Shown here piece by piece: positions 1 through 64,000 of a stretch of DNA of 64,000 bases. The DNA is from Porpolomopsis calyptriformis (lineage: Eukaryota; Basidiomycota; Agaricomycetes; Agaricales; Hygrophoraceae). The stretch spans positions 2,647,098-2,711,097 of the forward strand of contig OX621164.1 of the NCBI GenBank assembly GCA_951640195.1, given 5' to 3'. Every line of letters starts with the position of its first letter. Positions within the stretch are counted from its first letter, which is position 1. The notes below the pieces were generated by a model. The model was not told the origin of the DNA and ran no database searches. It saw only the letters and a program-made list of their open reading frames with translations. The position numbers and the translations under genes are program-made.

Positions 1-208
1 GGAGAGATAAGTACGGTGATAAAACCGAGCGAGCTGGCGAGTTGAGCGAGTAGGATTGCGAGAGGAGAGACGTGAGCGATTGGGGGGGACATGAAGGGAA
101 TGAGGAAGGAAAAAGAGAAAATGGTGCCATGTTTTATATGTTTGCAACCACCATCACGACGTCATTTTTTCACACGGAATTAAAATTATTATTATTTATC
201 CGATCTTT

Positions 209-729
209 TCATCCGACGAATCTGAGTGCATCCGCATGTACATAATATTTGGCGACCTCTCCTGTCTTGGTGACCGGTGCACTCGGATCGGGTACAAGCA
301 TGAACGTCTGGCTGAACACACGGGGTTGGCCATCGATGCTTTTCGACGGGGTCGAGGCTGGGTTCCCAGCTGGCCCAAGACCGTGAATGACACTCCCCGA
401 AACAGTCACGAGAAGCGATGGTGGCTGACTCCCTGGTCCAGAGTTGAGCGGGGAGCGAGCTAAGATCTTGATGGCAAACCTGGTATGGGATGACAATCCA
501 GACACTGCACATCGTGCTTCGTCCTCGGCATATTCTCTATGAGCGTCCGAACACCCTCGATCCCTTGATACGGCTTTCCGTTCCAAGTAAGGGAAGACGA
601 TGATCGATAAAACTTGGGGATGTCCACCGTCCGTGTGGTGGAGTCGTATGCGTTGTAGAACACACGGGTGAAGTGATCAGCTGCTCGAGTTGAGATTTCG
701 ACGCTGGATAACGAATAAGCGACTAACAT
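209..729 (-). CDS. NTF2-like mRNA export factor (NXT1/Mtr2 type)
   Basis: This encodes a small NTF2-fold protein resembling NXT1, the partner of the NXF1/Mex67 mRNA export receptor at the nuclear pore. The first visible exon carries the segment STRAADHFTRVFYNAYDS and the core LTWNGKPYQGIEGV, which matches NXT1 in order and spacing. It ends in a DCHPIP segment like NXT1 VDCQPV. An intron of about 46 bases near 461-505 joins it to a second exon (LLVTVSGSVIHG, then FSQTFMLVPD, ending at 209), which is the second half of the fold. The start is uncertain: ATG at 729 is the first in frame, but a short upstream exon with ATG at 799 is possible. The assignment rests on fold-level similarity of a short protein. 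Confidence 0.72.
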
Positions 730-866
730 CAACAAGACCGAGCAGCAAAACAAACTCGTTCGGAGAAAGACTCGGTTTCACTGCCTGATTCATGGCCATC
801 TCGACTCGCAGAAAGGAGTTGAGAGCTGAGAAGGATATTATATTATGTAATTCATTAACCCTAACC

Positions 867-1823
867 TTAAAAGCCGCCCAGCGCGATCACCGTGTCCCGA
901 CCGATCACTTCCGTTCCGAGGTGTTTGCACTCCGGTATCTTTCGAAAATATAGATTAGCAACGTAGCCAGGATGGAGGCCAAAACTCGCCTTTACCAGCC
1001 CATACCCGACTCCATCTTGTCCCACAAATGTCGGCGCAACCGTTACAATCACCGTGTTCACCAGTCTTTCCGCAAGAAATGATCCGATCATCTTGGCCCC
1101 ACCTTCCGCCATGACGGAGCGGATCCCCAGGTTGTGGAGGGTTTCAAGTACCGCAGGGATCGACAATCGTCCTGTAAATTAGTCTTCGGCATTTTGTAAG
1201 GCCATGTGGTTGATCACGGACCATTCTCGGTCGGGACTGTCAATATCTTCGCCCCAGCTTCCTCCAATGCCCGTCTACGTTTCAACTTTTCACCCTCTTC
1301 CAATCCCAACACCAAGTCTGAGGAAGAAGAACAAACAATCCACGGTGGTCTTCCTCGCCCCTCCTTGAAGTTTAGCAGCAATTTGCTTCTCACAGGCATC
1401 CGAAGCCGACTATCGAGGATGACCGGTTGAGGCAGTCTTCCCGGCGCTCCAGCAGGAAGGTGTCGAGCTAAGGACACACAACCATTCGTATTTGACAATC
1501 TGCACAACACGGCAACGCACTATTGAGCTGCGGATCATCGTTGATGGCGGTGCCGATACCGACCAGAATGGCATCGTGCATCGTCCTCATCCTGGCTTTT
1601 GATGTTGACACTCTCCGAGGTTGAGACGAGGTGGAACACACCAATGGGTCATCACCATGCTCTCTCTCCCACTTAATATAAGCTGCTTCCCATCCTTTCC
1701 TGCAATTTTTCCATCCAGAGACTGAGCAAACGTGAGCGTAACCCGAGGAAATCTGTCTGCTTTATCCCCACTTCTGGGTTGTTGCTGTAGCACCTTCAGT
1801 AACTCTGGAGGACTGATGGACAT
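867..1823 (-). CDS. RIB7: RIB7, 2,5-diamino-6-ribosylamino-pyrimidinone 5'-phosphate reductase
   Basis: This is the fungal RibD-type reductase of riboflavin biosynthesis, which reduces the ribosyl side chain of the pyrimidine intermediate with NADPH. Four exons can be joined by clean GT-AG introns. They give, in order, PRVTLTFAQSLDGKIAG, ESMVMTHW, MRTMHDAILVGIGTAINDDP, a variable middle ending KILTVPTENG, then IRSVMAEGGAKMIGSFL and VTVAPTFVGQDGVGYG. These are the family signatures across the whole protein. Stop at 867. I chose ATG at 1823 because it leaves a short leader before the conserved PRVTLTFAQS block; a longer in-frame start (1916) would overlap the divergent ISC1 gene. No damage is visible. 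Confidence 0.93.
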
Positions 1824-1859
1824 CTTGTTGCCAAATACGATCATACAACCTTTAGCAGC
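1824..1859. promoter_or_regulatory. Very short divergent intergenic space between RIB7 and ISC1
   Basis: The chosen start codons of RIB7 (minus strand, 1823) and ISC1 (plus strand, 1860) are only 36 bases apart. Both 5' leaders and any shared promoter must overlap the coding sequence of the partner gene. No TATA box is visible. The spacing depends on both start choices being right. Confidence 0.5.
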
Positions 1860-3398
1860 ATGTCCGAGCATCAGCTTCGCATTTTGAGCTTCAATTGCTG
1901 GTATGTCCCATTTCATTCTTCGTCTTTCATTCTATCACATCGGTTTGACCTCCAGGGGCCTCATGTTTTTCTCCAAAGACCGACAGGAGCGTATTGCCGG
2001 ACTCGCTCGTCGACTCTCACAGTCCGATCACGATATCATCGCCCTGCAAGAGCTTTGGGTCTACGCCGACTTCAAACATATCAAAGAAAGCGTCGAAAAG
2101 CTCCTACCCTATGCCAAATTCTTCTACAGGTCACTTTCGTCTCCCCTCTTCTGTCCTTGCCTAATCTATGCCATGCCGTCCAAAGCGGTGCGCTGGGAGC
2201 AGGACTCGCTCTGTTTTCTCGGTTCCCTATCATCGAAACCTCGGTTCACCCGTACTCCCTGAATGGAGCACCGATCGACGTCGCAGCTGGTGACTGGTTT
2301 GTCGGAAAGGCCGCCGCTTCAATTGTCATCCACCACCCCGTCCTCGGCGAAGTGCAAATATTCAATACTCATGTGAGTTATCACTCTGTTCCGTCTCCCC
2401 AGCCTTAACAACACACTCCTTCAAGCTCTTTGCGAAAGGAGGCGAGGATGGACCAGAATACAACAGGGCTCACCGTCTAGTAAACGCATGGGAGTTCGCG
2501 AAATTGGCGCGGCATGCTGCCAATCTTGGACGATATGTCATTGCAGTAAGCCATCTCTCCGCCTTGCCGTTCTCCATCACTCATTTTCATACAGGCAGGA
2601 GATTTTAACAGCATCCCAACCACTCTCCCCATGACTATCATCCGTGACCACGCCGCCCTGACAGACTGTTGGTCCATCACTCACCCGAACACGAACCTCC
2701 CCACCTCATCTACCACCCCCTCACCCACTCTCAACGCCATCACGACCTTTGGCATCACAGCCGACTCCCCCCTGAATACCTACTCAGCAGGAAAGCCACT
2801 CGACCCCCACGCACGTAAATACCACGGCAAGCGACTCGACTACATCTTTTACCGCCAACCTGCCCGACCTCATCCGAGCGCAGATCGAAGACTCCCCGAA
2901 TTGACGTGTACAGATTGCCAGGTCGTCCTCACAGAACGTGTCCCAGGTTACGATTTCTCGTTCTCCGATCATTTTGGCCTGGAAGCTACATTCGAGTTTG
3001 AAGATACCCAGCAGCATGTCTTTCATCTCTCAGCTCGCGACGGCTCTTCGGACCCTCGACCTCAGAATTCTCCATCCCTCTCCATCACCTCCGTCACCGA
3101 GACTACCCTCGCACTGTCCAGCTGCTATCAATTCTCTCTCCGCCGTTCCCGCGGAGAGCTCACCATCTTTGTCTTATGCCTCCTCCTTCTGTTGGCGTTC
3201 GTCGTCGGGTCGGCATGGTTCCCCCATCCATGGATCAACCCTTTCATCTTGCTGATCACCATTTTCATCTCTTGGCTTGCAACGACGATGCTTTATGAAG
3301 GATTCATATATGGAAAATGGGAACGCAATGCGCTCACAAGTGCCCTAGAAGATTTGGAGATATATAAAAAAGCTGTCGAACTGCAGCACGAGATGTAG
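1860..3398 (+). CDS. ISC1: ISC1, inositol phosphosphingolipid phospholipase C
   Basis: This is a neutral-sphingomyelinase-type enzyme that hydrolyses inositol phosphosphingolipids to ceramide. Five exons read through: RILSFNCW; KDRQERIAGLARRL with DIIALQELW; GAGLALFSRFPI and GDWFVGKAA; LFAKGGEDGPEYNRAHRLV; and ATG-containing AAGDFNSIPTTLPM onward. The DNase-I-like catalytic signatures GDFNS and SDHFGLEA (near 2970) are present. The C-terminus carries two hydrophobic segments (about 3160-3290) ending in a short charged tail, as in yeast Isc1, where they anchor the protein to membranes. Introns of 50-60 bases interrupt it at about 1902, 2129, 2371 and 2546. It is intact and lies head-to-head with RIB7. 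Confidence 0.93.
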
Positions 3399-3559
3399 AC
3401 GTTACGTAGACACTTGGATTCCAGGGATACAGATTATAAGTCAAGTATGTAGCCAACCAGAGGGAATCATAATGCTATTTAATCGTACAATTATTAAGAG
3501 GCAGGTGATTGCCGGGGAAGAAGGTAGCAATGTAGAACAGACACAGAATGGTGACAATG

Positions 3560-5873
3560 TCATGATGGTTTGAACGTGAGAGTTTGATTTGCTGGGCCAG
3601 AATTCGCCCATTCATTAACCAGAGAGGTAATGTCCGGATGACTCGCGTTCGAACGTCGAATTAATGGTGACGGTGGTGGAGAAGTCACCGACGACATTCC
3701 GAATATCGAGGGACGAAGATGGCTGGGCTTGGGCTGTTCAGGTTCGGCGCGTAAGGGTTGATTCGAAGGTGCACGGTGGTGATTCATAACGCGGACAGGC
3801 GGTGTAGATTGGGGTAAAATTACAGAAAGTGCCGACTTGAGGCGACGCATGATGGATATTTCTTCGTCAGATGAGAGAGGAGGGGAAGACAGAGTCGCTC
3901 GTTTCGATGGATCATCGTCATCAGTCACATCCACATCTCCACCGTCGTGTGTAGGAGACCAGACCTTGGAACGGCCCCAGCTAGGATAAGCCTTTGGGCT
4001 AGACAGTTCATCACTGTCGCTTTCGGTACGTTCACCGTCATCCGCTTCCAGTTTGTCCTTGACTTCTAGAATGCCAGATGCGGTTTCTACTCCGTCACCG
4101 CTAACCACACAAGCTTTCTCGTTGTCAATCTCAGTTTCGAGAACAGCCTCTGCGGCGCCATCAAGTTGCTGAGGTGACTGGCTTTGGACCTGCGGCAGGG
4201 TATTGCGCACGAAATCCCGACAGGATTTGAACGACCGCTCGGCTGCTTCCAAGAAGGGATACGCTTGGAACACATGGATCTGTGAAGCTTGGTTAGTAAA
4301 CAGTTCTACGGAATAACCAGAGAGAGATTCACAGCATCCTCATATAGCTCATGGCGAACTTGGACGCCCGATAATGTTGCCTTGTGTGCCAGTAGAGTAA
4401 TCTCGTCTCTGAGTACCTCTGCATCCCCCACCTGAATGAGTAGAGGAGGAAGATCGTGGAAATCCCCAAAGAGAGGACTCGCGTATGGGTGAGTTATGTA
4501 TTTTTCCATGTGGTCACCAAGGTATAATGCGACGGGATTCATGTGGTCGTCTGGCGCAGGAAACGAGAGGACATCGAATGGAGCGTTACTATCCCATGAA
4601 TCACAGCTCATTGTCAAGTCTACATTAGAGAGTAAGCTTATTTGGACGTGGTAGGATAGAGGCCACATGCAACGCACCGACCCAGGGAGACATCAGGATG
4701 GCACCGGCGGGTAATGGGTATTCGTTATCTCTCAGGTACATTAACAACGCAAGAGAGAGACCACCACCAGCACTATCGCCAGCAATGATTATATTTTCTG
4801 GAGGAATGTGGAGATCGTCGACCAGTCGGAGGTATCCGCTGACAACGTCATGGAGTGGGCCTGGGAACCGAGTTTCGGGTGCCAGTCGATAATCCAAAGC
4901 TGCGATGAGAACGGATGAGACGGTATGTACCAAACCACAAGCGGAGACATACCAAAAACGCGAGCATCGGTATATTTGGACAAGGGTATGGAGATTAACC
5001 TCTGATTAGCAGCACTTGACAAATAATAAGCGCCTTGGGGTTGACAGCGCATTAGAAAGACACGTGAACGAGAAGGGTAACGGCATACCCCCATGAATGT
5101 AAAGTATCACTCGTTCCTTCTTTTTTGCAGGAGGGTTTGAAGAACGGGCACCCTCTGGGGAATCCTCCTTGCCGTTGCGGGTGGCCTTCCATTCTGACTG
5201 CAACCTCTGCCATGTTTTCTTGCCTACCACCCACTCTCCCGAAAGCTCTCGAGAGCCGGTCTCTAGCGAGTCAAACTGTGCAAGGATGCCTCTCAGGTTT
5301 CTTCTTCGCACTCGGAAGGTTACAGGCGAGACCAAGGCGTCAGAAGGGAGAGGAACAAGACCGGCGATACTCATCAACATTCGGACCATAGCCTGTACGT
5401 CATTAAGATGAAGAACATGTGGACGACAAGGAGAGTGACCCACGACATCGACGAGAGCTGTGTGTCTGGCAGCACCACGCATGAAACTGGTTATAATCGT
5501 TATCTCGATGCCCCAAGATTTCTTACGCGGACCCCAAATGTGGTGCGAGAGGACATCTCCAGTAATCTCAGTGGCTAGCGGTCGGTGTATTAGGGATGAA
5601 AGAGGGAGAAGCAGATGACGAACCTTTTGATGCAGCAATTAAGCCGTACCTCCAAAGATCCCAGAATCGGATGGGTTGGGTCTCTCGCTGTTTTAAGCTG
5701 GGATTAAGACGGGCGGATGGTGGGGGGATGCCAGGAGTTGAATAATAATGAAGTAGAGCAGAAGGAGACCTCTTCAACGGCGAGGCTGGTGGATCAGGTT
5801 CGTTAGAGCGAGGAAATGGCCATGAAAGGGAGATTGTCATGGTTGAGGGGTGAAAGAGAGAGCTAAGGACCAT
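3560..5873 (-). CDS. Alpha/beta hydrolase fold-3 protein (HSL family)
   Basis: This is an esterase/lipase-like hydrolase of the hormone-sensitive-lipase group. Exons joined by short introns give a basic N-terminus, the oxyanion signature RVILYIHGG (near 5110), then ALDYRLAPETRFPGPLHD and the nucleophile elbow IIAGDSAGGG (near 4775). The acid segment LLIQVGDAEVLRDE follows near 4420. The histidine is expected at the junction into the last exon, which begins HVFQAYPFL (near 4270). A C-terminal extension of more than 200 residues is acidic, serine-rich and predicted disordered, and is not part of the catalytic fold. Start at 5873 is the first in-frame ATG. The substrate cannot be told; a membrane-associated lipid or sterol ester is plausible for the family. 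Confidence 0.85.
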
Positions 5874-6921
5874 GTTGGGGAAGAAACATTAAAGGGGAAA
5901 ATAGATTATTTGGTGATTTCATCATCGACTGTCACGGAACATGCAACAACCCGAAAGGTTTCTTTGCATCTTGTCTTCCAACTCAACCTTCCTCGCTCTT
6001 AGCGAGAACCCGAGCATGACATAGAAGCGATCCAATTCCGTCGAACAGACACAGCTTTGAGGGTCAGCCAGCACAGCGAGTTTCTCGTTACCGTTGTCAA
6101 TTATGCAAGTGTTTCGGCGTTGGGATCCCTACTACTTTGGACATGAGATCCTTGAAATGAAATACCCGAAACGTTATTGTAGACAACGGAAAGCTGCAGA
6201 TCACCACCCGAACAAGGTCCTGGGCACCGCGGGTGGCGGTTTTGCCTACCTCATGCTCAAGAATAAAGTTGGAAATGATGTAACCCGACGTAAGATCTCT
6301 CTTGCTCCGTCCGTTGTTCGTTCCCTTCCCCGTCAGGCTCTTTCTTAGATATTTTGTAGCAACTATCACGCCCGGAGGCAGGCGTGACTTTGGCGCCTAC
6401 ACCAGACGGTTCGCAAGGACAGTACTATTGTGAGGCTAAGCATTCCACAAGCAGGTCCTAGCTATCTGTGAGAAGCGTTGGCCCGACAATCTCATCCACT
6501 TGAGGGGAAATAGAGTAGTTCCTAATGCGGATCTGAATGCGGGGTACGGACCGTCCTCTCTCGTTAATGATCATCCATGGATCGCTCTCAGTCACAAGGA
6601 CGATTTCACGGAACGGAATCCCGAGCAGGGACAGGTGGATCGTAACTTATTTCAGTATCTTCTCGATGAAGTTCGTGTGGCAATGTTCAGGCACCCTACG
6701 CAAATGTTTGACATCCCCAAGATATATCCGATACAATTAGAGTTCAATAGAATATCTAGTCAATACAAGCACTTGGAATGCTCCGCTGAGGCAGCAATGC
6801 CAGATGGAAAGACAACTTTTGAAACATGAGCGCAACATCGGCAGATTGCCACAACCAGGTCCGCAGAAGACATCCAGAACGAAGTGCGGTCAAAAGCACC
6901 GAAGAGGCCGAGTCGTACCTG
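5874..6921. other. Intergenic stretch with weak unassigned ORFs
   Basis: This lies between the hydrolase and the 3' end of methionine aminopeptidase 2. Two plus-strand open frames (6109-6348 and 6500-6829, about 80 and 110 codons) could be exons of one small gene; the second contains a reasonable-looking stretch around HPWIALSHKDDF. I do not recognise any domain and find no convincing splice pair linking them, so I do not call a gene. If a gene exists it converges on MAP2. Confidence 0.3.
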
Positions 6922-8678
<1,757 letters not shown>

Positions 8679-8711
8679 TGAATGTGGCTGAGTCAAGGAA
8701 CCAATAAGGGA

Positions 8712-9296
8712 ATGCCCAACTCTCGATTCCCGATGAAGACTTTTGGACCTTACAGGGACGCACTGAAGGCCATCTCTCTTCGTACAGGAACTCCTTTACC
8801 ATCCCTTCTCGTCTCATTTGCCGTGCTCCATGAGTTAACCTCAATAGCGCCCCTCGTCGGGATCTTCTTTGGGGCACGCTTTCTTGGTGTCGGGGAGCGT
8901 ATAGTCCGCGAAGTTACCGAAAATTCCACTACGGGAGATTCCGGGTGGGCCAGAGAGAAATGCAGGATGCTGGCGGAGGATGGTGAGAAATGGGCAACCA
9001 GAGTGGGCATGAAGTATGGCATTTTCGGATTCCAGGAGAATCAAGATGTTGGTGAAAAATATCCACGATATGATTCTGGACGGATAGCTGGGGACGTAGC
9101 TAACGCCGTTGTAGCATACGGAGTGACAAAGGTACAGTATATACATCCTTTTGTCACCCCATTCTGACCTCAGTGGTATTCTCGCCAGGCCCTGATACCG
9201 CTCAGAATTGGTCTCTCGTTGTATCTCTCACCTTCCTTTTCTCGACGCGTGCTCGACCCATGTCGTATAGCTGTGATGCGTGTGTTCAAGCCTTGA
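8712..9296 (+). CDS. FAM210/DUF1279 family mitochondrial membrane protein
   Basis: The core reads LLVSFAVLHELTSIAPLVGIFF followed by GARFLGVGERIV, then VGMKYGIFGF and AGDVANAVVAYGVTK. This is the DUF1279 (FAM210A/B) signature, with hydrophobic segments in both halves. An intron at about 9130-9189 leads to a last exon starting ALIPLRIGLSLYLSP and ending at 9296. Family members sit in the inner mitochondrial membrane; yeast NAT2 carries the same domain. I place the start at the internal ATG at 8712. An upstream ATG at 8682 would lie three bases from the MAP2 start codon. The biochemical role of the family is poorly defined. Confidence 0.8.
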
Positions 9297-9956
9297 GCTG
9301 GCAACGCATCGGTAAGAATAATCTCTGTGGTTAATTCGGATTATAGACTCGAAACATGCAATAATTTTAGAGAAAGCACCGGCCGTCTCTTCGGCCCTCT
9401 TGACTCTAGAATTGCTGGAAGCAAATTCGGCGGAGGGACGCCGTCAAATTTCTCTAGGCTGTCCGGTGATACAACAGGCTAACACCATGCGAGAATGGCA
9501 TGTTACTGTTCATGGTACATCTTCCTCTTTTCCTCCAGTGATTCCATCCGCTTCGTTCTCGGCCCTCTCCCTGAATCGTTACAATGCCCACTAGTCCCTC
9601 AGATTTGCGCACAGAAAGTCGCACACGATGGAAATCACCTCAAAGTGGGGGTTAACCTGAAACGGCTACTTAACAAAAGGCCGGAGATATGATCTATCGG
9701 TAAGTCCATAAACCCATGGGAAAGTATACCTAAGCATACAACTTAGACGGTATCAGTAATTTGCTTCCCTTGACGAGCCAGTAAAGATGAGGGTGCACAA
9801 GGATTTTGCACAGAAGGCCACTCGTAACTCTTGCCCTTTCCTGACTTTGGTCCACTGTTCTAACACTTGTTATCAGACACAGCTGTCCCTATGAACACAG
9901 CACGTATCAAGCGCCTCTTCTGTATGCCTTGTTTCTGACTTCGTGTACAGATCGAG
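9297..9956. other. Unassigned stretch before the H+-ATPase paralogue
   Basis: Open plus-strand frames around 9400-9690 look weakly protein-coding (for example TMREWHVTVHG, and later VPQICAQKVAHDGNHLKVGVNLKRLLN), with a possible intron near 9513. I recognise no family and could not join the pieces in one frame. It may be a small hypothetical gene, a decayed gene or leader sequence. No first exon for the downstream ATPase could be found here. Confidence 0.3.
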
Positions 9957-12900
9957 TTGAAGGCAGAGGATATCTATGACAAGGAAAAAGTTGACTTAGA
10001 AGACATCGTTATCGGAGATGTGTTCAAACTTCTCCAATGTGATGACATGGGTCTTTCATCTGAAGAATCCGCTCGTCGTCTTGAGCTCTTCGGCCTCAAC
10101 AAGCTCGAATCGGAGGAACAAAATCCCTTGCTTCACGTATGGCATCCGTCCGTTTATTTGCCTTCTTTATAACTCTATTCCAGTTCCTGAGTTTTATGTG
10201 GAACCCTTTGTCTTGGGTTCTGGAAGCCGCGGCATTTGTCGCTATCGCACTCTCAAACGGAAATGGTGAACCCCCCGACTGGGAAGTTTTCACCGGGATT
10301 GTACTTTTACTGTTCGTCAACGCGACCATTGGTTTCTATGAAGAGCGAGATGCTGGAAATGCTATCAAAGCCCTGATGGACACACTCGCACCGAAAGCCA
10401 AAGTTATGCGAGATGGTACTTGGTCAGAGGTCGAGTCTGCTATTCTCGTCCCGGGAGACATGATCTCGTTCAGTGTTGGTGATATCATCCCCGCCGATTG
10501 TCGTCTTACCGAGGCCATCAATGTTTTCATCGATCAGGCCGCTCTCACAGGTGAATCACTCCCTCAGAACAAGAATGCGAGCGATAATTGTTTCTCGTAC
10601 GTTTCCTGTTATCTCTCTTATAATCAAATGTTCAAGAGGATCATCGGCAGTGGTTCCACTTGTAAACAGGGTGAAGGTGTGGGCATTGTTATTTCAACCG
10701 GTCGTAATACATTTTTCGGTCGCGCTGCTTTCCTTGTCGGACATGGCGACATCATTGGTCATCTTGAGAAGATTCTTGCCCAGATCGGATCATTCTGCCT
10801 TGTCGCTGTTAGCCTTTTCGTGCTCCTCGAAATTCTTATTCTCTATCCTAGATTCCACTTCCAGTACCGTCGCGGTCTTGAAAACATTCTGGTCCTTTTA
10901 ATCGGCGGTATTCCGATTTCCATGCCCACCGTCCTGTCCGTCACGCTCGCCGTCGGTGCTCAACAGTTGGCTAAACATAAGGCTATTGTCACACGCGTTG
11001 CTGCCATCGAGGAGTTGGCCGGGGTCACTATTTTGTGTTGTGACAAGAAGCCCACTCTTACTACTAATAGACTCACTGTTGATAAGGAAGCCATTTGTAC
11101 TTATGGCCCGTTCGCTGCTGAGGAAGTTATTCTTCTCGCCGCTTACGCCTCGCGCATCGTAAACCAGGATGCTATCGATACGTCTATCATCCAAGCCGTC
11201 GGTGATGTCTCTCGTGCGCGTGATGGAATCACTCTCCTTGATTTTCAACCATTTGATCCTGTCAACCCGCGTACGGAAATCACCTACCGCGAAGAGTCCT
11301 CTGGAAAGCTCAGGCGAGTCACCAAAGGCATGGTCGGGACAATCTTCGAATTATGTACACGCAATAATACAGAGGAGCTGGAAAACAGAGTCGAGGATGA
11401 CGTCGAGGCATTTGCCACACATGGTCTGCGAGCACTTGCTGTTGCATACGAAGAGCTGGACGGGCATGGCCACGAGACTGAAGGCAATGGATTCGAATTT
11501 ATCGGCCTTCTCCCAATCCTCGACCCTCCCCGTGACGATACCCGGCGGGCAATCAACGACACAATCACTTTGGGCGTCAAAGTCAAAATGGTAACAGATG
11601 ATCAACTCGCCATCGCAAAGGAAGTTGGCCTTCGCATTGGCCTTGGCGACGACATGTATCCACGCCGGGCACTTGAAGTTGGTCCTCTGTGGGGAGGAAA
11701 ACATGCATCCTTCGACGAGATGATCATGGATGCTGACGGATTTGCTGGAGTTTTTCCGGAACAGAAGGATGAGATCGTGAGCCATTTCCACCGGCTTGGC
11801 CACTTGTGTGCTATTACTGGCGACGGTGCCAATGACGCTCCCGCTCTTTCTCGCGCCAGGGTTGGTATCGCTGTTGAGGGCGCCACTGACGCGGTTCGTG
11901 GTACTGCTGATATTGTGCTTACAGAACCAGGTCTCTCCACTATTGTGCACGCTATCCGCGGCTCGCGCATTATATTCCAACGTATGAGGAGTTATTCCAT
12001 TTATGCGTGTGCGGTTGCTATTCGGATCGTTGTGTGCTTTGCAATCCTGGTCTTCGCGTACCAGTTCGAGTTCCCTTCATTCATGATCCTGGTCATGGCT
12101 CTTCTTAACGACAGCATCATCGTGACCCTCTCAGCTGACTGTGTCCTCCCGTCCATGACACCTGATAGCTGGGATCTGACTGAAATCTTTTCTTACTCTA
12201 TTGCTTATGGGTTATACCTCACCCTTTCCACGTAGGCGTTCATCCTCACGCTCTTTGTCTTACAGAGACTGATATCAGTCCATGTTCTAGGGTTACCCTG
12301 GTCGTTGTTGTCTTTCAGACCACTTTTTTCCAGGACACATTGGGCGCCAGTCTCTCAAATCCCCCCGGTCAACCTGTTGCTGTAAACGATCCTCAACTTC
12401 ATATGATTGTCTACCTTCAAGTTTCAATCATTTCCCAAGCCCTTATCTTTGTGACTCGTTCACATGGATTTTTCTTTAGGGAACGTCCTTCGTACGCCTT
12501 GGTGGTCGCCTTTTGCATCGCGCAGCTTGTGTCTTCTATTATCGCAGCTTTTGGTAATTGGAGCTTTGCCAACATCCATCCCATCTCTGGTCGTTGGATC
12601 GGTATCGTCTGGGTTTGGGTAAGATGGGATTTGTCAAAGATAACTTGAGTTGATCTCAACCATCTTTACAACACAGAATCTTCTCTGGTTCATCCCTCTC
12701 GACTGGATCAAATTTTCCATGAAAGCCACTGTCATTAAATATGTTCGTAACCGCAGTCCCCTGCCTCTCAAGCCAGTTCATGGGGAAGGGAGGGTCCCTA
12801 TGACTCGCACTCAGTCTCGTGCTGCTTCCATTCAACAGTCGTCTTATTGTAATCGTGTCTCTTTCATCAAGCGAGCTGCTCGGAAGGTCGGGCTCGGTCA

Positions 12901-13003
12901 GAAGGTTTTCATGCAACCCGACGAGCTGCAGAGATTCGTAAATTTCCAAATTCACCACGTCGGCTCAACCTTAACGCATAACCCCAGTCGTTCCACTGGG
13001 TAG
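9957..13003 (+). CDS. Plasma-membrane H+-ATPase (PMA1-like) paralogue with altered catalytic motifs
   Basis: This is a P-type (IIIA) proton pump paralogue. Exons: LKAEDIYDKEKVDLED; intron 10137-10183; a long exon with FMWNPLSWVLEAAAFVAIAL, QAALTGESLPQ and ITGDGANDAPAL (in-frame intron 10597-10650); intron 12232-12290; TTFFQD to GIVWVW; intron 12619-12676; IPLDWIKF to the end, including the C-terminal regulatory-type segment SRAASIQQSSY. Length and topology are normal. The phosphorylation loop, CSDKTGTLTT in active pumps, is CCDKKPTLTT here (aspartate codon at 11042), and MVTGDQ is MVTDDQ (11594-11602). The phosphorylated Asp remains but invariant Thr and Gly are lost, so ATP-driven transport is doubtful. 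The usual first coding exon and start codon were not found. It is either an inactive but maintained paralogue or an early pseudogene. Confidence 0.85.
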
Positions 13004-14509
13004 ACGAGAGCGGATTCGAGGCGCTCACTCTTTGCAATCTAGTTCGGTCTTTCATCTGTCCTCCTTCGACAACTTTGTATTTTTAGGATCGTTCACCTGC
13101 AGTTGTTCGTACTGTGAAGGCAGCGCTTTAAGCAAGATACTATACAAATATTCTCCAGCCTGCTTTTACCAGAACGCAGGCTATCCGAGACGATACACAA
13201 CTTGAGCGTGCCAGGAGAGCGAAATGAGACTTTTGTACTCTTACGGTACTTAATTCTTCCCAGACCATCAAAGTCCTCCAGCGACTCGTTAAGCTGGCTT
13301 GTTGCCTATTCATTCATGCCGAGTTGATTTTTCTTCCGCGGTTTCCTTCCAGGAATAACAAAACTCGGCCGCGACGTTTCTTGGAGGTGCCTCGTATAGA
13401 GTCACGACATCTCCGTCATGCAATAACGCTACCCGACCTTCTCTTGATCCATCCCTCCCATTCTCCTTCAACTCTGCAGGCGGCACCAGTCTCTCCCTCC
13501 TCGCCCGCTTCCTTTCGCCATACTCTGCGACAGCTAGTTCTACGCCCTTGCTATTTCCGCCTGTTTAGAGGCTATTTTTCACGAGGATGACATTCGGTAC
13601 ACTCAATGAGGGTGGCGTAGCAGAATCATCTGAATTGTCGTTGGCGTTACCAAGATGGTTACCTAGGCTGCAAGACCCTACCCAGACGCGCACGCACGTT
13701 GAATGTCTGATTTACGATAGATGCATCATGTTGTCATCGCGTATACTAGATGAGAGGAAGACGCCGGACATAGCTGCCTGTGCAACTGCCGGGACATATT
13801 TCCCGCGCGATCGCCCGTGAAGCCCGACGTCCAATAGGTTGAACTCCACAAGATCGGTTATATTAGCGAGTGGGTCGAATAGACTTTGTCAATCGAGAGG
13901 AGGATATCACAGGATTGTAGATTAGGGGGATCGGGGCTGGATCGAGTTGTCGATGCGGACACATCCTAGTTGTCGAGCTTGCTTGCAAACAAAGTCATTT
14001 TTGCAGATTGATATGATTTCAACAGAGTGGATTTATAATTTGCGGTGTTGGGGCATTGGCTGACAACAATTGGTCCGATGAGTTTGCCCTGCGAAGTATG
14101 GGCTTCAAGGAACGCAGTCATGACGGTTGTACCTGAGGACCTGATTATCCTGGGTCAAGAATCTGGCATCAACGTAGGCTGGTTATTGGGAAACAGACCT
14201 CTTGCAGGAACATGACCATGAGGCATTGGGATATTTTGCTGCCTCATGTGCATGCACCTCGTTGAATGAGACCCTGACCGTATGCCACTCACAATTCCGG
14301 CAAAACGACACGGATGCTGAAGAATCATGAGACTCGTAAGACCTAACCGCGATAGTCGTACCATATTTTTTGAATTCCTTCCGTGATGTTGTAAAGTGGG
14401 CGTATGGATCGTGGTAGGGATCACGATCAGCTCACGTATTACCGAGTACCCCACATGCTAATTCGTTTCGGAGGCGTCGGGAATTTAGTACAAACACAGC
14501 CAAATAACC
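13004..14509. other. Long intergenic region with no recognised gene
   Basis: About 1.5 kb follows the ATPase stop. Only short, unconvincing frames are present, for example 13324-13590 and 14155-14454, with no recognisable domain. I see no repeats or RNA genes. It presumably holds the ATPase 3' UTR and the promoter of the downstream NFKBIL1-like gene. Confidence 0.5.
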
Positions 14510-15717
14510 ATGCCCAAGCTTAAACTCAAGCGAACACCTTCAGAGCAATTCGAACACGAATTGCGTAAAGCAACACGGAAAATTAGGACATCTATTCGAC
14601 GTTCACATTCTGCAGCACGCGCCGATAGCGGCAGTCACAACGAAAGTTGCGACCTTTCAGGGCCTTGCTCCTGTAGACGGCGTCGACATAGATCCAGTGA
14701 CGGCAGAAAAGAAAAGGGACACCACCCTTTGAAACCCCCATCCCAGGAAGAAATTCGTGAGTCTTTTTCCCGAGTGCCGAGACCATCCCATCCCTCTAAA
14801 CTTGATTATGCTGCCATCCGTGCCCAACTAGAAGAGCGACGCTTCAGGGAGAAGATACTGGGTGCTCTCGAGGACGATGAGGGATTGCACTTTATCGAGG
14901 CCAGGTTGAATGAATATGCGCATGTGCCTGATAGGTGGCAAAGTGGAGATGCGAAAAGGGGGAGGTCTAGATGGAGAGTGGACGATGAATCAGAAGTAGA
15001 TCCGCAAAATATGAGTGATGAAGAATATGCTGAATACATTAGAGTTGGGATGTGGAGGTGAGCACTTTTATTCGGTCCTTTGTTCCCTTATTTTTTTTCC
15101 TATTCCGGGTGTCGAGCACAACATGCATTTATTGAATATTCTTTCAAAGGAGAACACATGTGATGGAGCATGCCGAACAACTACAACAAAAAGCTCTAAA
15201 GGACGCGCGCCGCGCACACGAACAAGCACTCAAGGCTGAGGCAGCTAAGCTCGAGAAAGCTGCAGAGGAAGAACGACGACGAAAGAGATTAGAAAGGGAG
15301 AGGCGACGGTGGGATGAGGCTAGGAAAGTGTATGATGGCAGGTGGAAAGCTCTTCTTGGGGATGGGGAGGATGGAAATACCCTGAAGTTCGGGGACGTGC
15401 CTTGGCCTTTAATGAATGCGCACGCGAGGGCAGACGAGACAGGACGCCGGGTAATAACGGTAACAATTGAAGATTTGACGGAGGAGGCTATCTCTGCCTT
15501 CCTTCTTCCTCGATCCTCGGAATCCAAAAACCAGGAGAGCGGAGAAATAGAGAAGAAGGTTAGGAAAGAGAGGTTGAGGGAGACAATACTGCGGTTTCAT
15601 CCTGATAAATTTGAGGGACGGTTCATGAGCAGAGTAAAGGAAGATGAAAGGGCCAAGGTGAGGGATGCGGTGGGACAGGTTGTACGAGTGCTCAACACTC
15701 TGATGGCGAATGCCTGA
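14510..15717 (+). CDS. NFKBIL1-like coiled-coil protein
   Basis: Two exons are joined by one intron (about 15058-15151). The N-terminus (KLKLKRTPSEQFEHELRKA) is basic. It is followed by a Cys-Arg-His-rich patch, a charged segment ending DEEYAEYIRVGMW, and a long Lys/Glu/Arg coiled coil. The C-terminus contains LRETILRFHPDKFEGRF and AVGQVVRVLNTLM. That ending is characteristic of NF-kappa-B-inhibitor-like protein 1 relatives, whose HPDKF element resembles part of a J domain without the full HPD co-chaperone fold. The human family member has been linked to mRNA processing; the fungal role is unknown. Start at 14510 is the first ATG and is followed directly by the conserved-looking basic block. 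Confidence 0.7.
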
Positions 15718-17067
15718 CAATACACTCGGTGTCAAAATCCCTCTATCAAGCAGGTGCGATGGTTTTTGATCATCCTAAGGTCGGCGTTGCGTTTACTCTG
15801 TGGTGCATTCTCTGAATTTATGAAGGGAAACCTAGCCTGCAACAGATATTAGATCGTACTCTCCCGTGGAACGGAGCAACCCTAACCTTACGCTCAGTGC
15901 ACCCAGACAACATCCCACACCGCGCCTATAATTAAGTCCATGAACCAGTGCTGCATTGGCGTTCCAACACGAATGGGGCTTAAAGCGCCGGTTTATGGCT
16001 CGGGGGGTCAACTTGTTGTCATTTTACGGGCGGCGATGAATGACGGATTTATAAGCGGTAACAGATTCGAAAAAATATCGATACATATCAAGTCATATTG
16101 ACATTGCGACCGTGATACCTTATCATAACTGTCAGGAGGCAAAAAATGATGTGGTCAACACCCTTGGTTCAATGTTGCGATGCTCGTCTGCAAACGCATG
16201 TGATATTATCGTGTGGTATACAACGCGCAAGAAAAGCGGATGCTAACGAACGTGAATGTTCTCGCCAAACGGGACCCCCTCCGGATTGTCCCCTACGGGG
16301 ACGCATCCTCCCCGTGACCATAGATAGAACCCTAAGCGGAAGCAAACTGAATAATCTCAACTTCACGTCCAGTACGACGACTAACCTTCTCGGAAATTTC
16401 CGGTCCAATACTCTCCACATCAATAGTACGTGTTACCTCGATCGCAATGACGGGTATCGGCTTCACAGATAAGGTCAGCAGATGCCAACATGCCAACATA
16501 GAAAGAAAAGATAAGGTGATGGGGTAGGGACAGGAGTAGGTTTGAGGATCTCCAAAGCAAACAGTCTACTTACTCGAGGGGTTGAAGCTGTACTATATGG
16601 CTGTGACCGGAAGAATGATTGATCGGGGACGTTCATTTTGGTCTCTTCATCTCGAAGTTTCATGCGAGAATTGAGTCTATGACAGACCATGATTCAAGAC
16701 ACAAACGAGAGACTAAAAGGCAGAGTATCCTCACGATGCCAAGAGAGAATTTGAGTACACTGCCAGAAGCCAAGTCAATGAAAGTATCAGGAGTGTATGG
16801 GTGGCATACGTTTTCCGAGGCACGTGTATATCGCAATCCAGACATCTAAATAGCGTTTTCATTCAATATGGGAGGCTACTGGAAGTGGCCGGAAATTTTT
16901 ACGAACAATTGAACGGCATCGTCTGTAACTAAAAGGTTTTGAGACCTGAGAAATTTCTGACCACTGACGAGTGAAACTCACACATATGACCATCGCCACG
17001 GCGGTAACGCTTGAAAAATAGTCCATGAGCCATTGTCATGCTTCAAACGGATCGCGTCCAATGTTAC
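15718..17067. other. Intergenic region with no recognised gene
   Basis: About 1.35 kb lies between two converging genes. Short frames (16146-16472, 16619-16849) have no recognisable domain or splice partners. The 3' end of the DUF6534 gene may reach into the right part of this interval, since its last exon could not be fixed. Confidence 0.45.
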
Positions 17068-17990
17068 CTAGTCATCAAACCGGTTTCTAAAAAGACAATG
17101 AGTAAAGAGAGTCGATGGTCTCGCCGTGGATTGCAACCTACGCAATGTCCAAGCAACCAAGCGGTCAAGAACCTTGTTCGTTCTTATAAAAATGGAACGA
17201 TAATGTGAGAACATGCGATAGCGTAATGGAGCTTCCATACCTGTGAAACATATTGTCGCGATGCCGGAGCAAAAAGTAGCAGAGGGACACGGCGATGATG
17301 ACATCGACGCACGCGCTTGTGACAAGGACGGTTGTGAGGAGCCATCTCCAATCTTTGGCGAACTGCATGATGGAAGGTGACTCGAAAGCTTGCGCGCCAG
17401 CGACTATGCTGCCGATAAAGCGAGCAAAAGAAAGGATCCAGCAGAATACACCGACAAGGGATCGGTTCATTATCTTCCAAACGCGATAGGCGAAAAAGAC
17501 CTAAATTGAGTTGTGAGTTGTGACCAGGGTAGAGGAGGTGAGATGGCGATAGAGACCTGCACAGTGAGCGTAATAACAGCCCCAAAGATGATGGTCGCAT
17601 TTAGAGATTCGAATTTGACTAGCTTGTCCCGTCTGCCATACCACGTTATTGTCGTTGTGTAAATCAAGAAGGAGATCAGCCAGGTGTGTCCTAGTTCCAT
17701 CACCCTGGATTGCATCGTTGTAGTCAAGACCGGCAAATACGAAATGGAGCATACCACACGAACGCAACCTGGTTTAATCCACAAAAAAAAAAGAGAGCGC
17801 ACGAAGCTTAGTTCCAAAGGCGACGAAGATTTTGACATTGACTCACCAAAAGTTTCACATGCCATGGATCCTTGGGGAACCTGTCATAGTACACGGCAGT
17901 CTGAACGGTGACGATCCCAAAAAGAAAGAGAGAGATGAGGATGCCGATCTCCATCGCACCGAGGGTGCTGTGCATGTCATTGTACGACAT
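17068..17990 (-). CDS. DUF6534-type multispanning membrane protein
   Basis: This looks like the basidiomycete-expanded 7-helix family DUF6534. The first exon from 17990 gives STLGAMEIGILISLFLFG and then AVYYDRFPKDPWHVKLL, the family's opening helix and loop. Further exons carry hydrophobic helices, then FFAYRVWK (17470-17510), a helix beginning GVFCWILSFARFIGSIV, and WLLTTVLVTSACVDVIIA followed by SLCYFLLRHRDNMF. After VLDRLVAW (near 17140) the reading becomes unclear and I could not fit the expected last helices, so the 3' end is approximate and could be damaged. Function of the family is unknown. Confidence 0.68.
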
Positions 17991-18458
17991 TGGTTAGCGA
18001 TGGAGGACTCAAGCCAAAGGAATGTGGCGCGGAAGGGAATAGAGAGACGCTATATAACGGAACAAGTTCCGGAAAGAACCCTGCGCTCCCGTAAAATATC
18101 CCTGAGCTCGCTTGGGGTGGAATGACCATCGAAGAGGAGTACGGATATTTCGTCTTGTGGTTTATAACGGGAAGCCAATGGCACTGGGCACATGTGCTAA
18201 TGGATTATTTGTCTTATACGGCATTTGGGGACCGGTAAATTGAGCGCTTGGGTGTTGGGATGATGACCTGAATACGGATTGAAAATTGGACAGCAGGAAT
18301 TAGGCGGAGACCCGCACATCATGGGATCACCATTCTGGAATGCATGGAAGGCAATGTTTGGCTCTTTATTCCGAGACGGACGAGTGTAATAATACAACTG
18401 ACGATGTAACAGGGACCGCTGACTGATGTCATTCACCAGAACCGTGTGGTGCCAATCA
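17991..18458. other. Intergenic region, nothing recognised
   Basis: About 470 bases lie between the DUF6534 gene start and the 3' end of the beta-trefoil-like gene. No supported coding frame, RNA gene or repeat is visible. Confidence 0.5.
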
Positions 18459-19409
18459 TCATGACCCGGTCGTGCGCTTATTGGTCTTTCGAAGTGAGAT
18501 AACCTCCCAACGCCTCCGACCTCTCGCCTGCTCCCTTAGTCTTCTTTCATCCTTGACCTTGTCGGCAACGGCAATAACGCGGACGTGCCTTATTGGCTCA
18601 GGCGAATCGTCGACCTCGCCTTCTTCGCCTCTGTCTTCTTCCACCACTTCGTCCTCCTTCAAGTCGATATCCCCACGGTTGAATACCTCATCCGGTGTGG
18701 CCGATTGCGGACTTTCTCCCATAAAGAGCGATGACAGGGGCGCAGCAACCGCGGTCGAGATGAAGGCCGATGCACTATCTATGAACGTCGGCGGTTTCCG
18801 TAACGGAATAGAAGTCAGAATGTAAGACTTCGTCATCCAAGAGCTTGAGCGCATTCCAGATGGTTGGGGTGGCGGGTACGCCGGGTCCGAGGCGAAAGTC
18901 ACGGCAATCTCTCCTGTTTCTCTTTTGTACGAGAATGTGGGCAAACGGTGGGAATAAGCATTTGGAAACGGAACGGATACTGGCCGCCGGTGGCGGAGAA
19001 CAAGGCAATCATCTATTGGGATTGTTAGATTTTCCTTTAGTGAGACAACCAAACCTGTCACCCTCGACATCAATAGCATGTCCTGATGACCTCGAACACA
19101 AAGCGCCCGAGGTATCAATGAAGAAAACCTGGTTGTTGCTCTCAGGATTTCTCAAACCTGGGAGCGACGGTAAGTCGTTGTAATCGAGTACATACAGTGG
19201 ACTCACTCTCAACCAGAGAGTATTCCTTCTCGGGCCACAAAACGAGTTCTGCGCCATCTTTGACTGGGTGAGGTCTCCACCGCGACAAGACAAGCTTTCG
19301 ACAGACCTTCAACACTGTCCAGTTTGATGTCCAGTAATCGGCCAGTCGCTACGGATCGAATGATGAAGTAACCTGGAGGAAAACCGAAAGTTTGAAGGTC
19401 GGCAGTCAT
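18459..19409 (-). CDS. Conserved basidiomycete protein with ricin-B/beta-trefoil-like N-terminus
   Basis: Start at 19409 gives TADLQTFGFPPGYFIIRSVATG followed by RLLDIKLDS. After short introns come DGAELVLWPEKEYSLVES and NPESNNQVFFIDTSGALCSRSSGHAIDVEG, then LVLRHRRPVSVPFPNAYSH and GEIAVTF. The repeated pattern of hydrophobic strand, turn and NQVFFID resembles beta-trefoil carbohydrate-binding domains. The same block order occurs in conserved, uncharacterised basidiomycete proteins. The second half is acidic (EDEVVEEDRGEEGEVDD) and then basic, probably disordered, and ends at 18459. No signal peptide is apparent, so an intracellular location is likely. The function is not known. Confidence 0.65.
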
Positions 19410-19492
19410 AACGAGCAGGACTGATATGTCACATGACATGGCCAATGAGAATTACATTTACAGTACTTTCTTTGCAGCATTTGTAGCACCTA

Positions 19493-21883
19493 TTAACGTA
19501 GTCGCCTGGATAGCCGGGAGGTTCTTGGTTGCTCTTGCTTCTGCCTTTCCACCCAGTCTTCCAATGAACCGTGCATCTTCGACAACCCTTTCCACTCGTG
19601 TCTTGCAATAACACTTCCTTCTCTGTCCCTGTTCCATCCGGTGCTCATCATAACAGGTTCCTAGAAGTATTGTTATCACGGGAATGAGGCCATCATGCAC
19701 ACATCGTACCTGGGAATGCCAGCTGACGTCGCGAACGCATATATTGGTCCGAAATCCACCTCTAGGTGGTGGTTCAGGCGCCGAAGGATCGACGGACAAA
19801 GGTAGCGCCTTCGCTCGGTCAAGCACTTGAACAACTCGACCGTCGAGTGACCAAATCTAAACAGTCTGGCGATGAGATGCGTGTAGATCACGATTGGGAC
19901 ACTGACATGGATTTTCCCATCCGAGGAGCCAGAATACAAATACTGAGCTCCGGTTGTTTCTACTGGGCTGAAATGACAGCGTATGAGAGTTACAAGGACA
20001 GAATGTCCGCGGTATGTCATGACACTGCAGTCCTGAGGATGAGCAAAGGGCCGTCGTTTCGGAGGATGTTCATAGCTGACTCTCCTCTCTCAGACGGACG
20101 GCAAGGAGTGTGGTACCATCACGCACCGATAGTCGAAGCCACTTCGATAGTCAACTTTGGCGATACCATCAAACTCATCACTGCTGCGCATTTTACGCAG
20201 ATCCCAAAGGCGCAGAGCCTGGTCTTTGCCATTCGAGATGACATAACGGCCATCGCCTTTGGCGGATACATATGTGATGCCCTCTGTGTGGCCAACGAGA
20301 ATCCCAGATGGTTTCTGGCCGGTGCCAAGGGAGCGGCGATCCCTTCATCCAAGACATCGGTCCCACGTTTACAAGAAGACGGGCATTGTACACGTACCAA
20401 ACTTTGAGGAAGGTGTCGTCGGACGCACTGATCAAAACATTTCCGGAAGCCGTATCAGCCCAGCAGCAACTGTTCACATCATCATCGTGAGCCGTGATCC
20501 TCACGGTCCTTCTGCCCGCCAATAGGTCATACACTGGAATGCTACCTTAGAAAGCCGCCAAACGGGCAAGAGATCGTTATGTACCGAATAGTTTTCCGTC
20601 TCCTCCGGCAATGACCTCGTTTCCGTCAGCAGAAAACCTACAACTCCATATGCCGAAGTCCTCGCGGAGCCGCAACGGTCGATTTGTACACTCGGCAAAA
20701 GGTATCGGTATTTGTGTAGTGGACGAATCAAGGGTCGTCGCCATGTACACGGTTGGCGTCTTCTTTCGTTAATGGGAATATGTCCGCAGTGCAGACACAC
20801 TTACGATGGATGAATAGATTATCCTTGGCACACTTGGATCAGATTAGGGGACCTTGATAGAATTTGACCAGATATTACCTCTGGTCGTCAGGGCTGAGGT
20901 GAGAATCAGTAATTGTCCATCGTCCTAGTTGGCCCTGAATAGTCTTGTGAACCTTCATTGTACTTTTGTGACTATGGTCAGTATTTAAAGGATCGGAAGT
21001 AAGGTTGTCGGTCGTTGTCGGGGCAGCCCTCGTATCGTACACCCGTAGTCTGTAGTCTGCAGGGAAAGGGAATAGTTGACATCGCAGGCATATTCATGCA
21101 AAGCTACCTTGAGCACATGTGTAGTATAAGGACGAGTCTACCATACCAGAGTTTAGGAGTGGAGAATATACCACTGGTAAAAAAACACACCGGCAGAAAA
21201 TTGCCCGGAGTAAACATTGGTGTCATATGTGGCGACTGCTGTACCATTGCAGTTTGGTACCAGATTCTGGAACAACATGAGGACAGTAAATGCCGACCAC
21301 AGTCCTGGTGTGCTTACACCAGAGATATCCTCCTTGTAGGATGGTGGACGAAAACGAATTGGCGGGTTGTTAAGAATTCGGGCAATATTGAAGGCTTTTC
21401 GTTGGGATGCAGTTTTCATTGCGATCCGGCCGAACTCGCCACCCATGAGCAAGTCTAATCCGGCCTTTTGTGATTCATTGACTGGGGGAGCTGGTCGAGA
21501 AAGCCATGGATGAGTCCGCTGGTGGTGTTCATTGCGCCCATACCTTCTGAAGCGGACTCTTCTTCATCTCTTCCCCTCACGAACACACGGAAAAGGTTGC
21601 CCACCCGCAGTAATCGTATTGGACCGTGGGCTGACCTCGTTATCCGAACGCTACCCTCTCGTCCCGGATCCCCAGCGAAAAGCGAGAGCGGGCTAGAAAG
21701 AACTGCGGAATGAGGAGATGCAGATGATCGAGAATAGACTCACTCACTACCGAGAGCGGCATCATCATCATTCGCTGAAATTGCCCGGTCTTCTAATTCC
21801 AGGTCCAAATCCTCCTCCTCCTCGGCGATCCCGTCGGGCCCTTCAAAGGCATCTTCATCGGCTTCGTCCCAATCGGAGTCCAT
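19493..21883 (-). CDS. DCAF11/LEC14B-like WD40 repeat protein
   Basis: This is a WD40 propeller protein resembling DCAF11 (WDR23), a substrate receptor of CUL4-DDB1 ubiquitin ligases. The first exon from 21883 is strongly acidic (DSDWDEADEDAFEG). Later exons give RILNNPPIRFRPPSYKEDISG, TAVATYDTNVYSGQFS, RITAHDDDVNSCCWAD with NVLISASDDTFLKVW, MTYRGHSVLVTLIRCHFSP with YLYSGSSDGKIHV, and NICVRDVSWHSQ. The final exon reads PVMMSTGWNRDREGSV, then RHEWKGLS, and stops at 19493. Repeat order and the C-terminal HEWKG segment match fungal DCAF11-like proteins. It shares a 208-bp divergent upstream region with the TBL1-like gene. A 213-codon plus-strand frame inside it is a shadow. Confidence 0.82.
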
Positions 21884-22091
21884 ACTGATCAAGTTCGTTC
21901 AAGCGAGCTGGTTTCTGCACGTGACAAAAATCACCACTCGATATTCGTTGTCGGTCGCGTTACTCGTCCGTGCCAGTTTAAGCCCCACAAATGCAAAGAC
22001 CTTCAGTAAACCGATAACTGCGCTACGGTACAAACGTTGGAATGCCCTTTTGTGGTTGTTTCAAGCTCCGACATTATATAACCCTTCTACG

Positions 22092-24241
22092 ATGTCCATG
22101 CCGTTGCGCATTTCTGCGGACGAGATTAACTGCTTGATTTATTCTTATTTTCAAGATTCAGGTGAGAATATTTAACACTTTAACCACCCCTTTGACGGTT
22201 TTGCAGGGCTTCAGCATTCAGCATTCCTCCTTCTCAAAGAAGGAAACCTTGATCGGTCGCCTTATTTTGCGAAACATATTCGCCGCGGGGAGCTTGTAGA
22301 CCTTCTGAGCAAAGCCCTACTTTATGTTGAGGTCGAAGCCCATTGGGAGGATGAATCACTAGCTAAGAATTGCAAGACTGGTTTCTCTCTGCTCGACGTT
22401 CATACTTGTTCTCTCGAGAGCGACGCGGCGGCCACTGCAGAGAGACACAACGACGCTCTTGATTCAAGTGGGTTCAAACTACAGTCAAATGTTAAGCGAA
22501 AAGCCAGTACAGCATCTATGGAGGATGGTCGTTCAGACAAGCGAGCAAAAGCTGAACATGATGGCCGGGAAGTAGACGATGGCCCATCAGAATCTCAAGA
22601 ATTGCCGGTGCCATATTCTAATCCAGCGTCCAAAGCCAAATTTCCTGACATAATCAAACCGCCATCGATGAAAGACTCTTCCAAAAAGGCCATGATGACT
22701 GACGACGTTTCCGATTCCGACGTCGTTCGTCTCCTCCAAGGACACACTGCAGAAGTATGGATCTTCTCTCCTCCGCTACGTTTGTAAAAAAATGACGATT
22801 ATCGGATCGGTGATGTGTCAGATCTTTGTCTGCGCATGGAATCCAGCCCGTCCCGAGTTGCTAGCTACAGGGCAAGTATATCCATTGCCTCGACCATACA
22901 CGAACCATTCGATCTTATTAGTGCATCAGATCGAAAGATGCTGCAGTCAATATCTGGGATCTGCCTCCTGTCTCAGGACCGACGCCCCCCCTCGATCCGG
23001 CCGCTTTGTGTTCGAGAAATTATTTTGCCAGCTCTGAGCAAGGAGATTTCACAGCTCTCGATTGGAACATGGATGGTTCTCTGCTTGCAATTGCATCGTA
23101 TGACTCCACTCTCAGAATATGTACTGCCTCCGGGGGGCTCTACTTTTCGAACGGCCAGCATCAGGTGATGTCATTTAATCTTTGTTCGCACTTCCCGACT
23201 GACAATCCTTTATTGGGAAGGGGCCGATATTTGCCGTGCGATTTTCGAAAACAGGTCACTGGCTCCTGACTGCTAGTCTCGACGGCACGGCATGTATATG
23301 GGATGTTCAAGGAAAGCAGCTTCATTATCAATACCGATGTCATACAGGCAGGAAACAGAGTACTCATCGGTCCCTGCAACATATTAATTTTGTTCCCTAG
23401 ATTGTTGTTTGGACATTGATTGGCTGGATGAGAACACGTTTGCAAGCTGTGGTGCTGACATGCAGATACACATAATGAGACTGGGCGAGACCAAGCCCAT
23501 TAAAACCCTATCGTGAGTTGCCTTTTGATTAGATCGGACAAAGTATTACAACGTCCCACGTCTCCCGCAGCGGACACGGGAACGAGATTAATCAAATCAA
23601 GTGTGACCCATCCCAGACACGGCTGGCCTCTTGTTCTGACGACCAAACTGCCCGGATATGGAACATCGTCAATTGGTTGAAAGAAACACCTGACCCTTCA
23701 GCCTCTGATTCTGTGGTGATCTTGAGAGGACACAAGCATTCTGTCAGTAGCATTCAATGGTGTCCCACATATGTACATGGTTCAGTTGAACTCGTCGCCT
23801 CGTCAGTCGATATTCTCTTCTTCCAGCCAGTGTTTCCATCTAAACGGCTTAGTAGATCCTCATTCGATGGAACTTCACGGCTGTGGAATTCCGTAACAGG
23901 GGATTGCTTGAAAATTTTTTCAGATCACAAACGACCCGTCTATGCACTTGCATTTAGTCCCGATGGCCAATGTCTCGCAACAGGCAGTGGGGACGGCTGG
24001 TTACACATATACACCGTCGCAGTACGTGTTTTGACATATCTTCATGAATCTAGCCATACAAGAGTTGTCTTTTGGACAGGACAAAGAGAAAAAGTGGTCA
24101 TGGTTCGCTGGCCCTGACAGACCTGGGGTGTTTGAGATCGATTGGCAGAAATCAGGGAATACCAATAGAATCGCTTTAGCATTGGAATGTCGACAGGTAG
24201 GGATAGTAGATGTATCACGGGTGCCCAGCCTCCAAGTTTGA
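22092..24241 (+). CDS. TBL1/Sif2-like LisH-WD40 corepressor subunit
   Basis: The N-terminus [18 protein letters not shown], spliced to [12 protein letters not shown] (intron about 22162-22204), is a LisH dimerisation motif. It is followed by an F-box-like stretch ([23 protein letters not shown]). A disordered linker leads to a WD40 propeller over many exons: [81 protein letters not shown], and [24 protein letters not shown]. The architecture is that of TBL1X/TBL1XR1 and yeast Sif2, scaffolds of SMRT/NCoR and Set3 histone-deacetylase complexes. ATG at 22092 is preferred; a second ATG two codons on is possible. It is divergent from the DCAF11-like gene. Confidence 0.85.
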
Positions 24242-24425
24242 TGCTTTTATCAAGTACACACTTAATAATTGCTCCTATTCTTTGTGTCTATGCTTTGACA
24301 AATTTTTTAATGTGTAAAACAACCAATTGTGTGCTGTAGCATAAAAAGCACTTGCCTTTTTAGGTACCTCCATCTTACATAAGACCAAAGAGCGATGACA
24401 TAATCGGGTTTCACTCACTGCTCTC

Positions 24426-25768
24426 ATGTTGCGCGTCGGGATGTTACACCTGCGCCCTCTCGTCCGTCCAGTAATCAGCGTTTCGGGGCGTACTCCTCTG
24501 CAGTTCTTCTCGACGCGTTCGTTTACAAACAATGCGCAACCCAAGACTCTCCAAACTTTGCTCAAGCATCGGTCACCCTCTTTGATGACGCTCCAGCCCT
24601 CTCGATCCATCAACCTCATGACAGATTCTGCCCCAGTCGTTTCACGGCCAACCAGGGAGGAGTCCTGGAAACGTTTCGGAATTACTGCTGTCAGCAACCG
24701 CCATTCTGATTGGTTCCAAGTATTCACGGATGAACACAGGCAGCTGTTGCTGGTGCCGTACTTCTCACAGATATTTTATTGAATCGGGAGACTAGAGATG
24801 GTCTCTCCGATGCCGAAAAATCTTACCTCCACGAGAGCTTCAAGTATACCGGAGGAGGACTGACACTCACGGCCATAGCAGCCCGTTCCATGTTCAAATC
24901 CGGTGTGGCGTTCAAAGTGCTCTCTGCCAATCCGTGTATGTACACGGGCTTCCACCCTTTAATCGTCGCAGCCCGCTGACACTTGCCGTTCTGCAGGGGT
25001 CGTCCTTGGTGCTGGTCTGGCGGGCAGCATCGGGTCTATGATCGGGGTATTCATGACCCCCCCAGAAAACTCTGTGCAAAAGCATTTATTCTGGCTGGTA
25101 AGCATCTTGCATTTCCATTCCTTATTTTTCGCCAATGGTTCTACATCCATTTGCAGGCTTTTAATGGCTGTCAAGCGGCAACACTCAGTCCACTTTTCTT
25201 CCTAAGCCCTGCTATCCTTTCTCGCGCTGCTCTGTACACTTGCGGCGTTGTCGGCTCTCTATCTTACGTCGGGGCAACAGCCACGTGAGCACGACCACAC
25301 TCAAAATGTCTTCGCCAATTGAATTTCTTGCTCTCCGTAGTAATGACAAATACTTGTATATGGGTGGACCCCTCCTGGCTGGCGTTACCGTGGTTGCTCT
25401 CAGTTCTTTAGCCCCAATGGCTCTTCCAATTGGAATGCGTGGTCTCGCTATTGCAGAGTCAATCTCATTGTACGGCGGTCTTGCGGTGTTTGGAGGATTC
25501 GTCCTATACGAGTATGTGCATATCTAGTTCAAGACCTACCATATTTATTGACACGTTTGCATCAGTACTCAAAAGATTTTACAAAATGCCCGTATGGCAG
25601 AACGCGGGGGCATTCGTCGTGATCCCATAAGGGAATCCATCAGCCTCGAATTGGATATGATCAACATTTTGTTCGTGTATTTTTACTCAACACACGGCGA
25701 CGCCATTGACAAACTCCTACAGCATTCGGCTTGTTCAGCTCTTGACTATGCAGCAAAAGAAAAAGTAG
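24426..25768 (+). CDS. Mitochondrial BI-1 family protein (GHITM/TMBIM5-like)
   Basis: The N-terminus is rich in Arg, Ser and hydrophobic residues, typical of a mitochondrial presequence. Following exons give EESWKRFGITA, NRETRDGLSDAEKSYLHESF with KYTGGGLTLTAIAARSMF, VVLGAGLAGSIGSMIGVFMTP and FWLAFNGCQAATLSPLFFLSP. Next come DKYLYMGGPLLAGVTVVALSS, MRGLAIAESISLYGGLAVFG and FVLYDTQKILQNARMA, with the last short exon IRLVQLLTMQQKKK ending at 25768. The multispanning BI-1 fold and YDTQ motif match GHITM, an inner-membrane protein with roles in cristae organisation and cation exchange in animals. The gene is intact with about five introns. A lysine-rich terminus is usual for the family. Confidence 0.88.
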
Positions 25769-25845
25769 TCTGTATGACCAATGTACCATTATCCCCTCTG
25801 TGATTTTAGGACGTATTATAGTATATTTCATGAAACGGATTTGTT

Positions 25846-28264
25846 CTATTGTCCAGCTATCCCCAGGTCTCCCAAAATACTCACAAAACTCCCGGGATCC
25901 AAAATTTCAGTACCGCCATAAGTCACTTTCTTGCCTGTTCGTCGTGCCCATTCTTGTAAATTGCTGTATTCGACATATCCCGCTCCGCCGACCACGAACA
26001 CCATGCCTTCGGAGAAGGCCATGCGCTTCCCTCGGCCACTTCCTCCAGCGGCAGCGGCAGCACCAAGGCCAACGTTGAGATTCCGAGGAGCACGCGGATC
26101 AAGGAAGATGTAGTCGTCGGTTTCTTGGAGAGATTGGTTGGTCGCCGAGGAAGAGTCCATGATGGCTTCGGTTAGGCGGGTGACGGGGAGGAGCTTGTTC
26201 GTCGGGAGGAAATTTTTGACGCCTGATATGAGGTTTTCGAGTCCGCCTTCTTTTAGACGATCGGTGAGCTGTTGTGCAAATGTGATGGTGAGTAAAGTTG
26301 CGAAAGGAAAAGAAAGAAGGAAGGGAGGGGATTCACTCGGTTACCGAGAGCGCTGAAGCCTTTGAATAGTTCGCCTCCCTGACCCCCACCGCCTATGGTG
26401 GGTGTGGAGCTACCACCGATAGTAGTCGACAATGTCATCCTGGTGATTTCCCTCGTCCTTCGGACAAAATCGAATGCAGCGAGGTTGGCACCGGCTGCTT
26501 TCAATTCCTTCTCCAGTTCTGAAATGTCGTCCTTTGAAAGTGCGTTATCTGGCGAAGACAAATAGAACGCTAGGACCAGGCGGAGTTTGTCGATGGGCGT
26601 GAATGCGCCGTCGGGTCTGGGCGCACGTAAAGTCTCAAGGATGGTCATCAGGGTCTACGAAGAGTCAGGCTCTGGTTACGAGGAGGGAGCGAGAGAAATA
26701 CCTGTTTCGAGATAGCTTCTTCTACACTGAAGAGTTCATCCAGACCCCGTTTTTTTATTTGCTCCAAGATTGCAGTCGCAATGTTCATGTGAGTGTCAAG
26801 AGTCGCCTTTCGTGCTGTGAGCTCTGGCAATTGCGTGATGGCGGTTTTGAGGTGGGCTGCGTTGGTGGAGAGGTCTCTGTAGAAGGTGAGGGTCAGACAC
26901 AGGCCGAAGACAATATGGAGAGACGGACAGCTGAGAAATGTCATTAACGTCGCTGACGCCTGTCGATCTCGTAATTTCGGCGGCATCTTGCTTGTACTTG
27001 TTAAGTTCGGTATCAATTTCTTCTGCTACTTGAGGGAATGGGCTAGCGGCGTGGGTTGCCCAAAAGAAGTCTTTAGAGTCGAGGTCGTAGAGTCGTTTTT
27101 GAGGCTGGGTGACGGTGACGCGATTAAGCTTCATTTCGAGGCAATCAGAAACAAGGGCTTGGTATGTCCAGCCATGCAAAATCATAGAAACGAGATCGAC
27201 GTTTCTGTCAAGGATTAATAGTACTGTATGAAATAAGAAACGGCTTGAAGTATAAATGAAGATAGACGAACGTGGGCGTTGGAGATTGGAGAGACCTGTT
27301 GAGTCTTGAGAGAAAAGAGAAGGATGAGAACGAGAGGTGGAAATTAGAGCGTCTCTTATTTTTGTCTCGACTTTCTTGGCGATCATCTCGGCAGCGTTGC
27401 CTCTGGGTGCTCGGATGAATGGAACATGGCCTATGATGGAAGTTAATCGGGCGATGTGAGAAGATGTAAAAAACATACCCATAGTTGCAACGGCACTAAA
27501 CAGACCGCCGGCTATTCGGTCAATCTCGTCCTCTATTTGCTGGTCGGAGGATGAAGGGGAGTTGAGGAGAGCATAGGACAAGTGTGGTTTTGGTGAAGGG
27601 GATGTAGGGGATGTGGGACTTGCAGACAAGGGCGGGGACAGAAGAGAGAAGAGGGAGGGGGAGGGGGCAATAAAGGAGAGATACTGATCGAGGACCTATT
27701 ATTGTAGGGTTAATGGTATTCGTGGGAGGAGCAGGGTCGCACGCACTTGTTGAACCAAGTCACCGGTGCCATCCCTCGCCACTGCAGCGGCTAGTTCTTC
27801 CAATAACGATCTCGGAAGAGGCTCAACGAAATTGAGATGAAAGGACTCGTAGAGTGAACGCTCAAGATCTTCGGCTATACGACGAACGTTGGCAAGCGTA
27901 GGGGACACGAAATACACGGCGGGAACATCGGCAAGGGCGGGACGAGGAGAATGCAGTTGGCTGGAGAGGGAAAATGTGGGTATGGAGGGGGAGGATAAAA
28001 TGTGTGAACATACACGTGAAGGGTTACGCCGACGTCACGCAAGTCCTGGACGCGCAGTACGGTAGCAAGGACGTCTTTTGTCTGCTGGTCAAGAACGAGG
28101 ATCTTCCAAACGGGAGGGCCGGATGGGGCGGTTGGGTGGGAGTTGAGGTTGAGGAGGGAGAGGAGGGCGGCTGTTTGGGATTGCTGGAGTGTGGTGGGCT
28201 GTGAATGAGAGATGAGAAAGAGTGTTTGGATGGGAATGGATGGAATTACCTGTTTGAATGTCAT
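25846..28264 (-). CDS. SLY1: SLY1, Sec1/Munc18 protein of ER-Golgi transport
   Basis: This Sec1/Munc18 protein clasps syntaxin-type SNAREs in ER-Golgi fusion. Read from 28264: [98 protein letters not shown] with [14 protein letters not shown], and [20 protein letters not shown]. Near the end: [22 protein letters not shown] and [22 protein letters not shown] and HGWTYQALV are hallmark Sec1-family sequences, and the terminal [14 protein letters not shown] block is Sly1-like. Several short introns are present. The start codon lies only 22 bases from the terminal inverted repeat of the neighbouring foldback element, so the upstream control region may consist of element sequence. Confidence 0.9.
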
Positions 28265-28286
28265 GATAGACGGATAAGTCCCAGAT

Positions 28287-28340
28287 GCTATGCTGATATA
28301 ATGTGTACATACCCACGGCCAAACACGTTCACGACATTTC
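28287..28340 (+). repeat. Left terminal inverted repeat of the foldback element
   Basis: It contains a 29-bp perfect inverted match (28287-28315) and a 14-bp perfect inverted match (28327-28340) to the right terminus. Sequence outside 28287 shows no match to the right flank, which sets the element boundary here, 22 bases upstream of the SLY1 start codon. Confidence 0.85.
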
Positions 28341-28446
28341 CTTGAAAATTGTTCACTGCCGGTTGATGGTTCCTGTGCACCATCTTACAAGATACATGTT
28401 GGCTACCAATCTTGCGCACAGACCCAGCTGCAGTCAAATCCCTTAG

Positions 28447-29190
28447 CAGGATGGTGTCTAGAAACTATATCATATAAGATGGTTCTGTGAAACCATCCTC
28501 TCAGCTTGCAGGATGGTGTCTAGAAACTATATCATATAAGATAGTTCTGTGAAACCATCCTCTCAGCTTGCAGGATGGTGTCTACAACCTATATCATATA
28601 AGATGGTTCTGTAAAACCATTCTCTCAGCTTGCAGGATGGTGTCTAGAAACTATATCATATAAGATGGTTCTGTGAAACTATCCTCTCAGCTTGCAGGAT
28701 GGTGTCTAGAAACTATATCATATAAGATGGTTCTGTGAAACTATCTTCTCAGCTTGCAGGATGGTGTTCTGAAACCATCTAGTATGAGATGGTTCTATAA
28801 AACTATCTAGTATAAGATGGTTCAATGAAACTATCCTCTCAGCTTGCAGGATGGTGTCTAGAAACTATATCATATAAGATGGTTCTGTGAAACTATCTTC
28901 TCAGCTTGCAGGATGGTGTTCTGAAACCATCTAGTATGAGATAGTTCTATGAAACTATCTAGTATAAGATGGTTCAATGAAACCATCCTCTCAGTTTGCA
29001 GGATGGTCTCCAGAAACCATCTTCTACTAGCAGGATGGTGTCTAGAAACTGTATCATATAAGATGGTTCCATGAAACTATCCTCTCAGTTTGCAGGATAG
29101 TCTCCAGAAACTATCTGTTACACTAGTAGGATAGTATCTAGAGACTATATAGTGTAGGATGGTTTCACAAAACCATCTATTATACTAGCA
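28447..29190 (+). repeat. Tandem array of 62-bp hairpin units (forward)
   Basis: The unit starts caggatggtgtctagaaac and recurs at 28447, 28509, 28571, 28633, 28695 and 28757, exactly 62 bases apart, with few mismatches. After 28757 the copies diverge and are partly rearranged to about 29190. Each unit also contains short self-complementary pieces such as gatggttctgtgaaaccatc, so it can form small hairpins as well as pairing with the inverted array. Conservation is much higher than in flanking non-coding DNA, indicating recent amplification. Confidence 0.88.
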
Positions 29191-29199
29191 GGATACAAC

Positions 29200-29519
29200 T
29201 TATGCCAATGTGGATCCTCACCTTGCTTGTGTCAATTCTAGTGCAGCAGAGTGTAGGAATGGGGGTTTGTTGCAAATCAGTAAGCTATATATTACAAGAC
29301 TAAGCCATTGTGTATATGAAAGTCTTCTTATATATCTGCAAACTCCAAAGATGGCAGGATGCTAATAAGCAGTACACTAGCTATTCACATCCCATATCTT
29401 CATAGTCCTTGCTAAGAATTCTTGGAAAATGCAACAGCTCAACTAAAAAATGTCACACTGTGTACATTAGATTGTCCTCTCTGGCTGTGTACAAGGTAAA
29501 CTTGAGGATCAAAGCATAT
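29200..29519. other. Central spacer of the foldback element
   Basis: This AT-rich segment lies between the forward and inverted arrays. No open reading frame of note, promoter or RNA gene was recognised. It would form the loop if the flanking arrays paired. Confidence 0.6.
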
Positions 29520-29801
29520 GAGTAGAAGATGGTTTCTGGAGACTATCCTGCAAGCTAAGAGGATAGTTTCATGGAACCATTTCATACTAGATGGTTTCTA
29601 GAGACTATCTTGCACTAAGAGAATGGTTTTATAAAACTATCTCATACTAGCTGGTTTCAGAACACCATCCTGCAAGCTGAGAGGATGGTTTCACAGAACC
29701 ATTTCATACCAGATGGTTTCTAGAGACCATCCTGCACTAAGAGGATAGTTTTATAGAACCATCTCATACTAGATGGTTTCAGAACACCATCCTGCAAGCT
29801 G
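29520..29801 (-). repeat. Inverted array of the 62-bp unit, left part
   Basis: These are copies of the same unit in reverse orientation (recognisable as ctgcaagctgagaggatggt). They run up to the LTR element insertion and continue after it at 43969. Some units here are shorter or diverged. Confidence 0.85.
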
Positions 29802-29884
29802 AGAGGTGTCATGATCCCAAACTGATTTGGTATCAAACTTAACCAAAGATCATGCATTCAGCAAGTAGCATCCATAGCTCAAAT

Positions 29885-29985
29885 ATCCTTTATCTTATCT
29901 TATCTTATCTTATCTTAGATAAGATATCACTGTCCCTCACACATTATCTTATCTCAGATAAGATACACCACTATCTTTACTTATG
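29885..29985. promoter_or_regulatory. Cluster of GATA-factor motifs in the outer LTR
   Basis: Repeated TTATC/GATAA motifs occur here: a run of TATCTTATCT repeats, then AGATAAGATA twice. Fungal GATA factors binding such sites control nitrogen use and iron uptake. Function is inferred from motif content. The same cluster is in the 3' LTR. Confidence 0.5.
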
Positions 29986-30026
29986 CTATCTTATCATGGA
30001 CAATAGCATTCTTCCCCATTATTCTC

Positions 30027-30151
30027 TGAGTCAGAATGACTCATATCCCATTTTTCTATTGTTCTGTCATCACTCCATTGTTCTCTGAGTCACTATGACT
30101 CATATTAATCTCCTCCATTGTTCTCCTCATTGTCTGACTCATAGTGAGTCA
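30027..30151. promoter_or_regulatory. Three paired Gcn4/AP-1-type sites in the outer LTR
   Basis: Three motif pairs occur. TGAGTCA at 30027 and 30086 is followed by TGACTCA at 30037 and 30096. The third pair has the order reversed (TGACTCA 30135, TGAGTCA 30145). In every pair the two motifs start exactly 10 bases apart with a 3-bp spacer. This is the recognition sequence of bZIP factors of the Gcn4/AP-1 class. Confidence 0.6.
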
Positions 30152-30227
30152 CAATTCAAACTCCTCATTGTTCTTTTATCCATTGTTCTTATTTCCTATT
30201 GTTCTCACTGCCCATTGTTCTCAAACA

Positions 30228-30235
30228 TATATAAA
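30228..30235 (+). promoter_or_regulatory. TATA box of the outer LTR
   Basis: TATATAAA lies downstream of the bZIP and GATA motif clusters and about 600 bases before the LTR end. It is the best candidate core promoter for the element transcript, with the RNA start expected about 25-35 bases further on. Confidence 0.6.
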
Positions 30236-30844
30236 GGGCCCCCTTTTCACCAGTGAGGAGTTAAGTTCACTTCCAGTTCACTTTTACCCCACTTTATCCC
30301 CCCCCTCCCCCACTCTCCCCTTTCCCTTGAACTCACCCCTAGTACTCAGTACCTAGTACTACCTCTTATTGATACTACTTGTCTGTAGTCAATACATCCA
30401 ATCTAGTCTAGTCTATTAAGCTTATACCCTGTGTGATTTCGCCTAAGCCTTCTTACGTTAAGAACCAACTTAGGAATCACCCCTTGACGTATTTCTGTAA
30501 GTTGAAGATAGCCACCGAGGACTATCTTATCTTACTTCAGCCCCTGCTTATTCATCACATTCTCTAAGTCTCAGTCCTTATTGGAGAGAGACCTCACTGT
30601 GATACGTATTCTTCTAAGTCAGCCGTTGACTTCATTCTTGCTCTCCCAGTCAATACTATCCATTAGGTTTGGATAGCCTGCTCATCTGTACATCCTAGCC
30701 AAGGATTACTTAAGCCCCATCAAAGGAGGAAGTGTCCATTACTCAATCAATTCACATCTCCCCCGAACAACTAGGACTTACTTGATTAACGTACAACTCC
30801 AGTAGTTCTAGAAGTGAAGTATTTATATTTCACCTGATATAATT

Positions 30845-30863
30845 TGGAGCCCACCGCGAGGGG
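30845..30863 (+). other. Candidate primer-binding site of the outer element
   Basis: TGGAGCCCACCGCGAGGGG lies six bases after the 5' LTR. TGG is the complement of a tRNA CCA end, and the discriminator opposite would be U, as in tRNA-Cys. No complementarity to the expected 5' end of the transcript was found, so tRNA priming is more likely than self-priming. The tRNA identity is a guess. Confidence 0.45.
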
Positions 30864-30952
30864 TGTGCTTGTGATTGATTGTAATCTCACTCCCCAACTT
30901 ATTCAGACCCCACTCATCAATATAACTCCCAACTTAGTATTCAACACTTACT

Positions 30953-33243
30953 ATGTCTGGACAGTCTCAAGTCCAATCTCAGTTTACACGCACCCCAGAC
31001 ATGATGCCCCTTCTGGGACAGAAGTCTGCTCCATCTAAGTTCAGTGGAAGCCATGAACAGATCAAGCGCTTCCTCAGACACTTTAATCAGTTATGTAAAG
31101 TTTACAATGTACCTGATGTGGAGAAGGGTGAACACCTCATTGACTACTGTTCTAGTAAAGTAGTCCAGTTAATTGAAGCCCTTGAAAGCTATAGGACCAA
31201 TGATTGGCCCAAGCTGGAAGCTGATCTCAATAGGTACTATGATGCTGCCTTAAAGGAAACTCGATACATTGTCAAAGACCTCCTCTCTTTCACTCGTAAG
31301 TGGAAGACTAGGCAAATCCATTCATTAACACGTTGGAAGAAGTATGAAAGAAGATTCATCACTATTGCAGGATGGCTACAAGCCAAGCAGAGAATCTCAG
31401 AAGACGAACAAGCTGCTTATTTCTGGAATGGAATTAACAAGACTCTCAGACAGGTGATTGAAGCCAGACTTATTAATGCTTCTGGAACCACCCCTCTGGA
31501 TGTTACTTCCCCATTCCCTATGAAGAAAGTAATCAAAGTAGCTGAAGTGTTATTTGAACGTAATCGGTTTGATATCAACCTAGCTGACTCTGACTCAGAT
31601 ATTCCTGGAAGGGATGATGAAACAGAGTCAGACACATCTAGTGATAACTCTTCATCATCTGACGAAGAAAGTGAAGTCGAAAGGAGACCTAGAAGGAAGA
31701 AGAAGAGTAATGGTAAGAAGTCCCATAAGAGCAGATGGGATTCTGATGATGAAGATCTCAAGAAACCCTTGAAGAAGACCAGTCAGAAGAAAGAAGATCA
31801 CAAGGGTAAGAAGGCATCTAGCAAGTCTACTACTCCAGTCCAAGATGAAGTAGAATCTCTTGTCAAAGAGATGGGAAAACTCTCCCTAGATGATTTACGC
31901 TATGGACTTGCCTACTATAAAGCCCTCAAACTTGATCCTGATATTGCTAGGTGTATCAAACCACCTACTCTTCGAGTATCTTCACCAAGATCTTCTATGC
32001 TTCCCTCTTCAAACACATTCCCTATATCCAATACTAGTCCTAGGAGTACTGGAGACACAATCACCTGTTATGGTTGTGGAAGTAAAGGACATGGAATGTC
32101 TAGTTGTCCCAAGATTGATGAACTCATTGCTTCAGGCACACTTATACGTGATGCAAATAGGAAGCTAGTATTCAAGAATGGTGCTTTTATTCGTCGACTC
32201 CCTGAAGAGACCTTTATCCAAGCTGTAGCAAGACTCACTCAAGACAAGACTAAACCCATCCAGACTCATTTCCTTACTCTGCAAAGTGATTGCTCAGATT
32301 ACTACCTGTCAGAACCTGAGTTTGACAAAGATGATTCAGGTGTATATGTAATCCCAGCCACTGAGTATGAGCCAGAAGTCCAGGATGAGGATGTACAAGT
32401 CATGGTAGCAGACAGAGTCCCTCACAAGATTACTACAGCTAGGAAGGAAGTATTTGATGGAGTCTATCCCCCTATGAAGTCCAGAACTAAAGGGAAAGAA
32501 AGCACAGCTGCTACCCAAGGTTCTCACCCATTCCCAAGCACTACACCTAAAGCTGCCCCCTTACGATTCCAAACTCATCTCCCAGATGAGGTACTGAAGC
32601 CTCATCACAACAAAGACTTTATTAAGGCACTGCCTACACCTGTTGATGCTAGAGTTAAACGAATTCCTCCCACAGAAATTAATAAAGATATTGACATGAA
32701 GGATATAACTAGAAAATCCAGAGCTAAACAGACTGCACCCCTACCCCAAGATACCACAGAATTAGCACCCCAAGTCTCTACTAAATCTCCAGTACGTCAA
32801 TCAGAAATATCCTCTACAATTGGTAACAACCAGGTAGTTAATCAGATTCTTAATACATCAGTTACCCTGAAAGTCAGAGAAGTCCTGGGATCATCCAAGG
32901 AAATATCTGATAAACTCTCAGAAATGATCAAAAGGAAGAATGTGAAGACTGCTGTTTTAGCTACTTCCTTTCTCACTAGAGACAGAGAGGAACTGATCAA
33001 GCTCCAGGTTGAATGTGATAAGCGCCCTGTATCTGCTATCATTGACACAGGTTCCCAATTGAATGTGGTTAGTAAGGATGCATGGAAATTAATCCTTCAG
33101 AGACCGAGGGACCTAACTAAGACGTTAGTTATGAATGATGCTAATGGAGGTGTAGGAACCCTTGCTGGATTGGTATCTAATGTCCCATTAACCTGTGGAG
33201 GTATTACTACCTATGCCAATCTCTTTATTGGGGAGTCAGTCCC
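30953..33243 (+). pseudogene. Outer element Gag-protease, truncated by the inner element
   Basis: The open frame starts at ATG 30953. Residues 1-220 form a Gag-like helical region. A Lys/Glu/Ser-rich linker follows. A CCHC zinc knuckle (CYGCGSKGHGMSSC) starts at residue 372. The C-terminal part contains a retropepsin active site, SAIIDTGSQLNVVSKDAW, with Asp at residue 698. At 33243 the frame runs into the LTR of the inner element and stops 14 codons later, so the end of the protease and all of reverse transcriptase are missing. The remaining reading frame has no stops or frameshifts, which fits recent disruption or continued use as a Gag donor. Confidence 0.88.
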
Positions 33244-33612
33244 TGTCACGGACATCTTTTTCCTTTTCCTCTTAGTCATACTTGATTAGTCTCTGTTCCG
33301 TCTATCCTTCCGTTTTACCATTCTATACATAGAGACTGATCACATGTACCTTCCTTCCGACTCTTCACGAGTCACATTCCGTTTCCGATATTCTTTTCGT
33401 GACTCTTCACCAGTCACATTCCGGATTCCGCTTTGTAATCGTACATACGACTGACTCATGGCGACTCAGGTAGTTAGTATATAAAGCCTGATTTCTAGTC
33501 AGTAGGTTAAGTTCGATTCCTAGTTAGCTCCCCCACTCTTTAGTCGAATTCCATTTCCTCATCAGCCCCTCCAACGCGAGAAGTAAAACCCTTCGACTAC
33601 CGAATCATAACA
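33244..33612 (+). repeat. 5' LTR of the inner chromovirus
   Basis: This 369-bp repeat matches 39556-39924 at a constant offset of 6312. It has TG and CA ends, several inverted GTGACT/AGTCAC pairs and TGACTC motifs, a TATA box at 33478-33485, and the sequence AAGTTCGATTC about 25 bases after it that complements the primer-binding site. Confidence 0.93.
33478..33485 (+). promoter_or_regulatory. TATA box of the inner LTR
   Basis: TATATAAA lies 24 bases before AAGTTCGATTC (33509), the predicted 5' end of the RNA if the element self-primes. The distance is right for a TATA-driven start. Confidence 0.65.
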
Positions 33613-33624
33613 AGAATCGAACTT
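33613..33624 (+). other. Self-priming type primer-binding site of the inner chromovirus
   Basis: The 11 bases GAATCGAACTT (33614-33624), one base after the 5' LTR, are the exact reverse complement of AAGTTCGATTC at 33509-33519 within the LTR, where the RNA should begin. In Tf1/sushi-type elements the first 11 nucleotides of the mRNA fold back to this site and prime reverse transcription. No tRNA-like TGG start is present. Confidence 0.72.
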
Positions 33625-33787
33625 CCTTCTTGCGCATCAAACCACTTCCACTCTGGATCCTGCTGAAGACTTAACAAGGTCAATCTTCTCATCTGCAGAT
33701 TCAGATACTCCCTTTCAACCAATAGTATTCCAAACCCCCGCACAATCCATCATCCCCCTTTCCCCCTCATCATCATCACTGACATCA

Positions 33788-35212
33788 ATGTCTCAACAAG
33801 AGTACGAAGCCGATCAATCCGTTCCCGCACCAGGACCCAGTAACATCCCCCCTACCATTCAAGAAGAAGAAGAAGACGTCGTCCCATTTAACATGGAACA
33901 AGAGCTCAGAGATTTGAGAGCACAAATCGACCAGTTCCGCGGTTGGTACTACAACGAAGTCGACGTCAATGACGAGCTCCGAAAGGAGCTGAAAGCTCTC
34001 AAAGAAAGTCGACACGAAGAATCTGAACCAACCACCCCTCCCCCACGACGACGATCTGTACTTCGGGGACCTGGACTTTCCCCCTCGAATCCTTTCGTTT
34101 ATCCCACAAGAAGAACCCAATCCGTCCAACCTCCATCCCAACCAACCTTTCCCACTCAACTACCCACCCAGACGACTGCTCCCCCCACACTTCCAGCCCC
34201 CACCAAAATCAAAATCGCCGATCCGACCGAGTATGATGGAACCTCCGAGAAGCTTGAAGACTTCATTCATCAATGTCGACTCAACTTTGTGGTCAAAGAC
34301 TACAACGATAAACAGAAGATCATCTATATGCTCTCCTACCTCGGTGACGGCAATCCACGGGCCTGGGGACGACTGTTCACAGAAGGAGCTGACAGGACGA
34401 GGAATTTCGTATGGGACTATGCAACATTTTTGGACGATTTCAGGGAAGCTTTCGGAAGGATCAACCCAGCGGCGAAGGCGCGGATCGAGCTAGAGAAAGT
34501 GAAGATGACAGGAACGATAGAAGACTACAACCTTCGGTTCATGCAACACGCAGCAAGAACTGAGTACAACGAGACCGCTCTACTTCGGTTTTACAAAGCC
34601 GGACTTCCCCAGCCGATCCGAACGCGGATCTACTCGATGGATAATATGCCGTCGACTTTGCTGGACTGGACGACGAAAGCGGCCCAGTTCGAGGAACAGT
34701 ACCAGGAACAACGAGCCGAACAAGCATTGTGGTCAAGTCGAGACCAAAAAGGAAAGAAGTCCGAAGCCAAATCGAGTCCACGAGGAAACCCTTCCCGCTC
34801 CATCACCACCACCACCACTTCATCCCCGATCAAACAAGAATCGAGAGAAGCCTCTCTCAAGACAGCGAAACGAGACAACTCCTCCATCACTTGCTACAAT
34901 TGTGGCAAAAAGGGACACTACGCCAACGAATGTCGAAGCCCACGTGCTGAAGACGTTCCGGCACGTCAAGAATCCTCAAACTCTACTCGAGGAAAAGGAG
35001 GAAATCGCGGTCGAGGCAAAGGACGGAATGTCCGAACGATCAATCGGGTCGATACAGAAGAATCAGAAGCGCGGATAGAAGAAGTACCAGAGGACGACGA
35101 AAAGGAAAAAAGGATGGCAAAGGACGACTTAAAGGATATGGGAATCGCAAATTGGAACAAGGAGAGACGGGCTGCGCTAGCTCGAGCGTTAAAAGAGCAA
35201 AAGGATTTTTAG
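33788..35212 (+). CDS. Gag of the inner chromovirus
   Basis: This 474-residue capsid/nucleocapsid protein has a proline-rich N-terminal third (TPPPRRRSVLRG), then a retrotransposon Gag core from about residue 140 (IADPTEYDGTSEKLEDFIHQ, YLGDGNPRAWGRLF). A CCHC knuckle (CYNCGKKGHYANEC) starts at residue 369, followed by a Gly-Arg-rich stretch. It is intact. The last 61 bases overlap the -1 frame of pol, and the stop codon follows a run of five T. The DNA is richer in C than the outer element. Confidence 0.92.
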   Translation: MSQQEYEADQSVPAPGPSNIPPTIQEEEEDVVPFNMEQELRDLRAQIDQFRGWYYNEVDVNDELRKELKALKESRHEESEPTTPPPRRRSVLRGPGLSPSNPFVYPTRRTQSVQPPSQPTFPTQLPTQTTAPPTLPAPTKIKIADPTEYDGTSEKLEDFIHQCRLNFVVKDYNDKQKIIYMLSYLGDGNPRAWGRLFTEGADRTRNFVWDYATFLDDFREAFGRINPAAKARIELEKVKMTGTIEDYNLRFMQHAARTEYNETALLRFYKAGLPQPIRTRIYSMDNMPSTLLDWTTKAAQFEEQYQEQRAEQALWSSRDQKGKKSEAKSSPRGNPSRSITTTTTSSPIKQESREASLKTAKRDNSSITCYNCGKKGHYANECRSPRAEDVPARQESSNSTRGKGGNRGRGKGRNVRTINRVDTEESEARIEEVPEDDEKEKRMAKDDLKDMGIANWNKERRAALARALKEQKDF

Positions 35213-38200
35213 TCCGGCCAAGTGCTAAAAGCCCGAGCACTTTGGCTGTGTCCCATGTATGTGTACCACCATCTATGAAAAGTTTTCGTTTTCTTGGCAC
35301 ACTTGAACAGGGCAAAGGCGCTCTCGAATTCTATCTTTGGATCACGAGTGCCGACAATCTTCGACGAGTGGCTATCATAGCACTCATTGACTCTGGCGCC
35401 TCAGGGAATTTTATTGACGAAGCATTCGTTCGTCAAATGGAGATATCGACCTATCTGTTGGATGAGGTTATACCGGTACGAAACGCTGATGGTTCCGAGA
35501 ACCGAGGAGGTCCCATCACGCACGATACAGACCTGTTTATTGAGGCACCAGATCTATCCTTTCGAGAACGAATCCGGTTGGAGGTCACCAACTTAGGAAA
35601 AAAGCAACAGGTCATCCTCGGCTTCCCATGGCTCTTGCGACACAACCCCACCATCAATTGGACAAAAGGCACCTTAACCTTTGCGTCTGGTGACACGCTG
35701 TTCAGTAGTATGCGAGTCGGAGTGTTGCCCCCACAGGAAGAACTCTACGTCTTCGATTCGAGTCTGAAACATGACTCCTTTATCCGTTTGGTCGGAGTTG
35801 ACCACTCCCGACCAGTTTCCATCGAGGAGGATATCAAATCCTTTATTCCCAGTCGTTATCACAATTTCTGGCGTGTTTTTCATACCGCAGAATTCGACAA
35901 GCTTCCTCCTCGACGTTCTTTTGATCATGCGATCAACCTCTATCCGAACACCAAATTTCAAGTCGGAAAACTCTATCCCCTTTCCCCCTATGAACAGGTG
36001 GAACTTAATAAGTTTGTTGACGAAAATCTCAGAACAGGTCGGATACGTCCATCGAAATCACCGCAAGCTGCTCCCTTCTTCTTTGCGAAAAAGGCTGAAG
36101 AGATCAATGCTAAAGGTCTCAGTGCTGGTCTACGTCCCATCCAGGACTATCGCTACATCAACTCAAAAACCATTCCTGATCGTTACCCCCTTCCCCTTCT
36201 ATCGGAAATCCTCCAAGTACCGAAGCTTGCTACTGCTTCACTCTTTACAGTCATCGATATTCGATGGGGATTTAACAACATACGACTCAAGGAAGGTGAC
36301 GAATGGAAAGCAGCTTTCATCACCAACCGAGGACTCTTCGAACCGACCGTTATGTTCTTTGGACTACGGAACTCCCCAGCATCTTTCCAACGAATGATAG
36401 ACGTTCTCTTTAAAACCGTTCTGGACTCTGGCTGTGTCCACATTTATATTGACGACATTCTCATCATGGGCGACACCCCCGAGGAAATCCGCCACTGGAC
36501 TGACGAAACCCTCAAGCTTATGGAGAAGAATCAACTATCCGCCAAACCCGTCAAATGCCAAATGGAGAAGACCTCTGTTACATACCTTGGTACAATCATC
36601 AGTAAAGGTCAACTCGCTATCAATCCAAAAAAGGTAGACGCCATCATCAATTGGCCGACACCCCAAAAGCTGCGAGACCTCCAGTCCTTCCTTGGCACCA
36701 CCAACTTCTGGCGTCGTTACATCAAAAGTTTCTCCTCAGTCGTTCGTCCCCTCTGTGGCCTTTTGCGGAAAGACCAACCTTGGGATTGGTCTCCCTTGTG
36801 TCAAAAAGCCTTTGAGCAACTCAAACATCTCGTCACTACAGCCCCTGTCCTTCTTACCCCGCGGCCAGACCTTCCTTACCTCTTGGAGACTGATGCCTCA
36901 GATTTCGGTATTGGCGCAGTCTTATCTCAGAAACACGACAACGGTTGGCACCCCGTTGGCTTTTTCTCAAAGTCTCTACTCCCTGCCGAGTACAACTATC
37001 CTACCCATGATCTGGAGATGCTTGCAATCGTCACTTCCCTCAAATATTGGCGTTATCTTTTAGAGGGCACAAGGGATACTGTGTTGATAAAGACGGACAA
37101 TTTAGCGCTCAAGTATTTTATGCAGAACAGATCCCTCTCCAGACGACAAGCACGTTGGATGGAATTCTTAGGCAGATTCGACTTCAAAATCGAGTATTCC
37201 CCTGGAGTCAAAAACAAAGCCGATGGACTCTCCCGCCGACCCGACCACCGTCATACAGAAAAAGAAGAATTAGAAGGCCAAGCCCTCCTCCCTCCCGAAC
37301 GTTTCATCAATGCTATCATTTCCATGTCCGAACCTTCCTTTATGTCAAGACTTCGCTTCCCCGACTTCAACGAAATCCCAGAGGACATTCGCATCAAGTT
37401 ATCCGATCCCTCTTCCGGCTACTCCTTCACTGACGGAATTGTGAGAGATGCAGGAGATCGTATTGTCGTGCCAGCAGACGTATTGCTACGCACAGAGATA
37501 ATTCGATTGACCCACTCCCTGCCCCATGGAGGCCATCCCGGAATCGAGAAGACACGTGAGCTTGTGTTGCGGAACTACACCTGGAGTAGTGCTGCCCCTG
37601 ACATCCGTGTATTCGTATCATCCTGTCCGACCTGCCAACAAGTCAAGCTCTATCCTTCAAAGCCTGCAGGTCTCCTGGAACCCATTCCCCCTTCGTCTCG
37701 ACCTTGGAAAGAAATCACCGCCGATCTAATCGTGGAACTCCCCCAATCATCTGGCTACGATGCTGTCTTAGTCGTTGTCGACCGCTTCACCAAGCGCGCT
37801 CACTTTATTCCGACGACATCAAATATTTCTGCAGAAGGAGTCGCAAAACTCTTCAGGGACAATGTATGGAAACACCACGGCTGGCCAAAGAAGATCATAA
37901 CCGATCGAGGAACTCAGTTCGCTTCCAAATTTGCGAAAGCTCTCAACACTCATTTGGGAATCATCTCCGGTCTATCTACCGCTTATCACCCCCAAACTGA
38001 TGGTCAAACGGAACGTACCAATCAAGAACTCGAACAATACCTTCGTTTGTATACAAACTTTATGCAAGACGATTGGTCCAACTGGCTATCCCCAGCTGAA
38101 TTCGCTTACAATAACCGACAGCACTCCTCGACGAAACACACTCCCTTTTACCTTGATACTGGCCAACATCCCTTCGTCCCACCTGTCCCTACGGCCCCTA

Positions 38201-38772
38201 CTTCCAACCCCGCAGCAGATACCTTCCACGATCATCTCACAGAAGCCCGTGAAGAAGCCACAAAAGCTCTAGAAACAGCGGCCGAAACCATGAAACGCTT
38301 CGCAGATCGCAAACGGAAAGATACCCAACTCCAAATAGGTCAATTTGTTTATCTTGATACTCGTAACTTAAAAACAGGTCGTCCAACCCTCAAACTTGAT
38401 GTCCGACGCACCGGACCGTTCAAAATTCTAGAAAAGATCGGAAAAGTCTCTTATCGCCTGGCCCTCCCCTTATCATGGAAAATACACGACGTCTTTCACG
38501 TTTCACTCCTGAGACCCGCTAACATTAACTCCGATCTCCACCCAGAGGAAGTAGATGATAATCTCCGTCCACCTCCGGATGTCATTCAAGAGAAAGAAGA
38601 ATATGAGGTCGAACAAATTCTCCAACATCACGGGTCCACCCGACGCCGTACGTATTTGGTCAAATGGGTCGGCTATCCCATTGAAGAAGCAACCTGGGAA
38701 CCGAAGAAGAACCTCCTCCATGCGAAAGAACGAATTCTAGAATACGAACAATCAATTCAAACGGCGACCTGA
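35152..38772 (+). CDS. Pol polyprotein with C-terminal chromodomain
   Basis: This 1206-codon frame begins with a non-ATG codon inside gag. Domains in order: protease with LIDSGASGNF (Asp 80); reverse transcriptase with QDYRYINSKTIPDRYPLP and YIDDILIMG (Tyr 432); RNase H with LETDASDFGIGAVLSQ (Asp 581); integrase zinc region around GHPGIEKTRELV and SCPTCQQVK; and integrase core with Asp 858, Asp 918 and Glu 954 (the D-D-35-E spacing). A GPF-type module (RRTGPFKILEKIG) follows. The chromodomain (residues 1151-1200) retains the three aromatic cage positions Tyr 1151, Trp 1172 and Tyr 1175, so it can plausibly bind methylated lysine 9 of histone H3. No catalytic residue is missing. Confidence 0.95.
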   Translation: MEQGETGCASSSVKRAKGFLVRPSAKSPSTLAVSHVCVPPSMKSFRFLGTLEQGKGALEFYLWITSADNLRRVAIIALIDSGASGNFIDEAFVRQMEISTYLLDEVIPVRNADGSENRGGPITHDTDLFIEAPDLSFRERIRLEVTNLGKKQQVILGFPWLLRHNPTINWTKGTLTFASGDTLFSSMRVGVLPPQEELYVFDSSLKHDSFIRLVGVDHSRPVSIEEDIKSFIPSRYHNFWRVFHTAEFDKLPPRRSFDHAINLYPNTKFQVGKLYPLSPYEQVELNKFVDENLRTGRIRPSKSPQAAPFFFAKKAEEINAKGLSAGLRPIQDYRYINSKTIPDRYPLPLLSEILQVPKLATASLFTVIDIRWGFNNIRLKEGDEWKAAFITNRGLFEPTVMFFGLRNSPASFQRMIDVLFKTVLDSGCVHIYIDDILIMGDTPEEIRHWTDETLKLMEKNQLSAKPVKCQMEKTSVTYLGTIISKGQLAINPKKVDAIINWPTPQKLRDLQSFLGTTNFWRRYIKSFSSVVRPLCGLLRKDQPWDWSPLCQKAFEQLKHLVTTAPVLLTPRPDLPYLLETDASDFGIGAVLSQKHDNGWHPVGFFSKSLLPAEYNYPTHDLEMLAIVTSLKYWRYLLEGTRDTVLIKTDNLALKYFMQNRSLSRRQARWMEFLGRFDFKIEYSPGVKNKADGLSRRPDHRHTEKEELEGQALLPPERFINAIISMSEPSFMSRLRFPDFNEIPEDIRIKLSDPSSGYSFTDGIVRDAGDRIVVPADVLLRTEIIRLTHSLPHGGHPGIEKTRELVLRNYTWSSAAPDIRVFVSSCPTCQQVKLYPSKPAGLLEPIPPSSRPWKEITADLIVELPQSSGYDAVLVVVDRFTKRAHFIPTTSNISAEGVAKLFRDNVWKHHGWPKKIITDRGTQFASKFAKALNTHLGIISGLSTAYHPQTDGQTERTNQELEQYLRLYTNFMQDDWSNWLSPAEFAYNNRQHSSTKHTPFYLDTGQHPFVPPVPTAPTSNPAADTFHDHLTEAREEATKALETAAETMKRFADRKRKDTQLQIGQFVYLDTRNLKTGRPTLKLDVRRTGPFKILEKIGKVSYRLALPLSWKIHDVFHVSLLRPANINSDLHPEEVDDNLRPPPDVIQEKEEYEVEQILQHHGSTRRRTYLVKWVGYPIEEATWEPKKNLLHAKERILEYEQSIQTAT
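35203..35212 (+). promoter_or_regulatory. Candidate -1 ribosomal frameshift site at the gag stop
   Basis: Gag ends GAT TTT TAG. Slipping one base back on the T run gives TTT TTA and continues into pol. The pol frame is open from 35152 with no good ATG before conserved sequence, so a frameshift at or near the stop is the simplest way to make Gag-Pol. Confidence 0.5.
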
Positions 38773-38896
38773 TCACTCTTTCACGGTATCAACTCCCCTC
38801 GTTTATATTTTCACTTTTGTCACCTTTTCCAAACTCCGACTCTTCCTTATAATCTCTTTCGTCTCCGTCTTTCACTCTCAAGAAATCGATCTCGCT
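38773..38896 (+). promoter_or_regulatory. Pyrimidine-rich leader before the third ORF
   Basis: 124 bases separate pol from the third ORF. They are unusually rich in C and T, like leaders around basidiomycete transcription starts. This may be the promoter or leader of a separate short mRNA, but no TATA box is present. Confidence 0.35.
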
Positions 38897-39475
38897 ATGC
38901 CCGCCGAACGCTCACATCAAACTGCCCGCAAGTCTACTGGTGGTCGTCCACCCCGCACTCCTCGCATGTCCACTGGAGGGCAACCCCCTCGTCGCGCCCC
39001 CCCTCCGCTCGCTTCCACCTCCTCCGCTTACGGTGAAGCCGAGCTCGCCGGACAACTCTGGCAGCACAACCGTCGCGCACGAAATCGAGACCTTCCCATA
39101 TGGCCAGAGGAAATCGTCGCTCCACCTATCCCGCCCGAGCAGATCATCGAGTCGCTGCAGAAAGATATCGATTATTACAAGAACGAGATCGCAAGACTAA
39201 ACGAAGAATTGTACAACCAAGGAATGAGTTTGGACGGAAAGAGAAGAGCGAGTGAGTACTGGCGGGAGCAGGCCAAACACTGGGAGGCGAAGTACGAGGA
39301 AGTCACAAAGGTACTTCCCCATCTTGATTCTCCAGTTCCCCCTGTTTTCCCGGGTCCACTCATCGTCCCCCCCGGTTCGTCGTCGAACCCCATCACCATC
39401 CCCGACGACGGCGATATTTCCCCGGTCGACATTATTTCCCTGTCGACCATCGCCTCCAACAAGGACTCAATCTAG
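38897..39475 (+). CDS. Third ORF of the chromovirus: histone H3 tail-like N-terminus plus coiled coil
   Basis: This 192-residue protein sits where envelope genes lie in retroviruses but shows no signal peptide or membrane segment. Residues 4-20 align without gaps to histone H3 residues 1-17: 12 identities, including the full run QTARKSTGG. The K4 and K14 positions are His and Arg, leaving only the K9-equivalent Lys 12. Residues 21-32 (TPRMSTGGQPPR) repeat the pattern with Met 24 at the K9 position. Next come a Pro/Arg/Ser linker, the segment PPEQIIESLQKDIDYYKNEI, and a helical block with EYWREQAKHWEAKYEE. The tail is proline-rich (PGPLIVPPGSSSNP). A diverged copy (39925-40356) and a distant homologue (41470-41991) show that the C-terminal two thirds define a family. 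Function is unknown. Confidence 0.85.
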   Translation: MPAERSHQTARKSTGGRPPRTPRMSTGGQPPRRAPPPLASTSSAYGEAELAGQLWQHNRRARNRDLPIWPEEIVAPPIPPEQIIESLQKDIDYYKNEIARLNEELYNQGMSLDGKRRASEYWREQAKHWEAKYEEVTKVLPHLDSPVPPVFPGPLIVPPGSSSNPITIPDDGDISPVDIISLSTIASNKDSI

Positions 39476-39539
39476 TCCTTCCCCTCCTCCACACCCTTCA
39501 ACACTCTCGAAGCCGCCTCGAATTTCGGGACGAAATTCC

Positions 39540-39555
39540 TTTTAGTGTGGGTGTA
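39540..39555 (+). other. Candidate plus-strand primer (polypurine-type tract) of the inner chromovirus
   Basis: The sequence TTTTAGTGTGGGTGTA directly precedes the 3' LTR, after a GGGACGAAATTCC segment. Similar arrangements precede the 3' LTR of other chromoviruses. It is G-rich but not purely purine. Confidence 0.45.
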
Positions 39556-39924
39556 TGTCACGGACATCTTTTTCCTTTTCCTCTTAGTCATACTTGATTA
39601 GTCTCTGTTCCGTCTATCCTTCCGTTTTACCATTCTATACATAGAGACTGATCACATGTACCTTCCTTCCGACTCTTCACGAGTCACATTCCGTTTCCGA
39701 TATTCTTTTCGTGACTCTTCACCAGTCACATTCCGGATTCCGCTTTGTAATCGTACATACGACTGACTCATGGCGACTCAGGTAGTTAGTATATAAAGCC
39801 TGATTTCTAGTCAGTAGGTTAAGTTCGATTCCTAGTTAGCTCCCCCACTCTTTAGTCGAATTCCATTTCCTCATCAGCCCCTCCAACGCGAGAAGTAAAA
39901 CCCTTCGACTACCGAATCATAACA
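39556..39924 (+). repeat. 3' LTR of the inner chromovirus
   Basis: This repeats 33244-33612; I found no difference by reading. It is followed at once by ORF3-like sequence of an older copy rather than by outer-element DNA. Confidence 0.93.
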
Positions 39925-40356
39925 GCCGAGCTTGTCGGACAACTCTGGCAGCATAACCGCCGCGCGCGAAACCGGGCCCTCTCCGTTTGGCCTGAAGAAA
40001 TCAATGCACCACCTATCCCTCCCGAGCAAATCATCGAGTCATTAAAGAAAGATGTTGACTATCACAAGGCCGAGATCGTAAGGTTGAATGAGGAGTTGTA
40101 TAATCAGTGGTCAGAGTTAGACCAAGAGAGAAGAGTGAGCCGACACTGGAGAGAACAAGCCAAATATTGGGAGGCGAAACACAAGGAAGTTGCAAAGGTA
40201 CTTCCCCATCTCAATTCTCCTGCTCCACCCATTTTCCCCGGTCCACTCATTGTCCCTACTGGTTCATCGTCGAACCCCATCACCATCCCCGATGACGACT
40301 TTCTTTCCCCAGTTGACATTACTTCCCTGTCAACAACTATTCCCAACAAGGACTAA
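39925..40356 (+). pseudogene. 3' part of the third ORF from an older chromovirus copy
   Basis: The frame resumes immediately after the 3' LTR as AELVGQLWQHNRRARNR and stays open to the stop at 40354-40356. It is homologous to residues 48-192 of the intact third ORF. The N-terminal H3-like part is absent because the newer element starts here. Most differences from the newer copy are third-codon-position changes. The reading frame, the WREQAKYWEAK helix and the PGPLIVP-GSSSNPITIPDD tail are kept, indicating that the protein was under selection before this copy was broken. Confidence 0.8.
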
Positions 40357-40443
40357 TCCTAGTCCTTCCCCTCTTCTGCACCTATCAACTCTCTCAAATG
40401 CCATCTCGAATTTCAGGATAAATTTCCTTTTAGTGTGGGTGTA

Positions 40444-40539
40444 TGTCATGGATGTATTTTTCTTTTTCTTTTTAGTCAGACATGATTAGTCTCTTATCCG
40501 TTTACCCTTCTACTTTACCAATGTATATACAGAGACTGA
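40444..40539 (+). repeat. Truncated 3' LTR of the older chromovirus copy
   Basis: About 96 bases are clearly related to the start of the inner LTR (TGTCATGGAT against TGTCACGGAC, ending AGAGACTGA) but with many substitutions. It stops abruptly where outer-element integrase sequence resumes, so the rest of this LTR was deleted. Confidence 0.75.
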
Positions 40540-41321
40540 ATATACCCCAAGTTTGGATCTCCCCATATAACAAGCATGCTAATGGAGTTGTGGAACATGG
40601 TCACTTCACGTTACGAGAGGCTATTGTCAAGTCAAGTGACAAAGATAAATTTGGAAGGATCAGAAACTGGCACAAACAGGTGGAGATAGCAGCCTTTGCT
40701 GACCGAGTTACAGTCAGTAGTGTTACAGGATATTCCCCATATTATCTCCTTCATGGAATGCATCCCTTATTACCCTTTGATCTTGCAGAAGCTACCTTCA
40801 TGGTTGAGGGTTTCCAATCAGGATTATCAACCTCTGATCTCCTTGCCCTGAGGATTAGACAGCTAGAACGACATCAAGAAGATATTGACAAAGCTGCTGA
40901 AACTCTAAAGAAAGCTCGTTTCAAGTCTAAGCAACAGTTTGAACACCGTTTCAGGAAGCGTCTCATCAGAAGATATTATAGACCAGGAGAACTAGTCCTT
41001 GTCAGAAATAGCCGATTAGAATCTACCTTAGGAAGGCTCAAGACAGAACCAAGGTACCTTGGCCCATATAAGGTAGCCAAGAGAACGACAAGAGGAGCCT
41101 ACATCCTCCAGGAACTGGATGGAGCCGAACATGCGGAACATTATGCTGCATTCCGCTTACTCCCCTATGTATATCGAGATAGCCCTACCCTATATAGATT
41201 ATCCCATGATGATGAGATTGCTGATGGGCAAACAGCTTCCGAGGACTCCGATCATCGATCAGAACCCAGCGATCTGGACACTGATATTGAAATGGGAAGT
41301 TTAAGTAATGAGACTCCCTAA
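40540..41321 (+). pseudogene. Integrase C-terminal remnant of the outer element
   Basis: The frame gives ISPYNKHANGVVEHGHFTLR (end of the integrase core with its last acidic residue), VTGYSPYYLLHGMHPLLPFD, a helical linker with LALRIRQLERHQEDI, and a GPY-type module (PRYLGPYKVAKRTTRGAYIL). It ends with an acidic tail at 41321. The family is a Ty3-type integrase different from that of the inner element and without a chromodomain. The upstream integrase, RNase H and reverse transcriptase are gone. The first residues of the open frame come from the truncated LTR. Confidence 0.87.
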
Positions 41322-41469
41322 TCAAGACTTAAATCGTCGATCAGATCTAGCCACCTGATGTAAACTGCATGCCCCCACACTCGCTTATTACTTTCCTTCG
41401 ATCTAGACGACGACAAGCTACCTCCTGCTGCAAAGTCCCTCCCCTCCACTCGAAATCAAACCGCTCATC

Positions 41470-41991
41470 ATGTCGACACCCTATTCCGCTGAAGCACAAC
41501 GCCAATGGTTCAACTGGGACCAGGCAAACCCAAACAACCAAGCCACGTCCAGCAACCTCCCCCCACCTACGACACACGTACTGCTGCCCCCACCTCTCAC
41601 TGCCTACGATTGCCATAACCCCCACCAACCCCTTTATACCCTCATGCCTGCAATGGATGAGGCACCAGCTAATCCGTCAAAGGACGAAATCATCGCGACC
41701 CTACTTAGGGATCGACATCAGCAAGACGTGTACCTTCGGAAGCTTGAGAGCGAGCTCTTTGAGCTCAACGGCAAACTTGTAGGGCAGGAGCTAGCACTAC
41801 GTTCAAGGGCGGAAATGATTGAGTATTGGATGGATCAAGCTACATACTGGGAGTCTAGGTATGTAACAGCATATGGGCAAAGCGCGTTCATCCCATCTAT
41901 TCCCCCCCTTCCCCCCAATGTCATTATCCCTCCTTCATCTCTCATTGGTGCCAATGGCCCCATGGAGGAAGAACCCTTAGATAGGGAGTAG
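41470..41991 (+). CDS. Third ORF of the outer element, distant homologue of the chromovirus ORF3
   Basis: This 173-residue protein lies downstream of integrase, after a CT-rich leader (41322-41469). The core contains IEYWMDQATYWESRY, matching the EYWREQAKHWEAKY block of the inner element's ORF3. It is preceded by a similar helical stretch (DRHQQDVYLRKLESELFELN) and followed by a similar proline-rich tail (PPNVIIPPSS). The N-terminus is different, with no histone-like sequence (begins MSTPYSAEAQRQW). It is intact. No membrane segment is present, so it is not an envelope protein. Its retention in a gutted element suggests selection on the protein or recent damage. Confidence 0.65.
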   Translation: MSTPYSAEAQRQWFNWDQANPNNQATSSNLPPPTTHVLLPPPLTAYDCHNPHQPLYTLMPAMDEAPANPSKDEIIATLLRDRHQQDVYLRKLESELFELNGKLVGQELALRSRAEMIEYWMDQATYWESRYVTAYGQSAFIPSIPPLPPNVIIPPSSLIGANGPMEEEPLDRE

Positions 41992-42201
41992 TAGTCCTTC
42001 CTCATACACGCGCCACCAATTCTTTGTTTTATTTTTGTATAGTCCTTTTTACTCTTTTTTACCACAATGTCACAGAAAGAATCTCTTATTAGGAGTAATC
42101 CCTGTAAATAGGAGAGACATTGGGTAAATAATTAAATATGTAAACCCTCTACAAGCGACAGAATCGTTAAAAGATCGACTAAGATTTCAGCTCAGGCTAG
42201 T

Positions 42202-42294
42202 CACGTGCCTATAAACCGGGTTCAGTTCACAAAGCCACGATATCGCACTCACCGCTATCCAACACTGCCCTCAGCCTTTACCCTTTTTGTCACA
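42202..42294 (+). promoter_or_regulatory. Internal promoter-like region before the fourth ORF
   Basis: CACGTG (42202-42207) is followed by TATAAA (42210-42215) and a CT-rich leader up to the ATG at 42295. This is the arrangement of a stand-alone promoter inside a retroelement. The wider gap 41992-42201 shows nothing else. Confidence 0.45.
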
Positions 42295-42855
42295 ATGCAA
42301 TCATCCACTTCCCTCGCATCTATCCCTGAATCTAACTATGAGGACACCACCAACTCATCCACGCGTACCCTCCTTCGTGAATCTCGGCTTTTTCGCGCCT
42401 CGGTCGAAATCGAACAGCCACCCCCCATATATATCCCTGGGCCAAGAACTGGCCTAATCCTCCCAGACCACTCATATCCCCCGCCTCAAAATACCTCTAC
42501 CCCCACTATACTTGCCACCGCTCAACGACTTCAAAGCGGTTTTCAGTCCCTCAACTGGGATGGATTCGTTTTCCGTCTTAGCCGTATTCAAGGTGGTCCT
42601 ATTCAACTGGGATCCCTTGTTCAATTCCGCTACCCAAGCAACCAAGTCCAAAGACAAGGACGAGCAATAATTACTAGCGTCTGGATCGTCGCAAAATCGT
42701 ATTGGGTGTTGGAGGCACGTTTGGAGCGAGAAGACATTGATATTTTGCTTGTGGTGGATCGGAAAGATGCTAGGATGGAAAAGAAGGAACCCTGGAATGG
42801 ATGGTTGGGAAGGTTCTTCCCTTGCTGTACCGAATATGAGACCTCATCTGTATAA
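42295..42855 (+). CDS. Fourth ORF of the outer element, unknown function
   Basis: This is 187 codons from ATG 42295; the frame is open further upstream, but without an ATG. The N-terminal half is Ser/Thr/Pro-rich and probably disordered. The second half looks folded: FQSLNWDGFVFRLSRIQGG, LVQFRYPSN, IVAKSYWVLEARLERED, and a C-terminus with WNGWLGRFFPCC. I recognise no family. A Cys-Cys pair near the end could allow lipidation, but this is speculative. It ends 76 bases before the 3' LTR. Confidence 0.55.
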   Translation: MQSSTSLASIPESNYEDTTNSSTRTLLRESRLFRASVEIEQPPPIYIPGPRTGLILPDHSYPPPQNTSTPTILATAQRLQSGFQSLNWDGFVFRLSRIQGGPIQLGSLVQFRYPSNQVQRQGRAIITSVWIVAKSYWVLEARLEREDIDILLVVDRKDARMEKKEPWNGWLGRFFPCCTEYETSSV

Positions 42856-42931
42856 AGGATTACTAGGTCGATAGACATTGTATATACAAGAATCAACTGA
42901 GGACAGTTGTGATTTCTTTGTCCCCTGCAGA

Positions 42932-43963
42932 TGTCATGATCCCAAACTGATTTGGTATCAAACTTAACCAAAGATCATGCATTCAGCAAGTAGCATCCAT
43001 AGCTCAAATATCCTTTATCTTATCTTATCTTATCTTATCTTAGATAAGATATCACTGTCCCTCACACATTATCTTATCTCAGATAAGATACACCACTATC
43101 TTTACTTATGCTATCTTATCATGGACAATAGCATTCTTCCCCATTATTCTCTGAGTCAGAATGACTCATATCCCATTTTTCTATTGTTCTGTCATCACTC
43201 CATTGTTCTCTGAGTCACTATGACTCATATTAATCTCCTCCATTGTTCTCCTCATTGTCTGACTCATAGTGAGTCACAATTCAAACTCCTCATTGTTCTT
43301 TTATCCATTGTTCTTATTTCCTATTGTTCTCACTGCCCATTGTTCTCAAACATATATAAAGGGCCCCCTTTTCACCAGTGAGGAGTTAAGTTCACTTCCA
43401 GTTCACTTTTACCCCACTTTATCCCCCCCCTCCCCCACTCTCCCCTTTCCCTTGAACTCACCCCTAGTACTCAGTACCTAGTACTACCTCTTATTGATAC
43501 TACTTGTCTGTAGTCAATACATCCAATCTAGTCTAGTCTATTAAGCTTATACCCTGTGTGATTTCGCCTAAGCCTTCTTACGTTAAGAACCAACTTAGGA
43601 ATCACCCCTTGACGTATTTCTGTAAGTTGAAGATAGCCACCGAGGACTATCTTATCTTACTTCAGCCCCTGCTTATTCATCACATTCTCTAAGTCTCAGT
43701 CCTTATTGGAGAGAGACCTCACTGTGATACGTATTCTTCTAAGTCAGCCGTTGACTTCATTCTTGCTCTCCCAGTCAATACTATCCATTAGGTTTGGATA
43801 GCCTGCTCATCTGTACATCCTAGCCAAGGATTACTTAAGCCCCATCAAAGGAGGAAGTGTCCATTACTCAATCAATTCACATCTCCCCCGAACAACTAGG
43901 ACTTACTTGATTAACGTACAACTCCAGTAGTTCTAGAAGTGAAGTATTTATATTTCACCTGAT
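42932..43963 (+). repeat. 3' LTR of the outer element
   Basis: This repeats 29807-30838 at the same length with no difference seen, including GATA, paired bZIP and TATA motifs. It is followed by the target duplication AGAGG and the continuation of the foldback array. Confidence 0.93.
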
Positions 43964-43968
43964 AGAGG

Positions 43969-44480
43969 ATAGTTTCATGGAACTATCTTATATGATACAG
44001 TTTCTAGACACCATCCTGCAAGCTAAGAGAATGGTTTTACAGAACCATCTTATATGATATAGGTTGTAGACACCATCCTGCAAGCTAAGAGGATGGTTTC
44101 ACAGAACTATCTTATATGATATAGTTTCTAGACACCATCCTGCAAGCTAAGAGAATAGTTTTACAGAACCATCTTATATGATATAGTTTCTAGACACTAT
44201 CCTGCAAGCTGAGAGGATGGTTTCACAGAACCATCTCATACCAGATGGTTTCAGAACACCATCCTGCAAGCTAAGAGGATGGTTTCAGGGAACCATCTTA
44301 TATGATATAGTTCCTAGACACTATCCTACTGGTTGAGGATAGTTTCTAGAGACCATCCCACAAGCTCAGAGGATGGTTTTATAGGACCATTTTATACCAT
44401 ATAGTTCCTAGAGACTATTTGTTCCCAGATAGTTTCTTGGCACTATCCTGCATAACCAGGAGATGGTGCCATGAAACCAT
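43969..44480 (-). repeat. Inverted array of the 62-bp unit, right part
   Basis: This continues the inverted array interrupted by the retroelement. Units recognisable as gacaccatcctgcaagctaa recur about every 62 bases (near 44008, 44070, 44132, 44194) and degrade towards 44480. They are reverse complements of the forward array units. Confidence 0.87.
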
Positions 44481-44620
44481 TTACTCTTATATAGTTCTGT
44501 TAAACTATTTTCCAGTCTCTGCATGCCCAGACAATCCTTTGTAAGATGGTCCCCTAAAACCATCCTACTCTCATATAATGGTTCCTATGCACCATCCGCT
44601 TGTTGTACACACATCAAAGT

Positions 44621-44673
44621 GAAATGTCGTGAACATTTCTTAGTGTGGGTATGTACACATTATATCAGCATAG
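44621..44673 (-). repeat. Right terminal inverted repeat of the foldback element
   Basis: Perfect reverse complements of the left terminus lie at 44645-44673 (29 bp) and 44621-44634 (14 bp). The host sequence starts after 44673. Confidence 0.85.
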
Positions 44674-45102
44674 TCAACGGGCCCTGCCCCATGATAGAAA
44701 AGTGATCGGGAATAGCCGAATTTGTCAAACAGTTTCAAGTGAGTGAAATTTCAGAAAAAAACACGAGTTAATGCTGAGGACGAGGTAGAATGGGTTGTAT
44801 TCCGAGCAAACAGCGATTTTTGGAGAACAGGTCGATGGAAAAAAAGTCTGACAAGTTGGAGTCACCGGTGGTGGAGAGTCCAGCACCATGGGTGAGAGGA
44901 CACAGGGTGTTTGTGCTAGAACAGGACGGCGTCGGTCGTTTTGTGGACTGGTAAGATACCCGGTTACGATAGCTTGCCAGGTCCGCTAACTTGAATCACA
45001 AGAGCTCGGGTATCCGTCGTCGTCAACAGCAATTTCCTTTTTAAGTTGAACTACCTTTTCTCTTCACCACGAGGCTCCAACGACCGTCGATGATTCCAAG
45101 GA
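44674..45102. other. Intergenic region upstream of the CSC1-like gene
   Basis: About 430 bases lie between the foldback element and the first ATG of the channel gene. No coding frame or repeat was recognised. It should contain the channel promoter, although no TATA box stands out. Confidence 0.45.
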
Positions 45103-48100
45103 ATGACAATCGTACATGAAAACCAACCAGTCTGCTTTGGCCACGGAATAGATGCTTCTGCTATAGGTCTCGTTGCTGCAGTAGTTTTACCTAGCGCTAT
45201 CGGTATTGTTTTATGGGTCAGATACCTCAATCGATCCCTCTCTCCTCTCTCATCTTTCCGCAATCCCAGATTCTGTTTGCCATCCTAAGACCGTATTTTC
45301 GTCAATTGTATGCATCAAGGGAGTGGTTCGTCCAGCAACAGTCAGTTCCACGCTCTCGTCCCTCTCCTCTCGGTACTCATCCTTCTCGAAGCCACCGCCC
45401 CCGTCCCTTACGCCTCACCCTTTGGGCGTTTCTCTTCCCTCACGTCCCTTTAGTCCCGCCAATTCCCACTGACGTCTCTGACGCCGGCACATCCCCTGCC
45501 GAAGATGTCCATCTTTTCCCTTCAGACGAACAACTCACCCAGCGCGCCCTTTGGATCGCCTTTCTTCTCGCTCTTGGTTGGACCGTTCTCGGTCTTGCCG
45601 GCGCCCTTCCACTTTATCTACTTTCCATCCCGTGTCTGGCACATATGCCGGTGCCTTCTCACTATACCGGCGTTGACTCCACTCTGCAAGACCTGAGCTT
45701 GCTTCGACTCTTACGACACTGGGATACCGGAATCACACATCTTTCGGGCTATGATGCCAGAGCCCTTCAAGCTCGAGATTCCAAATCTAATCTTCGAATC
45801 CGATTCATCGTATTGACCGCGTTGGCCATCGGGCTTGCTTTATTCCCAGCAGTCTACAAAATCTTGGAGGAATTCAACAAACTTGTTGCTTACCGACAAC
45901 GCTGGATCGACGTTCATTGTGGGGGTTTGGAAATGGCCTGGCTCAGTATCCGCCAGACACCTGGTTTCGTCGGTTGGGGCGAAAAACGTCTGAAAGACTT
46001 CATCTTAAAATCCGGTCTGAGCTCTTCCCTCGATTCAACCACAACCAAGAATGGTTCCCGGACACATCCAGACCACTCCCACCCCACCCAAAATGGCCAC
46101 AACGGTCACCACCCCTCTGCTTCCCAAGAAGGTGCAAAGCCCGAAGTCGACATCCAAAGTCTATTCTCCGTCGTGTAAGCCAAACCGTCCCTCTTCATTC
46201 TTCCACTCATTCCGTACCATAGAGACACTCAGCACCTCGCCCTTCTTATCGACGAACGAGACCAGATTCTCGAGAATCTCGAGATCGCGGAAACCAGATA
46301 CATATCTTCGTTCTGTCTCACAACCCCGGATCCGTCCATCGCTGACCTCCATCTTCCCCAACCACCCGAAGAGCCCACTCGACCCTACATAAGTCGACCT
46401 CGTGCACTAGGGGTACGTTCCCTCTCGTTCTTCACCACCTCTTCCTAAATCCAAACCTCCAGGGGCGTCGTCCACGCAGGGCCGTAAACCCTGCTTACGC
46501 ATCATCCTCTCTTGCCCCAACATCCTTCGTGGCCCCGTCTCAATACTATAAGCTTCGCAACGTCGAGGGTGTTAGCGGTGGAAGATTCGTGGGAAATCCT
46601 TCCCTATCAGATTCTATCCAATCCCGAATCGTTGGAAGCCGTTTCCAAGAAGGGAGCTCCGGCAAGCTGCCTCTAGGAAGTCACGTGCCATTGCGGAATA
46701 TTGGCAAGGCCCGATATCTGCCCCAAATCCCAGACTTCAGCCGACATGGGCCGAACCATACAACGGACAACAGCATTGATGAATTCGGAGGGCAGCACCT
46801 AGATCATTCTTGGCGGGGGGAAGAGATGGAACAGGTAGATGATGAATGGGTCGATCTGTCCCAACATAGCCCATCTGAGTTTGAAAGCGATTTCAACGGG
46901 ACACCACCAGCCGGCCCAAGTGTCAGGAGACGGCCAAAGAAAGAGGTCCAGATACTGGCACCTAATAGAGAAACCTTTCCGTTGAGAACCAAAGAGGAAA
47001 ATGTGGAAACCGTGATTCCTCCCCCCCACCTCCGGCTCCAGCCACAGGGTCCTTTTGTACGTCCTTTGTCGGGCATCAACCACGAAGACCTCGGTGCAGT
47101 CTATAACGACATCAGCCAATGGAGATCCAAGTTGAAAGCTATCAACGCCGAGATCATGGAAGCTCAGCGAGAAAGCTACAATGATATCGCTGTTGGCGCT
47201 CACATCAAGGGTTGGTTGCTCGTCGGACGAGGTTTGCGTTTTCTTCCGCGTGTCCAATTTATAGAGGGGAGAGCGAAAGAAGATATACGATGGGATGTGT
47301 TGCAAAATGAGCGGACCGTGTGGGATTCGATCGTCCTTTGGACCGTTGTTGCGTTCACGACGGTACTTCTCGCCGCTGGTTGTAAGTGTGGCATTGTCAG
47401 ACCCCTGATAAAGCTCACATTCATTTCTAGTAACCGCTGCAGTGGGACTCGCATTAAGCACGGCTCCAGATGTTGCCCATACCATTCCCTTTTTACGCCC
47501 TCTCACAACTAGTAATGATTTAGTCTCCGGACTCGCCACATCACTCGCCCCCGCTGTTGCCGCTGTCCTATTTGTCACCTTCACCATCGCCCTCATTAAT
47601 TGTCAGTCTGGGTGTTCGACCGTTATCATGTCGCTTTCATTTCTGACCCCATTGATTTTTCCAGGGGCTGGCAACGTCTATGGATCTGTTTCCATTTCCA
47701 AGGGCCGTTTGATCGTTTTTAAAACCATGTTTTTCATTCTCGCTACCTTCGCCGGCACTGGATTGATCGTCGTCGGGGCGCTAATTTTCGCTATACAAGC
47801 CTTTAGCGCAGGTGATCGGCCGGAGATAGAAGTGGCTAATGGCGCCATTTATATGGGTGCATTTGTGTTATCTATCATCGTCACTGCGGCCATAATCTCT
47901 CCAGCACTTCTAATGCTTCAACCGTTCCGTTTATGGCATATCCTTCGCGCTGAAAAACATGCCATTACCCCTCGGCAACGTTTTCGAGGTAATGTGGCAA
48001 TTAATTTTTTTTTGTTATATATATCCTGATGTTTTCTGCAGCCATATACCCTAGATCGTACAATCCATCTTTTGCTACCGGAACTTGCATACTGGCAGTC

Positions 48101-49036
48101 ATCTTTGCCTCTACATTCTCTCTAATCTTTCCGCTCGTTGGCCCGGCAGTTGCTATTTTACTCTTCTTGACGTTGATCGGTGAGCTTTCTTTGTGCGACA
48201 AAGAAGGACCCTATTTGAAGTTTGATCACAGCGCATCGATATCTCGTTGGCTATGTATATGTCCGAACCTACTCACAAACTGGTGGCCTTTTGCAGATCT
48301 GGTTATTACGGCGACTCGGAACACTTCTCTCATTACAACCTCTTCTTCTTGGTTTAATCCTTCTCAGCAGAGAGTTCTGGATTGAAGGCGGGATCCTCGT
48401 TGGGAGCGGCATACTAACCGCCGTTTTCGTCGAAAGTTATACCCACTGGAAGATGAGACTTCCTGGACGGAACTCATTGAGCCCGATCACAAGGGATTCG
48501 CTAGACGCGTTTTCGTCCGAGGCGAAACTCGTCGGGCCAAAAGACATTGACGAAGAAACTACCAGTTTGGTCAGCTCAGCGAGGGCACCCAGGGCTCGTG
48601 GATCGATGGCGTCGGTCCTCGAAATGATGTCATTAACACTTGCTGTCATGCCACCACCGTCACCTCATCGGGGACTTATACCTTTACGTTCGTCATTGAC
48701 ATCTGCAGCTGAAATTCTAGCTCACTCTCACCTTTTTCAGAAACTGAAACGCTGGACGATCTGACCGCGACAGAGCGAGCTGCGCGAACCCATCCTGATG
48801 CCCCTCCTCATCTTCCTCCGTTACCATTCACAGACCATGCAGAAGACATGGCTGGGATACTCTATGCACCCGAACTCATCGCACCACCGCCGATCATTTG
48901 GCTACCAAATGACGTTGCATGCGTAGCCCGCTCAGAGGCGTATGATCTGCAGAAATACCACGAATTGGGGGCGACCCTGGACGTCAGAACGAAGGAAGAC
49001 GTACCTTCCCAGAGAGCGTCGCCATCCAACTCATAG
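45103..49036 (+). CDS. CSC1/TMEM63-like calcium-permeable osmosensitive channel
   Basis: This large multi-exon membrane protein resembles the fungal CSC1/RSN1/OSCA group of osmotically or mechanically gated cation channels. An N-terminal helix (IGLVAAVVLPSAIGIVLW) is spliced to LFAILRPYFRQLYASREWFV. Next come WAFLFPHVPLVPPIPTDVSD, further helices (ALWIAFLLALGWTVLGLAGA) and a cytosolic part with RFIVLTALAIGLALFPAVYK and YRQRWIDVHCGG. A disordered insert follows. The C-terminal half has several helices, including APDVAHTIPFLRPL, SGLATSLAPAVAAVLFV, RLIVFKTMFFILATFAG and YNPSFATGTCILAVIFAS. The tail is acidic, serine-rich and ends at 49036. About ten short introns. The family assignment comes from the layout of the membrane regions and is less certain than for the enzymes; it may be a diverged basidiomycete-specific branch. 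Confidence 0.68.
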
Positions 49037-49349
49037 ACTTGTTTTTTTTTTTTTTTTTTTGGTTTTCTTGTAATAACCTTGGCGTAAACGTTTTGGACTG
49101 ACTCTTTCTCGGAGTACTCACGACGATTAATGATGTACTTTTATAGTAGTATTATGACGAACTCTAGGCTGCCCGACTCGTGATATTTCTAACAAATCTT
49201 CAGACTCGACCGGGATGGCCTGGCATGTTCTTATCATCTGCTTGGCGAGGGCAAAGTATTACCTACACTTGTATGCTTCTCAACCAATGGATTTCTTATA
49301 AGCCGATTACGTTCGGTGCATTCAATCCGCATCTTTGCCCCGCCCTAAA

Positions 49350-52300
49350 ATGAGGGGTGGAAGTACTCTTCAAATCGTGGTCACGGCGATATCGTCCGTA
49401 TCATTGGTAGCCTCGGGTAGCGACATTGGCACATCGACATTCACCGCTCCGGGGGTTTTCCCCACGTCGTTGTATTCCCAGTACTACAACTCGCCGACAG
49501 CTACATCGGCTCAAGTGCAACCTGTGATTTCAGACCCGGTTAATGTAAGTCTACTTGGGACGCTTTATTTTCCGCTCAATTCCCTCATAAACTTACAACA
49601 GCACAAAATCTACCCATTCTCCTTGACCAACCCAAACACCATTCCTTTAGTTGATACGGTCGATCCCCACCCTTTGCCGCAAAAAGCATCCCCGTCCAGG
49701 CTTTACGCAGAAGCCTATGCTCAAATACTCTCGATCGCGTCCAACCCGGTTTATGGGAACGACAGTTGTGGACAATGTCTGGCCGGCCTTGAGGTTGCCA
49801 AGTTCCTCGCACTGGCCGCACCCCAAGAAGGGCCGGCCCTGACCGTGGCTTTGTGCCAATTCTTCAAATTTTCGACTAAATGCGAACAGACTTATGGTAA
49901 ATTCGCCTATGGCGCGATCATCACCCAGGTCGTTTCCAATGCCAATGTCGGAGGACTGGATGGTCAGGTATTTGTCTCCGTGTGCATATGGGATGATATC
50001 TGCGGTCACTGACGGGGGGGAACCCGTTGGGAGTAATAGTATCTCTGTCAAAACTTCCTCAAATTATGTTCTCGCCCGCACACCACGCCCCTAAACTTGA
50101 CCGGCTGGTTCGCAAAGCCAAAGCCTAACCCTCTCCCTCCTCCGAAACAGCCCAGCGGACAGCGACTCAAAGTCCTTCATATCTCTGATTTCCATCTGGA
50201 TCCCAGTCCGTGTCTCCTATCGTCCTGATACTTTATGTTTATTCTGAATTCTGTCTTCTTCTCTGGTAACCGGTAGGGTACGCCACGGGTTCTGAAGCCA
50301 ATTGCACCAAGGGTTTGTGTTGCCGTACAAACAACTTCAATTCACAAAGCCCAAACGCCACCCTATCTCCCGCTCCACGATATGGAGCCTTTAGCTGGTA
50401 TGTCGGGAATTATGGGACTGCTGTTGTCGACAAAACATTCACTCGCGTGCCTGTTTTCCTCTCATAGTGACTCACCCTTTGCTCTTGTCTCGTCCGCGTT
50501 AGAGGCCATTCCGGCACTTGCAGGAACGCGAGATACGGGTTTTGCCTGGACCGTGTACACAGGCGATCTGGTTTCCCACGACCCGGAAAATCAACTATCG
50601 AGGTAATGGAGATCCAATGCATCCTGTTGCGCTTATTATTCATGCGACACCATAGGGACTTCGTGATGTATACGGAGGCACGTCGATTCTCTTGTTAAAA
50701 GGGCTTTTCCCTGATGCTCGTGAATAGACTACTTTGTACGATCTGTTCAAGCGCACTCTCGGTTCTGGACCGGTCTATGCCGCTCTGGGTAACCACGATA
50801 GTTATAACCAGTTCGTATTCGAAATCAAATGATCGCGATTCGAAGCACCTAATCGAGTGTCGCAGGGCACAAGATGCTCCGCACTCACTCGGACATCGTC
50901 TCGGGAACCAATTTAGCTGGTATGTTTCGTTTGGGCATCTCCGAATGTCCCTCATTATTTCATTATTTTTTCGGGAACAGGAATTATGAGCACCTGTCTT
51001 CCCTTTGGAACCACGAGGGTTGGCTTCCCAAAGTCGCAGTTGAACTGGCACGGACTCACTATGCGGCTTATATGGTCCGGCGTCAAGATGGTCTACGAGT
51101 GATCACCCTGAACACCGATTTATGTAAGTTTCACCAAGACTCCTGTCACTTTCTACGTGTCCTTATATATGATGTGGTTTCTCAGGGTATAGGTATGAAT
51201 GAATACTTGGAATCGTTCCCCTTATTGCTGACCCTCGAGCCTAACACAGATCTAACTATTTCAATTACATTAATATGACGAATCCGGATGTCTCTGGTTT
51301 GTTGAGATTCTTGACAGACGAGCTGCAAGATGCAGAGGATGCAGGGGGTCGAGGTACGTCGTTGCGACATGAGGAACATTCTTGATGAAAGATCTCGCCC
51401 GCCAGTCTGGATTGTGGGACATGTCCTTTCTGGATGGGATGGCACCAATCCACTCCTCAACCCGACGGATCTCTGTAAGCTCAAGTTATTCAGATCTTGT
51501 ATTTCCTTGCTCATGACTCGTTTTCGCTAGTTTACCAAATGTACATAATTTGTTTTGTATACGACTTGAGTATTACTGATGGTCTTTTTGTAGTGTCGAT
51601 CGTTACTCACCCCACGTTATTGCAAGTAAGCCATTTATTTCCCTTGATTTCAGGGGACAGTTCACCTCGTCCTACTAGATATTTTCTATGGTCATACCCA
51701 TGAGGACCAGATTTCGGTATGCCATGAATGAATTTCACACCATAGATCTATATTAAACATGTTTGTTCCCAGATTTTCTACGCCAACAATGCCACGAATG
51801 TTAGTGCCCTGACTGCGCAAACAGTCGCTTGGGTAAGTTATAACAGTTGTGTTTTTGGCATGTCTGTTAACTGATCACCCAAGATTGGTCCTTCTCTGAC
51901 TCCTTTGACAAATTTGAACTCTGGTTTCCGAGTTTATGAAGTTGACTCCGCCGCGAGTATCATTCGCGTTCTTTTGGTTCCTTCGACTGTTCTGACTGTC
52001 CTGTTTTAGACATTTGACATCGTGGACGCTCACACGTATGTATTTACTGATCGATTTAGAGGTGAAGCTCTCTGAGCTAAAGTAACTTGACAGTTGGAGG
52101 AGTGACGTGAGCACTTTCCCTGGGCTTGATGGACAAACGCAATTCGGGCCGTCATTTTCATACGAGTACAGCACTCGGGAGACCTACGGCGAGACTATTA
52201 CAAGTTGGGGAGCAAACGACCCATTGAATGCGACCTGGTGGCACTTGGTCACAGAAGGTTCGGCACCATACCGGCATCTGCAAATATAGCGTGGTTGACC

Positions 52301-52544
52301 TTGCCATTTCATCTAGCTATGGAAGCAAATTCTTCTCTTGTCGCGGTGAGCAAATACGCTTTCGGCTAGATTATGGTTGTTATATTGCGATTCTCAGGCG
52401 TTCAATACCTTCCAAGGCAAAAGCTCTAAAATGACACCTCCCTGCACGGGGGAGTGCATCCCTGCTAAGATCTGCTATATGCGAAGTGGTTCCGCGAGCC
52501 TGGCGCAACAAAATTGTCCTTCAGGCTTCGGATCGGTGCAATGA
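49350..52544 (+). CDS. Acid sphingomyelinase-like phosphodiesterase
   Basis: This is a secreted calcineurin-like metallophosphoesterase of the acid-sphingomyelinase group. ATG 49350 opens a signal-peptide-like stretch. A saposin-like cysteine-rich region follows (YGNDSCGQCLAGLEVAKFLAL, CQFFKFSTKCEQTYG). The catalytic domain runs over many exons: LKVLHISDFHLDPRY (first metal ligands), TVYTGDLVSHDP, VYAALGNHDSYNQ, WNHEGWLPKVAVELARTHYA, VWIVGHVLSGWDG and IFYGHTHEDQISIFYAN (metal histidines). Then FGPSFSYEYSTRETYG leads into a cysteine-containing tail ending at 52544. All expected D, N and H metal-site motifs are visible. Splice sites in the middle (50600-51800) were read approximately. The enzyme probably acts on sphingomyelin-like lipids outside the cell or in the vacuole. 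Confidence 0.87.
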
Positions 52545-52728
52545 ACAAGGAAATGTAGCCTCGGACGGTTATTTCTTGATACGAAGGAAGTGTCACGATG
52601 TCGCCAGCATTTTTCTGTGCCTGGGGGGTTCGTGATGGACAAACCTCCTTCTGTAATTCCAAGTTTCAAGGTGTAATTGCAGCTAAATCTGTCTTGTCAA
52701 CTACAATTGTGCCTAAAAAATCCGAATG

Positions 52729-53378
52729 TCATGATTCTGTAAAGAATCCACTCAACCAGGCAGCCTCTTTCGCCATCTCCTCAACCCCCCTTGGGGTACG
52801 ATCTTCATCTCCATCAACCTTCAATGGCCGCGCCTGACCTTGGACAGCACCGTCCAACTCGCGGCCTAATGATCCTTCAGCACGTTCTATTGCAGGATAG
52901 ACGTCATCGTTCCTGTTTGCAAAGTAATCTCCTTCTAACTTGCGGGGAAGGACATGAAAGTGAACGTGTGGAACAGATTGACCGGCGGCTTGACCATCCT
53001 AAGGTTTTTTGTTATTAAGTGTGAGTCGCTCAGGCCAGATGATCGATGACAGCAATCAGACAATAACCTGGCAAGCCACTGTTAGCCCGTCGGCGTTGTA
53101 AGCGCGCTCGACGACACGGCCGACATGCTGGACGGAAGTCATGAGAGAGGCGAGCTCGGGCGCAGTCAAATCTGTTAGGCGGGGAACGGGCCTTGTGGGT
53201 ACGACCAGCACATCTTTTTTTATTTCGATGATTGATGTTAGTATTTGCCGGTCCTCTAAGATGGTGTCTTACGCCCTGGTACGATCGGCTTGAGGTTCAC
53301 GATGGCATAGGTCAGTGTTGAACGGTAGAAAACCTGCCGGGTAACTTCGATGGTCGAAAATAGCACTGTGCTGGTCAT
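52729..53378 (-). CDS. HNT2: HIT-family dinucleoside polyphosphate hydrolase (FHIT/HNT2 type)
   Basis: This cleaves Ap3A/Ap4A-type dinucleotides. From ATG 53378: TVLFSTIEVTRQVFYRSTL and YAIVNLKPIVPG, an intron, then VLVVPTRPVPRLTDLTAPEL, QHVGRVVERAYNADGLTVACQ-type core, a second intron, and DGQAAGQSVPHVHFHVLPRK. The last carries the histidine triad H-V-H-F-H with the upstream Gln-Ser of the FHIT subfamily. The C-terminus carries an insert typical of fungal HNT2 and ends at 52729. It is intact with two or three short introns and converges with the sphingomyelinase gene. Confidence 0.9.
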
Positions 53379-53462
53379 GGTGAAAGTTGGAACATGTGGC
53401 AACGTTTGACTTGGAGCAATTACGAAAATCTAGTATCCGGCAAGCATACATGGTCGTATTCA

Positions 53463-54186
53463 CTACCTGAGTAACGCGTAAGGGACAAGAGTCGAATACT
53501 GTGTGTTTAGGTTGTACGACAATGCCACGACGCGTTGCAACTCGCCGCAATTGACCCAATTTGAAAACGGGATACGAGTCTGGAAGAAAGTGGTGAATAT
53601 GGGACACTGATGGGGAGATGCTGTTGAGAAATCGACAATGCGGATGCCATTTCCCATCAGGACGAAATGCCGAGGGTCCAACAGGTTTCCATGATTCACG
53701 CCCGCTTTGTGTAGCTGACCGACACTCAGCACGACGAGCCGGCTGTGAGGAAACAAGCGCGTACACTTTAATTTTGGAGGCAATGAACGGGGATGTAACT
53801 TACTAAAATTCCCGTATATCCAGTGGCATGGGGCCAGTACAATACTCCATCAACAGACACGCGCAGTGCCGTTTCCCTCGAAAATACCCATAGATGCGTG
53901 GCACAACAGTTCCTTGAAGTGGGAACAGCTGATTCATGTAGAATCCCACCTCTCTCTCGAGACTTTCCCGCTGGGCTGATCCACGAGCGAGTTTGACAAT
54001 GCATGTAAACCCGTGAGTGACGAGATAGACTAGGTATACATGGTTCTTGATGCGTGAGATGACAAGAGCGGTAATATGTACTCCTGTTGGATATCTGCCC
54101 ATCGGCAACCGCATTTGAAGGGTATTGTTGCGGAAGATGAGGGTGAGGGTAGCCATGGAGGTGACTTTCGGAATGAAAGACACCAT
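53463..54186 (-). CDS. Small pseudokinase-like protein, copy 1
   Basis: The first exon includes CIVKLARGSAQRESLEREVG, where a VxK lysine and a Glu of a kinase N-lobe can be seen, and then QGTVVPRIYGYFRGKRHCAC followed by LLMEYCTGPMPLDIRE. An intron at about 53757-53816 leads to LSVGQLHKAGVNHGNLLDPR and GNGIRIVDFSTAS. The catalytic loop has His-Gly-Asn instead of His-Arg-Asp, and the metal motif is Asp-Phe-Ser rather than DFG. The protein stops soon after CGELQR, so most of the C-lobe is absent. It is probably inactive as a kinase. It pairs with a close relative at 54628-55308. The start is approximate; the first 50 residues lack similarity to the other copy. Confidence 0.65.
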
Positions 54187-54204
54187 CCCAGCTTAAGTAC
54201 ATAG

Positions 54205-54346
54205 CGAACTGTTGATAACTGTGCAGCTTGGTGTGCAGCTTGGGTGTCTGAGCGTGCTGGTCGAATTCCATTTACCATAAATGGTAATCCGAAGCGCGCT
54301 TGGGAACCAAAGCTGCACACCAAGCTGCACAGTTATCAACAGTTCG
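54205..54346. repeat. 37-bp perfect inverted repeat, possible foldback/MITE
   Basis: The 37 bases at 54205-54241 are exactly the reverse complement of 54310-54346. About 68 bases lie between them, including the near-palindrome CCATTTACCATAAATGG. It lies just upstream of pseudokinase copy 1. No flanking duplication was identified. Confidence 0.85.
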
Positions 54347-54627
54347 TACGACCGCCCTTGGCCCAGTCTAAGAGGATTACCAGGTCGCATTCTTCATACG
54401 TGCGTCAACTCACCCGACTGTAGGATTTTTCTAGTCGCGCGGCCGGACGGAATGCATGGTCGCATCAGCCTAATTATTGATGTGAAATGGTAAAGAAAAA
54501 ATACAGCCGAAGGTATTAGGAATAGGCATGGCAATGTAGAGATAAAGATATCTCATGCAATGCTTTTTTTCAACCAGAATTTCAAAGAAATATGCGCCGT
54601 ACGATCTCTATCACTTGAGCAATGTGC

Positions 54628-55308
54628 TCAATGATCGTACGGAGCTCCGCTGTATATCCCGTATGTTGCCTCGAGACGCTGCAATTCCCCACACCCTACC
54701 AGAGACTGCCCACTTGCCCAAAGCCATGGCGTGCCCTGACGACACTTGTGGAGGGACGCGGTAGAGAAGTCGATAATGCGAATCCCGTTTCCCATTACAA
54801 GGAAGTGGTGGCTGTCAATCAAGTTGCCGTGCATTATACCCGCTTCATGCAGTTGGCAAGCATGCACCATGATGAGCCGACTGCAACGAATCAGTCACCG
54901 TCGGTTCTCCGAGGTGAACAATGGAGAGGCAACTCACTATGCTTCTCGTAGGTCCAGTGGCGCGGGACCAATGCAATACTCCATCAACAAACACCCAAAT
55001 TCTTCTCCACGAATTTCCCCCCGGAAGTACCCATAAATCCGTGGCACGACCGTCCCCTGAAGCGGGAGCAACTGGTTCTCGTAGAACCCAACCTCTCTCT
55101 CTAAATTATCCAGGCCCACCGACCCTCGCGCAGTCTTCACAGCAATTATTTGTGTCGATGGGCTCCCTGCAGTTCCGAGATGGGCGACGTAGACACCGTT
55201 CTTGACGGCTGAAATAACATCGACTCTCATATTTGTTGAATATCGTTTGTTCGGCGACCAGAGACGGAAGATGTGTCGCGGGTTCCAGACAAGAAGGAGA
55301 GAGGTCAT
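54628..55308 (-). CDS. Small pseudokinase-like protein, copy 2
   Basis: This is a paralogue of the gene at 53463-54186 with the same intron position. Exon 1 gives IIAVKTARGSVGLDNLEREV with GFYENQLLPLQGTVVPRIYG, then YFRGEIRGEEFGCLLMEYCI. After an intron (about 54883-54944) come MVHACQLHEAGIMHGNLID and GNGIRIIDFSTASLHKC, ending at 54628. The ATP-lysine and Glu are present. The catalytic Asp is replaced (HGN), DFG is DFS, and the C-lobe is cut short. N-terminal residues (LVWNPRHIFRLWSPNKRYS) look normal for a cytosolic protein. The role is unknown; binding or scaffolding is more likely than phosphotransfer. Confidence 0.7.
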
Positions 55309-55461
55309 GGTGTAGTTGCTGGGATTAAAGGTGGTTTAAGCGAGATGACATTCAAGGCTAAATATACAAGGGGGGATATGCCACAGCGACGGACCGGGTG
55401 TGTGAATTGCTCTCTGAAAGTAGGACTTTGTATAAGCATGGCCAGGACACGTGCATGGAGG

Positions 55462-56419
55462 TTACAGAAAGATTTCTCCCTTTGAAATCTGCTTTGACTC
55501 TCCTCTCAACCGCACAATCCCTTTCTCTGCTTCCCAAATCAATCTAAGATCGCCTCCCCTCGGGCTGACCTGCTTTGCTTTGACTTCTACCCCGGCAAGC
55601 CCGAGTTTCGTTATCCAATAAGGTCCAAGCAAGCAGTGGGCCGTCCCGCACACTGGATCCTCATTCACCTCGGCCAGAGGGGCGAACATGCGAGATAAAA
55701 AGTGTGTGCCGCTCGTGGGTGACGACGTGGTGACGACGTTTATAACATAATTAGTCCCTCTCTGTGCCAAAGTTTGACATCACATCCTAACCACCGTAGA
55801 GAGATTGAACGCTTACCAGTGCATTGAAATCCACCTTGAGCTTTCCCAAATCCACCGTAGCATCTAGCTCCACCATGAAATAGATTTCAAAACCTTTGCC
55901 GCCTCTCGCCATGAACTTGACAGCGGAGTGGTCCACATTCAAAGCCTTTGCCAACACCGGCCTCAACCTTTCCTGTTCCTCTGCTGCTACTTCTTCGGTA
56001 GTAGTTGAAGGGAGAGATATTTCGACTTGGCCCCCTTCGACCTTGCGCGCTGTCACAACCCCCATATCTGTAGTCTGAAATCTCAGAACGTCCACCTCTT
56101 TTGGGACCAGATTTCCGTCCGCGAAGATTGCTTGCGCCGCCGCCAGTGTACCATGACCGCATAGTGGAGGCTCCTTTTCAGAGGGAGGGCTGATAAAGTA
56201 GCGGATCCCAAAGGTGGCTGATCTCTCTATAGGATTGTGATACATTCTTTGCGAAAGGAAAACGGTAATTGGTTGGTTGAAGTTGCCAGCAATCGTTTTC
56301 AGGACACCCCTCGGAAGATCCTCTTTCAAGAAAACTACCGCCGCCGGATTTCCTCCAGCAATATCGTTGGCAAAGGCAGTAAGGACGACGAAAGGCAGAC
56401 TGTTGGGATGGTCAACCAT
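55462..56419 (-). CDS. PhzF-family isomerase/epimerase-like protein
   Basis: Start at 56419 gives SLPFVVLTAFANDIAGGNPAAVVFL, the PhzF opening. ATG 56458 is an alternative. Next come LKTIAGNFNQPITVFLS, FGIRYFISPPSEKEPPLCGH, GTLAAAQAIFADG and, after one intron (about 55745-55817), RMFAPLAEVNEDPVCGTAHC with LLGPYWITKLG. The catalytic-type glutamate or equivalent falls in NQPITVF, where many PhzF proteins have SE, so the active site may be altered. GNPAAVV, CGHGTLA and DPVCGTAH are diagnostic. Members act on small metabolites; the substrate is unknown. It ends at 55462. Confidence 0.87.
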
Positions 56420-56498
56420 CCTGGGGGGTTGGAATAAGCTTACTCGTGATATGATCATTAATTATCAAATCGTATCCAGAAAAAGAGGAAGAAATCCA

Positions 56499-57889
56499 TC
56501 AGTAAATCTCGTAAATTCCTTTGGATGCATAAAAGCTTTCCGTCGAAACACCCCATTCGCTCAATCGCCAGTCGGCATCGATAACCCTCACACCCCTCGG
56601 AGCAAGCCGTCTTCTCCACTCTCTAAGCTCTCCTTGAACGCCAGCTTCCTGCGCGCGTGCTGTCATCCCTGACCGTAGCCAACGGACGTCTCGCGCCCTC
56701 AGCGCTTTCAGCGAAGGCAACTGCGGGAGAAGGCGCTCCAACACTTTCCAAAACTCGGCAGTTGGCCGGGGGATGGACAGGACTTGGAGTGGGTGCGGCT
56801 CGGAAGGCGTGGATAACCAGGGAAGTGGCATTTCGAGGGATAAATGGAGCAAACTTGGCGAGGTTTGCAGCAGAGTTGGGGGTGATGGGTGGAGAGCGGT
56901 TGGCCAGGCTCTCGGAGTGTAAAGGAGAAGTGATCGTAAAGATTTCCCGTGTGTGTGGATGAATTGCGAGCCCATAGATGCAGGGAAGGGAATGTCGTCA
57001 TAAGGTGTGATCGTTAGTTTCGTTAGCGAAGGGAGAGGGGAATGCAAGAGCGAAAGCAAGAGATGTGAAGAGGGCATATCGAGTAGGGTAAGTGTGTGAA
57101 GGCGTGGAAGGTGTAGCGACATGAATTCCGGCGAGAGTATCATCTCTATATTCCCGGGTGAAGACTCCCAGTCCGAGTCAGTTGGTAGGGATCCTCGGTA
57201 TACAACTTCCAACTGCTCCAAACTGGTGCAGTATCTGAGAAGTTGGACAAGGCCGTCGTCTTCGATCGTACCGAATGTGGGACCGTAGCAAATGCCCGTC
57301 AACGCGCGCAAGTTGAGTGCTCCTTCTCGATATGCCAAAGAGGCGATCGCGCGACGGCTAAGGAGGAACGTAGGGTGGAGCGATAAGTGAGCAAGGAACG
57401 GGACAAGTGGGAATAATCGTGTAAGAAGAGAATCGAGCAGGAAGAGGGCCTCCGTCTGCAGCTCTGAAAGATCGAGCACTTGCACCCACCGACCGGGAGT
57501 GGAGTATGGGATTCGACGGATGGAGTCCCATTTCTGATCGGCGGCGTAGAGCAGAGCGTAAAACTTTTCGAGAGAGGCGATTCTAGCAACACGAACGCGA
57601 AAATAGAATACAGGGAGCACGATTTCCTGTGGGCCGGGGTAAGTTACGGTGGCAGAGGAGCGATGCGATGAACACAAACGTAGAATGTTTTGCATACGGT
57701 CAGCAAAGAACGCCGTAAATATTGTCTGGTATCAGAGTTCAACACGAATCTGAATATCTCCGTCCATATTTCGAATGGAAGGGCTTTGAAAGGCGGCCTT
57801 TGAGGAAGGAGTGGCAGTAGCAGCAAGGAGCCTGAAGATCGAGCGTAAGGACGTGGTCTCAGAAGTACTGTACTCTCATTATCGGACAT
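56499..57889 (-). CDS. F-box-like/leucine-rich repeat protein
   Basis: Exon 1 from ATG 57889 contains FKALPFEIWTEIFRFVLNSD and RRSLLTVCKTFY, an F-box-like motif. An intron of about 50 bases (57618-57670) joins it to EIVLPVFYFRVRVARIASLE. The remainder consists of irregular leucine-rich segments (LVQLLRYCTSLEQLEVVYRG, HLPRLHTLTLLDMPS, SLLHLSLEMPLP, LPQLPSLKALRARD), ending at 56499. Such F-box/LRR proteins are expanded in basidiomycetes and may serve as SCF ubiquitin-ligase receptors. The target is unknown. Confidence 0.72.
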
Positions 57890-58024
57890 TGGCCACTCAG
57901 CAGTGATAGACAAAAGGCAGGATGGTACATGTCCTTGAACTGGCCAAAAAGTCAAAAAAGTACGCCACCAGCGGTCACCAGACTGCGCAGGCAGTACAGC
58001 AGCTACACGTGTTGTCGATTAATC

Positions 58025-59645
58025 TCAGGGAACGGGCCCCAGTATGTCACCCATCTCCTCCACAAACTTTTCATAATCGTCCTTCTTCGCTTTAGGCCCG
58101 CCCTTGTTGCCGTCCACCGGGCCAAACTGGCTCTTCAGGGTGCTCAGCAGATCCGGTCGAGACGGCCCAGCCACAGGTTCGGAATCGATGCTGCCGCTGA
58201 GAGAAGGCGCCGCGTTGATTTTTGACGACGACGACGACAACGACGATGCATCTACCCCAGCCTTCTTACGTCTGACGGATGTCGGAACGAAGGCTGTTGC
58301 CTCTTTCATCAGATCGCGCAGTTGCGGCTCCGCGGAGAGCGTCGCGGCCGCGATGTTGGCTTCTGTGGACTCCACTGCGTCGGTCGAGTTTTGCGAGGAC
58401 CGGGCCGATCGGCGATCCCGATGGGCTTGGAAGGTCTGGTGGGGGACAGATGATAATGGATCTTGCATGGAAGAAGTCGATTGCTGTCGCCGGGGATAAA
58501 ATCCTACCGGGGGCTGTGAAATGGGTCGCGATGGGAATCCCGGAGGAGGTGGGGGAAGATGTTGAGGGAAATTTGGGAATGCCTGTTGGCCGGGTTTAAA
58601 CATAGCAGGAGGGGCTATGAATCCTGGAGGTGGTGGTGCCCAGACGTCAGGTATTGGCTGAGGCGGAAGTGGAGGAATTTGACCAGACACATTTAGCGAT
58701 TCGGAGCCTCCTGCGTTACATTTATTACGAAATAAAAAAAAAAACAAGGGCTGCAATAGACACACCGGTCAAGTGGGCATTCGGTGGGGGTCCTTCAGGC
58801 ATTGGAATATCGTCATCACTGTCCTCTTCATGATCTTCTTGAACACCGGGAGGCGGTCCTTCGGGCATCACAATGTCGTCCTCGTCTTTGGAGAGATGAG
58901 AAGGCTGAAAGCAGAATGTACCTGATGAAACGTACCATCATCTTCCTCCTCGCTCTCAATCTCGTCTGGCCGTAAGGCTGAATAAAGTTTTAGTAAGTTA
59001 ACTGGCGGAGATGAACAGAAAACTCACGTCTCTCCATGTAGGGCATTCCAGGTGGGGGAACCCCAAATGGATTCATGATTGGATCGTAATAGATACTCCT
59101 CTCTGGGTGTCTAGGAAGGCCATTCTTCTTGAAAACGTTCCTCTTCTGTGGTATTATCTCTTCTCTTTTCTCCTCATCGTTTTGTCTCCGAGATCTGTAG
59201 ACTAATTTTCGGTGCTCGGGGTGTTCTTCGACGTACTGTTCTTTCTTCTTGTTGATCCTTTCTAGCTCGGATTTGAGGCTCTCCAATTGGGCTTTTTCCG
59301 AGGAACTTAGTTCAGCAGTTGCTTCCAACTTCTGGATACCCTCCTCAAGTTCTATGCGGTGTGGAAATGAGGATTACATCTGAGCAACGGTGAAATGGCC
59401 ATACCTCGAGTATCCTTCTTTACCAATGCGAACTCGCGAGCCTTTGACCTCTCAGCTTTGTTCTACCACACGATCTCAAGTCAATGAGGTCAGTTGAGCC
59501 CAAACCGAAACGACGCGCCTTCTTGAGTTCCTTCTTACGAAGAGATTTCCCTAAATTTGGCTATGTAAATCAGTGGAATGTCTCCTTGTACGCTGTCCTA
59601 CTCACGGTATGCGTCTGCCGGATTCAAGTTTTTGCCTTTGGCCAT
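58025..59645 (-). CDS. WBP11-like splicing factor
   Basis: The first exon begins MAKGKNLNPADAYR at 59645, the invariant start of the WBP11/NpwBP family, followed by KKELKK and, in later exons, NKAERSKAREFALVKKDTR and a coiled coil (AQLESLKSELERINKKKEQY). Then PERSIYYDPIMNPFGVPPPG is the family's proline motif. The acidic and proline-rich second half (PPLPPQPIPDVWAPPPPGF) can bind WW domains. The C-terminus FVPTSVRRKK and KKDDYEKFVEEMGDILG is typical of fungal members, and the frame ends at 58025. WBP11 proteins join the spliceosome and activate splicing. About five short introns. Confidence 0.87.
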
Positions 59646-59815
59646 GTCCAGGAACAGCTAACCGTTCCGAACACGTGATCAGAGAGGAGTCAGTGCCGCT
59701 AAGCGATATTGACTGCTTATTAGTGGCGGTCGGCTTCCACTGGCAGGGAGGCACCCCACGAAAGGCCAAACCAGCCTTCCGCATTTCAGCAGACGACTGA
59801 TTGGCGTTCTTTCAG

Positions 59816-61896
59816 ATGATCAATTCTCCTCCTGCAGCATCGTTTACTTCGAAGCGTGTTTCCAAGATGGCGTCCAATCAGTCACTGAACGTGAACCATC
59901 TGCTCAATTTCACTCTCCCTCCTAGGCAAACTCATGTTGCCCAAGGGCTGCCTAGGAGAGGCAGGAGGGCTGGGACACATCTTGGCGTGTGGAACAAGGA
60001 AAGTCAGTACGCACCGTCATAAACTCATTGGCCGAGTACTGATCTTATCATTTATAGAGTTTGTTAATGCACAGTACCGGTTCGTGATGAAACCCACAGG
60101 AGACTATACTGTACATTTTGCAGATCCAGACATGTACGCATTTGCTATTCCTTGTCGAATCTGTCCCCGACTTACTGAGTTCGGCAGCTTCTTTCAATGG
60201 CAGGACATTCTGCAAGTCATCATACCACGCTCCTCGATGTTGGCGTCTGCAAACGGCGAGCACATCAGTCAAGATGAAGGGCACACTATGTGTCCAATAT
60301 GCCTCTCACCCCCAAACGCTCCTCGTATGACAAAATGCGGACATGCTAGTGCCATTTAATTTGTTGTGCCCACATCTCAAGTTCTTACTCCCATTGTAGA
60401 TATTTTGTTTTCCTTGCATCCTGCATTATCTTAGCATCTCCGACAACAAATGGGCCAGTTGTCCCATTTGCACCGACTCGATCAGCGAGAAGCATCTCAA
60501 GGCTGTCAAGTGGTTTGATCTGACTACCAGGACCGGTGATGATTTTAAGGAACCACATGCCGAATCCTCATCTACTTTCTCTCTCGCGACGCCTGGTTTC
60601 GATCCCGCACTCGGCGAAGGATCATCACTAAATATGCGGCTGATGGAGCGGCCCTTGATCACCACGCTCGCGTTACCGCGGTCACCAACATGGCCGTCAG
60701 ACCTTGTTTCACCTCACCGGGCTCCATTCCACTTCCTCCCGGACGTCTTCAACTATGCAAGATTTATGCTTGCTACCCCCAGCTATCTCATATCGGACCT
60801 CAATAATGACTTGGAGGAGTTACATGCCGAACACCGTACTCTGGCCGGCATGAATGACGATCTCGGAATATCTTTCGTCGATCGGGCAATTGAGAAACTG
60901 CGTCGCCAAATCGACGCTGCCGCTGCCTTGGAAACCCCTGCTTTCAAGGAAGCTGTCGACAAAGCATTGAGGGATCAGCGCGTGATTGAGGAGCGTGTTG
61001 GTCGTTTCCAACGTCACAATAAAGGCGAAGGCGTCAATTATTCGCAGCCTATGGAGATCCCCGAGGCTTTCCTGGCAGCGAGTTCCGCTGGATTTAGACA
61101 CTCTGCTGGATCCACTTCGATCGCGTCCGTTAATTCCCACCACTCCCCTTCTCCGAGTCACAATGCTCACAAACGCCGTAACATCAATCCCCCCCCTCCA
61201 ACGACATCGACCTACTACTTCTATCAAGCTGCTTCGGGACTTGCCATCTTTTTACACCCATTGGACATAAAGACTTTACTTTCCCATTTCAACGAGTATG
61301 CGTCCTTTCCGGACGCCATCACCGTACGCGTAGAAGCAGTCACCGAAGGGACTGTCAACGACGATCTGCGTAAGCGATGCAAATACCTTGGCCATATGCC
61401 CGAAGGCGCAGATGTTGTCTTCGTAGAGGCCGACCTTGAAACGGTCGTTGGCCAGGAGGGGTTAAAAAACTTTGAGGGAGCACTAAAACTGAGGCGGGCA
61501 AAACGGAAGGAGAAGGCGAGGAAAGATGACCGTGCGCGTACAAGGGCCGAAGAACGGGAGAGGGAGAAGGAGAAGATCGCTACCTCATGGAGTGATTCAC
61601 GCCACATTGTAGTGCCTCCTCCGACAGAAATTCCTGAACCAGTGGAAGATATATCGCCATTGCCACCACCAGCACATCAAGGAGAGGTTCCAGGCGCGTG
61701 GGGAACGAGGAGTTTTGCTTCAGCTTTACATTCAACCCCTTCGCCTGGTTCTGGGCAACGTTCCGCAACGCGTGAGCCTGAAGACGAGTGGGATGTGGAT
61801 ACGGTCTGGCAAGAACTCGAGCAGAGAAGTGGAGGAGGACGTAGGAAGCGGAGCAACAAGCTTGTGTTGGGAGGTGCTCGTGGTCGTCGGCGGTGA
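59816..61896 (+). CDS. RNF10/Mag2-like RING finger protein
   Basis: Exons give SLNVNHLLNFTLPPRQ, FVNAQYRFVMKPTGDY, FFQWQDILQVIIPRSS, and a C3HC4 RING split by an intron (HTMCPICLSPPNAPRMTKCGH then IFCFPCILHYLS and CPICTDSISEKHLKAVKW). The long last exon has a mid-region FYQAASGLAIFLHPLDIKTLL, a charged coiled coil, and an Arg/Gly-rich end (RSNKLVLGGARGRRR). Domain order matches RNF10 and yeast Mag2, RING proteins tied to ribosome quality control by ubiquitylation of small-subunit proteins. ATG 59816 is the first good start; bases before it also look like a splice acceptor, so a 5' exon is possible. Confidence 0.87.
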
Positions 61897-62194
61897 ATTC
61901 TGATAAGTATTTAGATAAGAAGAATATTTAATAATCATGAATCAATTCTGATCAATATACACTAGAGCAGAGTCAAGAACCTGAGATCGAAGGGAAGGAC
62001 GAAGCTGCTTGCGCCGGTATAGAGATGATAGATAAACCAAAGAATGACAAGAGTACAGCGATAACAGCACAACCAGCACGCATGATAACAAGGGTGTAAA
62101 TAATCCTATGATCTCGGGAAGATGTAAGGTGCATAGATGCGGGCGGTAAGTCATCGCTCTTAACATGGTCATGAGTGAAAGTCGAAAAGTAGCA

Positions 62195-63469
62195 TCAGAT
62201 AACCTGCAAGTAGTTAGATGGTGCAACTGGGTTTGGGCAAGAAAATTAGTTTGGGATTTCGACAGTGAAAGAAAGTGAACGCACTTCCTATTGTTCCATC
62301 TCCCTTCCTTGCTTGCCACCATTTTCCTTGTCTGTCAATGATCTCAAGCATCTCGCCCTTTACGAAAGATATCTCGTTCGGATCATCAGGAGATGCAGAG
62401 TCTGGGGGAAGAAATATATTAATAACAATTTATGGAATGGAATGACAGTACTTACAAGGATACAGAGCCTTCGCTTTATAAGCGAGAGAATCGGAAGGCA
62501 GCTCAGGCGTAGCGTCGCGTCCGGCAGTGGGAGACCCACTACTACTCAATCCAGCACCACCACCGGGAGCACTGCTGCCCATCAATGGTGAGCTTGGTCC
62601 AAGGTTTGCGTCACCGCCTGTGAGACCAGGAGTTGCAGCGGGTAGATTTCCTACGCTACCTCCGCCTGTGCCAACACCAAGGCTCATGGCTGCGGCGCCT
62701 CCATCGGCGCTTCCACCTCCAAAGCTGTGCTGACTCCTGATGGGGCCTCCGATACCACTGGCAGTTTTGGCATCGTAAGGCATGTCATGAGATCCGATTC
62801 CGCCACCCGACATGTAATTGGTAGCATATCCGTTGTTAGAGGTCATATTATGAACAGACTGTGCACGGTTTGCCCGACGACGGCGTGATGGCGGGGTGAG
62901 ACCACCGGTTCCCATAAGATTGAAAACGTGGAACATTAGAGAGTCTTCCTCGGAAGTAAAGTACAAGACCCAAAGGATGTTGACCATGGCCAGAATGAGC
63001 CAACCGACGGACATGGCGTCGAGGGCGGGATTACCGGAGAAGATGCCTTCTTGAACACCTTGAACGGCAAAGACGATGGCGATAGCGCCAAAGATGGATA
63101 TTTGGAAACGGTGCATCGCGATCGAGTCGCTCGCGAGTGTGTACAAGACACCGAGGATGAAAAAGAGCTGAAGGAAAATCGCGAACCAAAGAGGGCCAGG
63201 TGTGCCATTCTGGTCTGCAACGATGGTGGATTGTGGTGAGTGTGAATTAGGCTAGGAAGACGATTGGAGCATACTAGTAGCGGCTGAAACTACGGCTTGT
63301 GAGATGAATGCGATAAACCATGAAGCCTGGAGTCGAACGGTGATAAGTGGAGAGGGAAAGCGGAGGAAGAGATTGAAAGACATACGACAGCCAAGATGGA
63401 TGTGAAGAGAAAGAGATAATGGGTGAGAATTGGGGTGATATCGAGGCCTTCATTGCCGCGCGGAGGCAT
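62195..63469 (-). CDS. SHO1: SHO1, osmosensor adaptor of the HOG pathway
   Basis: This is a membrane adaptor that feeds osmotic and polarity signals to the HOG MAP-kinase pathway. From ATG 63469 short exons give [20 protein letters not shown] and further helices, then [38 protein letters not shown] and [19 protein letters not shown]: four transmembrane segments in all. A Gly/Ser-rich linker follows, then a C-terminal SH3 domain with [24 protein letters not shown] and [12 protein letters not shown] final exon [10 protein letters not shown] ends at 62195. ALYPY, the WW pair and PSNY are the SH3 ligand-binding residues, all present. The last intron (about 62229-62285) was fixed from the conserved SH3 end. 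Confidence 0.93.
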
Positions 63470-63720
63470 GGCTGAGGTTAATGATTATGTGTACGACGGT
63501 TGGTGAGAGCGTTTGAGTTTTGTAATCCAAACTTGGCAAGAATGTTTCACGTGGCCCGCAGTTCACACGTTGTCCTCACCAGACTAACAAATGGGCTAGA
63601 AAATGATCATATTCCGAGCGTTCGCGTGATGGCGGACACGGTACGATTCGCGGAGGCTACTGGCCCTTCCGTGTGCCATCATTGAAAATGACAACGAAGA
63701 GGGTTGCTCCCTTGGGAATG

Positions 63721-63761
63721 CACGTGATCTTTATAGATAAGATAAGGCTTATCGGCACGTG
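63721..63761. promoter_or_regulatory. Symmetric CACGTG/GATA motif cluster between SHO1 and the next gene
   Basis: CACGTG at 63721 and 63756 flank GATAAG at 63736 and 63741 and CTTATC at 63748. The arrangement is nearly mirror-symmetric and lies in the 350-bp divergent space between SHO1 and the partial gene at 63821. bHLH and GATA factors are the expected binders. Confidence 0.5.
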
Positions 63762-63820
63762 CCTTGCACAGTTCCGAGCGGCAACACCAAGCCATTATCA
63801 AGTCAAGTTAGAGCGCTGCC

Positions 63821-64000
63821 ATGGATGCTAGTGGCAGTTTTCCCAAGTTGACACCTGTCCTCTTGCCAAGGCCCTCGTCCCAGCCCTCGCCAGAAAAAAC
63901 CACTGAAATTTCCCCGGCTTTGTCCAGATCCAGATCTGCTCTCCCCGAGCGCTCGCGGGACACAATAACACCCGAACCCAAACCCGAGCCTTTCACAGCC
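63821..64000 (+). CDS. Start of an unidentified gene, cut by the window edge
   Basis: An ATG at 63821 opens a frame that stays open to the last base (60 codons): MDASGSFPKLTPVLLPRPS, then a Ser/Pro/Arg-rich, probably disordered stretch. No domain is visible yet. It is divergent from SHO1 and shares the motif cluster at 63721-63761. The call rests only on the open frame and codon-like composition. Confidence 0.45.
   Translation, partial: MDASGSFPKLTPVLLPRPSSQPSPEKTTEISPALSRSRSALPERSRDTITPEPKPEPFTA

Follow-up and report, generated by a model that had tools for sequence, protein, structure and literature searches.

The window analyzed here (64,000 nucleotides of contig C2 in a 33.5-Mb, 17-contig assembly of Porpolomopsis calyptriformis) contains a Ty3/gypsy chromovirus at positions 33244-39924, in which LTRs enclose gag, pol and a third open reading frame, ORF3 (Table 1). 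The element has the features of its class, i.e., LTRs, a gag with a CCHC zinc knuckle, the order protease, reverse transcriptase, RNase H and integrase, and a chromodomain at the integrase C-terminus. Since the two LTRs are exactly identical, the insertion is recent. On one side the element is bordered by a gag-protease ORF, truncated and from another family, and on the other by what is left of the ORF3 of a related element (30953-33289 and 39925-40353). With both neighbors, and with no target-site duplication found at its flanks, it is a composite or recombined insertion. In an alignment of the chromodomain with those of the HP1 family and related ones whose structures are solved, it has Tyr, Trp and Tyr at the places of the aromatic-cage residues, which are named Y24, W45 and Y48 in PMC3350952.

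Table 1. Features of the chromovirus, its third reading frame and a neighboring relative (positions in the window)
Feature	Position	Strand	Basis or remark
5' LTR, 369 bp	33244..33612	+	exact 369-bp direct repeat with 39556-39924
gag, Ty3 capsid and CCHC zinc knuckle	33788..35212	+	PF19259 E 2.9e-9, PF00098 E 1.1e-6
pol: protease, RT, RNase H, integrase, chromodomain	35152..38772	+	RVP_2, RVT_1, RT_RNaseH, Integrase_H2C2, rve, Chromo
Integrase C-terminal chromodomain, Y/W/Y at aromatic-cage places	38602..38751	+	PF00385 E 7e-13; alignment with chromodomains of known structure
ORF3, 192 aa: Arg-rich tail predicted to be unstructured, predicted helical middle part resembling a coiled coil, acidic C-terminus	38897..39475	+	frame translation; low-confidence single-sequence model
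QTARKSTGG, identical to H3 5-13	38918..38944	+	ORF3 residues 8-16; Lys12 codon 38930-38932 corresponds to K9
Repeat unit 1, TARKSTGGRPPR	38921..38956	+	ORF3 residues 9-20
Repeat unit 2, TPRMSTGGQPPR	38957..38992	+	ORF3 residues 21-32; Met24 (38966-38968) at K9 position
3' LTR	39556..39924	+	exact 369-bp direct repeat with 33244-33612
Relative of ORF3 in another element family, with a similar coiled-coil region	41470..41991	+	29-31% identity to ORF3; E 4e-6 in genome search

ORF3 lies 124 bases downstream of the pol stop, and the encoded protein begins with MPAERSHQTARKSTGGRPPR (in a longer stretch, MPAERSHQTARKSTGGRPPRTPRMSTGGQPPRRAP...). The original prediction aligned ORF3 residues 4-20 with residues 1-17 of histone H3, and on re-reading the alignment holds: R5, the nine residues QTARKSTGG (8-16), P19 and R20 match, giving 12 of 17 identities. 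Its start coordinate does not, as residue 4 begins at 38906 and 38909 is the start of residue 5. Also confirmed was the claim that the equivalents of K4 and K14 are replaced while the K9 equivalent, Lys12, is kept as the sole lysine of the tail; there is no other lysine before residue 89. ORF3 matched no Pfam family above the curated cut-off and no histone family. A low-confidence model from the single sequence (mean pLDDT 55.5) predicts helices at residues 46-63, 80-107 and 112-142 and an unstructured stretch at residues 1-45. When the whole protein was searched against solved structures, 59 of the best 60 of 129 matched chains were H3, H3 peptides or Cse4; the matches are individually weak (best E 0.084) because a short stretch alone aligns.

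The H3-like motif is part of a tandem repeat of 12 residues, a feature new relative to the original prediction. The units TARKSTGGRPPR and TPRMSTGGQPPR are identical at 9 of 12 amino acids and 25 of 36 nucleotides, and none of 20000 shuffles did as well. In the second unit, a methionine occupies the position of K9.

A degenerate DNA pattern coding for QTARKSTGG had 70 matches in the assembly, and the reversed pattern had none. Three of these matches are host H3 genes, and the other 67 lie within 200 bases of ORF3 matches, proximity being judged against 106 of the 108 matches to the ORF3 family. These 108, in which fragments are counted singly, come from a genome search with ORF3 residues 45-192 that had 126 matches in all, the remaining 18 being distant ORF3 sequences (30-36% identity). 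N-termini were read for 87 of the 108 matches. Copies with at least 180 residues were called open (58 of the 87); a stop is visible in 53, and the other five (L093, L094, L095, L099 and L100) show no stop up to where the retrieved sequence ends. QTARKSTGG is exact in 48 of the 58 open copies, so that the motif is present in intact copies elsewhere in the genome, where its absence had been named in the original prediction as the result that would speak against a mimic. The ten inexact copies carry an Arg to His (six), Arg to Cys (one) or Gly to Ser (three) replacement. Lys12 is present in all 58 open copies and, among the 87 that were read, is missing from L103 and L106 alone (85 of 87). Within residues 1-80, the 58 open copies have 5-11 arginines, and 54 of them have exactly one lysine; the other basic residues vary, but this lysine is retained. 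A divergent subfamily (L093 and L094), with 77% identity over the rest of the protein, keeps QTARKSTGGRPPR in changed flanks (MPAERIQHHSQTARKSTGGRPPRTSHMSTERQPLHY). The methionine of the second repeat is likewise found in all 58 open copies, preceded by Arg in 30 and by His in 28.

Among the ORF3 copies L051-L107, the older ones decay mainly by CpG transitions, which turn Arg into His or Cys. DNA-methylase matches at six places in the genome are in keeping with this decay, and together they are signs of cytosine methylation of these elements.

Since many copies decay in this way, CpG-type changes were set apart when substitutions were counted by parsimony on the internal branches of the copy tree. 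The tree held 83 of the 87 copies; L103, L105, L106 and L107, whose N-termini are broken or poorly alignable, were left out. Outside CpG sites, the motif has 0 amino-acid-changing (N) and 13 silent (S) changes, compared with 138 N and 248 S in the rest of ORF3 (one-sided Fisher P 0.0036; 133 N and 247 S for the rest in a recount with another tie rule). With CpG-type changes included, the counts are 3 N and 20 S against 285 N and 399 S elsewhere in ORF3 (P 0.0038), the three CpG-type losses falling on the equivalents of R8 (two) and A7 (one). About 71% N would be expected for the motif under neutrality (P about 1e-7), and the remainder of ORF3 has an omega of about 0.2. Among 184 nine-residue windows, 11 are free of amino-acid changes, and 0 N with at least 13 S occurs only for windows starting at residues 8-11. 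A tree built without the motif gave an unchanged result. Terminal branches, which mostly represent dead copies, carry amino-acid changes in the motif, 7 of them non-CpG and 12 CpG-type. All counts come from one genome, and because copies may recombine, the silent events are not fully independent. By these counts, ORF3 is a real gene with the motif as its most constrained part, and the H3-like motif seems to be maintained by selection. The second repeat is under weaker constraint, with 7 N and 10 S and an omega near 0.35. Its R8 codon shows six internal-branch CpG-type changes versus two at the R8 codon of the first repeat. Both observations count against a K9M-like reading as a general function of the protein.

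We also searched for the motif beyond this family, as the original prediction had proposed for the ORF3s of basidiomycete chromoviruses. The stretches following six other chromodomains in this genome (L113-L118) were checked, and one, L114 (C12:1502697), contains ARKSTG. It belongs to a chromovirus whose chromodomain sequence differs from that of the first family. Its frame after pol, MPRQVLYARKSTGRRPPRGNPTASTSNLPP..., ends after 45 residues (L114:286-420; C12:1502982-1503116) and can be aligned with ORF3 at ARKSTGGRPPR/ARKSTGRRPPR and a short way beyond (15 of 23, E 3e-5), the rest being hardly alignable. This second family, which is new relative to the original prediction, is high-copy: the 45 residues have 112 genome matches, of which 22 are stop-free in frames of at least 200 residues. 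Its frame after pol begins MPRQVLYARKSTGRRPPR and has ARKSTG and RPPR in common with ORF3. In many copies stops interrupt this frame, whereas other copies have it in a long form (243 aa). The pattern ARKSTG-x-RPP had 95 matches in the genome and none when reversed. The first family accounts for 56 and the second for 39, the latter composed of 25 at the first 40 places examined and 14 at further places among the 112; the whole pattern is present in 11 of the 22 long-frame matches. The second family keeps A7-G12, P16 and R17 of H3 without Q5, T6 and G13, and both families have RPPR where H3 has KAPR. The methionine of repeat 2 is absent from the single second-family copy read. These data support ARKSTG as a lasting feature of such tails and show that the conserved unit is not purely H3, RPPR belonging to it too. 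ARKSTG in the two families reflects either shared origin or exchange of a segment between them.

Other elements do without the motif. The relationship between ORF3 and the ORF at 41470-41991 is seen in the middle part of the latter. This ORF belongs to a family with 18 genome matches and follows an integrase end, the order being that of the chromovirus, but it has no H3-like tail, and a Pfam search of the integrase end preceding it (40482-41321) gave no chromodomain match. In L113 (C2:508333-509156, 1-824), the chromodomain is similar to that of the first family (28 of the first 37 residues identical), and an ORF of 161 residues in the same place starts with MPATRSTRSPSPQ; its homology to ORF3 is doubtful (E 0.16). 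The L113 element is apparently multi-copy, as several chromodomain-search scores are equal. An H3-like motif is absent after pol in L113 and in L115-L118. Searches of protein databases with ORF3 alone (157 candidates) or with a seven-sequence alignment (2526 candidates) gave no relative at E 0.01, and a QTARKSTGG coding pattern had three DNA matches in viral contigs, none of which translates to QTARKSTGG.

With regard to the host, the genome has one Pre-SET gene, followed by a SET exon, whose best five matches among solved structures are H3K9-specific methyltransferases including Clr4 (E 4e-12 to 9e-12). By these matches, the host has a Clr4-like gene, and the pathway that the mimic would target is present. 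A chromo-shadow search of the genome gave nothing at E 0.001, with the controls silent as well; one weak place, C5:771038, reached E 1.21 and 23.8 bits with its neighbors (cut-off 22.4). In the Chromo search, 150 of 718 candidates were scored, with host genes and element copies pooled. A host HP1 is likely. HP1 chromodomains contact approximately Q5-S10 of H3, and SUV39-type enzymes also contact T11 and G12.

In the sense of an H3-tail motif in a non-histone protein beyond chance, ORF3 is an H3-tail mimic. This part of the original prediction stands, on the 12 of 17 identities, the 48 of 58 copies, the constraint and the ARKSTG of the second family; expression of ORF3, methylation of Lys12, binding and a decoy effect are what we infer beyond it. 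Our preferred reading, offered tentatively, is that the tail is a selected H3K9-tail mimic and that it interacts, probably in the role of a decoy, with the machinery for H3K9 methylation in the host. ORF3 would then be an accessory protein carrying an H3 K9 epitope tail on a coiled-coil-like body. A Clr4-type enzyme would bind and methylate Lys12, chromodomains that bind H3K9me would bind the methylated tail, and ORF3 would compete with nucleosomal H3, weakening silencing. The K9M-like second repeat may add a non-methylatable bait. According to the accessible parts of the respective reports, an H3K9M tail acts on Clr4 as an inhibitor in vitro and as a trap in fission yeast (PMC5030085), and the binding of Cbx3 to methylated H1K26 and G9aK185 is about as good as that to H3K9me3 (PMC3325965), which implies that K9-like motifs outside H3 can be read. 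Those two sites belong to host chromatin proteins, whereas ORF3 belongs to a parasite. Given the heavy CpG decay of older copies, any anti-silencing would not last.

A possible alternative, to which we give less weight, is that the tail is a docking tag: methylated Lys12 would be bound by the chromodomain of the element's integrase or by host HP1, and ORF3 would tether replication intermediates to heterochromatin or regulate integrase targeting rather than titrate an enzyme. The Y/W/Y cage of the element chromodomain fits this proposal, as does the binding of H3K9me2/3 by the chromodomain of another fungal element, MAGGY (PMC3350952, accessible text). Both ARKSTG families carry a chromodomain, while the motif-less 41470-41991 family has no chromodomain match in the preceding integrase end. 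However, L113 combines a similar chromodomain with a frame lacking the motif, so docking is no general need of such chromodomains, and the constrained core of the first family extends past the chromodomain footprint, while the second family keeps the part around the lysine without Q5 and T6. For these three reasons we rank the decoy first. The second family leaves the balance between decoy and docking unchanged, because it supports ARKSTG and yet reveals a non-H3 part of the unit.

It is rather unlikely that the tail serves some other need, as a phosphorylation site (ARKS is also the context of H3S10), as a basic nuclear or nucleic-acid-binding tail with an ARKSTG-x-RPPR unit, or as a mimic of the centromeric histone. 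The abundance of arginine in the tail and the RPPR shared by both families and absent from H3 would suit such uses, and the tail of the host's centromeric-histone-like protein, GTARKSSGGRAPR, matches ORF3 at 10 of 13 positions including the Arg at position 14 (H3 at 11 of 13). On the other hand, a generic basic tail requires no exact identity over nine residues, the longest identity is with H3, and the one lysine persists where other basic residues have been replaced. Also unlikely is an elaboration of the decoy into a two-part trap, in which the K9 substrate QTARKSTGG and the tandem K9M-like bait PRMSTGG, multimerized through the coiled coil, would locally sequester Clr4 and HP1-type readers and delay silencing. 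The trap is made less probable by the second family, which keeps ARKSTG without Met. If true, it would represent an oncohistone-like inhibitor evolved by a retroelement against its own silencing pathway.

The origin of the motif bears on a further explanation, that the tail is a functionless fragment which the element took up from a host H3 gene. In the commonest ORF3 haplotype, 24 of the 27 bases agree with one H3 gene (simulated P 0.107 with element codon usage), and in another haplotype 25 of 27 agree with a second H3 gene (P 0.021, a value flattered by choosing the best haplotype). In all three host H3 genes an intron interrupts codon G13, and one of the genes (L040 1150-1650; C2:3412913) has a 25-base exon that is exactly QTARKSTG plus one base. 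Capture of the motif from an H3 gene is weakly suggested. A mere passenger is very improbable, as both the ratio of 0 N to 13 S in the motif and the recurrence of ARKSTG in another family argue against neutrality, and capture and function are compatible in any case. Chance resemblance, which the shortness of the motif and the weak best structural match might suggest, is ruled out for practical purposes by the genome counts (70 versus 0 and 95 versus 0 for the patterns and their reversals), the near-exclusive matching of H3-type chains in the structure search (59 of the best 60 of 129) and a constraint centered on the motif.

Gene conversion from host H3 was considered and rejected. A haplotype with TCA at Ser13 (19 of 87 copies) is identical to the L039 H3 gene at 22-25 of 27 bases, but of its 21 differences from the nearest other haplotype only three lie within the motif (P 0.07), two of them at CpG sites. 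The gene that we call centromeric-histone-like is located at C1:1282166-1282605 (G000; L043, L045 and L047) and encodes the tail GTARKSSGGRAPRR.

Viruses and a small number of host proteins are known to mimic histones. Among the open-access papers listed for this question, none presents a retrotransposon or other retroelement with an H3-tail mimic, which is not proof of its absence in print. The following comparisons refer to the accessible parts of the cited articles. Influenza NS1 and SARS-CoV-2 ORF8 (ARKS) are, like ORF3, non-histone proteins of parasites with a short H3-tail motif (PMC10208167), although the ORF8 mimic is disputed (PMC10833455). ORF3 differs from them in having nine contiguous identical residues near the N-terminus, in belonging to an LTR retrotransposon with about a hundred genomic copies, and in its measured constraint. 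EZHIP, a K27M-like inhibitor of PRC2, resembles repeat 2 of ORF3, (A/T)P(R/H)MSTGG, in that Met replaces the target lysine in an H3-like context (PMC12713659). EZHIP, however, is a mammalian host gene and concerns K27, whereas ORF3 belongs to a retroelement, concerns the K9 context and has an intact K9 copy beside the Met copy. With H1K26 and G9aK185, ORF3 shares an H3K9-like site in a non-H3 protein, bound in their case by a chromodomain once methylated (PMC3325965). The VANC proteins of Arabidopsis VANDAL transposons provide transposon-encoded counter-silencing of the kind proposed for ORF3 (PMC10398659, PMC5735166), but they are sequence-specific anti-silencing proteins, and histone mimicry is not mentioned for them in the accessible text. 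The architecture of the present element is also that of fungal Ty3/gypsy chromoviruses on record that carry an extra ORF whose function is unknown (PMC2864245), and the accessible part of that report mentions no H3 motif.

If the proposed role of ORF3 is true, elements that read H3K9me via their integrase also display the K9 substrate itself. A single small protein would then allow the arms race between heterochromatin and transposons to be tested in fission yeast, and the natural pair of K9 and K9M-like peptides would serve as a probe of H3K9 enzymes.

At the other end of the protein, ORF3 residues 165-183 (39389-39445) read PITIPDDGDISPVDIISLS, which we take to resemble a SUMO-interaction motif. 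DIISLS or NIISLS is found there in 51 of the 53 copies with a visible end.
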